NCBI GenBank assembly: GCA_021846505.1
Contig: JAJZWV010000036.1
Coordinates: 1-39,471 of the forward strand
Length of the DNA stretch: 39,471 nucleotides
DNA from: Bacillota bacterium
GTDB lineage: Bacteria; Bacillota; Sulfobacillia; Sulfobacillales; JAIMBI01
Direction of reading: 5' to 3'
A model generated the notes under the pieces. It was not told the origin of the DNA. It was given only the letters and a program-made list of their open reading frames with translations, and made no database searches. The position numbers and the translations under genes were made by a program. This document shows positions 1 to 39,471 of the stretch, piece after piece (positions within the stretch are counted from its first letter, which is position 1; every line of letters starts with the position of its first letter).

Positions 1-68
1 GGGCGTACGACCCGACGCATCGGTCGGTGCGTCGCGGTCGTCCGAGTGCGTAGCCTCCACGGCGACCC

Positions 69-93
69 CCAGGATATGACTGGCATATCCTGG
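69..93. repeat. Perfect hairpin, 10-bp arms and 5-nt loop
   Basis: The arms are CCAGGATATG (69-78) and CATATCCTGG (84-93), with loop ACTGG. A smaller palindrome, GTTCA-GT-TGAAC, follows at 95-106. The hairpin lies 65 nt before the 22-bp block at 159-180. A second hairpin of the same geometry but different arm sequence (1681-1705) stands 50 nt before the other copy of that block. It has no T-tract, so it is not a normal terminator. I infer that it is part of the non-coding right end of an IS110-family element whose transposase lies outside the window. Confidence 0.6.
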
Positions 94-158
94 CGTTCAG
101 TTGAACACGGGAGGCCTACCCGGGGTTCGTTTGCCTTGGCGACATCCTACCACACCCC

Positions 159-180
159 CTTGACATCTACACCCCACTCT
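159..180. repeat. 22-bp direct repeat, copy 1
   Basis: This is an exact 22-bp match to 1756-1777. The block begins CTTGACATCTACACC and ends CACTCT. The two copies bracket the IS110 transposase fragments. They are probably shared element ends (or element end plus target core), not a target-site duplication, because upstream of each copy there is also a similar hairpin and a loosely similar stretch beginning CCTACCCG / CCTGCCCG. Confidence 0.75.
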
Positions 181-479
181 CTCTCCATAAAGTGAGCCCG
201 TGCTCACTGCATCACCGCATTACGGGTCGGTCGACTCTTGGGCGGTCCAGATTGTTGACGTGGGCGAACCCTCTCAGGTCTCACAGGGTCTCTGCCCGAC
301 CAATCCTTCGTTCACCTCACCGTCAACGGAACCGGACGAGGGAGCCGTTCTTGTATGCGGGGTCACGCCCTCGTGGGACGGCCCCTCTGGAGGGGTGGGG
401 CTTCCCTCGTCCCAGACTCGACCGGCCCGGGCCCTCTGCGCGGCGACCGAACCCGCCGGGAACACCCGGCAGCCTCGTC

Positions 480-1190
480 GGGCATCCCGTGCCGGGCACA
501 CGCCCACGCACGCGCCAGAGCTGGGCCGCGACGGCGACCCGCGCGGCCTGCGGGCCCAGGGGTTCTCCGCGCCGTGCCGCCAGGCGGGCTCATGGGCGAC
601 GGCCGCCTGCGCCGCTTGGTACAGGGCCAACCGGGCGTCGGGCCGCCCCCGCTTGCTGATAGGGGTCCGCCCGTGATGGTAGCCCGAAGGGGCGTGGGCC
701 CAGGGGAGCCCGCTCCGTCGCCGCCAGCGCCGCGCCGGCCTCGCGCCAAGCGGCCAGGTAGCTGTGGAGCGGAGACCGGGCCCCGGCACCCCGCCGGGCA
801 CCCCGACGGACGTCGGGGCCGCGGCCCAGAGGCGCTGGGCCCGCTGCCTCCCGACCCGGTGGTGGGTGGCGCCCCGCATCCCGGCCGCCAGCGCGTCCCC
901 CCTGCGTCTGCACCTCGGCCGGCCAGGGCGCGTGGTCCAGCACCCAGAGCGCCGCCTGCCCGGACCAGCGGGTGAACACCGGGCGAAACTTCGGACAGGA
1001 CAGCGCCAGCCACCCCGCGACGTGGTTCGGCCACGCGGTCACCACCGGCCGCAGCTGCCGGCGCACCACCGCCAGGGTTTGGCGCTCCGCCCAGACCCCC
1101 TCCCGCGGCGTCCAGGTCTGGAAGCGCCCCTTCGCCACCAGGCGGGCAATCACCCCCGCATCTTTGGGGTCGCTCTGGGTGGGGGAGTTA
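480..1190 (-). pseudogene. IS110-family transposase, degenerate (fragment A)
   Basis: Read on the minus strand, the N-terminal DEDD-type part is visible from about 1190 downwards: SDPKDAGVIARLVAKGRFQ, followed by ERQTLAVVRRQL, typical of IS110 transposases after residue ~70. The C-terminal Transposase_20 part appears in another frame near 663-522: PISKRGRPDARLALYQAA, then AVAHEP. The middle needs at least one frame change and the first ~70 residues are missing. It is therefore an inactive relic. It meets fragment B, which runs in the opposite direction, near position 1200. The family call is strong; the exact ends are approximate. Confidence 0.75.
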
Positions 1191-1214
1191 TCGGCGCGGC
1201 TGAGAAACGACGGG

Positions 1215-1640
1215 GCGCGCGGCGGCCAGATCCGCAACGTGGACCAGCGCATCACCCGCGAGCCGGCCGTCACCACGACCCGCTGGCAGAGGGTGCCCGG
1301 CCTCGGGCCCGTGTTCGCCGCCGGCCTCCTCGCCGAAATCCAGACGTTCCCGAGCGATGATCAATTGGCCCAGTTCGCCGGCCTCACCTGGCGGGACAGT
1401 CTGGACCACTGATCCGCGAGGATCCCCCGCTGGCCCGGACCGGCAACGCCTATCTCCGCTACTACCTGGTGGAAGCCGCCAGCAATGGGCGGCACCATGA
1501 CCCGCGCTACGCGGCAACGCGAAGAAGGCCGCCGAGAGGACCCAGTTCGCCCACCGGCGGGCCCTGGTCCTGACAGCGCCCAGGTTGACCCGCCTGATCT
1601 TCGGTCCGCTGCGCGATGACCAGGCGTACAACCCGGAGCA
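1215..1640 (+). pseudogene. IS110-family transposase C-terminal fragment B
   Basis: The plus strand encodes RVPGLGPVFAAGLLAEI, then FPSDDQLAQFAGLTWRDS, and after a frame break TGNAYLRYYLVEAAS, HDPRYAA and RALVLTA. This is the IS110 C-terminal (Transposase_20) domain with its helix-hairpin-helix PGLGP motif. It lacks the DEDD catalytic half and is interrupted around 1405-1520. Its C-terminal sequence differs clearly from fragment A, so two distinct IS110 elements are represented. The downstream stretch 1641-1777 would be this element's non-coding right end. Confidence 0.75.
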
Positions 1641-1680
1641 CCCGTCGGCGCTCCCTCACCGGTCCGCCTTGGCCGAGAAC

Positions 1681-1705
1681 CCGATCCTGCTAGTCGCAGG
1701 ATCGG
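1681..1705. repeat. Perfect hairpin downstream of IS110 fragment B
   Basis: The arms are CCGATCCTGC (1681-1690) and GCAGGATCGG (1696-1705), with loop TAGTC. The 10+5+10 geometry matches the hairpin at 69-93 although the arm sequence differs, and both stand upstream of the same 22-bp block. Some IS110-family elements (the IS1111 group) carry a structured guide RNA between the transposase stop and the right end, so this is a candidate piece of such an RNA. No U-tract follows, which argues against a terminator. Confidence 0.55.
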
Positions 1706-1755
1706 GGAGGGGTAGGTGGCCCTGCCCGTGTTCGCCAGGCTGGGCCCAAAATCCT

Positions 1756-1777
1756 CTTGACATCTACACCCCACTCT
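1756..1777. repeat. 22-bp direct repeat, copy 2
   Basis: This is the second exact copy of the block at 159-180. It marks the probable right end of the element represented by transposase fragment B. Similarity to copy 1 stops immediately at both edges. Confidence 0.75.
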
Positions 1778-1934
1778 TCAGCCGGTTGGGGGAGGGCGGC
1801 CTTCGACCTACCCAACGCGGCTGGCCGAGGGAGGGTTGCGCGGGAGGCGAAAAGACTTTGGGGTGAAGCTCCCTCGGTGACAAGTCCTCGCGGGGCTTCG
1901 CGCACGCCTGACATCTGACTAGGAAGAGTCGACA

Positions 1935-2243
1935 ATGTCCACCAGGAGGTTTGATGTGGAGAAGTCGATGGGCGTGCGTGAGGCGAAGGCGCGCTTGAGG
2001 CACATACTGAAGGTGGTCAAGCAGGGAGGCACCTGGACCATCACGGAGCGCGGGCGCCCCGTTGCTCGGCTGGTTCCCGTGGAGGTTAGCAAGCTGCCCT
2101 TAGCGGACCGCCTGGCTCGGTTGGAGGAGCGCGGCTGCCTGGAGCCGTTGGCGCGCGATGCTGAGCCGCTGCTGCCGCCGCCGCTGCCTGTGTCAGGGAT
2201 GGCCCTGAAGTGGCTCTTGGAGGACCGCGAACGTGGGCACTAG
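1935..2243 (+). CDS. Phd/YefM-type antitoxin
   Basis: Small antitoxin of the Phd/YefM family, expected to bind its own promoter through its N-terminal fold and to neutralise the PIN toxin encoded next. The diagnostic stretch is GVREAKARLRHILKVVKQGG, then WTITERGRPVARLVPVE. The C-terminal ~45 residues, rich in Leu and Pro, would be the toxin-binding tail. The ATG at 1935 has AGGAAG 8 nt upstream. An in-frame GTG at 1956 has a better AGGAGG (1944-1949, spacing 6) and would give a protein beginning close to the conserved domain, so it may be the real start. The stop overlaps the toxin start by 11 nt, typical of a coupled TA operon. It lies immediately beside IS110 debris. Confidence 0.85.
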   Translation: MSTRRFDVEKSMGVREAKARLRHILKVVKQGGTWTITERGRPVARLVPVEVSKLPLADRLARLEERGCLEPLARDAEPLLPPPLPVSGMALKWLLEDRERGH

Positions 2244-2661
2244 GGCGATTTACTGGGATGCGTCGGCACTGGTGGCGGTTTTGTTTGTTGAGGAGCGAAG
2301 CGCAGAGGCGCGGGGGCTCATCCAGGTGCCAGCGGCCCATCTCATGTTCAGCCTGGCTTGGGCAGAGGTACATGCGATCCTCGCTCGCGCCATGCGAGAG
2401 AGGCGCCTCTCCCCGTATGAAGCCGCCGCGGCTGCGACGGGTCTGGCCCACGGCCCCTGGCGCCGCGTGCGCCTCGCTCCCGATGATGACCTGGCTGCTG
2501 TGCTGGCGCGGGCGTGGCCGCTTCGCGGGGCTGACTTGTGGCATCTGGCCTTATCGAAGACACTCCTAAAAGACGTGCCCGAATTGGAGATGGCTTCCTG
2601 CGACCGTGCGCTCGCGGAGGCCGCGGCCGGCGAAGGAGTAAGGGCGGCGGCAGGATTGTAG
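2233..2661 (+). CDS. vapC: PIN-domain toxin (VapC-like ribonuclease)
   Basis: PIN-fold endoribonuclease toxin, 142 aa, of the VapC type, probably cleaving a specific tRNA or rRNA when released from its antitoxin. The acidic catalytic residues are in place: Asp in IYWDASALVA near the N-terminus, Glu in SLAWAEVHAI, Asp in LRGADLWHLA, and Asp in ASCDRALAEA near the C-terminus. It starts with GTG; GGAGGA (2219-2224) is 8 nt upstream, inside the antitoxin gene. The pairing of a Phd-type antitoxin with a PIN toxin is common in Bacillota and Actinobacteria. Nothing is missing, so the module is probably functional. Confidence 0.88.
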   Translation: MGTRAIYWDASALVAVLFVEERSAEARGLIQVPAAHLMFSLAWAEVHAILARAMRERRLSPYEAAAAATGLAHGPWRRVRLAPDDDLAAVLARAWPLRGADLWHLALSKTLLKDVPELEMASCDRALAEAAAGEGVRAAAGL

Positions 2662-2884
2662 CGCTCAGATCGCAAGCGGCCAGGTTGCGTGAGGGTGCGC
2701 GCGCTCGGAGTCAGGTGGCGACCTGGGCCTCGGATGTCGCCGCGGCGCTCGCTACCCTTTGCGGGCGCTACGCGCCGTTGACGGGCCGCCGGGCTCGTGC
2801 TAATTTGATGCAGTTCGACGTCGGTTTTTCCGTGCGGTTTTTTCCCGCTGAGGGCGGGATGCCAGTCCGCACGAAGAAGTCGGC

Positions 2885-2992
2885 GCACTCTTATCGAGAG
2901 CGGTGGAGGGTTCGGGCCCGATGAAGCCCGGCAACCGGGGGAATCCCACGGTGCCAAGCCCCGCACGGGTGGCCGTGAGGGATGAGAGGATC
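2885..2992 (+). ncRNA. SAM-I (S-box) riboswitch
   Basis: The S-box core is recognisable: CTCTTATCGAGAGCGGTGGAGGG at the 5' side (P1/P2, kink-turn), GGCCCGATGAAGCCCGGCAACC (P2-P3 core), then GGTGCCAAGCC (the GGTGCCAAt box) and the 3' GGGATGAGAGG (2980-2990) that closes P1. A terminator follows at 3014-3060 and then metK. The RNA is expected to bind S-adenosylmethionine and cause premature termination, giving feedback control of SAM synthesis. Confidence 0.95.
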
Positions 2993-3013
2993 GCGTGATG
3001 CGCGTGACGGTGT

Positions 3014-3060
3014 GCGCCCGCCGATTCTCCCAGATGGGAGCGGCGTGGCGCATTTTGTTG
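3014..3060 (+). terminator. Riboswitch-controlled intrinsic terminator
   Basis: The stem is built from three segments: GCGCC/GGCGC, GCCG/CGGC and CTCCC/GGGAG, with loop AGAT. It is followed by ATTTTGTTG (3052-3060). It lies between the S-box aptamer and the metK ribosome binding site, the usual place for a SAM-I expression platform. The T-tract is moderate. Confidence 0.8.
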
Positions 3061-3089
3061 CGTATTGAGGAGTTGGAGGAGGCAGCGCC

Positions 3090-4283
3090 GTGACCGGTCG
3101 ATCTCTTTTCACGTCGGAGTCGGTGACCGAGGGGCATCCCGACAAGGTGGCCGACCAAATTTCCGACGCCATTTTGGATGAGCTGTTGGCCGACGATCCC
3201 ATGGCGCGGGTGGCGGCTGAAACAGTGGTAGCGACCGGCCTCACGCTGGTGGCGGGTGAGGTGTCCACCACGGCTTACGTCGACATCCCGCGCGTGGTGC
3301 GCGACACCATCCGCCAGATTGGGTACACGCGCGCCAAAATGGGATTTGATTGCGACACCGTGGCTGTGCTGACAAGCATCGATGAGCAGTCCGGCGACAT
3401 CGCGCAGGGCGTGGATCGGTCGTGGGAGGATCGGGAGCGGGCGGATAGGGACGAGCTGTCGCTGCAGGGTGCGGGGGACCAGGGGCTGGTGTTTGGCTAT
3501 GCCTGCCGCGAGACGCCCGAGCTGATGCCGCTGCCGATTTCGCTGGCGCACCGGCTGGCGCGGCGACTTGCCGATGTCCGGCAAGATGGGACACTGCCCT
3601 TCCTGTGGCCGGACGGCAAGACGCAGGTGACGGTGGCTTACGAGGGCCATCGGCCGGTGGCCGTCCAAACCGTGGTAGTGTCGGCGCAGCACCAGCCCGA
3701 AACCACGCACGCCGAGTTGGCCGAGGCCTTAAATGCCGCGGTGGTGCGGCCCGTGCTGGGCGATTTGGCCACACGGGACTTGTCCGTGCTCATAAACCCC
3801 ACCGGGCGATTTGTGGTGGGCGGGCCGCGCGGCGACACCGGCCTCACGGGGCGAAAAATCATTGTGGATACCTATGGTGGCTCGGCGCGCCACGGCGGCG
3901 GTGCCTTTTCGGGCAAAGATCCCACGAAAGTGGACCGCTCCGCATCGTACGCGGCGCGCTGGGTGGCCAAGCATCTGGTGGCTGCCCGCCTGGCGGATCG
4001 CGCCGAGGTGCAAGTGTCCTACGCCATTGGCGTAGCCCGTCCGCTGTCGGTGTCGATTGACACGTTTGGCACGGGGGTGCTGCCCGATGACCGGCTGGCC
4101 GCGGCTGTCCAAGACGTGTTTGACCTGCGCCCCTTGGCCATCATTCGAGCGCTGGATCTGAGGCGGCCGATTTACAGGCAGACGGCAGCGTATGGGCACT
4201 TTGGCCGGCCAGATCTGAATCTTCCGTGGGAGCGCCTAGACCGGTTGGACGCACTGGCAGCCGCCACCCGCGCCCGCGCGTAA
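3090..4283 (+). CDS. metK: S-adenosylmethionine synthetase
   Basis: Makes S-adenosylmethionine from methionine and ATP with release of phosphate and pyrophosphate; cytosolic, normally a tetramer. Landmarks are the N-terminal [20 protein letters not shown] segment with the ATP-binding [15 protein letters not shown] in the middle, and the phosphate-binding [17 protein letters not shown] motif. At 397 aa it is full length. The start is GTG 3090, with GGAGGAGG at 3075-3082. Transcription is controlled by the SAM-I riboswitch directly upstream. A hairpin at 4289-4323 ends the transcript. Confidence 0.97.
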
Positions 4284-4288
4284 CCGCC

Positions 4289-4323
4289 ACCCCCGCCTCG
4301 GCATAGCGTGGCACGGGGGTTTT
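4289..4323 (+). terminator. Probable metK terminator
   Basis: Stem ACCCCCG (4289-4295) / CGGGGGT (4314-4320) followed by TTTT (4320-4323). The loop is long, with a possible inner GCC/GGC extension. The next gene starts only 4 nt after it, so termination may be partial. Confidence 0.55.
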
Positions 4324-4326
4324 GCC

Positions 4327-4725
4327 GTGCGAGGCACACCGGCGTGGGTTTGGGTGCTGGCCGTGCTGGGCGCTCTGACTCTGGTGCGGGGCTGGCTCCT
4401 GCGACCCGCCGCTCGCACCTGGATCATCTGCCCGCAGCTAGAGCCGGGCGCCACCGACTCGCCGGAGGGTGCTGAGCCTCTCGAGGTGCTTCTGCGGCGG
4501 GTGTGGTACGAACTGGGCCCGCGGGATGCGGTCGTGCTGGTCGCGAGCCCCGACTGGCCGCTCAGCCTGTGGCAGCGCATCGAGCGGCTGCAGCGGCGGT
4601 TTCCGTTTCGCCTGGAGGCGAGCGTGCCGGCAGTGGGCCACCGCACAGTCGTGTATTTGCGCCCCCGCGTAGAGGATTTGCCTGCGGCGCCGGCGGCGAT
4701 CGTCACACATCGTGAAGGCGAGTAG
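4327..4725 (+). CDS. Small single-pass membrane protein, unknown function
   Basis: I do not recognise this protein of 132 aa. The first ~20 residues (TPAWVWVLAVLGALTLV) form one hydrophobic membrane segment followed by Arg-rich residues (RGWLLRPAAR), predicting a short N-terminus outside and the rest in the cytoplasm by the positive-inside rule. The soluble part has a mixed alpha/beta look (CPQLEPG, VVLVASPDWPLSLWQRIERLQRRFPF, RTVVYLRP) with no catalytic motif that I can name. It starts with GTG 4327, directly after the metK terminator, on the same strand. Codon use matches its neighbours and the frame is clean, so it is probably a real gene. Confidence 0.6.
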   Translation: MRGTPAWVWVLAVLGALTLVRGWLLRPAARTWIICPQLEPGATDSPEGAEPLEVLLRRVWYELGPRDAVVLVASPDWPLSLWQRIERLQRRFPFRLEASVPAVGHRTVVYLRPRVEDLPAAPAAIVTHREGE

Positions 4726-4790
4726 ACGCAACGCATCCCGTTCTCGCTGAAAACTTGCCTATCCCCACCCCAAACCCGCGGAACCAAGCC

Positions 4791-4821
4791 TTATCAACAG
4801 AGTTATCCCCAGTATCCCCAA
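4791..4821 (+). promoter_or_regulatory. Cluster of DnaA-box-like sites
   Basis: TTATCAACA (4791-4799) and TTATCCCCA (4803-4811) each differ by one base from the consensus DnaA box TTATCCACA. A further TATCCCCA follows about 10 nt later and CTATCCCCA lies near 4759. They sit in the non-coding stretch before the hpf promoter. They could be DnaA titration or regulatory sites, or chance. Confidence 0.35.
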
Positions 4822-4886
4822 CTGAGAATGGGGAATGCTGTCGAACAATGCCCAATGGCCGCAGAGGCCCGTCTCTGTGGGTCGCG

Positions 4887-4895
4887 TGCTATAAT
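4887..4895 (+). promoter_or_regulatory. Extended -10 promoter for hpf
   Basis: TGC-TATAAT (4887-4895) is a perfect consensus -10 with the TGn extension. No good -35 box is seen at 16-18 bp, which extended -10 promoters can tolerate. The transcript would start near 4902 and carry an ~80-nt leader. Confidence 0.65.
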
Positions 4896-4982
4896 GCTGG
4901 CACTCGCTGGCAACACGCCCGGCGCGATGGCACCGTCCAATCACCGGGTGCGATGCCGCCGAAGCGAAGGAGGCGGTTTGGG

Positions 4983-5507
4983 ATGGATATTCGCGTGCGA
5001 GGCAAGAACGTACCCCTGACCGATGCGCTCCGTGAGCATGTGGAGAAGAAGCTGGGCAAGCTGGCCCGCCACTTCGGCCATGACCCCGTGGTGGCCGACG
5101 CCGTGCTGTCGGTGGAAAAGGACCGGCAGATCATTGAGGTGACACTGCCCCTGCAGCACGGACGCGTCCTGCGCGGCCAGGAGTCGACGGAGGACTTGTA
5201 CGCGTCGGTGGACTTGGTGGTGCAAAAGCTGGAGCGCCAGCTGGACAAGCTGAAGGCCCACGGCAAGCCGCGCCCGGCTCATGGAGGTGCGGAGCGGGCG
5301 GCTGTGGCGTCGGACGAATCCGTGGCCGACGGCAAAGTGGTGCGGCGCAAAACCTTTCCGGACAAGCCCATGACCCTGGAAGAAGCAATTCTGCAGATGG
5401 ACTTAGTGAGCCACGACTTTTTCGCGTTCACCAACGCCGAGAGCGAGCGCATCAACGTCCTGTATCGGCGCCGCGACGGCAGTTTGGGCCTTTTGGAGCC
5501 CGGCTAG
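4983..5507 (+). CDS. hpf: Ribosome hibernation promoting factor, long form
   Basis: Dimerises 70S ribosomes into inactive 100S particles in stationary phase or stress. The N-terminal S30AE domain (MDIRVRGKNVPLTDALREHV ... VEKKLGKLARHF, residues ~1-100) binds the 30S subunit. A Lys/Ala-rich linker follows, then the C-terminal dimerisation domain (RRKTFPDKPMTLEEAILQMD ... SHDFFAFTNAESERINVLYR). This makes it the long form found in Bacillota; 174 aa is slightly short of the usual ~185. ATG 4983 was chosen because AAGGAGG (4967-4973) lies 9 nt upstream and the protein begins at the domain edge. The secA-prfB pair lies about 2.5 kb downstream, as in many Bacillota. Confidence 0.95.
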   Translation: MDIRVRGKNVPLTDALREHVEKKLGKLARHFGHDPVVADAVLSVEKDRQIIEVTLPLQHGRVLRGQESTEDLYASVDLVVQKLERQLDKLKAHGKPRPAHGGAERAAVASDESVADGKVVRRKTFPDKPMTLEEAILQMDLVSHDFFAFTNAESERINVLYRRRDGSLGLLEPG

Positions 5508-5598
5508 CGGCGGTTTAGTGCACGCGACAAATATTTTTGTGGCGAAAGCAGGAAATGACAAGGGCCGCAGCGAAGAACAATGGTCCCGGAGGTGAGCG

Positions 5599-6234
5599 AT
5601 GGCGCTGCCAACGAAGGCGGTGGAAGCCGAGGAGATTTTGGGCCGTCTAGCCGGGGTCGAAGCGGTTCGCGTGGAATGGCTGGGTGACGAGGTCAGCCGT
5701 GTGCACGTGCTGTCGCGGGGCCTCCGCGACACGGCCCGGCTGGAGCACGACATCATGGCGGTGTTCGAGCAGCACTTTGGGGTCGTCTTGGATCCCTCAG
5801 TGGTGTCGGTCGTAGCCCTCTATGGCGAGGGTGCCGACGCGAGCAGCCGCCCGCGTCTGGTGTCGGTGTCATGGACACGGAGCCGCGGGTTCGTGGAAGT
5901 GGCGTGTCGGCTCAAGGCCGGGCCTGTGGCCACGGAGGGACGCGGGCGGGATGCCTTGGCGGGCCGAGCGGGAGCCCAGGCGGCACTGGCGGCCGCCGAG
6001 TCGCTGGTGGCCGGGCTGGTGCGCCTGGAGCTCGTGGACTTGGTGGCCAGTGACACGCCGGTGGGGCCCGTGGCGCTCGCGGTGGCTCGGCTGGGGGGAG
6101 AGCTCCTCATAACCGGGTCCGCAGTTGTGGAAGGCGATTTCGTGGAATGTGCGGCCAAAGCCGCGCTGGACGCGGTGAATCGCCGGCTGCTGTGGGTGGC
6201 TCTGGCAGCGGGGCCGGAGGCCGAAAGTGCCTGA
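5599..6234 (+). CDS. Conserved-looking protein of unknown function (211 aa)
   Basis: Unrecognised soluble protein. Residues 9-75 (AEEILGRLAGVEAVRVEWLG, then SRVHVLSRGLRDTARLEHDI and GVVLDPSVVSVVAL) form a compact alpha/beta module that resembles a small domain of unknown function seen in Firmicutes proteins (pattern: 'I.eIHVls ... vvrDiEs.L ... iDhr.iSiv'). A second half from ~85 on alternates strands and Ala-rich helices (SVSWTRSRGFVEVACRL, AQAALAAAESLVAGLVRLELVD). No signal peptide or membrane segment is present. GGAGGTGAG stands just before ATG 5599. Its place between hpf and secA suggests a housekeeping role, but nothing more can be said. Confidence 0.7.
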   Translation: MALPTKAVEAEEILGRLAGVEAVRVEWLGDEVSRVHVLSRGLRDTARLEHDIMAVFEQHFGVVLDPSVVSVVALYGEGADASSRPRLVSVSWTRSRGFVEVACRLKAGPVATEGRGRDALAGRAGAQAALAAAESLVAGLVRLELVDLVASDTPVGPVALAVARLGGELLITGSAVVEGDFVECAAKAALDAVNRRLLWVALAAGPEAESA

Positions 6235-6505
6235 CGGGAGGACACACTAAACTTTTTAAGCTCTGACCGACCACAATACCCTCGAGACAAGCGAACGGAT
6301 CGGGTGTGGTGCGCGAGCGAGCGCCCTGACCGATAAGTGTGGGGGTACACTTTACAAATGCAGCGGGTTTACAAGGCGTTGTTGACGGTAGTCGACGTGC
6401 TGACCAGTGGTTCTTGCTACACTTTAGACTAGCTGTGGGTCGGTCAGCCCTTTTGCATCACGGATCATAATCGGCAACCAGGGGCAGTGTAGGGGAGGAA
6501 TCATC

Positions 6506-7837
6506 ATGTATCCCAAGCCGATGGTTCGGTACATGACTGCGGTGGAAGTGGCCGCTGGCGTAGTGCTGGCATGGTCTCTCTTTCGCATCGGACCCAGCAT
6601 TACCTTGGACAACATCTTGATTTTTCTTGGGTTCGGGGCTATTTGCCTGATTGCCTCGCTATTTCCGGTTCCCATGATTAGAAAGCATGGACATGTCTCT
6701 GTGCAGCTGCCGATAATTTTCGCAGCCTCGGTCATTCTGGGACCATGGCTTGCGCTGTGGCTCGGTGCCGTCTTTTCTATCAACTACCCTGAGATTCGTG
6801 GACAGGTGAAAAGGCGCTCTATGTGGTTCAATCGCGCCCAGATTGGGCTCATGGCCTTTATGGGTGCGGGCGTGTTTCAGCTGTTGGGCGGCAACGCTGC
6901 CAACCTGAGTCCGGGCACCATCAGCCTCCCCCTGTTTATTGGCGGCATCGTGGCATTCTTTTCGAACATGTTTTTTGTCATGTTTGCTGTGAAGTTCCGA
7001 ATTGATCGATCGATTCGCGAAACATACAAAGTGTACTTCAAATGGTCGTCGCTGAATTTCTTCGGCATGTTTCCCATCGCCTATCTTATGGCCGTGATTT
7101 TCCACTCGGCCGGGGTGTTGCCCGAAATATTCATCATGATGCCGCTGGCTATGACTCGGTGGATTTTTTCGGTGGCGCACCGCATTCGGACAGCTTACCA
7201 GTCCACGGTCCGCACACTCTTGATGGCGATGGATGCCAAGGACCCCTACACCAAGGGCCACTCGTTTCGCGTGGGGCGGTATGCGGCGACGCTGGCACAC
7301 TTCATGAAGGTGCCGGAAGACAAGGTCGAAGAGATTGAGCGGGCCGGCACACTGCACGACATCGGCAAGCTGGCCATCGTGGACGAGGTGCTGAACAAGC
7401 CCGGCGAGCTGGACTACGAGGAAATGCTGTCGATGCAGCGCCACACCGTGATGGGCAGCACCATTCTGGGCAACATTGGCGGGGTGGGCCCGGCCCGCGA
7501 TTGGGTGCTGCACCACCACGAGCGCTATGACGGCATGGGCTATCCGCACGGCATCCGCGGCGACGAAATTCCGCTGGCCGCGCGGATCATCTCGGTGGTG
7601 GACTCGTACGACGCCATGACCAGCGACCGGCCCTACCGAAAAGCGATCTCACATGAGAAGGCCGTAGCAGAGATTTTGCGCAATGCGGGTGGGCAGTTTG
7701 ATCCCGAGGTGGTGCGGGCGTTCATGGACATGCTCCGCATCATGGGCGATTTTGCGGACGAGGTGAGCATCGGGGAAGACTTCGAGGAAGCACTGGGCCG
7801 CGATCCCAATCGCCGCCACTACGACGGGCCGCGGTAG
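6506..7837 (+). CDS. Membrane-anchored HD-GYP domain protein (c-di-GMP phosphodiesterase)
   Basis: 443 aa. The N-terminal ~225 residues contain about six hydrophobic segments and form a membrane sensor module of MASE type. After a short linker ([20 protein letters not shown]) comes an HD-GYP domain: [18 protein letters not shown], the metal-binding HD in [10 protein letters not shown], then [15 protein letters not shown] with the GYP signature, and [16 protein letters not shown] near its end. HD-GYP enzymes hydrolyse cyclic di-GMP, here probably in response to a membrane signal. All metal ligands appear present. GGGGAGGAATC precedes ATG 6506. The upstream 270 nt hold no gene; TACACTTTA occurs twice there (6347 and 6418). 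Confidence 0.92.
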
Positions 7838-7858
7838 CGGGCCAAGCTCTGGCTGGCA

Positions 7859-7884
7859 AGCCGGCTCCATCGGGTCGGCTTTTT
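7859..7884 (+). terminator. Intrinsic terminator after the HD-GYP gene
   Basis: AGCCG (7859-7863) pairs with CGGCT (7876-7880), followed by TTTT. The loop is 12 nt. It separates the HD-GYP gene from secA. Confidence 0.6.
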
Positions 7885-7982
7885 GGCGTTGCGGCTCCCG
7901 GGGGCAGGATGGTACTATAGATCACCAAGCGCGTGCGGTGGGGACCGATGCCGGTCCCTTTGTTATGGGAGGACCAAACGAG

Positions 7983-10532
7983 ATGGCTAACTTTCTCACC
8001 AATTGGCTGAATCGGTTTTCGGAGCGGGAGGTGCGCCGTTACCAGGTGTGGGCCCGCCAGGTGAACGCGCTCGAGGCGGAAGTTCAGGCGCTGACGGACG
8101 AGCAGCTCCGGGCGAAGACGGACGAGTTTCGCCAGCGCCACGAAGAGGGCGAAACCCTGGATCAGCTTTTGCCCGAAGCGTTTGCAGCGGTGCGCGAAGC
8201 GGCCGTGCGGGCCCTAGGCCAGCGCCACTTTGATGTCCAGCTGGTGGGGGGCATGGCCCTGCATGACGGGCGCGTCGCCGAGATGAAAACCGGTGAGGGC
8301 AAAACCTTGGTCGCAACCCTGCCGGCTTATCTCAACGCGCTGGCGGGCGAGGGCGTGCACATCGTGACCGTCAACGACTACCTGGCGCGCCGAGACGCCG
8401 AGTGGATGGGTGCGATTTACGCGCGCCTGGGGCTGTCGGTCGGAATCATCCAGCACGACTTAGATTCTGACCAGCGGCGGGTGGCCTACGGGTCGGACAT
8501 CACCTATGGCACCAACAACGAGTTTGGGTTTGACTATCTGCGCGACAACATGGTGGTGGACGCCAGCGAGCGCGTCCAGCGCTCCCTGCACTACGCCATT
8601 GTCGACGAGTGCGACTCCATCCTGATTGACGAGGCGCGCACGCCGCTGATTATCTCGGGCCAAGCGGACCGGCCGACGGAGCTGTACTACCAGTTTGCCC
8701 GCATGGTGAAGAACTTGAAGCTGGAGACCGATTACACCGTCGACGAGAAGCTCAAGACGGTGGCCCCCACCGAGGCAGGCATTGCCAAGGTGGAGCGCAT
8801 GATGGGCGTGCCTAATTTGTACGACCACCAGCACCTGGACCTGTCGCGCTATCTGAACCACGCCCTGCGCGCCAAGGCGCTGATGCTCCGCGACCGGGAC
8901 TACGTGGTAAAAGATGGCGAAGTGATTATCGTCGACGAGTTTACCGGCCGCCTGATGATTGGCCGGCGGTACTCGGACGGCCTGCACCAGGCGATCGAGG
9001 CCAAAGAAGGCGTCAAAATCATGGACGAGACGCAGACGCTGGCCACCATCACCTTCCAGAATTACTTTCGGATGTACCAGAAGCTCTCGGGCATGACGGG
9101 CACGGCCATCACGGAGGAAGAAGAGTTCCGCAAGATTTACGGCTTAGACGTCATCGCGATTCCCACCAACGAGCCTATGATTCGGGTTGACCACCCCGAC
9201 GAGGTTTACAAGACAGAGGCGGCGAAGTTCCGCGCCGTGGTCCGCGAAATTGTTGAGCTGTATCAGCGGGGGCAGCCCGTGCTGGTGGGCACGGTCTCCA
9301 TTGAAAAGTCCGAGCAGCTGTCGAACCTGCTGACCGCTGCGGGGGTTCCGCACAACGTCTTGAACGCCAAGCAGCACGAGCGCGAGGCGCACGTGATCGA
9401 GTCGGCCGGCCAGCGCGGGCAGGTGACGATTGCCACCAATATGGCCGGCCGCGGCACCGACATTAGGTTGGGTGAAGGCGTGGTGGAGCTGGGGGGCCTG
9501 CACATCATCGGGACCGAGCGCCACGAGGCTCGCCGCATTGACAACCAGCTGCGCGGCCGGTCGGGGCGCCAGGGCGACCCCGGCTCCAGTCGGTTCTATC
9601 TGTCGCTGGAGGACGACTTCCTCCGGCTGTTTGCGGCTCCCGCCATTGGGGGGCTCATGAACCGCATGGGCGTGGAGGAAGACGAGCCGATTTCTCACCC
9701 CATGCTGACGCGCGCCATTGAGAACGCGCAGAAGAAAATGGAGGCGCGCAACTTCGAGATTCGCAAGCAGCTGCTGCAGTACGACGACGTGATGAACGCT
9801 CAGCGCGAGATTGTCTACAAGCAGCGGTTCGAGATTCTGACCAACGAGAGCTTGCGGGAGCAAATCTTGGGGCTGGTGCGGGAAGTCATCACCGACGCCA
9901 TCGCAATTCACTGCCCGCAGAACCAGCACGCAGAGGAGTGGGACCTGGCCCCCCTCATTGAAAGCCTGACGGAATTTTGCCTGTCCCCAGGGCAGGTGAG
10001 TCCCGAGTCCCTGCAGGGATTTGGGCGCGATGCCCTGGCCGATGACCTGATGGAGCTGGCGGAGCGAAACTACGCCCAGAAGGAACAGGAGATCGGCGAG
10101 GAAAACATGCGCCAGCTGGAGCGGGTGGTGTTTCTGCGCGTGGTGGACAGCAAGTGGATGGAGCACTTGGATGCCATGGACGCGCTTCGGGATGGCGTGG
10201 GGCTTCGCGCCTACGGCCAGATGGACCCGCTGGTGGAGTACAAGCGCGAGGCCTATGACATGTACCACGAGATGCTGGGCGCGATGCGCGAGGAGCTGGT
10301 GCGCATCATGTACCACATCGAAGTGGCGGAGGCCGAGCCGACGATCGAGCAGGGCGAGGAGTTGCCGCACATTCTGGAGGAGCGCCACGGCGATGACGTG
10401 GCGGCCCCGGCTCATCCCTTCCAAGTGATTCAAGGCGGATTGGCCGACGACGAACCCGGCCGCAACGACCCCTGCTGGTGCGGCAGCGGCAAGAAGTACA
10501 AGCGCTGCCACGGCTTGCAGAAGGCCAAGTAA
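7983..10532 (+). CDS. secA: Protein translocase ATPase SecA
   Basis: Motor ATPase that pushes unfolded preproteins through SecYEG. Visible landmarks in order: Walker A region [34 protein letters not shown], the DEAD-type [20 protein letters not shown], preprotein cross-linking domain, SGMTGTA, nucleotide-binding domain 2 [11 protein letters not shown] and [12 protein letters not shown], the helical scaffold ([17 protein letters not shown]), and a C-terminal zinc site [17 protein letters not shown]. 849 aa is normal for the family. ATG 7983 was chosen over a farther upstream ATG because GGGAGG lies ~11 nt before it and the protein then begins MANFL as expected. prfB starts 3 nt after the stop. 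Confidence 0.98.
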
Positions 10533-10535
10533 ATC

Positions 10536-11679
10536 ATGTTGCACGACGAATTGATGGAGCGGCAGCGTGCCTTAGAAGCGCTGCTGCGCCGCATAAGGGG
10601 GTCTCTTTGACCCCGCTGCCCGATCCGAGGAGCTGGCTCGCCTAGAAGCCGCGATGGCGACTCCCACGCTGTGGGATGATCCGAGCGCGGCGCGCAGCCT
10701 CCTGAAGCGAGCCCGCATGCTGCAGGAGCCACTGCAGCGGTTTGCGGATGCGGAGCAGCGGCTGTCCGACCTAGGTGAGCTGTTGGTGCTAGTGGCCGAG
10801 GAAGTCGGCAGCGGCGGTGATGATGGCAGCACGCTCAAAGACTTGGAGCGGGAGGCGGGGTTGCTCGAGGCAGATCTCCGTGAGCAAGAGCTGGCGCTCA
10901 TCCTCACCGGCCCGCATGACGGACATGACGCGCTGCTCACGCTGCATGCCGGAGCGGGGGGCACCGACGCGCAGGATTGGGTTGAGATGCTGCTGCGGCT
11001 GTACCTCCGGTGGGCGGAGCGGCACCAGTTTGCCACCGAAATTTTGGACAGCCTGCCGGGCGAGGAGGCGGGGCTCAAAAGCGTGGTGGTGGCGGTGCGA
11101 GGCGACAACGCGTACGGCTACCTGCGCCCGGAGCGCGGAGTCCACCGCTTGGTGCGGATGTCGCCGTTTGACGCGTCTGGCCGGAGGCATACGTCGTTTG
11201 CGGCGGTGGAAGTCAGCCCCGACATGCCGGACGACAGCGAGATTGTCATTCGGCCGGAGGACGTGAAGGTTGACACCTTTCGGGCCAGCGGGGCCGGCGG
11301 CCAGCACGTGAACAAGACGGAGTCGGCGGTGCGGCTGACCCACCTGCCCACCGGGATTGTTGTGTCGTGCCAAAACGAGCGCTCACAGCACTCGAACCGT
11401 GAAATCGCATGGCGCCTCCTGCGGGCCAAGCTGGTGGAGCGGCAGGAGCAGGAGTTGCAGCGCCAAAAGGACGCCGTGCGCGGCAGCCAATCCGAGATTG
11501 GCTGGGGCAGCCAAATTCGGTCCTACGTGCTGCAGCCGTACACCGTGGCCCGGGATCACCGGACGCGCGTCGAGGTCGGCAACGTGCAAGGGGTGCTGGA
11601 CGGCGACATCGACCCGTTCATCCAAGCTTACTTGGAGGCGGAGGCGACTGGCGGCCTGAACCCCGAGACCCCCGAGTGA
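10536..11679 (+). CDS. prfB: Peptide chain release factor 2 (with programmed +1 frameshift)
   Basis: Recognises UGA and UAA stop codons and triggers release of the finished peptide. Translation starts at ATG 10536 (MLHDELMERQRALEALLRRI), meets an in-frame TGA at 10608-10610 and must shift +1 to continue in the frame that runs to 11679; the coding join is 10536..10607 with 10609..11679, about 380 aa. The second frame alone has no plausible early start. The tripeptide anticodon SPF (MSPFDASGRRHTSF) marks RF2, and the catalytic GGQ lies in ASGAGGQHVNKTESAVR. It is coupled to secA (3-nt gap) and overlaps the next gene by 4 nt. Confidence 0.97.
10596..10611 (+). promoter_or_regulatory. prfB autoregulatory frameshift site
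   Basis: AGGGGGTCTCTTTGAC holds the three known elements: an internal Shine-Dalgarno AGGGGG, the slippery codon CTT, and the weak stop TGA followed by C. When RF2 is scarce the ribosome pauses at TGA and slips to read GAC. The layout matches the Escherichia coli prfB site (AGGGGGTATCTTTGAC) at all but one position. Confidence 0.95.
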
Positions 11680-12356
11680 ACGCGCTGCGGATTGCCCTCG
11701 CGGTAATCCTGGTGGCCGTCCTGGGTCAGGTGCTGGTGCCGCCGGTCGTGGCGGGCCGAGCGGCGGCCGCTCTGCACACGGTCACCGGGCGGGCCAGCAC
11801 GGATCGCGTGGCGCTCACGGCCGTGCCGTTTTGGACGCTGGCGGCCGGGCAGCTGCAAGACGCCACCGTGGCCGTGTCGCACGCCACGGTGGCGCTGGAG
11901 GGGCATCCCCTGCAGGTGAGCCGGGTGACGGTGAGCTGGCAGCAGGGCCAGGTGGCGATGGGGCCTCTCTTGCAGCGCGGGCAGTTGGTCGCGGCGCGCG
12001 TGGGGCGCGTGCACCTCACGGTGAAGGTGGACGGGCCGGCGCTCGCGCGCTTCTTGGATGAGAGCGGGCGCGTGCGCGGCGCGGTGGTGACCGTGGGCGC
12101 TCACCACGTGACGCTGTCGGGCCAGGTGTCGCTGGGCTCGCTGCATGGCCGCATTGCGACGCGCGGGCGCTTGGCCATCTCTCCCGATGGGCAGGAGCTG
12201 CTGTTTGTGCCGCAAGTAGTGGACGGGCTGTCGCTGCCGCTGGCGGCCTCCCTGCCACTGCTGGACTTGGAGACGCTCAACCTCCCCGTGCCCCTTCACT
12301 TCTCCCGCGTCGCGCTGGCGCCGCCCTACATCGTGGCGGAGGCGCAGTCGCCGTGA
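11676..12356 (+). CDS. DUF2993 (LmeA-like) exported lipid-binding protein
   Basis: 226 aa with an N-terminal hydrophobic segment (ALRIALAVILVAVLGQVLV) acting as signal peptide or anchor. The rest is a beta-rich chain of the DUF2993 type: ALHTVTGRASTDRVALTAVP, then the repeated strand pattern around TVAVSHATVALEGHPLQVSR and VTVGAHHVTLSGQVSL. Family members in Actinobacteria (LmeA) bind phospholipids at the envelope; the same role here is inference. GTG 11676 overlaps the prfB stop (GTGA), and the stop overlaps the next start the same way, so prfB, this gene and the YitT gene are probably one transcript. Confidence 0.75.
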   Translation: MNALRIALAVILVAVLGQVLVPPVVAGRAAAALHTVTGRASTDRVALTAVPFWTLAAGQLQDATVAVSHATVALEGHPLQVSRVTVSWQQGQVAMGPLLQRGQLVAARVGRVHLTVKVDGPALARFLDESGRVRGAVVTVGAHHVTLSGQVSLGSLHGRIATRGRLAISPDGQELLFVPQVVDGLSLPLAASLPLLDLETLNLPVPLHFSRVALAPPYIVAEAQSP

Positions 12357-13219
12357 GCCAGCGGGACCGGCTGCCGTGGTGGGTTGCCGGCGGCGAGTGG
12401 GCCCTGATTGTGGCGGGCACCGCCATCACCGCGCTGGGGGTTAACCTGTTTTACGTGCCGAATCACATCGCGGATGGCGGAGTCACCGGCATTGGGATTA
12501 TGGTGCTGTACGCTTGGCACGTGCCGATTTGGGCCACGCTGGCGGTGCTGAACCTCCCCTTGCTGTGGCTCGCGCACCGCCTGTGGGGCGGGCGGGTCAG
12601 CACCCGGACGGTGGCGGGCGCGGCCCTGCTGTCGCTGTTTGTCGGCGTGCTAAACTTTCCGCCCGCGACACATGACCCGCTGCTGGCCACCGTATACGGC
12701 GGGCTGCTGTCGGGGGTGGGGCTTGGGCTAGTGTTTCGGAGCCGCGGCACGACCGGGGGTACGGACATTGTGGCCCGCTTCCTGGCTCACGTGCTGCCGG
12801 TGTCCACCGGACAAGCGATGCTGGCGGTGGACTTTTTCGTGATCGCCGGGATGGGCGTCATGTTCAACCCTACCGCCGCGATGTACTCCCTGATTGCGCT
12901 CTTTATCTCCACGCGGGCGTTGGACGTCGTACAGGAGGGCATTGCGTACGAGCGGGCCATCCTGATTTTGTCGCAGCAGGGCGACGAGATTGGCCGGAGG
13001 CTGCTGGAGGAGCTGGGCCGGGGCGTGACCCGGTGGCCGGTGACGGGCCTCTACACCGGGGATACCCGCCCGGCCGTGTACATCGTGATCAGCCGGTCGG
13101 AGCTCACCCGCTTGAAGGCGCTGGTGCACAGCGTTGACCCCACTGCGTTTTTGGTGGTGTCCCCTGCCCACGAAGTACTGGGGGAGGGCTTTCGCCCGTT
13201 TCCCCGCGAATTCAGCTAG
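12353..13219 (+). CDS. YitT family membrane protein
   Basis: 288 aa integral membrane protein of the YitT/YpjC (DUF161 + DUF2179) family. Five to six hydrophobic stretches occupy residues ~12-200, including GTAITALGVNLFYVPNHIADGG and the hallmark GLVFRSRGTTGGTDIVARFL. A cytosolic C-terminal DUF2179 domain follows (YERAILILSQQ, VTRWPVTGLYTGD, YIVISRSELTRLKALVHSVDP). The substrate is unknown; family members have been proposed as transporters. GTG 12353 overlaps the preceding stop. No terminator is seen after it. Confidence 0.9.
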   Translation: MSQRDRLPWWVAGGEWALIVAGTAITALGVNLFYVPNHIADGGVTGIGIMVLYAWHVPIWATLAVLNLPLLWLAHRLWGGRVSTRTVAGAALLSLFVGVLNFPPATHDPLLATVYGGLLSGVGLGLVFRSRGTTGGTDIVARFLAHVLPVSTGQAMLAVDFFVIAGMGVMFNPTAAMYSLIALFISTRALDVVQEGIAYERAILILSQQGDEIGRRLLEELGRGVTRWPVTGLYTGDTRPAVYIVISRSELTRLKALVHSVDPTAFLVVSPAHEVLGEGFRPFPREFS

Positions 13220-14686
13220 AGCGCCCCGGCTGTCAGAATCGTTCGGAGTGTCCCGACGTGGGCCGCGCAGATCTGCCTCGCTCTCTCTCCAAGCGCCACC
13301 GGCATTTGGTCTTCAAGCTCTAAGCGTTCGAGACCCGGGCGTATGGCGCCCTGTGGTCGACGAACGGGGGTGCGCGCGACCCTCGGCCTGTTTCGGGGGC
13401 TGCACGGCGGCCGCTGGCGCACACGCACCCGGCCGTGCCGCCGCCCCATGGATCCGCCAAGAACTTCGAAGCAAAGCTGATGAGGCTGGTGCCTCTTGCT
13501 GAACGCGCCATGGCAGCAGCGCACGCGGTGGCGAGATGACGCTGTGGGCGTGGTCGGGCGGACCGCCACGGCCACCATCCCGGCCGGTGCGGCGGACCTT
13601 TCCAGTGCGCCGATTGTGGAACGGGTGCACCCGCGTGAAAACGGAGGCTGACAGCCTGACCGGCGCTGGCCAGGCGATCGTGATGATCGATGACTACAGG
13701 TCGCCCACGAAGGGCCAATACCTGCCGGCGTCTGACCGCCAGTGTAGCCTGCCGAACCCGATGCTGAGCGCACACGAGGCTATCGGCTGCGCAATTTTCC
13801 CCAGCACAACACCCAGATTGTGGGGTGGGCTTTGAAACGCGACTGGACGCAGAGGCGCCGAGGCGGCGGCCGCCCACGCGTCGTTCAACACGCTGGACCT
13901 GGCCCAGGCGTGGGCGCTCCGGAACTTGCCCGGCACTGTGATGCCGATGAGCGTCAGCACCCGGGAGAGCTTGATGCTCGAGGGGGGTCCCCCGGGGCTG
14001 CGGGTGTTTTCCCGGGACCGCGCGGTGTTTCAGCAAGCGGCCAATCAAGGCTGGACCGTGCTGGCCACTGCCGGTGGCACAGAGGCTAAACAACCGGACC
14101 GGCCCGGCGGCACCCCCCTATCCCTCGTCGGACGCTGGTGGCGTCGGTGGGGCCCTGGCTGTATCCGAGTCACGGAGAATCAAAGAGAACACCACCTCGG
14201 CGAGGCGGTCTGGAGTGACTCACTGTCGCTGTGTCCTTGGGGCAGTGCCTGCGGCCCACTCGGCGCCATGGACGGGGCTCCTAGCCCGCGTATCATAGGG
14301 GGGTGCAAACTCCGGCATGCGGACGACCCTGGATGTGGCGTGGAACGGCAGCGTCAACACCGCCGTCTGGGGTTGCGTCTCCTGGGTTCTGCTTCTTCGG
14401 CGGCACCAGTGCGGCCGCCGCCGCTCAGCCGGCGGGACACCCGCTCGCGCAGCTGAACCCACGGCTGCACCAGATTTCGCAGAATCCCATTCTGTACGCC
14501 CGGGACTTTCACCGTGTCACGGAGGGCAGCCACACTTTCTTCGGGCCGGGCTACGGTCCGGGCCCTGGCTGCAACCTTCCCACAGGCCCCGTGCCAAGTG
14601 CCTGGTGTGTTCGCTGGCCAGGCGGTTCTGAGATCCATCCGGATGTCGGCCCGAGCTTCGGCGCTCAGGCCGCCTGCCGCTGTCGG
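13220..14686. other. Gene-poor, decayed stretch (~1.5 kb)
   Basis: No intact gene is convincing here. Short coding-like pieces in shifting plus-strand frames are listed separately (13440-14090). The part 14100-14686 holds only open frames with biased composition and no recognisable motif. It separates the plus-strand secA-prfB-yitT block from the minus-strand ABC operon. No repeats or IS ends were noticed. Confidence 0.6.
13440..14090 (+). pseudogene. Decayed gene remnant, identity unknown
   Basis: Successive plus-strand fragments look as if they once formed one protein: KNFEAKLMRLVPLAERAMAA (near 13460-13530), DAVGVVGRTATATIPAGAAD, then RNFPQHNTQIVGWA near 13790-13830, FETRLDAEA, and finally SFNTLDLAQAWALRNLPGTV, STRESLMLEGGPPGLRVFSR and DRAVFQQAANQGWTVLAT (13880-14080). 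Each switch needs a frame change or passes a stop. I cannot name the family. The amino-acid makeup of the pieces is more protein-like than the other frames, which is the only evidence. Confidence 0.35.
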
Positions 14687-15457
14687 CTAGTCCATGAGGC
14701 GCCGGGCGAGGCGGCGGCCCGGCAGCACCATAAACAGCAAGGTGTAGCCGACAATCCACAGCACGTCCTGCCACAGCGTAGCGGGAAACTGGCCCAGGAT
14801 GAGCGCCCGAGTGAGGTTCACCACGTGCACCAGCGGGGTCAGCAAGATAAAGTCTCGGATGATGGGAGGCAAGTGGGTCAGCGGAAAAAACACGCCAGAA
14901 AACATGAACATGGGGGTGATGACCAGGGTGAAGTAGTAAAAAAGCTGTTCGTGGTTCTTGGCGGTCGTGGCTACCCACAGAGCCGGGCCGGCAAAGAGCA
15001 TGCCCGTGACCAAGAGCGGCAGCGGCAGCAGCAGCGCCCACCAGCTGTGCACAATGCCCAGCGGCAGCAGCACCACCAGAAACACCAGCCCATACAGAAG
15101 GCTCCGGCAGGCTTCCCACAAGTACTCGCCGCCCACAATCTCCGCCGGGTGCAGGGGAGCGGTGATCATGGAGAGGTAGAGGCCGTTTTCGTTCAGGCGG
15201 TCATACGCCTCAAAGCTCATGTCAAACGTCACGGCGTTCATCGCCGTGACCGCCAGCAGGCCTGGCCCAATGAAGTCCACGAAGGGGTCTCCGCTCATCT
15301 TGGTCACGTAGGCGCCGAGGCCAAAGCCCAGCGCCAGCAAGTTGGTGAGCGGCTCTCCGAAATTCAGCAGCACGGAGCTCCGATAGTACTTTACCCACGA
15401 CAAAAAGTCACGGCGAAAAACCATCAGCGCTCCCTTGGTGAAGCGCGGCCACAGCAT
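14687..15457 (-). CDS. ABC-2 type transporter permease (NodJ-like)
   Basis: Membrane half of an exporter. 256 aa with six hydrophobic segments in the ABC-2 pattern: cytosolic N-terminus (FRRDFLSWVKYYRSSVLLNF), TM1 near LLALGFGLGAYV, TM2 at FIGPGLLAVTAMNAVTF, and later LFYYFTLVITPMFMFSGVFF with LPPIIRDFILLTPLVHVVNL, which resembles the ABC-2 signature region. It overlaps the ATPase stop by one base, so the two form a translationally coupled operon. Substrate unknown; NodJ-type permeases export lipids, polysaccharides or drugs. Confidence 0.9.
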   Translation of the reverse strand: MLWPRFTKGALMVFRRDFLSWVKYYRSSVLLNFGEPLTNLLALGFGLGAYVTKMSGDPFVDFIGPGLLAVTAMNAVTFDMSFEAYDRLNENGLYLSMITAPLHPAEIVGGEYLWEACRSLLYGLVFLVVLLPLGIVHSWWALLLPLPLLVTGMLFAGPALWVATTAKNHEQLFYYFTLVITPMFMFSGVFFPLTHLPPIIRDFILLTPLVHVVNLTRALILGQFPATLWQDVLWIVGYTLLFMVLPGRRLARRLMD

Positions 15458-16473
15458 CAGTCTCTCAGCTCCCTGCCGGTCAGGCGCAAGAATACATCCT
15501 CCAGCCCCGCCGGCCGCCGATACGACAGCGGCGGCGCGATGGCGGCGGCCACCCAGCGATCCAGGATGCGGGCCAGGTTGGGGCTAAACAGCACCCAGGA
15601 GTCACCCTGCCACTCGTGCCACGCCTCGTCCTCCGGGGAGAGGGCCGCCGCCAGCTGCTCGGCGGCGGCCGCGTCGAGGTCTGGGCACTCGAGGCATTCG
15701 CGTCCCACCAGCCGCTCGATAAGCTCGCGGGGCCGCCCGGCTTCGAGGATGTGGCCGTGGTCAATTACCACCAAGCGGTCACACAAGCGCTGCGCCTCGT
15801 CCATGTAGTGGGTGGTCAAGAGCACGGTGACGCCTTGCGCCTTGAGCTCGCGCACCTTGCGCCACACGAGGATGCGCGCCTGCGGGTCCAGACCGGTGGT
15901 GGGCTCGTCCAGCACCAAGAGGCGCGGCCGGCCCATGAGGGCGCGGGCAATGACCAGGCGGCGCCGCATGCCGCCCGAGAGCGCCCGCACCTGCTGGCCG
16001 GCTTTGCCGTCCAGCTGCATGAACTCCAACAGCTCCGCCGCGCGTTCCGAGGCGACCTGCGGGCTCAGCCCGTAGAACCGGCCGTGGATTTCGATGTTTT
16101 CGCGCACGGTGAGGGCGGGATCCAAGTAGTCTTCCTGGGATACCACCCCCAGCTGCGACTTGATGGCCCGCTGTCCCGGCTCGGCGGGGATACCCAGCAC
16201 GGATAGCGACCCCGCGGTGCGGCCGGTCAGGCAGCAAATCATGCGGATGGTGGTGGACTTGCCAGCGCCGTTGGGCCCCAGCAAGCCGAAGCACTCGCCT
16301 TCATACACGTCGAAGTCGATGCCGCCGACGGCCTCGAAATTGCCGAAGTGCTTGGTGAGACCCTTTGCCGCCACCGCGATCGCGGCACCCGGCGCCATGC
16401 TCAGAAAGGCCATGGGCGCACTGGCCCCGGGAGCCGCCGCGGGACGCTGGGGCGTGGGTGGATTAGTCGTCAT
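15457..16473 (-). CDS. ABC transporter ATPase (NodI/drug-exporter type)
   Basis: Energises the ABC-2 permease encoded next. Walker A is GLLGPNGAGKSTT, Q-loop GVVSQEDYLDP, ABC signature ALSGGMRRRL, Walker B LLVLDEPTTGLDP, and the switch His is in LLTTHYMDEAQRL. The C-terminal ~85 residues (after GHILEAGRPRELIERLVG) form the extra domain seen in NodI/DrrA-type ATPases. The first ~35 residues are Pro/Ala-rich and unusual, so translation might begin at a later Met (e.g. MAFLSMAPG). AGGGTGG lies just before the ATG used here. Confidence 0.92.
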   Translation of the reverse strand: MTTNPPTPQRPAAAPGASAPMAFLSMAPGAAIAVAAKGLTKHFGNFEAVGGIDFDVYEGECFGLLGPNGAGKSTTIRMICCLTGRTAGSLSVLGIPAEPGQRAIKSQLGVVSQEDYLDPALTVRENIEIHGRFYGLSPQVASERAAELLEFMQLDGKAGQQVRALSGGMRRRLVIARALMGRPRLLVLDEPTTGLDPQARILVWRKVRELKAQGVTVLLTTHYMDEAQRLCDRLVVIDHGHILEAGRPRELIERLVGRECLECPDLDAAAAEQLAAALSPEDEAWHEWQGDSWVLFSPNLARILDRWVAAAIAPPLSYRRPAGLEDVFLRLTGRELRD

Positions 16474-17161
16474 CCCACCCTGCTTCGCGCCCTCGGGCTA
16501 AATTCCTGCTCCCAGCGATCGGGGATCTAATGGCCCCGGCGCCATGGCAAGCGGCTCGCGCCCCGCCCGCGCTTTGCCTCACTTCACGCCGCTCCAACGG
16601 ATGGAAGGACTGGGGCACGACGCCCACCTCGTCCAGTTGGAGGTGGCGGGTGTCGTTGACCGCGATGGGGAAGCCGATGATGCTCCAGGTCGAGGACGTG
16701 CCCGGCGGCGCGGTGATGCCCATCGGGTAGGTCCACCGTCCCTGCACCTTCACGCCTGCGACCACGTAGTACCTCACCTCAAAAATATGGGCAGTGAGGG
16801 ACGGGAACGTGCGCGTGGCCTGAAAGGCATGTGGATTCGGGATTCTTGTGACCGTGCCCCCGGATGGGCCTGATGGGCCGCCCGGCGGCGCCACCGACCG
16901 ACGCACGAAAAGGGCGATGGCCACCGGGTGCGGTGCGCTGGCGGCCAGGCCGTGCACCGCCGGCAGTGCCCGCGCCAGCAACAGCGCGGCGGCGCCCGCA
17001 GCGAGCAGCCAGCAGGTCGGCCGCCGGTGGGTTGGATGCGGCAGCGTGTCGCGTCGGCGGCCGCGGCCAAAGTGGTGGGAGGGGTCTAGTGCAGGGGGGC
17101 CATGCTTGTTGAGTCACTCCAGCGCGGCGTCTTCGGGCTCGCGCTCCCGGTGGTCACTCAT
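16463..17161 (-). pseudogene. Anti-sigma-factor-like membrane protein with in-frame stop
   Basis: ATG at 17161 overlaps the TGA of the sigma-factor remnant (ATGA). After 15 codons (MSDHREREPEDAALE) an in-frame TGA occurs at 17116-17114, and the same frame then stays open to 16463: a basic stretch, a membrane segment (CWLLAAGAAALLLARALP), a Pro/Gly linker and a soluble part (SLTAHIFEVRYYVVAGVKVQ, STWSIIGFPIAVNDTRHLQL). Position after an ECF sigma gene and one TM segment suggest an anti-sigma factor. The TGA follows Glu in a poorly structured region, so nonsense mutation is the likely reading. Its end overlaps the ABC ATPase start. Confidence 0.55.
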
Positions 17162-17502
17162 CGGTGTCCCTCCCAATCTTGCGAAAGTGCTTTCGCGCCC
17201 GATACAGCCGAGGCCGGGGCTGAGGCTCGGAGAGGCCGACCGCCCCCGCGATGTCAGCGGTGGAATAGTCGGCGCAGCAAAACAGCCACAGCACTTGCTG
17301 GTCTTTTGGCGGGAGGCGGTCAATCAAGTCCACACTAGCACCGCATGGCCGTGCGGGCGGCAGGGGGCCGGGCTTGCTCGGAGAGGGGAAGGGTGCGGGC
17401 GCGGCGACGCGCATCGACGGCGGCGTGGTGTGCGACCACGATCAGCCATCCCGCATGGATGGCGCGCTCGCTTCTGACCTGGCGATACAGGCGCAGAAAC
17501 AT
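17154..17502 (-). pseudogene. ECF sigma factor remnant, truncated and frameshifted
   Basis: On the minus strand, from 17502, FLRLYRQVRSERAIHAGWL, IVVAHHAAVDARRRART is the end of ECF sigma region 2; the part before it (helices that bind core RNA polymerase and the -10) is missing, with a TAA directly upstream. After a frame change near 17340, region 4 follows: LIDRLPPKDQQVLWLFCCAD, YSTADIAGAVGLSEPQ, LYRARKHFRKIGRD, the helix-turn-helix that binds -35. So both halves are recognisable but the gene is dead. A better preserved ECF/anti-sigma pair lies at 24.2-25.7 kb. Confidence 0.7.
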
Positions 17503-17753
17503 TTACTGGGCGACGCTCCGCGGTTACTCCCTCGGGCACCGGCAGCGAGATTGGGAATGGGCAGCGCGGGCTGTGGTGGTGCCGCGACCGCTAACGCGCT
17601 CCCTCGGACGCGCCGCCGGCGAGCCTGCCAGCACGGGGAGCGGGTCAAACCGGCGCGGCCCTCCCCCGGTCGCCCAACCCAATTGGACGGATGTGGTAGG
17701 GTGGGACAAGTGGCAGGCACACGAGTGCCCGCCCAAAGAGGGAGAGTGATCCC

Positions 17754-19163
17754 ATGGCGGAGTGGAAGCACCATCGGCAGCGGCACGTCATGCGCCCAGA
17801 AATCAATATCAACCCGCTGTATGCGCGGGAAGGCGAGGACGCGGTGCCGCGGTTTCGGCTGGCCAAAGAGGGCTTGCTGCCCGAGACCGCGTATCAGATT
17901 GTGCACGACGAGCTGGCGCTGGACGGCAACGCCCGGCTGAATCTGGCTACCTTCGTGGGCACGTGGATGGAGCCCGAAGCGCGCCGGCTGTACACGGAGT
18001 CGGCGGACAAGAACATGATTGACAAAGACGAGTATCCCCAAACCGCAGCCATCGAAGACCGGTGCCTGCACATCTTGGCGGACCTGTGGCATGCGCCCAA
18101 TCCGGCCGGTACCATTGGGGTGTCTACCACCGGGTCGTCCGAGGCGTGCATGCTGGGCGGCCTCGCGCTAAAGCGGCGCTGGCAGCAGGCGCGCAAAGCG
18201 GCCGGAAAGCCTGCCGGCCACCCCAACATCGTGTTCAGCTCGGCCGTCCAGGTGGTGTGGGAGAAGTTTGCCAACTACTTCGAGGTGGAGCCCCGCTATG
18301 TCAACGTGACCCCCGAGGCGCCTTATCTCACGCCCGAGGGCGTGCTGGCAGCCGTGGACGAAAACACGATCGGGGTGGTGCCAGTGCTGGGCGTGACCTA
18401 CACCGGCGTCTACGAGCCGGTATCCGAGATTGCGGCGGCGCTGGACCAGCTCCAGGAGCGGACCGGGATTGACATCCCCATTCACGTGGACGGCGCCTCC
18501 GGGGCCTTCGTCGCGCCATTTCTGCAGCCCGATCTGGCATGGGACTTTCGTCTGCCGCGGGTGCACTCCATCAACACGTCCGGCCACAAGTACGGGCTGG
18601 TGTTTCCGGGCTTGGGGTGGGTTCTGTGGCGTGAGGCATCGCTCTTGCCTCAGGAGCTGGTGTTTGATGTGTCGTATCTAGGCGGCCACATGCCCACCTT
18701 TGCGCTCAACTTCTCTCGCCCCGGTGCCCAGGTGCTGCTGCAGTACTACAACTTTCTGCGCCTGGGATTTGACGGCTACTACCAGGTCCAAAAAGCTTGC
18801 CAGGACGTCGCGCACCATCTGGCAAGCCGGCTCGCGGCGCTGGGCCCGTTCGAGATTCTGACGGACGGCTCCGACATCCCGGTGCTGGCCTGGAAGCTGA
18901 AGAAGCGGAGGCCCAGCGAGGCGGGGTGGGACCTGAACCATCTGTCGCGGGTGCTGCGCGAGCGTGGCTGGCAGGTGCCGGCCTATCCGCTTCCGCCCTC
19001 GATGGAGGACACGACCATCATGCGCGTGGTGGTCCGTAATAGCTTTTCGCTGGACATGGCGGAGTTGCTCCTGGATGACGTGCGCCGCTCGGTGGAGTAC
19101 TTGGAGGGTTTGGAGCATCCGATGCCGGATGCACCGCATCCCGGCAAGGCATTTCACCACTGA
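17754..19163 (+). CDS. gadB: Glutamate decarboxylase
   Basis: PLP-dependent enzyme converting glutamate plus a proton to GABA and CO2, which consumes cytosolic acid. 469 aa, full length. Motifs: an N-terminal YAREGEDAVPRFRLAKEGL, substrate-pocket region NLATFVGTWMEPEARRLYTES, NMIDKDEYPQTAAIEDRC, cofactor contacts GVSTTGSSEACMLGGLALKR, IHVDGASGAFVAPF, and the Schiff-base Lys279 in INTSGHKYGLV. The C-terminus ends in KAFHH, as in GadB proteins whose C-terminal His takes part in pH-dependent closure. AGAGGGAGAG precedes ATG 17754. No glutamate/GABA antiporter gene is adjacent; the neighbouring MFS protein is not of that family. Confidence 0.96.
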   Translation: MAEWKHHRQRHVMRPEININPLYAREGEDAVPRFRLAKEGLLPETAYQIVHDELALDGNARLNLATFVGTWMEPEARRLYTESADKNMIDKDEYPQTAAIEDRCLHILADLWHAPNPAGTIGVSTTGSSEACMLGGLALKRRWQQARKAAGKPAGHPNIVFSSAVQVVWEKFANYFEVEPRYVNVTPEAPYLTPEGVLAAVDENTIGVVPVLGVTYTGVYEPVSEIAAALDQLQERTGIDIPIHVDGASGAFVAPFLQPDLAWDFRLPRVHSINTSGHKYGLVFPGLGWVLWREASLLPQELVFDVSYLGGHMPTFALNFSRPGAQVLLQYYNFLRLGFDGYYQVQKACQDVAHHLASRLAALGPFEILTDGSDIPVLAWKLKKRRPSEAGWDLNHLSRVLRERGWQVPAYPLPPSMEDTTIMRVVVRNSFSLDMAELLLDDVRRSVEYLEGLEHPMPDAPHPGKAFHH

Positions 19164-19249
19164 CTCACGGCGCCATGCGTCCCGTCCGGATGGCTCCGGG
19201 GGATGTTGGCGGCGGAGGGGTCGCTGGGTCCGGCGCGGCGCCCCGCGCC

Positions 19250-20494
19250 TTACGCGCTGACGCTGGTGACCGACACCCGGCTCTGCCGGACCAGCAGCGC
19301 GGCGCCGATGCCCGCGATCATGACCGTGGCTGCCAGCCAGGGTGCCGATCCATGGGCCAGCAGTGCGCCCCCCATGACGGGGCCCATCGCGGAGCCTCCG
19401 CGAGAGGCCAGGGACTGAAAGCCCATGTAGCGCCCCCGCAGCTGTGCGGGGGCGTGCGTGGCGACCCAGGTGGCCGCCGCCGGATTCAGCACGTTTTCGC
19501 CCAGCGTGATGACCACCACCGCTAACGCGAAGCCGGCGAGCCCGCTGGCCAGGAGCATCACCAAAAAGCCGAGCCCGTAGCCGGCCATCCCCAGCGCCAT
19601 GGCATTGAAGGATGAAAACCGCTTAGACCAGCGCGCCACCGGAATTTGCAGTGTCACCACCAGTACAGCATTTTCGGCCGCGAGATAGCCGAAAATGCCG
19701 GCTGGGAAGTGCAGGTCAATGTGTAGGTACGCGGGGAGCACTTGGTATAGCTGGCTGTACACGAGCCAGGCGACGGCCCACAGCAGCGCAAACCCGACAA
19801 AGGCTTTGTCGCGCCACACGGTGCGGAGGCCCCCGAGGGTGGTGGCGAGCGTTTCCCGGCGCTCGTGCGGCCGGGTTTCAGGAATCTTGGTCAGAATCAG
19901 CACCCAAAACGCGGCCAAGCTCAAAGCATCTAGCGCAAACAGCCAGTAAAACGAGTGGTCCGCCAGCAGGCCGCCCACCATAGGCCCAATGATAATGCCA
20001 GCGTTGGACGCCATGCGCAGCATGGCGTAGGACTCGTTGAGCTTCTCCGGCGGCACCAGGTCGGCCACCAATGCCATGGACGCGGGCTGGAACAGCGGCA
20101 GGCTGAAGGCCATGCACGCAAGCGCGACAAACAGCGCCCAGAGCGGGTTGACAATGCCCACCAAGTAGGCTGCCACCGCGCCCGCCGACAGCGACAACAG
20201 CATGACGCGCCGGCGGCCCCATGCGTCGGCAAAAATGCCGCCAAACAGCACGCTGGCCACCTGGATGACACCGTAGGCGCCCATGGCCAAGCCGACCGAA
20301 GCTAAGGAGCCTCCCAGGCGGCTGGCCAGGAACACAGCCAAAAACGGGAACACCAGCGAGTTGCCCACCATGTTGACGAAGCGGCCAGCCAGCAGCACGT
20401 AAAACAGGCGGGGTAGATCCGGGTCGATGAATTTGTTCAGCACACGCAAACCAACCACCCCCCCAACGTGGCGCAGTCGCTGAGAGTGTATCAT
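19250..20494 (-). CDS. MFS transporter, drug-efflux type
   Basis: About 414 aa with 12 hydrophobic segments of the major facilitator superfamily. The loop 2-3 motif A is GIFADAWGRRRVMLLSLSAG, and motif C-like residues appear in SNAGIIIGPMVGGLLAD, typical of H+-driven multidrug exporters (DHA1/MdtG-like). The central cytosolic loop holds TKIPETRPHERRETLATTLG. The ATG at 20494 is the first methionine near the domain, but a GTG at 20443 (VLNKFIDPDLPRLFYVLL) is also possible, with a G-rich stretch upstream. It is convergent with gad and divergent from the ribokinase gene. Confidence 0.88.
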   Translation of the reverse strand: MIHSQRLRHVGGVVGLRVLNKFIDPDLPRLFYVLLAGRFVNMVGNSLVFPFLAVFLASRLGGSLASVGLAMGAYGVIQVASVLFGGIFADAWGRRRVMLLSLSAGAVAAYLVGIVNPLWALFVALACMAFSLPLFQPASMALVADLVPPEKLNESYAMLRMASNAGIIIGPMVGGLLADHSFYWLFALDALSLAAFWVLILTKIPETRPHERRETLATTLGGLRTVWRDKAFVGFALLWAVAWLVYSQLYQVLPAYLHIDLHFPAGIFGYLAAENAVLVVTLQIPVARWSKRFSSFNAMALGMAGYGLGFLVMLLASGLAGFALAVVVITLGENVLNPAAATWVATHAPAQLRGRYMGFQSLASRGGSAMGPVMGGALLAHGSAPWLAATVMIAGIGAALLVRQSRVSVTSVSA

Positions 20495-20620
20495 GGCGGT
20501 GGGCCAGACGCCTTGGGAAAGGAAGGCAAGGCGCTCGAGTCGGCCGCGCACATCCGGCGACTGAACATACTAAGAGGATGAACCGCGACAAGGCATCAGG
20601 AGATATAGGGAGGGCTCGGT

Positions 20621-21532
20621 GTGGTCGTGGTGGTGGGCAGCGTGAACGTGGACGTGGCAGCCCAGCTGGACCGCTGGCCAGCGGAGGGGGAAACGCTGCC
20701 GGCGCGGCAGGGATGGCTGGCGCCCGGCGGCAAGGGCGGCAACCAAGCGGTGGCTGCCGCGCGCCAGGGCACCGCCGTGCGGCTGGTGAGCGCCGTGGGC
20801 CGCGATGCGCTGGCCGCGGTCGCGCTCTCGGAGGTGCGGGCCGCCGGGGTCGATCTCCATGTGCGCGAGCTCCCCGATGCCCCCACCGGGATGGCGCTAA
20901 TTTGGATTGGCGCCGGCGGCGGCAACACGATTGTGGTGGTGCGCGGCGCCAATGCTTTGGTCGAGGGGGCCCAGGTGCGGGCCCTGCCGCCGCCCGCCCC
21001 GGGGGACGTGGTCCTGATTTCCCTGGAGATCCCTTTGGCGGCCGCAGTGGCGGCGGCTGAGTGGGGGAAGGCGGCCGGTGCGCAGGTGATGGTCGACCCC
21101 GCCCCGGCGCCGCGGGAGCTTCCCGCCGCGCTGTGGCGGGCGGACGTGCTGATGCCCAATCGCGGCGAGGCGGAGCAGCTGCTGGGGCACGCAGTGGCGG
21201 CCGGGGGGGAAGTGGACGCTGCGCGCGAGCTCACCGCACGCGGCGCCCGGCTCGGGATCGTCAAGCTCGGGGAGCGTGGGATCGCGTGGAGCGGCCCCAG
21301 CGGCGACGGGCGGCTCCCGGCTCTGCCCGTGGCGGTGGTTGACTCCACGGGTGCCGGGGACGCGTTCGCGGGCGCCCTCGCGGCCCACTTGGCTGACGGG
21401 CGGGAGGTGGGCGACGCTCTCCGCCGCGCTTCCCAGGTGGCCGCAGTCGCGTGCATGCGCCCCGGGGCGCAGACGGTGCCCACCTGGGAGGAAGTGCGGG
21501 CGCATTTGACCGGAGAGAGCGGAGGGTTCTGA
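20621..21532 (+). CDS. rbsK: Ribokinase (PfkB family)
   Basis: Phosphorylates ribose to ribose-5-phosphate with ATP. 303 aa. PfkB signatures: N-terminal VVVGSVNVDVAAQLDRWPAEGET, substrate site GGKGGNQAVAAARQG, and the C-terminal VVDSTGAGDAFAGALAAHLADG with the catalytic Asp in GAGDAF and the anion hole. NRGEAEQL is the usual mid-domain motif. GTG 20621 was chosen because GGGAGG (20608-20613) lies 7 nt upstream. No ribose transporter is next to it, so another sugar or nucleoside substrate of the ribokinase subfamily is possible. Confidence 0.9.
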   Translation: MVVVVGSVNVDVAAQLDRWPAEGETLPARQGWLAPGGKGGNQAVAAARQGTAVRLVSAVGRDALAAVALSEVRAAGVDLHVRELPDAPTGMALIWIGAGGGNTIVVVRGANALVEGAQVRALPPPAPGDVVLISLEIPLAAAVAAAEWGKAAGAQVMVDPAPAPRELPAALWRADVLMPNRGEAEQLLGHAVAAGGEVDAARELTARGARLGIVKLGERGIAWSGPSGDGRLPALPVAVVDSTGAGDAFAGALAAHLADGREVGDALRRASQVAAVACMRPGAQTVPTWEEVRAHLTGESGGF

Positions 21533-21661
21533 CCGGCAAGTCACTTGGAGGATTCTCGGAACCCGTGCAACCATTCCTGCGGACGAGTCGTTATACAGGT
21601 GCAGGCCGCAGGGCGATTTGCCAGCGGCGGGTGGGAATTCGGAGTGATAGGGGGGAAGGGC

Positions 21662-21850
21662 ATGCAAACCAAGCGCCCCAAGAACCAGCGTCGTGCGGAC
21701 TACTTTCTTTACACGTGGCAGATTTATGCGATTCGCCGGCTGGCGGCGGAAACCCATCGCCAGCCCAGCGAAGTGGTGCGGGATCTTTTGAATCAAGCCC
21801 TGCCTCACCACGAAGAGGCGGGGAACACACCTCAGGCGCTCAGCTCCTAG
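21662..21850 (+). CDS. Small ribbon-helix-helix-like protein
   Basis: 62 aa. RRADYFLYTWQIYAIRRLAA, ETHRQPSEVVRDLLNQAL has the strand-helix-helix rhythm of Arc/CopG-type DNA-binding proteins, with the second helix beginning PSEVVRDLL. The N-terminus is basic (TKRPKNQRR). ATG 21662 was chosen because GGGGGGAAGGG stands directly upstream and the longer in-frame extension is not protein-like. It could be a free-standing regulator or an orphan antitoxin; no toxin gene is adjacent. It converges on the peroxiredoxin gene, with a strong hairpin between them. Confidence 0.65.
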   Translation: MQTKRPKNQRRADYFLYTWQIYAIRRLAAETHRQPSEVVRDLLNQALPHHEEAGNTPQALSS

Positions 21851-21870
21851 ACAGGTTTCTTCAGATGGCA

Positions 21871-21910
21871 GAGGGCCAGCCGGTTCGGGTTGCCGAACTG
21901 GCTGGCCCTC
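21871..21910. terminator. 18-bp hairpin between convergent genes
   Basis: Arms 21871-21888 (GAGGGCCAGCCGGTTCGG) and 21893-21910 pair over 18 positions with one G-T mismatch, loop GTTG. It lies between the stop of the RHH gene and the stop of the minus-strand peroxiredoxin gene. Neither side has a T-tract, so it may work as a bidirectional barrier or 3'-end stabiliser rather than a textbook terminator. Confidence 0.6.
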
Positions 21911-21926
21911 ATGCGGGGCTGGCCAC

Positions 21927-22397
21927 TCAGACCCGCAGCTGCTGGACGGCCTCGAGCACACGGTCATAGGAGGCCGGATCCGCCGCCGGAAATGATCGAT
22001 TCTCGTAGCGCAGGATGCCGTCGGCGTCAATCAGAAACATGGAGCGCGCCGCCGTCACCTCATCCGCCCGCAGGACGCCGTAGGCGCGCGCAGCCGCGCG
22101 GGTGGCGTCTGAGCCCAGCAGGTAGGGCAGTCCGCCCAGACTCGCGGCAAACACGGCGAGCGCGGGCGCGGAATCGGTCGAGCACAGCAGCAACTCGGCG
22201 CCGAGGGCCTGCACCTGGCTCCACTTGCCTCTCCACGAGGTCACTTCCGAGATTCAGCCGCCGGTGAAGGCCATCGGGAAAAAGCCCAGCAGCAGGGGCT
22301 TGCCCCGGAAGTCAATGAGCCGGCGCAGGCTGCCGGCCGTCGTGGCCACCTCAAAATCGGGAGCGGCCTCATTCAGCCGCGCGGATGTTGCCGCCAA
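21927..22397 (-). CDS. Peroxiredoxin, probable selenoprotein (UGA at active site)
   Basis: AhpC/TSA-family peroxidase, 156 aa if TGA 22256-22254 is read as selenocysteine 48. Before it: NEAAPDFEVATTAGSLRRLI, GKPLLLGFFPMAFTGG. After it, same frame: ISEVTSWRGKWSQVQALGAE, DSAPALAVFAASLG, AARSMFLIDADGIL. The peroxidatic motif PxxxTxxC is P41-MAF-T45-GG-U48, so the stop is exactly where the catalytic Cys belongs, and the catalytic Arg (AARSMF) is kept. No frameshift occurs on either side. TTG 22397 is chosen as start because a perfect GGAGGTGAT (22409-22401) lies 2 nt beyond the spacing optimum upstream. Only one other Cys remains (C72), suggesting a one-Sec enzyme reduced by an external thiol. 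The alternative is a nonsense pseudogene; the exact position and the stem-loop after it favour Sec. Confidence 0.82.
22228..22256 (-). promoter_or_regulatory. UGA codon and candidate bacterial SECIS stem-loop
   Basis: On the minus strand TGA (22256-22254) is followed after 13 nt by CCTC-GTGGA-GAGG (22240-22228). The apical loop begins with G and starts 17 nt after the TGA, within the spacing reported for bacterial SECIS elements (roughly 16-37 nt, a G in the first two loop positions). The stem may extend by a TG/CA pair across a bulged A. The stem is short, so this is a candidate, not a proof. Confidence 0.6.
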
Positions 22398-22589
22398 AGA
22401 ATCACCTCCGTTGCTGAGCGCCATTGTGACACAACCGGGCCGTGGGGCGCGCCCGCGCCAGCGGAAACCCAAAGCACGGCGCCCCGAGTGAGTTTCCCAC
22501 GCTGGGGCCGCCTTGCCAAATCCGATCTAGAAGTTGACAAGGTGCGCCAGATATCGGAAGAGTGTGGCTAGGAATCCCCAGGAGGTGGA

Positions 22590-23551
22590 ATGATGAGCGC
22601 GGCCAGCGTAACTGCGGCCGTCGGTGGCGCTTTGGCGACCATACTTCTACTCGCAGGGTGCGGTGCCCCCCAGTCCGTTGCGCCGCCCCGGAGGGCCCCA
22701 GGGACTGAGTTGACGCGCGGAGGCGATCCGGGTCGTCCACAGATATATGGAGCAGGAGTGGGCGGCCGAAGCGACTTGGAGTGTCCCGGTCCAAGACAGG
22801 CTGGAGGTGGCGCCCCAAGTTCTGGTCGATGACTTCACGTGGAGATTAAACAAGGCGGGCAAAGCGACCCCGCCCAGTCCGCCGGCTCATCTTTCCCGTG
22901 AGACGGTTGCCGTCATGGTGCCCCAGCAGGCGACGGCGTTCGAGGCCATGACAAACGGCGTGTACATGGTGTTCGTCAAGCGGGGAAGTTCCTGGGTGCA
23001 GGCCTATTCCCCCCGCCGTCGCCAAAGGGGCGCCGCCGCTCTCTCCTGAGGACAATCATGCGGGCTACGCGCAATTGCTCTCGCCCTCCGACTACAAGTA
23101 CCTGAAGCTGGCGCCCGCCGTCATTGCTTCCCGCTACGCCGTGGACACTGCCGACGCGTCCGAGGGGGCGACCCTTACCGATGCCTCCACGTTTGCACCG
23201 GGTGTGTTCACGACCCAACTCTGGGCCAAACTTCAGCCGGGGCAGCATCAGACCGCGGCGTCAGGAGCCGTGCCGACAGCATATCCGACCTATGCGTTTC
23301 GGCTGAAGGGCGGGGGCGCCGTCGTCTTCCTGAGCGTCAAGCGCCAGGCAACCTACACGGCGTCTCCGGGCTATCACTTTACCGTCGCGGCCAACAGCGG
23401 GTACACAGCATTTATGGCTCCGGGTATCTACACCACCGAATCCATGACGACGCTGTTCAACTTGGCCGTCATCGATCCCCCGTCCACGAGCACGGCACCC
23501 GTTCGTGTGATTGGGCTTTCGTGGGGAGACGTTTCGATTACTGGACACTGA
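22590..23551 (+). pseudogene. Secreted lipoprotein gene broken by frameshifts
   Basis: ATG 22590, preceded by AGGAGGTG, opens a lipoprotein signal peptide: SVTAAVGGALATILLLAGCG with lipobox LAGC. The sequence then continues in a second frame from about 22710 (AIRVVHRYMEQEWAAEATW, TWRLNKAGKATPPSPPAHLS, QATAFEAMTNGVYMVFVKRG) and in a third from about 23035 (EDNHAGYAQLLSPSDYKYLK, YAVDTADASEGATLTDASTF, TYTASPGYHFTVAANSGYTA) to TGA 23551. Together they would give a ~320-aa anchored extracytoplasmic protein of unknown function. At least two frameshifts make it a pseudogene unless they are sequencing errors. Confidence 0.7.
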
Positions 23552-24166
23552 GAAGCCGTTCCAGGGATCAGTGCCTTTCGGCGGATGGGGCGACGGATGG
23601 CTTGGATGGCTTGGCCCCTGGCTTTGCCCTGAGTCCAGGCCATCTTAGCTCAGCGCCGCAGCGGAGGCCGAAAGGCGGCGTGCGGCGGTTCAGCGGATGT
23701 TTTTCTTAGCCACACCGCAGTCTCGCAGGCGCGGGATTGGCCCACACCGCCCACGGCCAGCCGAGGCGGCCGACCGAAGTTCTGCCCGACAGCTTTGGGT
23801 GTCGAGGGCTAGATGCTTCCGCCACGCCCAGCGGCGCAGGGACTTCGGCAAGCCGGGTGGCACGGGCGGCGCGATGCGGCGCAGGGGAGGGAGCCGTGCT
23901 GCCGAAACCTCCTGCCACACGGCGGTCGCCGAATGCCTGTAGACGGCCAGCGTATTCCCCCGGGGGAATTCGCTGGCCGCCTGGCCCGGATGCTCCTGGG
24001 TCGGCCCGAATGGTTCCCGTGGTTCATGTCGAACCCCGGCGGAGGCGCTGCTCGGGCTCGGCTGAGGGGCCGGGAGAATGTGAGGGCCACCGCCCGATGG
24101 AATATGATGGGCGCTGACAGATGCCAGGCCGATCGCGCGGCCGTCCGGGAACACGGGGGAGCGCGG
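23552..24166. other. Gene-free stretch
   Basis: About 615 bp between the broken lipoprotein gene and the end of the anti-sigma gene. Open frames exist on both strands but are GC-bias artefacts: Pro/Arg/Ala-rich, without a ribosome binding site or motif. I see no RNA gene, terminator or repeat that I can support. Confidence 0.5.
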
Positions 24167-25132
24167 CTACTTTTTCGGCGAGGCGAGGCTAGGTGCCAGC
24201 AGCGGGCCGATGCTGTGGACCCAGGCCCACAGGCCTGCGAGCGAGAGACTGGTCCCGGTGGCTCTTGCCGATCCAGTGGCGGTGACCACGAGCTCCGTTT
24301 GAGCACGGGTCCACGCCGCCGTCCACCCGAAGCGGATTTCTGGATGAGTGGGCGTTGTCGGCCATAGGGTGACGGAGATGATCGCGCGCCCCGTGTGCGT
24401 GAGCGGCGCTCGCCGCGCCTGTTGGGCCAGAACCCGGGCGGCGGATACAATGCCCGCGTGCTCTGTCGCGGGGCCCTTCACCTCCACCCACATCCTTCCT
24501 TCCAGCCAGACCAAGGCAAGCGAGGGCGGGGCGGCACCGCTGGCAGCGGAAGCCGAAAACCAGCTCCCCATGGTGCCCGGTGCCACGGCCGTGGCGGGTG
24601 CGGCCGTCTCGATGAGGGCCTGCTCGAGTGCGGTGCGGTACCGGGCCAGGGCGGCCGAGGCGGCCGCAGTGCTGGGGTGCCCTTGAACAATCAGCGAGAT
24701 GGAGCCGACATCCAAGATATACCCGGTGTGGTGCGGCAAGAGGCGGGCGCTCACGGTGAGCCCGGTGGTGTGGACGCCACGGGGCGCCAGCCGCGGCACC
24801 CCAATTAGGGCCAGCGGCTCGAGGGCGCGCCGAATGGCCGGATCGACACCCGATGAGGAGTGTGCGGGGGCGGCTGGACCCGGTCGCGGCCCGCGCACCG
24901 GGGGCCCACTGCGGTGGCCCAGAAGCATTGGCCCGGCTGCGGCCGCGATACTGAGCAAGACTGCCGCCCACACCCAGCGGGGAACGGGCCTGCCCCGAGG
25001 TGCGAGCGCTGGATGCGTGGAGGCGTATTCCATCACGTGGTCCCGCACGGCCGCCCGCACGGAGGGATCCAGGCGAACGCGCGCGTGAGCCAGCAATGCC
25101 AGGTAACGGGCGGCGGGGCGTCGGTCTGCCAT
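24167..25132 (-). CDS. Probable anti-sigma factor, single-pass membrane protein
   Basis: 321 aa. Cytosolic N-terminal ~45 residues (RYLALLAHARVRLDPSVRAA, VRDHVMEYA), one membrane helix (WVWAAVLLSIAAAAGPMLLG, ~residues 53-72), a Pro-rich linker and a large extracytoplasmic domain with a repeated beta/alpha make-up (GYILDVGSISLIVQG, SAALARYRTALEQALIETAA, SLALVWLEGRMWVEVKG). It starts directly after an ECF sigma gene with GGAGG before ATG 25132, the standard arrangement for a membrane anti-sigma factor. There is no zinc HxxxCxxC motif, so it is not a ZAS-type. The outer domain is unknown to me. Confidence 0.65.
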   Translation of the reverse strand: MADRRPAARYLALLAHARVRLDPSVRAAVRDHVMEYASTHPALAPRGRPVPRWVWAAVLLSIAAAAGPMLLGHRSGPPVRGPRPGPAAPAHSSSGVDPAIRRALEPLALIGVPRLAPRGVHTTGLTVSARLLPHHTGYILDVGSISLIVQGHPSTAAASAALARYRTALEQALIETAAPATAVAPGTMGSWFSASAASGAAPPSLALVWLEGRMWVEVKGPATEHAGIVSAARVLAQQARRAPLTHTGRAIISVTLWPTTPTHPEIRFGWTAAWTRAQTELVVTATGSARATGTSLSLAGLWAWVHSIGPLLAPSLASPKK

Positions 25133-25134
25133 GG

Positions 25135-25650
25135 CTATTGTCCTCCCTCTGTTCGACCATCCAGTGCCGTGAGCTGTGAGGCTAGCATCTTGCGCGCGCG
25201 GTGGCGAATGACATAGAGCTGGGGCAAGGACCATCCCAGCGCCGAGGCCGCATCCCGAGCCGACAGACCCAACACGCCGGTGAGGACCAGCACGTCTCGA
25301 TGGCTCGGGCGGAGGGAAGTCATGGCGTGGACAATGCGAGCGATGGATTCCTCCTGCACAAGGTCCGCCTCCGGGCCCGAATGGCCGTCCGGCGCCGTGC
25401 CGGCACCGGGGCCCGCGCATGCTCTCTGAGCGGTGCGCCGGGCGCGTGTGTAATCCACCCCGACGTTGTGCGCAATGCGAAACAGCCACGCGCGCGGATG
25501 AGTTCCCGAAAACCGACCGATGGCGGCCCACGCTCTGAGAAACGTCTCCTGCACGCCGTCCTCGGCCAAGTCAGACCCGACCGCCAAGCTCAGGTACGTA
25601 TAGATGTCGTCTGCCCAGAGGTGGTACCAGCTTGCGAACGTCTCGCGCAT
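25135..25650 (-). CDS. ECF RNA polymerase sigma factor
   Basis: Alternative sigma factor, 171 aa. Region 2: YHLWADDIYTYLSLAVGSDL, AEDGVQETFLRAWAAI, THPRAWLFRIAHNVGVDYTR; region 4: MTSLRPSHRDVLVLTGVLGL, SARDAASALGWSLPQLYVIR, HRARKML with a helix-turn-helix. The linker is longer than usual (about 30 residues). ATG 25650 was chosen because GGAGGG (25666-25661) lies ~10 nt upstream; an ATG nine codons earlier lacks one. It is followed by the presumed anti-sigma gene, so activity is probably released by an envelope signal. It resembles the broken pair at 16.5-17.5 kb in organisation. Confidence 0.92.
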   Translation of the reverse strand: MRETFASWYHLWADDIYTYLSLAVGSDLAEDGVQETFLRAWAAIGRFSGTHPRAWLFRIAHNVGVDYTRARRTAQRACAGPGAGTAPDGHSGPEADLVQEESIARIVHAMTSLRPSHRDVLVLTGVLGLSARDAASALGWSLPQLYVIRHRARKMLASQLTALDGRTEGGQ

Positions 25651-25677
25651 GTCAGCCACCCTCCAACGTCCATCCAT

Positions 25678-26308
25678 CTAATAAACGTCAGGCGGCGTCG
25701 AATCTTTCAGGGACCCGACGACCGACGACCGCGGCGGTAGCGCTGGAGGACCGGGTCCGCTCGCTCTGGGTCTGCCTGAGAAAGGCTCGTCAAGCATCCG
25801 AGGCTCCCTGCTCGCCAGAAGGTGGCCGCAGGCGAGTCATCTCGAAGAACGGCCCACATTCCCAGCGGGCGGGCGTCTCACCTATCGCGTTCAGGCGGCC
25901 GGCTGATCCATGGCCCGCCCCCGGGTCCTCACCGGCCTGCCCACGCGGCGGCCCCTGGCCACGGCACGCGGCCCAGGCGCAGCGGATTCACCAAGCAAGT
26001 GGGTGCGAGCAGATCGCGACCTGAAGGCCGTGAGGGCCAGCGAAGAGCGGCGCCGACGGACTGGCTTCACCGGCCGTATGCCGGGGGAGGGCGAGGCGGC
26101 TGGCCGCCCAATGACGCGGGGCCCCTCCCCGCTTCTAGCGAATCCTCTGCTTCGGCCGTGGGCGGAGGGCGCCCCTTGTTGCTGAGCCCGCCGGTTCTTG
26201 ACGGCGCGACGCCGTTGGGGTGGTATGAAGAGCGGCGGCAGCGCGGCCGCTGACCCGGACGGCATCCGGGACGCCGGAAGACGCCAGACGGAGGCAGGAG
26301 GCAGGAGC
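25678..26308. other. Gene-free stretch before fumC
   Basis: About 630 bp between the divergent ECF sigma gene and fumarase. It should hold promoters for both. I found no convincing -35/-10 pair, no riboswitch and no coding sequence; a tempting arginine/proline-rich open frame on each strand lacks motifs. The composition is as GC-rich as the flanks. Confidence 0.5.
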
Positions 26309-27721
26309 ATGACACAGACAGGCGAATCGGGGGCATTCCGCACGGAGCGCGACTCGATGGGTGAGATGCAGGTGCCCGCCGCGGCCTACTATGGGGCCCA
26401 GACGCAGCGCGCTGTGCTGAACTTCCCCATCAGCGGGATTCGATTTTCCCGCCCGTTCATTCGGGCGCTGGGCTTGGTGAAGCAGGCGGCCGCAGACGTC
26501 AACCACGATTTGGGGCAGCTGGGCGATCAGGACTGGCAGGCCATCGCGGCGGCGGCTGCGGAAGTGGTGGAGGGGCGCTGGGATAGCCAGTTTGTGCTGG
26601 ACATTTTTCAGACAGGCTCGGGCACGTCCACGAACATGAACGCCAATGAGGTGATTGCGCACCGGGCGGCGGAGCTGCTGCCGGCGGAGTCGGCCGCGCA
26701 CAAGATTCACCCCAATGACCACGTGAACATGGGTCAGTCGTCGAACGACGCGATTCCCACCGCGATTCACGTCGCGGCGATGGAGGCGGTGCACCGCGAG
26801 CTGCTGCCGGCACTGGCCGGCTTGCAGGCGTCGCTCGAGGCCAAAGCCGAAGAGTTTGACTCCATCGTGAAGATTGGCCGCACACACTTGCAGGATGCCA
26901 CGCCAATCCGTCTGGGCCAGGAGTTTTCTGGCTACGCCAGCCAAATCGCCCACGGCCGGCGCCGCATCAAGCAGGCGGCGGCCGACATCGAAGAGCTAGC
27001 CATTGGCGGCACCGCTGTCGGCACCGGCATCAACACGCATCCGGAGTTTGGTGCCCGCATGGCCGCTCGGCTGGCCGCTCTGACCGAGCTCCCGTTTCGG
27101 GAGGCGGACAACCACTTTGAGGCTCAGGCGGCCAAGGACGCGGCCGTCCAGCTGTCGGGCACCTTGAAGACGCTGGCGGTGAGCTTGATGAAAATCGCCA
27201 ACGACATTCGACTGCTGGGATCCGGGCCGCGCTGCGGCATCGGGGAGCTCATCATTCCCGAGACGCAGCCGGGCTCAAGCATCATGCCGGGCAAGGTCAA
27301 CCCCGTCATCGCGGAGTCTGTGATGATGGTGGCCGCCCAGGTGATGGGCAACGACCTCGCGGTGGCCATCGCCGGGGAGCGAGGCAACTTTGAGCTCAAC
27401 GTCATGATGCCGGTCCTGGCCCACAACCTGCTGTCGTCGATTCAGCTGCTGGCGGCATCGGCTCAGAACTTCGACCGGCGCCTGGTGCAGGGGCTGCAAG
27501 CCGACCGGGAGCGCGCGGAGGGGCTGGTGGAGCAGAGCCTGGCCATGGTGACCGCCCTGGCCCCGGTCATCGGCTATGACCGCGCGGCGGACATAGCCAA
27601 GACCTCACACAAGACAGGCCGCACCGTCCGCGAGCTGGTGACGGAGCAGCAAATCCTGCCGCCGGACGAGCTGCAGCGCCTGCTGGACCCGTGGAGCCAA
27701 ACCACCCCAGGGCGGGGCTAA
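26309..27721 (+). CDS. fumC: Fumarate hydratase, class II
   Basis: TCA-cycle enzyme interconverting fumarate and L-malate; iron-independent homotetramer. 470 aa. Signatures: ERDSMGEMQVPAAAYYGAQT at the N-terminus, QTGSGTSTNMNANEVIAHRA, NDHVNMGQSSNDAIPTAIHV, KIGRTHLQDATPIRLGQEFS with the catalytic His, GGTAVGTGIN, and the superfamily signature GSSIMPGKVNPV. ATG 26309 is preceded by AGGAGG (26297-26302, spacing 6). The closest relatives could include aspartase, but the THLQDATP and GTSTNMN segments fit fumarase. The cupin-GNAT gene starts 1 nt after the stop. Confidence 0.96.
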   Translation: MTQTGESGAFRTERDSMGEMQVPAAAYYGAQTQRAVLNFPISGIRFSRPFIRALGLVKQAAADVNHDLGQLGDQDWQAIAAAAAEVVEGRWDSQFVLDIFQTGSGTSTNMNANEVIAHRAAELLPAESAAHKIHPNDHVNMGQSSNDAIPTAIHVAAMEAVHRELLPALAGLQASLEAKAEEFDSIVKIGRTHLQDATPIRLGQEFSGYASQIAHGRRRIKQAAADIEELAIGGTAVGTGINTHPEFGARMAARLAALTELPFREADNHFEAQAAKDAAVQLSGTLKTLAVSLMKIANDIRLLGSGPRCGIGELIIPETQPGSSIMPGKVNPVIAESVMMVAAQVMGNDLAVAIAGERGNFELNVMMPVLAHNLLSSIQLLAASAQNFDRRLVQGLQADRERAEGLVEQSLAMVTALAPVIGYDRAADIAKTSHKTGRTVRELVTEQQILPPDELQRLLDPWSQTTPGRG

Positions 27722-27722
27722 C

Positions 27723-28520
27723 ATGCAGGTGCGGGCGCTGAGCCAGCTGGCCGCACACGCCATCGGTGCGCATGGGTCGGAGCGGGCTCACCTGGCGCCA
27801 GTGGGCACGGGGGCTCTCTCCGGCCTATCCGTATCTTATCTGATGCTGCAGGCGGGGGGGCGGCTCGGGCGCCATCCCGCCGCCGCCCGCCAGTGGCTGC
27901 TGGTGCTGGCGGGCCGGGGCGAGGCCAGCGGGAGCGACGGCCGCCCAACCGCCATTGAGACCGGGGATTTGATATGCTGGCAGGCCGGCGAGAGTCACGA
28001 AACCTGGACAGCGGTGGGCCTCGCGGCGCTCATCCTGGAAGGCGAGCACTGGCAGCCGCTTGCCCCGTGGCGCTGGCTCGAGGACGGGGAGCCGCGCGCC
28101 GCGTGGGATCCTCTCCTCCGTGAGGCCGATGAAGACCCCGCGCATCTGGCGGGGTACCGCGGTCGCGGGCGCATGCTGGCGCGGTGCGACCTGGATGGCG
28201 CACCGGCAGCCGAGGCGGTGTGGGACGTTGAAGGCGGCGGGCCGGAGCTTCTGAGCATCGCCGTTCGGGAAGACTTGCGCGGGCACGGCCTCGGCCGCGA
28301 GGCGGTCCTGCGCGTGGCGAGCGACGCCGCTGCCCACGGGCACGACCACCTGTGCGTGGCCACCACTGCTGCGGGCCTAGGGTTTTACCTCAAGATGGGC
28401 TTTCGCCCGGTGGGCGTGCGGCGGGATGTGTTTCAGCCGGGATCGGTGCGAGAGCGTGGCGCGGAGGTGCGCGACCAGCTGGTGCTGGCCGCGCCGCTGC
28501 CGCTGTCGCGTCGCCCTTAG
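27723..28520 (+). CDS. Cupin-GNAT fusion protein (N-acetyltransferase)
   Basis: 265 aa. Residues ~25-105 look like a small cupin barrel: SYLMLQAGGRLGRHPAAARQ, WLLVLAGRGEASGSDG, ETGDLICWQAGESHETWT. Residues ~125-245 form a GNAT acetyltransferase: LLSIAVREDLRGHGLGREAV carries the acetyl-CoA-binding RxxGxG motif, followed by DHLCVATTAAGLGFYLKMGF, where the aligned Tyr (FYLKMGF) is the usual general acid. A cupin could sense a small ligand or metal; the acceptor is unknown. It is coupled to fumC (ATG 1 nt after the stop) but no metabolic link is evident. Its stop overlaps the end of the convergent hepT remnant. Confidence 0.75.
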   Translation: MQVRALSQLAAHAIGAHGSERAHLAPVGTGALSGLSVSYLMLQAGGRLGRHPAAARQWLLVLAGRGEASGSDGRPTAIETGDLICWQAGESHETWTAVGLAALILEGEHWQPLAPWRWLEDGEPRAAWDPLLREADEDPAHLAGYRGRGRMLARCDLDGAPAAEAVWDVEGGGPELLSIAVREDLRGHGLGREAVLRVASDAAAHGHDHLCVATTAAGLGFYLKMGFRPVGVRRDVFQPGSVRERGAEVRDQLVLAAPLPLSRRP

Positions 28521-28892
28521 GGGAATCGGCACGCGACGTCGGCGAAGCGGTGCGGGTCGTGCAGGTGGTGGTCCAGCACCTGCCGCAGCAGCGAGGGGTC
28601 AACCTCCTGGCCACTGGGCGCGCAGAGGTTCCGGAAGCCCGCCATGGCTTTCAGCGCCCGCGTGAGCTCGGGCGTGGCCACCCCGTGGTGCGCCAGCAAG
28701 TTGAAGGTGTCGCGGCTGGTGGCCGGCAGTCCCAGATCGAAGGGCGCTTCATCTGCCCGCTGGACGTTCAGGGCGGCCGAGTCCTGGCGCCGCAGGTCCT
28801 CCAAAAGGTCGAGTCACCAGCGCACTTTTCCGCGACCCGCTCGGGCATCGGGCGATCCCCTCCGCTTTGCTCAGCACGATGTCGTCGGCCAC
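28517..28892 (-). pseudogene. HepT-like (DUF86) toxin gene, frameshifted
   Basis: Three frames must be joined: VADDIVLSKAEGIARC (GTG 28892), ERVAEKCAGDST, then LLEDLRRQDSAALNVQRA, SRDTFNLLAHHGVATPELTR, ALKAMAGFRNL and SLLRQVLDHHLHDPHRFADV to the stop at 28517. That is the four-helix HEPN/HepT fold. The expected RNase motif RNxLVHxY is replaced by RNLCAPSG, so even a repaired protein would lack the catalytic His. It overlaps the mntA-like gene by 22 nt as in real MntA/HepT operons. Confidence 0.7.
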
Positions 28893-29302
28893 CGCGGCGC
28901 CCCCTCTCGCCGCATCCGCTCAAGAATCGGGGCGCGCTCTTCGTTCAACAGGGCATAGGACTTCAGCGCCCGCATTTTAAACCACGCCACGGCGGAGGCA
29001 TCCTGCACCAGCAGGCGCTGCCCATGGGCAGCCATCTGTGGCTGCGGCCCCGTGCTGGTCCGGCGGAGGTCCACCAAGTCCACATCCCGCCGCACGATGT
29101 GCGCCAGCGCAGCGATCAGATCAAGACGCCGGCGCGCGGTCGGCGGCTCGTCGGCCAAGACCGCCGGGTCGACGTGTCTGTCGGCAATGAGGCGGCGAGC
29201 CGCCGCCGATCCAAATAAGTACACTGCCTCCAGTGCCCACCCGTCCGAGAGGCACCGCACGGCCCTCTGAACGACGGCGCCCGGCTGAGTGCTCCTGTCC
29301 AC
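28871..29302 (-). pseudogene. MntA-like minimal nucleotidyltransferase antitoxin, degenerate
   Basis: Antitoxins of the MntA family inactivate HepT by adding AMP. The frame is open (about 143 aa from GTG 29302): LEAVYLFGSAAARRLI, VDPAVLADEPP, RRDVDLVDLRRTST and SAVAWFKMRALKSYALLNEE. The active-site pattern GSx(~9)DxD is damaged: where SDVDLA is expected the sequence reads RHVDPA, so the first metal-binding Asp is missing. Together with the broken hepT this is a dead toxin-antitoxin module. The start is uncertain. Confidence 0.6.
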
Positions 29303-29433
29303 TCCTCCGATGTCTCCATCCGGCGGCCCCTGGCAGGGTGCCCGCCCACCATCTTCCGACAAGTCTTGCCTGCCTGCGAAGGAAAGAGCGCGAGATCCCG
29401 TCAAGCGGCTCGCGGCCGCCGGGTCCTTGTCGT

Positions 29434-29462
29434 TTGCCTGATAAGAACACGTGTGCTATACA
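29434..29462 (+). promoter_or_regulatory. Promoter of the radical SAM gene
   Basis: TTGCCT (29434-29439), 17-bp spacer, TGC TATACA (29454-29462): a sigma-A type promoter with extended -10. The predicted start site (~29469) falls on the ribosome binding site, so the leader is almost absent. Confidence 0.7.
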
Positions 29463-29481
29463 GGAGCCGGAGGGGATGGCC

Positions 29482-30363
29482 ATGCGGCGCGACGTCCGCA
29501 CAGTGTCCGTGAAGACGGCGTTGAACCGGGTGGCCGGCATGCCATTTGGCTGGTCGCTGAACCCGTATCGGGGATGCCAGCATGCGTGCGTGTACTGCTA
29601 CGCCCGTGCCACGCATCGGTTCTTGGATTTAGGCGCCGGGGACGACTTCAGCCGGATCCTGCTGGTGAAGGCCAATCTTCCCGAGATTCTGGATCGGGAG
29701 CTGGCGCGGCGGCGGCGGTGGCCCGACAAAGTCGTGGTGGGCACCGCCACGGACCCGTATCAGCCGATCGAGGGCCGCTGGAGAATCACGCGGCGCTGCC
29801 TCGAGGTGCTGGATCGGCGCCGTGTGGCTGTGGAGATCATCACCAAAGGGACGCTGATTCGCCGCGACATCGAGCTGCTGCAGCGCATGGCCGCCCGCGC
29901 CGGCATGGCGGTGTGCGTCAGCGTGCCCACCGTGGATGAGGCGATCTCGCGCCAGACGGAGCCGGGGGCGCCGGCGCCGCGCCACCGGCTGGCCGCCCTC
30001 GAGGCGCTGGCGGCCGCGGGCATTCGAGCCGGCGTCCTCATGGCCCCGATCCTGCCCGGCCTCACCGATGGCGCGGACCATCTTCGGCGCACGGCCAACG
30101 CCGCTCGCGATCACGGAGCGGCGTTTGTTCACGCGGATGTGGTGCGACTGTCCAGCGACGTGCGGCCGGTGTTTTCCGCCTACCTGGAGGAGCACCACCC
30201 AGAGCTGCTGGCCGGCTATGCCCACTGGTGTCATGGGCCGGCAGGGGTTCCGCCCCGGCGCATGCAAGATCGGGTGCACGCCATCGTGCCCGGGTGGGAC
30301 ATGCGGCGGGAGGACGCCGCGGCGCCGGCGCCGCGACTGGCGCAAGGGGCCTTCGACTTTTAG
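29482..30363 (+). CDS. SplB-like radical SAM protein
   Basis: 293 aa. The iron-sulfur cluster motif CxxxCxxC is in YRGCQHACVYCYARATHRF, typical of the spore-photoproduct-lyase-like (Rv2578c/SplB) radical SAM group rather than the canonical enzymes. Other marks: VGTATDPYQPIEGRWRITRR, ITKGTLIRRDIELLQRMA, SVPTVDEAISRQTEPGAP, GVLMAPILPGLTDG. The function of this subgroup is unsettled; repair of UV-damaged DNA is one suggestion from the name only. ATG 29482 was preferred to ATG 29476 because GGAGGGG (29469-29475) then has a 6-nt spacing instead of none. Confidence 0.88.
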   Translation: MRRDVRTVSVKTALNRVAGMPFGWSLNPYRGCQHACVYCYARATHRFLDLGAGDDFSRILLVKANLPEILDRELARRRRWPDKVVVGTATDPYQPIEGRWRITRRCLEVLDRRRVAVEIITKGTLIRRDIELLQRMAARAGMAVCVSVPTVDEAISRQTEPGAPAPRHRLAALEALAAAGIRAGVLMAPILPGLTDGADHLRRTANAARDHGAAFVHADVVRLSSDVRPVFSAYLEEHHPELLAGYAHWCHGPAGVPPRRMQDRVHAIVPGWDMRREDAAAPAPRLAQGAFDF

Positions 30364-30388
30364 CCAGGCGGAGAGCCGCGCCGGCCTG

Positions 30389-30397
30389 TGGTACAAT
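30389..30397 (+). promoter_or_regulatory. Extended -10 promoter before the leader ORF
   Basis: TGG-TACAAT (30389-30397) follows the radical SAM stop by 26 nt. No -35 match at normal spacing. It would drive a transcript with the 24-codon leader ORF and the GTPase gene. Confidence 0.5.
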
Positions 30398-30425
30398 GCC
30401 GCTATCTCAGCGGAGGAGGGGTCTC

Positions 30426-30500
30426 ATGCTCAAGATTGCGGCCCGAGGACTCCCCGCTGGCTTTTCTCACTGCCTCATTGCCGCCAAGGCGGGACTTTAG
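30426..30500 (+). CDS. Candidate 24-aa leader peptide
   Basis: ATG 30426 is preceded by GGAGGAGGGG at good spacing. The peptide reads MLKIAARGLPAGFSHCLIAA then KAGL and a TAG stop. It is basic and amphipathic and contains no run of a single amino acid. The stop codon is embedded in the base of the hairpin at 30499-30525, and the downstream GTPase gene starts ~155 nt later. A translated leader with a hairpin right after its stop suggests attenuation or ribosome-dependent control, but a spurious ORF cannot be excluded. Confidence 0.4.
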   Translation: MLKIAARGLPAGFSHCLIAAKAGL

Positions 30501-30525
30501 CCTGTCCCCAAGGGGGTAGCAGGCT
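30499..30525 (+). promoter_or_regulatory. Leader hairpin
   Basis: AGCCTG (30499-30504) pairs with CAGGCT (30520-30525) around an inner CCC/GGG helix (30506-30508 with 30513-30515). No T-tract follows. It begins at the stop codon of the leader ORF, so a ribosome finishing the peptide would melt it. Confidence 0.45.
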
Positions 30526-30655
30526 CTCATGCGCGTCTGGCCAGCGGCTGTTGCCCGCTTCACTGCCCAACCGAAGCTTGGCTAGCCAGAGCGTTCCAGC
30601 TGTCCGTCAGATGAGCGGGCTCCGAGGTAGACCGAGAGAAGCGAGGGTGCTAGTG

Positions 30656-31600
30656 ATGCCGATTCCCCATCAAGAAATGCGGCGCATGATCAAGCGACGC
30701 TTGGCGCGCGTGGAGCCCCGCGACCGCGCCCGCGTGCTGCGCGCGGCGCTGGAGGAGATGCCGGGGTACTACAGCGGGCCGTACGGAGAGCTGAGGCGCT
30801 GGGTGGAGAGGCAGCTGGCCGAAGCGGCCACCCGCCGGGGCGCAGAGCACCACGATGCCTATTTCATCGCGCGGCAGGGGGCCGCCCAGGTGGCCCTGGT
30901 GGGCGCCCCCAACGCGGGCAAGTCATCACTGCTGGTCGCGCTGACCGGGCGCCAGGTGCCTGTGGGCAGCTATCCCTTCACCACCGTTCGGCCGGCTGAA
31001 GGCATGGTGGTGCTGCATGGCGCGCCCGTCCAGCTGCTGGACCTGCCGGGCCTGATCGAGGGGGGTGATGAGGGCCGCGGCGATGGGCGATCCGTGCTGG
31101 CGCAGATTCGTGTGGCGGACGCCCTGGTGTTTGTGGATCCGATCGAGCGCAAGCCCGCGCCCAGCGGCGAGGCCGTTCGCCGCATGGTGCGCGCCGCACT
31201 GCCCGAGTTGCCCTGGGCCGTGGTGGGCACCAAAGTCGATTTGGCTTCCCCGGCCGAGTGCCGCGCCTGGGAGGCGCGCTGGGCCGAGGTGCCACATGCA
31301 CGCTGCGCCGCCTCCACCGGAGCCGGGCTCGCGGACGTCCAGCAGCTGCTGTGGCGCGTGGCGGGTCTGATGGCCGTGTACCCGAAGCGCCCCGGGCAAC
31401 CGCCAGCTCAGGACCCGGTGGTGCTGCCGCCAGGGTCCACAGTGCTAGACTTCGTCCGCGCCATGCACCGCGACTGGGACGCCCGCTTCACAACGGCGCG
31501 GGTGACGGGGCCGAGCGCGCGGTTTGCCGGACAGACGGTGGGCCGCGACCACGTCCTGCAGGACGGCGACCACGTCGAGCTGTCCCTGAAGGGAAGCTGA
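30656..31600 (+). CDS. DRG/Obg-like GTPase with TGS domain
   Basis: 314 aa. Helical N-terminus (RRMIKRRLARVEPRDRARVL), G domain and C-terminal TGS domain. G1 is VALVGAPNAGKSSLLVALTG, the switch G2 region SYPFTTVRPAEGMVV, G3 LLDLPGLIEGGDEG, G4 appears as VGTKVD (usually NKxD). The TGS part is VVLPPGSTVLDFVRAMHRDW, VGRDHVLQDGDHVELS. This order matches the DRG/YchF-related TRAFAC GTPases that associate with ribosomes or RNA. The non-canonical T in G4 may alter guanine specificity. ATG 30656 has an in-frame GTG just before it; GCGAGGG is a weak binding site. It converges tightly (1 nt) on the acyltransferase gene. Confidence 0.88.
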   Translation: MPIPHQEMRRMIKRRLARVEPRDRARVLRAALEEMPGYYSGPYGELRRWVERQLAEAATRRGAEHHDAYFIARQGAAQVALVGAPNAGKSSLLVALTGRQVPVGSYPFTTVRPAEGMVVLHGAPVQLLDLPGLIEGGDEGRGDGRSVLAQIRVADALVFVDPIERKPAPSGEAVRRMVRAALPELPWAVVGTKVDLASPAECRAWEARWAEVPHARCAASTGAGLADVQQLLWRVAGLMAVYPKRPGQPPAQDPVVLPPGSTVLDFVRAMHRDWDARFTTARVTGPSARFAGQTVGRDHVLQDGDHVELSLKGS

Positions 31601-31601
31601 C

Positions 31602-32702
31602 CTACTGGCGAGACAGCTGCGGCTGGTATTCCGGCTCGCGTGGGGCCGGGGCGGGCTTTAACCGGTGGCCCGCCCAGCCCCAGCGCGCGATGAGCCGCTG
31701 GCCCCACTGGCGGGCAGGTTCTTCGACCAAGCGATAGCTGAGTTCGCCGGCCGCGATGGTGAGCGCCGCCATGGCGGCAAGGCGCACCACAAAGCCCAGT
31801 GCGCCCTGCTGGGTGGCGCCCGGCATGTAGGGCAGCACCACCGCCGTGAGAATCGGCCAGTGCAGCAGGTACCAGGAGTAGCTGCGCGTGCCTGCGTACT
31901 GCAGCCAGCGGCTGTTGGTGATGCAAGCCACGCCGGGCAGCCGGTGCCACACCGCATAGGTGAGCAAGCCACCGGGGATGGCCCACAGGACGGCGCTGTA
32001 GGCGGGGGGTACATTCATGAGCCCCACCGCCAGCGCCACGGCGCCGATTATCCCCACGCTGAGGCCCTGCAGGGACCGCCCCGGGTGGGATGTCCAAAAC
32101 AGCGCGAGCCCGAGTGCAAACCACACTGCCTGCCCCGGGAGCGACCAAAAGAGAAACGCATAGGCCCAGCCTGGCCACGGGCTGAACACATGGCTCATCA
32201 CCCAGGGCCAAGCCAGGGAGGCTACGAAACCCAGGAACAGCGTGCGGAGGGCGCCCATGCGCGGCATCAGCCAGAGGATAATCACGGGGAACAGGAGGTA
32301 AAAGGCCATCTCGGTCCCGATGGACCACTCCACGCCCAGCCACGAATTTTGATACGCGGGAATCCAGCCAAAGGCAAACGTGAGATGGGCGAGAAGATTC
32401 CCGGGGGTGAAGACATTGCTGGCCATGGCATGCGGGGCATAGTTGGGCTTGCCCTGTCCAATGAGCCAGGCCACCACCAGCACCAGGTAAAACAGCGGGG
32501 CAATGCGAAAGAAGCGCCGGGCCCAAAATGCCGCCGTGGGCTTGGGGTCGCGGCCCTGCCGGTTATGCCAGCTCGCCGACAGGGTGAGGGCGCTGACAAT
32601 GAAGAAGAGGCCGACGCCCTCGGCGCCTTGGCCCACGGTGCGGGACCAAATCACATGCGGAATCACGTTGACGATGTAGGCGTGAAACAGCAGCACACCC
32701 AC
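31602..32702 (-). CDS. Acyltransferase 3 (OafA/YrhL) family membrane protein
   Basis: Integral membrane O-acyltransferase, likely modifying a cell-surface sugar. About 10 hydrophobic segments; HxxxxxxxP-like early region VGVLLFHAYIVNVIPH with the family His, then AEGVGLFFIVSALTLS, AAFWARRFFRIAPLFYLVLV with the RxxR motif, and NSWLGVEWSIGTEMAFYLLF. The recognised frame begins at a GTG, but the sequence just upstream (HPGLDSLRGIAIVGV) is clearly the conserved N-terminal motif and lacks an in-frame start. ATGATG near 32805 with GAAAGGGG is in a different frame, so a frameshift near 32720-32760 is likely. The gene may be inactive or the assembly may have an error. Confidence 0.82.
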   Translation of the reverse strand: MGVLLFHAYIVNVIPHVIWSRTVGQGAEGVGLFFIVSALTLSASWHNRQGRDPKPTAAFWARRFFRIAPLFYLVLVVAWLIGQGKPNYAPHAMASNVFTPGNLLAHLTFAFGWIPAYQNSWLGVEWSIGTEMAFYLLFPVIILWLMPRMGALRTLFLGFVASLAWPWVMSHVFSPWPGWAYAFLFWSLPGQAVWFALGLALFWTSHPGRSLQGLSVGIIGAVALAVGLMNVPPAYSAVLWAIPGGLLTYAVWHRLPGVACITNSRWLQYAGTRSYSWYLLHWPILTAVVLPYMPGATQQGALGFVVRLAAMAALTIAAGELSYRLVEEPARQWGQRLIARWGWAGHRLKPAPAPREPEYQPQLSRQ

Positions 32703-33051
32703 GATGGCGATGCCTCGCAGCGAGTCCAGGCCGGGATGGCGGGCACCGCCGCCGGCGGTCCCACCGCGAGAGCCCTCGGAGCGCGCTCGCCCGTACAGCC
32801 CATCATCCCCTTTCGCCGTGGGTTAAAGTACTGGCCAAGCCGCCTCCACGGGCTTCCGCGAGCGCGGCGCATTACACCTCCTGCCGTCACCCTAGCGGAT
32901 TCCTGCGGCGCATGCTAGGCGCCCAGCGGCGCAGAGCGGCGGTGTGCGGCTGTGGGGCGCGCTCTCGGCCCCAAAGGCCTGTGTGTCGCCGGCAGGCGCT
33001 CGGTTAGGGCCGAGCACGCCATCACGCGGTGCTCTCAGACGACTCTAAGTT

Positions 33052-33780
33052 TTAGTCGGGGGCGCGCGCCGACAGCCCCTGCCGAAGGCGGCTCACGGCG
33101 GGCGCGTCGTCAGGCGCGACAGCGCTCCAGTATTCGGTGAGCTGGGCAATCCGGCCCTGGAGGAAGTTGAAGAACGACACCACATGAAACGCCTGACGGG
33201 GATCATCTCGGTCCCAGACGCGCGCCGCAGTGATCACCTGGGGGCCATCCACGGCGGCGCGCTCCACGTGGCATGCCCAGTTCCCGGGATAGGCTTCGTT
33301 GACCGAAACCCATTGATCCCGCGTCAGCTGCTCTTGGCTCGAGGGCCAGCGAACGACAGCGTCCTCCGCCAGGATCTGCCCGGCTTGCGCATACGCGCGG
33401 CGGTCCATGAGGTGCCAGAAGTGAGCGGCGGTCTCTCGCAGCTGATCGGGGCTTTCGGCCCCCGGTGAATCCACGGGATCCACCCGCCACAGCGACAGCC
33501 CGCCTTCGCGGTCCTGGGCCAGCTGCCACGGGCGGGAGCCAATCGTGACGCTGCCTAGAATGCGTGCGCCCTGCGACTCCCACTGATTGACGGCGCCTTC
33601 TAAGTCGGCCACGCGCCAGCAGGGTGCGGCGGTGCCTGCGGGCAGCTCGGGCGGGGACGCCGGCAGCACCGCAACCGGGGAGCGGCCGCGCCGGATCCCC
33701 AGGCTTCGGTACTGCAGCCACAGAGCCTCGGGCTCATCGGACCACAGGGCGATGCCCAAAAGCTCGGGGTCAGTGCTCAT
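33052..33780 (-). CDS. VOC (glyoxalase-like) plus SnoaL-like fusion protein
   Basis: 242 aa. The first ~105 residues resemble one glyoxalase/bleomycin-resistance (VOC) module: LGIALWSDEPEALWLQYRSL, VADLEGAVNQWESQGARILG, PWQLAQDREGGLSLWRVDP. The rest (from ~115) is a SnoaL/NTF2-type cone fold: LRETAAHFWHLMDRRAYAQA, EDAVVRWPSSQEQLTRDQWV, AFHVVSFFNFLQGRIAQLTE, YW. Both halves are plausible small-molecule or stress-related domains; the reaction is unknown. ATG 33780 lies inside the end of ispH (11-nt overlap), so it is translationally coupled to it. Confidence 0.72.
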   Translation of the reverse strand: MSTDPELLGIALWSDEPEALWLQYRSLGIRRGRSPVAVLPASPPELPAGTAAPCWRVADLEGAVNQWESQGARILGSVTIGSRPWQLAQDREGGLSLWRVDPVDSPGAESPDQLRETAAHFWHLMDRRAYAQAGQILAEDAVVRWPSSQEQLTRDQWVSVNEAYPGNWACHVERAAVDGPQVITAARVWDRDDPRQAFHVVSFFNFLQGRIAQLTEYWSAVAPDDAPAVSRLRQGLSARAPD

Positions 33781-34672
33781 GAGCGGCCTCTGCACCCCAG
33801 GCTTCCAGCTGCTGTATTACGGCGCGGGTAATGGGGCTGGGGGTGGAAGAGCCCGCCGTCACGGCCACTCGGCGCACGCCCTCCAGCCACTCGGGCTTTA
33901 AGTCTTCGGCGGCGTCCACGCGCACGGAGCGTGTGCCGCCCACCTGCTCGCTGACTTCCACCAGACGGTTGGAGTTGTTGCTGCGCGCATCGCCGACCAC
34001 CACGACCAAGTCGACGTCGGCGGCCGCCTTGACTACGGCCTCCTGGCGCAGCTGGGTGGCGAGGCAAATTTCGTTGTGCACCTCTGCGTCCGGGCGCCGC
34101 TCCAGCAGTGCCGCAATGATGGCGGCCGTGTCCCACTGTGACAGGGTGGTTTGCGTCATGATGGCCACCGGGCCTTCGGGGATTTCAATGGACTCAGCGT
34201 CGGCGACGGTGGCCACCAGCACCGCCCGGCCTGGAAGAGCTTCGCCCATGGCGCCTTCCGGCTCCGGGTGCCCCGGCGTCCCGATGTACAGGATGAAGTA
34301 CCCATCGCGGGTGCGGTCCTGAATGAGGCGATGCGTCTTCGTGACGTCAGGGCAGGTGGCATCTAACACATGAAAGCCGCGGTGGGCGGCTTCGGCGCGC
34401 ACGGCGGGCGAGACGCCGTGCGCCGTAAAAATTAGGGTGGCGCCTGCCGGCACTTGGTCCAGCAAATCCCGCCGCGACCCTCCCGCTGCGGTGTCGAGGG
34501 TTTGGATGCCGTGCGCGGCCAACTCCGCGACGGCGTGGCGGTTATGCACGATTTGGCCCAGCACCACGATGGGCCGCGGCAGGCTGGGGTCTTTGGCGGC
34601 GCGCTTCGCCAGCACCAAGGCATCCACGACGCCATAGCAATAGCCGCGCGGGGTTACTTTCACCACATCCAC
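33770..34672 (-). CDS. ispH: 4-hydroxy-3-methylbut-2-enyl diphosphate reductase
   Basis: Last enzyme of the MEP pathway, giving isopentenyl and dimethylallyl diphosphate; [4Fe-4S] protein. 300 aa, normal. The three cluster Cys are in TPRGYCYGVVDAL, HVLDATCPDVTKTH and HNEICLATQLRQ. Other marks: GQIVHNRHAVAELA, TAHGVSPAV, TQTTLSQWDT, DARSNNSNRLVEVSE and VTAGSSTPSPITRAVIQQLE. The MEP pathway fits a Bacillota chromosome. ATG 34672 begins the family motif. It forms an operon with the VOC/SnoaL gene. Confidence 0.97.
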   Translation of the reverse strand: MDVVKVTPRGYCYGVVDALVLAKRAAKDPSLPRPIVVLGQIVHNRHAVAELAAHGIQTLDTAAGGSRRDLLDQVPAGATLIFTAHGVSPAVRAEAAHRGFHVLDATCPDVTKTHRLIQDRTRDGYFILYIGTPGHPEPEGAMGEALPGRAVLVATVADAESIEIPEGPVAIMTQTTLSQWDTAAIIAALLERRPDAEVHNEICLATQLRQEAVVKAAADVDLVVVVGDARSNNSNRLVEVSEQVGGTRSVRVDAAEDLKPEWLEGVRRVAVTAGSSTPSPITRAVIQQLEAWGAEAAHEH

Positions 34673-34704
34673 CTAGAGCACCTCCCCGGCCATCGTATCA
34701 TGGC

Positions 34705-35400
34705 TGTCACAGCAGTCCGCGGAGGCCGACATGCCAGCCGAAGAGCAACGTGAGGTCAAGCAGCACCAAAAGCCCACCGGCGGCGCGGGAAACCGCGGGC
34801 AGCCACGGGCCCAGGCGGTGCACCGCCGCCAGCGCGTGGCCCAGGTCCAGCACCAGGGCCAGGAACGGCACGTCCAGACGCCAGCAGGAGCGCGCCGCCT
34901 GCCGCCTCGGACGACGTGCGCGGCCAGCACTAAAATGCCGGCCCCTATGGGTCAACGCAGGGGTCCAGCCCAATGCAAAGACCACTCCCAACAGCCCTGC
35001 GCCCCAGGCGCCATGTGTGCGGCGGGCGCGCTCCGGGTGGCGGCGCGCCCCAATAGGCCTATGTGGATGATGCCAGCCAGCTCCACCCCCCGCACCACCA
35101 TCACGAGGCGCCCAGCTGCGCCAGCAGCCAAGCCAGGCCGGCCAAAAGGGATCCCAGCACCACAGCCGCTAAACCCGGGCACCACCAGCACGGCGGTCAG
35201 CCCGGCAACACACGCTAGCGCGTGGGCGGCGATGCGGGGCCACGAAGCGGCCGGGGCATGGCCGCCAAGGTGAAAGATTCGAGGGAGCCAATGGCACTAC
35301 CCTGGGTGAGAGACGTGATGGCAACCCGGAGCCAACAGCGAGTCCAGCCCCACGTGCGCCTCCTCCGGTGTGATTCGGGTCCGTTCGGGGCGGGGGCGCT
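34705..35400 (-). pseudogene. ccdA-like (cytochrome c biogenesis, thiol transporter) pseudogene
   Basis: CcdA/DsbD-type proteins move electrons across the membrane to reduce exported thiols. Pieces in different minus-strand frames line up in family order: N-terminal GLPSRLSPRVVPLAPSNLS (compare LLSFLSPCVLPLVP; the redox Cys is now Arg), ADRRAGGARV / LVVPGFSG, LVMVVRGVELAGIIHIGLLG, LGWTPALTH (compare GWTPCIGP, with the second redox Cys recovered only in another frame), and WRLDVPFLALVLDLGHALAA, SRAAGGLLVLLDLTLLFGW. At least three frame changes are needed, so it is non-functional. Ends are approximate. Confidence 0.6.
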
Positions 35401-35478
35401 GGGAGGCGCGGGCTGTCTGGATGGTACCGAATGCGGCGCAGCGCCGCAGGTGCGGCGGGTCGACAGATGCCCACTCAG

Positions 35479-35516
35479 GGCTTAAGGTAGCCTGCAGGCA
35501 GGAACTTGCTTAAGCC
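35479..35516. repeat. Inverted repeat upstream of ftsE
   Basis: GGCTTAAG (35479-35486) and CTTAAGCC (35509-35516) are perfect arms around a 22-nt centre that itself holds CCTGCAGG. It is in the leader of ftsEX, 57 nt before GTG 35573, and could be an operator; no protein partner is indicated. Confidence 0.4.
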
Positions 35517-35572
35517 TGTCGAATAGTGCTGAGATGCGGTGTCGGCATACCCTCAAGGCAGGAGGTGGTGCG

Positions 35573-36259
35573 GTGATTCGCCTGGACAATGTGACCAAGC
35601 GCTACCCCAATGGGCACGTGGCGGTCGACCAGGTGACGCTCACCGTTCATCGAGGCGAGTTTGTGTTTCTGGTGGGGCCCAGCGGCGCAGGCAAGTCCAC
35701 GCTGGTGCGGCTCTTGTACCGAGATGAGGTGGCTTCCAGCGGTGAGGTGTACGTCGACCAGTTTCGCCTGCGGCGCATGCGCCGGCGCCAAGTGCCGCAC
35801 CTGCGGCGCCAGCTGGGGGTGGTGTTTCAGGATGTGAAGCTGCTGACCCACCGCACCGTATATCAAAACGTGGAGTTCGCACTGGAGGTGGTGGGCGCAT
35901 CCACCCACGAGATGCGCCAGCGGGTGCCGGAGCTGTTGGAGTTGGTGGGACTCTCCAACCGACATCGGTCGCTTCCGGCGCAGCTGTCGGGGGGAGAGCA
36001 GCAGCGGGTGGGGATTGCCCGTGCGCTAGCCAACCGCCCGAAGTATCTCATTGCGGATGAGCCCACGGGCAATTTGGATCCCGAGACGGCCCGCGGCATC
36101 GTACAGCTGCTCACGGAAATCAACCGGCGCGGCGCTACGGTCATCATAGCTACCCACGCCAAGGAGATTGTCAACCAAATGCAGCGCCGGGTGGTGGCGC
36201 TGGAGGGGGGGCGCATCGTCCGGGACGAGGAACGGGGGTTGTACGGCTATGAGGCTTAG
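35573..36259 (+). CDS. ftsE: Cell division ABC ATPase FtsE
   Basis: ATPase that, with FtsX, controls peptidoglycan hydrolases at the septum or cell wall. 228 aa, standard. Walker A LVGPSGAGKSTLVRLLYRD, Q-loop VVFQDVKLLTHRTVYQN, signature QLSGGEQQRVGIARALANRP, Walker B LIADEPTGNLDPETARG and the switch His in VIIATHAKEIV. GTG 35573 was chosen: GGAGGTG (35561-35567) is close upstream and the protein begins MIRLDNVTKRYPNG as in other FtsE. It overlaps ftsX by 11 nt. Confidence 0.97.
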   Translation: MIRLDNVTKRYPNGHVAVDQVTLTVHRGEFVFLVGPSGAGKSTLVRLLYRDEVASSGEVYVDQFRLRRMRRRQVPHLRRQLGVVFQDVKLLTHRTVYQNVEFALEVVGASTHEMRQRVPELLELVGLSNRHRSLPAQLSGGEQQRVGIARALANRPKYLIADEPTGNLDPETARGIVQLLTEINRRGATVIIATHAKEIVNQMQRRVVALEGGRIVRDEERGLYGYEA

Positions 36260-37136
36260 AACCATTGGCTACTTCCTGCGGGAAACGGGCCGCGGCCTCA
36301 CGGGCTCGGGCTGGATGAGCCTGGCCTCGGTCACAACGGTGGCGCTGGCGCTATTTGTGTTGGCATTTTTCAGCGTGCTGAGCCTCAACATCAACCAGGC
36401 GACTGGCGCCATCAACCGGCAAGTGGAGGTGCGCGTGTTTTTCAAGCCGACCACCACCCACGCGGCCGAAGATGTGTTTTTGGCCCAGGTCCGCCACTGG
36501 CCGGGCGTGCGTCGCATAAAGTACTTTACCAAAACTCAGGCGCTGAACCAGCTGCGCTCCCAGTTTCCCCATGACCAGGCGCTGTTTCAGCTGATGAAGC
36601 AGGGGAACCCGCTGTATGACGGCTTCGACTTGTACAGCTACAAGCCGGGGCAAATCCCCCCCCTGGCGCGCCGGCTGCGCACGTCCCCGGTGGTCCAGGA
36701 GGCGCTGGACCAAAACATTGTCGTCCAGCGCCTGCAGTCGCTAACCAACGTCATGACCGATGCGGGCTACGTGATCGAAGTGATGCTGGCCCTGGCCACC
36801 CTCTTTATCATTTCCAATACCATTCGCCTGGGGGTGTTTGCGCGCCGCCGGGAGATTCAGGTCATGAAGCTGGTGGGGGCCACGGACTGGCTGATTCGCT
36901 GGCCGTTTCTGATGGAGGGTGTTGTGCTCGGGCTGGTGGGAGCGGGGATGGCGGATGCCGCCGTGGGCTTCGGCTACCACTGGGTGGGCATTCAGGCCGC
37001 CAAAAGTTTGTCGTTCTTTCCGCTGGCGCCCACGGCGATGGTGCAGCACTCCACCGAGCTGCCCACCCTGGTGGGCGGTGTCGTGATGGGGCTGGTGGGC
37101 AGCATGTGGGCCGTGCGGCGCTTCCTGCGTGTGTGA
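36249..37136 (+). CDS. ftsX: Cell division permease-like protein FtsX
   Basis: Membrane partner of FtsE, 295 aa. Cytosolic N-terminus RTIGYFLRETGRGLTGSGWM, TM1 SVTTVALALFVLAFFSVLSL, a large extracellular domain (NRQVEVRVFFKPTTTHAAED to ~residue 165) with the usual VxxIxYxTKxxAL pattern (GVRRIKYFTKTQALNQL), then three TM helices with the FtsX domain: ATLFIISNTIRLGVFARRRE, IQVMKLVGATDWLIRWPFLM, EG. No periplasmic hydrolase gene (such as a M23 or NlpC/P60 enzyme) follows; the next gene is on the other strand. ATG 36249 overlaps the ftsE end. Confidence 0.96.
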   Translation: MRLRTIGYFLRETGRGLTGSGWMSLASVTTVALALFVLAFFSVLSLNINQATGAINRQVEVRVFFKPTTTHAAEDVFLAQVRHWPGVRRIKYFTKTQALNQLRSQFPHDQALFQLMKQGNPLYDGFDLYSYKPGQIPPLARRLRTSPVVQEALDQNIVVQRLQSLTNVMTDAGYVIEVMLALATLFIISNTIRLGVFARRREIQVMKLVGATDWLIRWPFLMEGVVLGLVGAGMADAAVGFGYHWVGIQAAKSLSFFPLAPTAMVQHSTELPTLVGGVVMGLVGSMWAVRRFLRV

Positions 37137-37139
37137 GCG

Positions 37140-38138
37140 TCAGAAGCCGAGGGACGCGGGCGGCCGCTTTAAGCGTGGGTCAACCTGACGGTAGATGGCG
37201 TAGAGGTGGTCCAGATATGCAATGGGACTCACGCCAAACGCTCCGATGTGGGCGGCGCCCGACACCTCCCACAGGCGGCTCTGCGGGTCCAGCGGCGCCA
37301 GTGCCTTGGCCATGGCTATGCCGTTGGGGCCCGGTGGGATGGTGGTATCGCGCAGGCCCACGATAATGAGCACGGGGCGGTGGCCAAGCTGGGCCAGATG
37401 CCCCGCAGGGTCCACCCGCGCCGGGTTGATGCCCGTCAGCCAGGGGACCACGGCCAGGGTGATGGCCGTATACGGAAAGGCGGGCAGATGCGTCCACTTG
37501 GGCAGCGAGGTGGCCAGATAGGGGCCCAGCGCCCCAAATGGGCTGTCCGCCACGACCGCGTGAATCGACGGATTGGCCTCCGCGGCCATCAGCGAGACGG
37601 TGGCCCCCATCGACCAGCCCAGCACGGCCACGGGCACGTGGGGCCGCGTGTGCTGGGCCCAGCGCACCGCCCCCAGCAAATCGCGCACCTCGAACTCCCC
37701 AATGGACACCAAGTGGCCGGGCGAGCGCCCCTCCGCCCGAAAGTCAAACATCAGGACGTTGGCTCCCATCGCGTGGAGCGCCCGGGCCACCGCCAGGCCG
37801 GGCACCGACGCCACTTCGCGGTTTTGGGTGTATCCGTGCGCGAACACCACCGTGAGGCCCCGCGGGTGTCCGGCTGCGGGAATCCACCAGCCGCGGATGC
37901 GCAGGTGGTCCACGGTTGACGGAAAGACGATCGACCGATAAGGCAGGCCCCAGCGAGCAGGCGTCGTGTTTAAGGGTGTGCGGGCCGGATGCGTGGCCAG
38001 CCACCCCGCCAAGACGGGCGGACCTAGCAGCAACACCACCGCCAAAGCCACGACCCATGGCCAGCATCGGCGATGGGCCCTCCGGTGTCCCCCCGTCGGC
38101 CTCCACCTCCCGGCAAACTTTCCAGGGTGATTCGCCAA
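37140..38138 (-). CDS. Membrane-anchored alpha/beta hydrolase
   Basis: About 332 aa. One N-terminal membrane segment (WPWVVALAVVLLLGPPVLAG) anchors an extracytoplasmic or membrane-facing serine hydrolase of the alpha/beta fold. The oxyanion loop is VVFAHGYTQNREV, nucleophile elbow VLGWSMGATVSL, catalytic acid in IIVGLRDTTIPP and His in VSGAAHIGAF. The wider group includes YqkD/BEM46-like proteins. TTG 38138 is my best start; the frame stays open much farther upstream (to ~38570) but that part has no protein character and no ATG with a good binding site. It faces ftsX with a 3-nt gap. Confidence 0.85.
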   Translation of the reverse strand: MANHPGKFAGRWRPTGGHRRAHRRCWPWVVALAVVLLLGPPVLAGWLATHPARTPLNTTPARWGLPYRSIVFPSTVDHLRIRGWWIPAAGHPRGLTVVFAHGYTQNREVASVPGLAVARALHAMGANVLMFDFRAEGRSPGHLVSIGEFEVRDLLGAVRWAQHTRPHVPVAVLGWSMGATVSLMAAEANPSIHAVVADSPFGALGPYLATSLPKWTHLPAFPYTAITLAVVPWLTGINPARVDPAGHLAQLGHRPVLIIVGLRDTTIPPGPNGIAMAKALAPLDPQSRLWEVSGAAHIGAFGVSPIAYLDHLYAIYRQVDPRLKRPPASLGF

Positions 38139-38295
38139 GCGCCGCTCGATTCCTGCCGGGCGGCGCAGGACAAGCGCGATGCGTGTTTCAGAGGCGCCGG
38201 TGTTTCGCTCCTGCCGAATCACTTCGCATGGAACTGTGCCTAGATGACTGCACAACATGCCACAAGAGTGAACGATCAGAGAGGAGGGATATTTA

Positions 38296-38402
38296 GTGGG
38301 CCAGCTGACGGTGCGCCCGTCCCGCCGGAAATTGCGGGAGCACTGCGGGCCGAGGCCAAGGCTCGCCACATGAGCGTGAGCGCAATCTGGCGAGCCCGCT
38401 GA
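38296..38402 (+). pseudogene. RHH-type antitoxin remnant
   Basis: GTG 38296 is preceded by GGAGGG and encodes GQLTVRP; after a one-base frame change the sequence continues PPEIAGALRAEAKARHMSVS and AIWRAR, then TGA. The joined reading (LTVRxPPEIAGALRAEAKAR..SVSAI) is the strand-helix-helix pattern of CopG/VapB-like antitoxins. No toxin follows, so it is a truncated relic. Confidence 0.45.
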
Positions 38403-39417
38403 CGGCAGCTGCGGCGCTTGGGTGAGGAAATAATTTGGCCGGCCGCGCGATGGAGTCGATGACGGACAGTTTATTGTTGCTGGGAGAGGGCCGAGATCGA
38501 TGAAGCCACGTGCCCTCGAGCCCTCGTAGGGCACCGCTTGGCTTGGGGTTTCGCCTTCACAGCCGCCCATCCAGTGGTTATGGGACCGTGCCTAGCCCAC
38601 GGCCCCACGGCCGGCCGCCGGATGGCTCGACTGGGAGCCCGGCGCCGCTGCCCTCGGCAGTGTTGTCGAGGACCGTCCTCTCACCGCGCCTTAGGGGTAT
38701 TGCCGACGGTCAGCACCCCGAGCAGCGTGAATTTATTGTAGCACAGCCGATGGGAGGAAATGCCACGGCGACGCCTCTTTTTGCACGGCGCGCTACCGCT
38801 GCTGCATGAGCTTAGCCCGTGGCAGAGGCCCGCGCCGGACGATGCCGCGAGCGCTAATGACTGAACCGGCGGAATCGGCCCCGCTGGCCCGGCAGGCGCT
38901 CGGCCCCTGAGCCTCTCACCCTATGACGGACTGTGTGTGGCGCGACCGCTGCAAAACTTGGCTGTCCCCTGGTGGCCGAAAACCTGAAGCGGCGCTCGCG
39001 CGCCCGCACTGGAAGCATGATGATGCGCTTGGCGCGAGAGAGGCAAAAAATTTTCCCTCAGGGCGCTTTAGGAGCCCTTTGGCACTCCGCGAGCCCCACC
39101 AGGTGCAGGGTACGGGCCCCGGAGCGAAACGTTCCTCCCCCAAGAAGGCAGCCGGAGGGAATCCGGTCTCGGCAAAGCGCTGGGTGGCAACAGCGCGCCC
39201 CTCCCCGATGAGGGCGAGAACCTGGCCGCGGGGTCGGCTGCCCCCGCGGCCGGGGACGGTGAGCGGCGCTTGCCGCTTCAGCGCGTGCAGCTTGGAGGAG
39301 AGCCACACCGTGAAGACGGGGACCGCCGCTGCCGCTGCCTGTGGTGCGGCCCGCGGGTCATCGCCGCTGCGCAGGCCAGGTTCTCATCAAACGCGTGTTC
39401 CTGTATCATAGCCGCAG
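38403..39417. other. Gene-free stretch (~1 kb)
   Basis: No coding region is convincing on either strand. A minus-strand frame starting near 39412 (ATGATACAGGAACACG, MIQEHAFDENLACAA) has a protein-like first 15 residues but becomes noise after 40 codons; a frame change would extend it (VPVFTVWLSSKLHALKRQ), so a decayed gene is possible. No RNA gene or repeat noticed. Confidence 0.45.
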
Positions 39418-39465
39418 AGCAAGAGGGCGGCGCGCTGGAGTCGCGCGCCGCCCTCTTGCTATAAT
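39418..39465 (+). promoter_or_regulatory. Perfect 18-bp hairpin overlapping a TATAAT box
   Basis: Arms 39418-39435 and 39443-39460 are perfectly complementary (AGCAAGAGGGCGGCGCGC and its reverse complement), loop TGGAGTC. The right arm runs into TGC-TATAAT (39457-39465), an extended -10 that would fire rightwards out of the window. The hairpin could be a terminator or insulator for upstream transcription, or control the promoter. Only 6 bases follow in the window. Confidence 0.6.
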
Positions 39466-39471
39466 TGAAGG

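Follow-up and report, generated by a model that had tools for sequence, protein, structure and literature searches.

A peroxiredoxin gene interrupted by a single TGA

The window analysed here, a stretch of 39,471 nucleotides, contains a gene that, judged from its sequence, almost certainly encodes a selenocysteine (Sec)-containing peroxiredoxin (Prx), with Sec predicted to be inserted at codon 48. The gene and its main elements are the following:

21927..22397, minus strand: gene of the Sec-peroxiredoxin; 157 codons with the terminal TGA counted, predicted protein of 156 residues with Sec at position 48
22254..22256, minus strand: in-frame TGA (Sec48), peroxidatic position of PxxxTxxU
22044..22046, minus strand: codon of the conserved active-site Arg118
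22401..22409, minus strand: Shine-Dalgarno-like GGAGGTGAT, three bases 5' of the TTG start, an element common to congeners

Read from 22397 to 21927, the frame comprises 47 sense codons (TTG start counted), a TGA, 108 further sense codons and a TGA stop. The TGA at 22256-22254 is the sole interruption of an otherwise open frame, as the preliminary description had stated, and the placement of this codon at the catalytic Cys of a PxxxTxxC motif was correct as well: the motif reads P41-MAF-T45-GG-U48, i.e. PMAFTGG(U), and the in-frame UGA aligns with the catalytic Cys of homologues. The ribosome binding site described ahead of the TTG corresponds to the GGAGGTGAT element; in two congeners an ATG is aligned with this start and has an identical GGAGGTGATTC upstream. 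The Pfam AhpC-TSA (PF00578) match spans the UGA (residues 9-131, 91.8 bits against a cut-off of 26). The downstream half had been described as keeping the frame and the catalytic Arg, and Arg118 was found where it had been placed; it is invariant in 14 aligned Sec forms and in Cys homologues too. The only Cys of the window protein, C72, is not conserved.

A TGA within a long open frame is not rare, and by length alone there are 47 such codons in the window. What raises the present one above chance is the homology on both sides of the TGA together with its position at the exact catalytic codon, which recurs in 21 further genomes of the order. A random nonsense mutation would rarely hit this codon, as had been argued; the chance is about 1 in 156.

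Structure and predicted activity

An AlphaFold model of the window protein, built with Cys at position 48, reached a pLDDT of 93.5. Structures of Bcp, Prx1 and AhpE matched it about equally well (Z 23-25), and structure did not point to any one Prx subfamily, the scores of the PrxQ/Bcp, Prx1 and AhpE chains lying within about 1 Z of one another. The PrxQ/Bcp 2-Cys type was rejected because no Cys is found at the resolving position, five residues downstream of the peroxidatic one; nor does the window protein have a resolving Cys at the Prx1 position. Assignment to PrxU was likewise rejected: in a scan against NCBIfam every equivalog cut-off was missed, the best score being 54.5 bits, and the PrxU equivalog (NF040737) requires 270. 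The 1-Cys Prx AhpE of Mycobacterium tuberculosis has the same fold (4x0x, Z 23.5, 28% identity) and, like the window protein, no resolving Cys. It differs, however, in having Cys where the window protein has Sec, and structures of PrxQ/Bcp and Prx1 resemble the window protein just as closely.

Because a second Cys is absent from the PrxQ and Prx1 resolving positions, the product is most likely a 1-Sec peroxidase, as predicted from sequence and model. The Prx fold would set the selenol by Thr45 and Arg118. By analogy with Prx chemistry, the Sec selenolate would then attack H2O2 or an organic hydroperoxide to give a selenenic acid, which may be reduced back by an external thiol or by a protein of the thioredoxin-like kind. 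The missing resolving Cys would also suit a Sec protein that uses the Prx scaffold for a non-peroxidase role, be it as redox relay, sensor or disulfide reductase, and with the NCBIfam equivalogs unreached, family membership does not fix the activity. However, PxxxT and Arg118, which are the peroxide-binding residues of Prx enzymes, have been retained, and we regard such a role as improbable.

Selenocysteine machinery and decoding of UGA

The window corresponds to contig C111 in a Bacillota metagenome-assembled genome (MAG; G000) of 3.58 Mb in 119 contigs, with a completeness of 96.3% and a contamination of 1.5%. The preliminary description had pointed out that the gene would imply a Sec system in its host, and selA, selB, selC and selD were indeed all located in this one genome: SelA on contig C46 (507.8 bits), SelB on C87 (319.7 bits), SelD on C27 (354 bits) and a tRNA-Sec with anticodon TCA on C85 (67.8 bits, cut-off 47). 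Weak additional tRNA-Sec matches in the genome were, where checked, ordinary Ser, Arg or Gly tRNAs.

Recognised Sec sites with TGA occur in at least five genes of the host, the window gene counted. SelD itself (locus L018, C27) has a TGA at SGUGCK, a formate dehydrogenase (L085, C33) has one at CNRTUHAP, and in a second Sec-Prx on contig C108 (L082:988-1419) the TGA lies in PLAWTPVU. TGA-bearing orthologues of this C108-type Sec-Prx are found in congeners and in other genera of the order. A further Prx-like gene (L084, C31:10594-10959) contains FUPYC, of the UxxC type; its product is nearest to a SelL-related redox family, with 62 bits, which is under that family's cut-off of 120.

UGA recodings occur in other bacteria, so a decoding as Trp or some other residue, through reassignment of the code or a suppressor tRNA, has to be weighed. 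This reading is extremely improbable: TGA ends three neighbouring genes as well as the window gene, Trp is written TGG, the tRNA-Trp that was found has the anticodon CCA, only tRNA-Sec carries a TCA anticodon in the loci scanned, and the UGA occupies an invariant Cys column.

The UGA-Prx and the Sec machinery mostly occur together, though not in every genome. SelB was found in 38 of the 42 genomes of the order. Two genomes that are 96-97% complete (G093 and G094) have no UGA-Prx, and neither SelB nor tRNA-Sec was found in them. The UGA-Prx is present in G106 (a 96% complete MAG), where SelB and tRNA-Sec were not found at the thresholds used, and in G123 (63% complete), where neither was found. 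The simplest reason for the missing SelB, and in G106 for the missing tRNA-Sec as well, is an assembly gap, both being MAGs; G106 is a loose end. In three genomes (G088, G120 and G122) tRNA-Sec was not found though UGA-Prx and SelB are present. We also observed in G111 a tRNA-Cys (GCA) of 95 nt (L135:163-257, C1) that reaches 56 bits against the tRNA-Sec model and may be a tRNA-Sec-like tRNA-Cys.

Orthologues, phylogeny and selection

A search through 154 genomes of the class yielded orthologues in which TGA is the one internal stop. Relatives with a TGA at the same codon, which the preliminary description had proposed to look for, were found in 21 further genomes of the order, at 35-72% identity. 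The TGA column is identical in all 23 genes that were re-read, the window gene among them. In the phylogenetic tree, the window gene and its 21 orthologues from the order form one clade of 22 rows (support 99/99), which is separate both from the C108-type Sec-Prx, itself a well-supported clade, and from the Cys-type Prx. No Cys form was found within the 22-row clade in this tree, from which AhpE is absent. The 23rd gene (L044), from another family of the class, branches outside the clade. It is located at L044:1501-1932 (G125) and encodes a UGA-Prx with the motif SMAFTPVU; a long stable hairpin lies 3' of its UGA.

To the breadth of the phylum, the search was carried through a sample of 398 evenly drawn genomes. 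Only the window genome and G111, of the same order, gave more than 200 bits, and the next-best matches were Cys forms with 112 bits. Compared with three congeners, dN/dS was 0.14-0.28 upstream of the UGA and 0.18-0.21 downstream, and the latter values indicate that the codons past the UGA are under selection at the protein level, in keeping with an intact downstream half. Synteny with a congener (G087) extends over an ABC transporter, a PLP-dependent decarboxylase, an MFS transporter, a ribokinase-type kinase, the Prx and a fumarase.

A pseudogene, arising by nonsense mutation of the Cys codon or by a sequencing error in it, would take a single change from TGC or TGT to TGA, and in a GC-rich window a TGA in a long open frame is common by length alone; the recurrence of TGA at this codon in 21 further genomes (35-72% identity), the purifying selection 3' of the UGA and the complete Sec system of the host make this explanation scarcely credible.

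Since no Cys member was found, Sec may be obligatory in this apparently order-restricted group. We tentatively propose that the clade is a distinct Prx subfamily, restricted to the order and made up of selenoproteins only, in which the 1-Sec peroxidase function may depend on Sec.

A candidate SECIS hairpin

Just downstream of the UGA, the window gene contains a hairpin that may serve as its SECIS element:

22226..22243, minus strand: candidate bacterial SECIS hairpin, UG-A(bulge)-CCUC-[GUGGA]-GAGG-CA, 17 nt from the UGA to the apical loop

With four base pairs and a five-base loop (GUGGA) that starts with GU, 17 nt from the UGA, its geometry conforms to the published bacterial SECIS model, which has a loop of 3-9 nt, a G among the first two loop positions and a spacing of 16-37 nt (PMC13188914). 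Taken by itself, the hairpin of the window gene was not more stable than shuffled sequences (z +0.98; p 0.36). Over the 23 genes, the region 3' of the UGA was more stable than synonymous-codon shuffles, with a mean z of -1.82; most other offsets were near 0 (-0.7 to +0.2), and one offset, represented by four values, gave -1.33.

In the family of the window gene, the stem 14-20/26-32, with the U of the UGA as the origin of the count, shows pairing in 86% of cells, against 31-65% in slid registers, and it includes one compensated pair (A-U to U-A). In a second group the pairing again peaks in register, without double changes. Covariation support for the hairpin is thin. The UGG of the loop also encodes a Trp that every one of the order's 22 Sec forms has kept, and constraint on the protein and on the RNA is therefore inseparable at this point.

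In the proposed mechanism, SelA, SelD and tRNA-Sec, whose genes are present in the host, would provide Sec-tRNA, and SelB together with the hairpin just past the UGA would bring about the insertion of Sec at codon 48.

Relation to known selenoproteins

That Prx-like selenoproteins are known in other bacteria, as the preliminary description had stated, is borne out by the literature. Prx proteins with TxxU are an established bacterial selenoprotein family (PMC13188914), of which 12 members have been counted in a study that also lists a Sec-Prx in Symbiobacterium thermophilum (PMC1794560). PrxU of Eubacterium acidaminophilum is a Sec-containing Prx of PF00578 with TxxU, and its family is listed in both sources (PMC13188914; PMC1794560). 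The window protein shares with the PrxU family the PF00578 fold, the PxxxTxxU motif and the UGA at the peroxidatic position; it differs in length, the PrxU equivalog model having 233 residues versus about 155, and in its score (54.5 vs 270 bits). In a proteomic study of Sulfobacillus thermotolerans grown on ore concentrate, a Sec-containing PrxU was named (PMC7409299). This protein is a table entry of 178 aa with no sequence in the text of the paper that would place it in the orthologous group of the window protein, with which it shares the description as a Sec-type Prx. A Sec-containing formate dehydrogenase has been reported for Sulfobacillus genomes (PMC4378227). Within the host itself, the C108 Sec-Prx has its UGA at the equivalent functional position, but belongs to a separate, well-supported clade.

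Our literature search, with subscription journals mostly outside its coverage, returned no paper on this particular Sec-Prx group. The biology of Sec-peroxiredoxins is already known; what is new is a member whose subfamily is apparently restricted to the order and Sec-only. Standard annotation would discard this gene or cut it in two; the analysis restores it, and it reveals in genomes of the order several predicted Sec-containing peroxide-defence proteins each. The order probably includes acidophilic sulfobacilli. A Prx clade observed with Sec only is a natural case in which to study the advantage of selenium over sulfur.

A side observation concerns the neighbourhood of the gene. On the plus strand of the window, at 22590-23551, there are three overlapping or adjacent ORFs in differing frames. 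A Pfam search of two of the three gave no match. The first begins with a sequence resembling a lipoprotein signal (LLLAGCG), and the three are possibly a single gene for a secreted protein that has been split by frameshifts.
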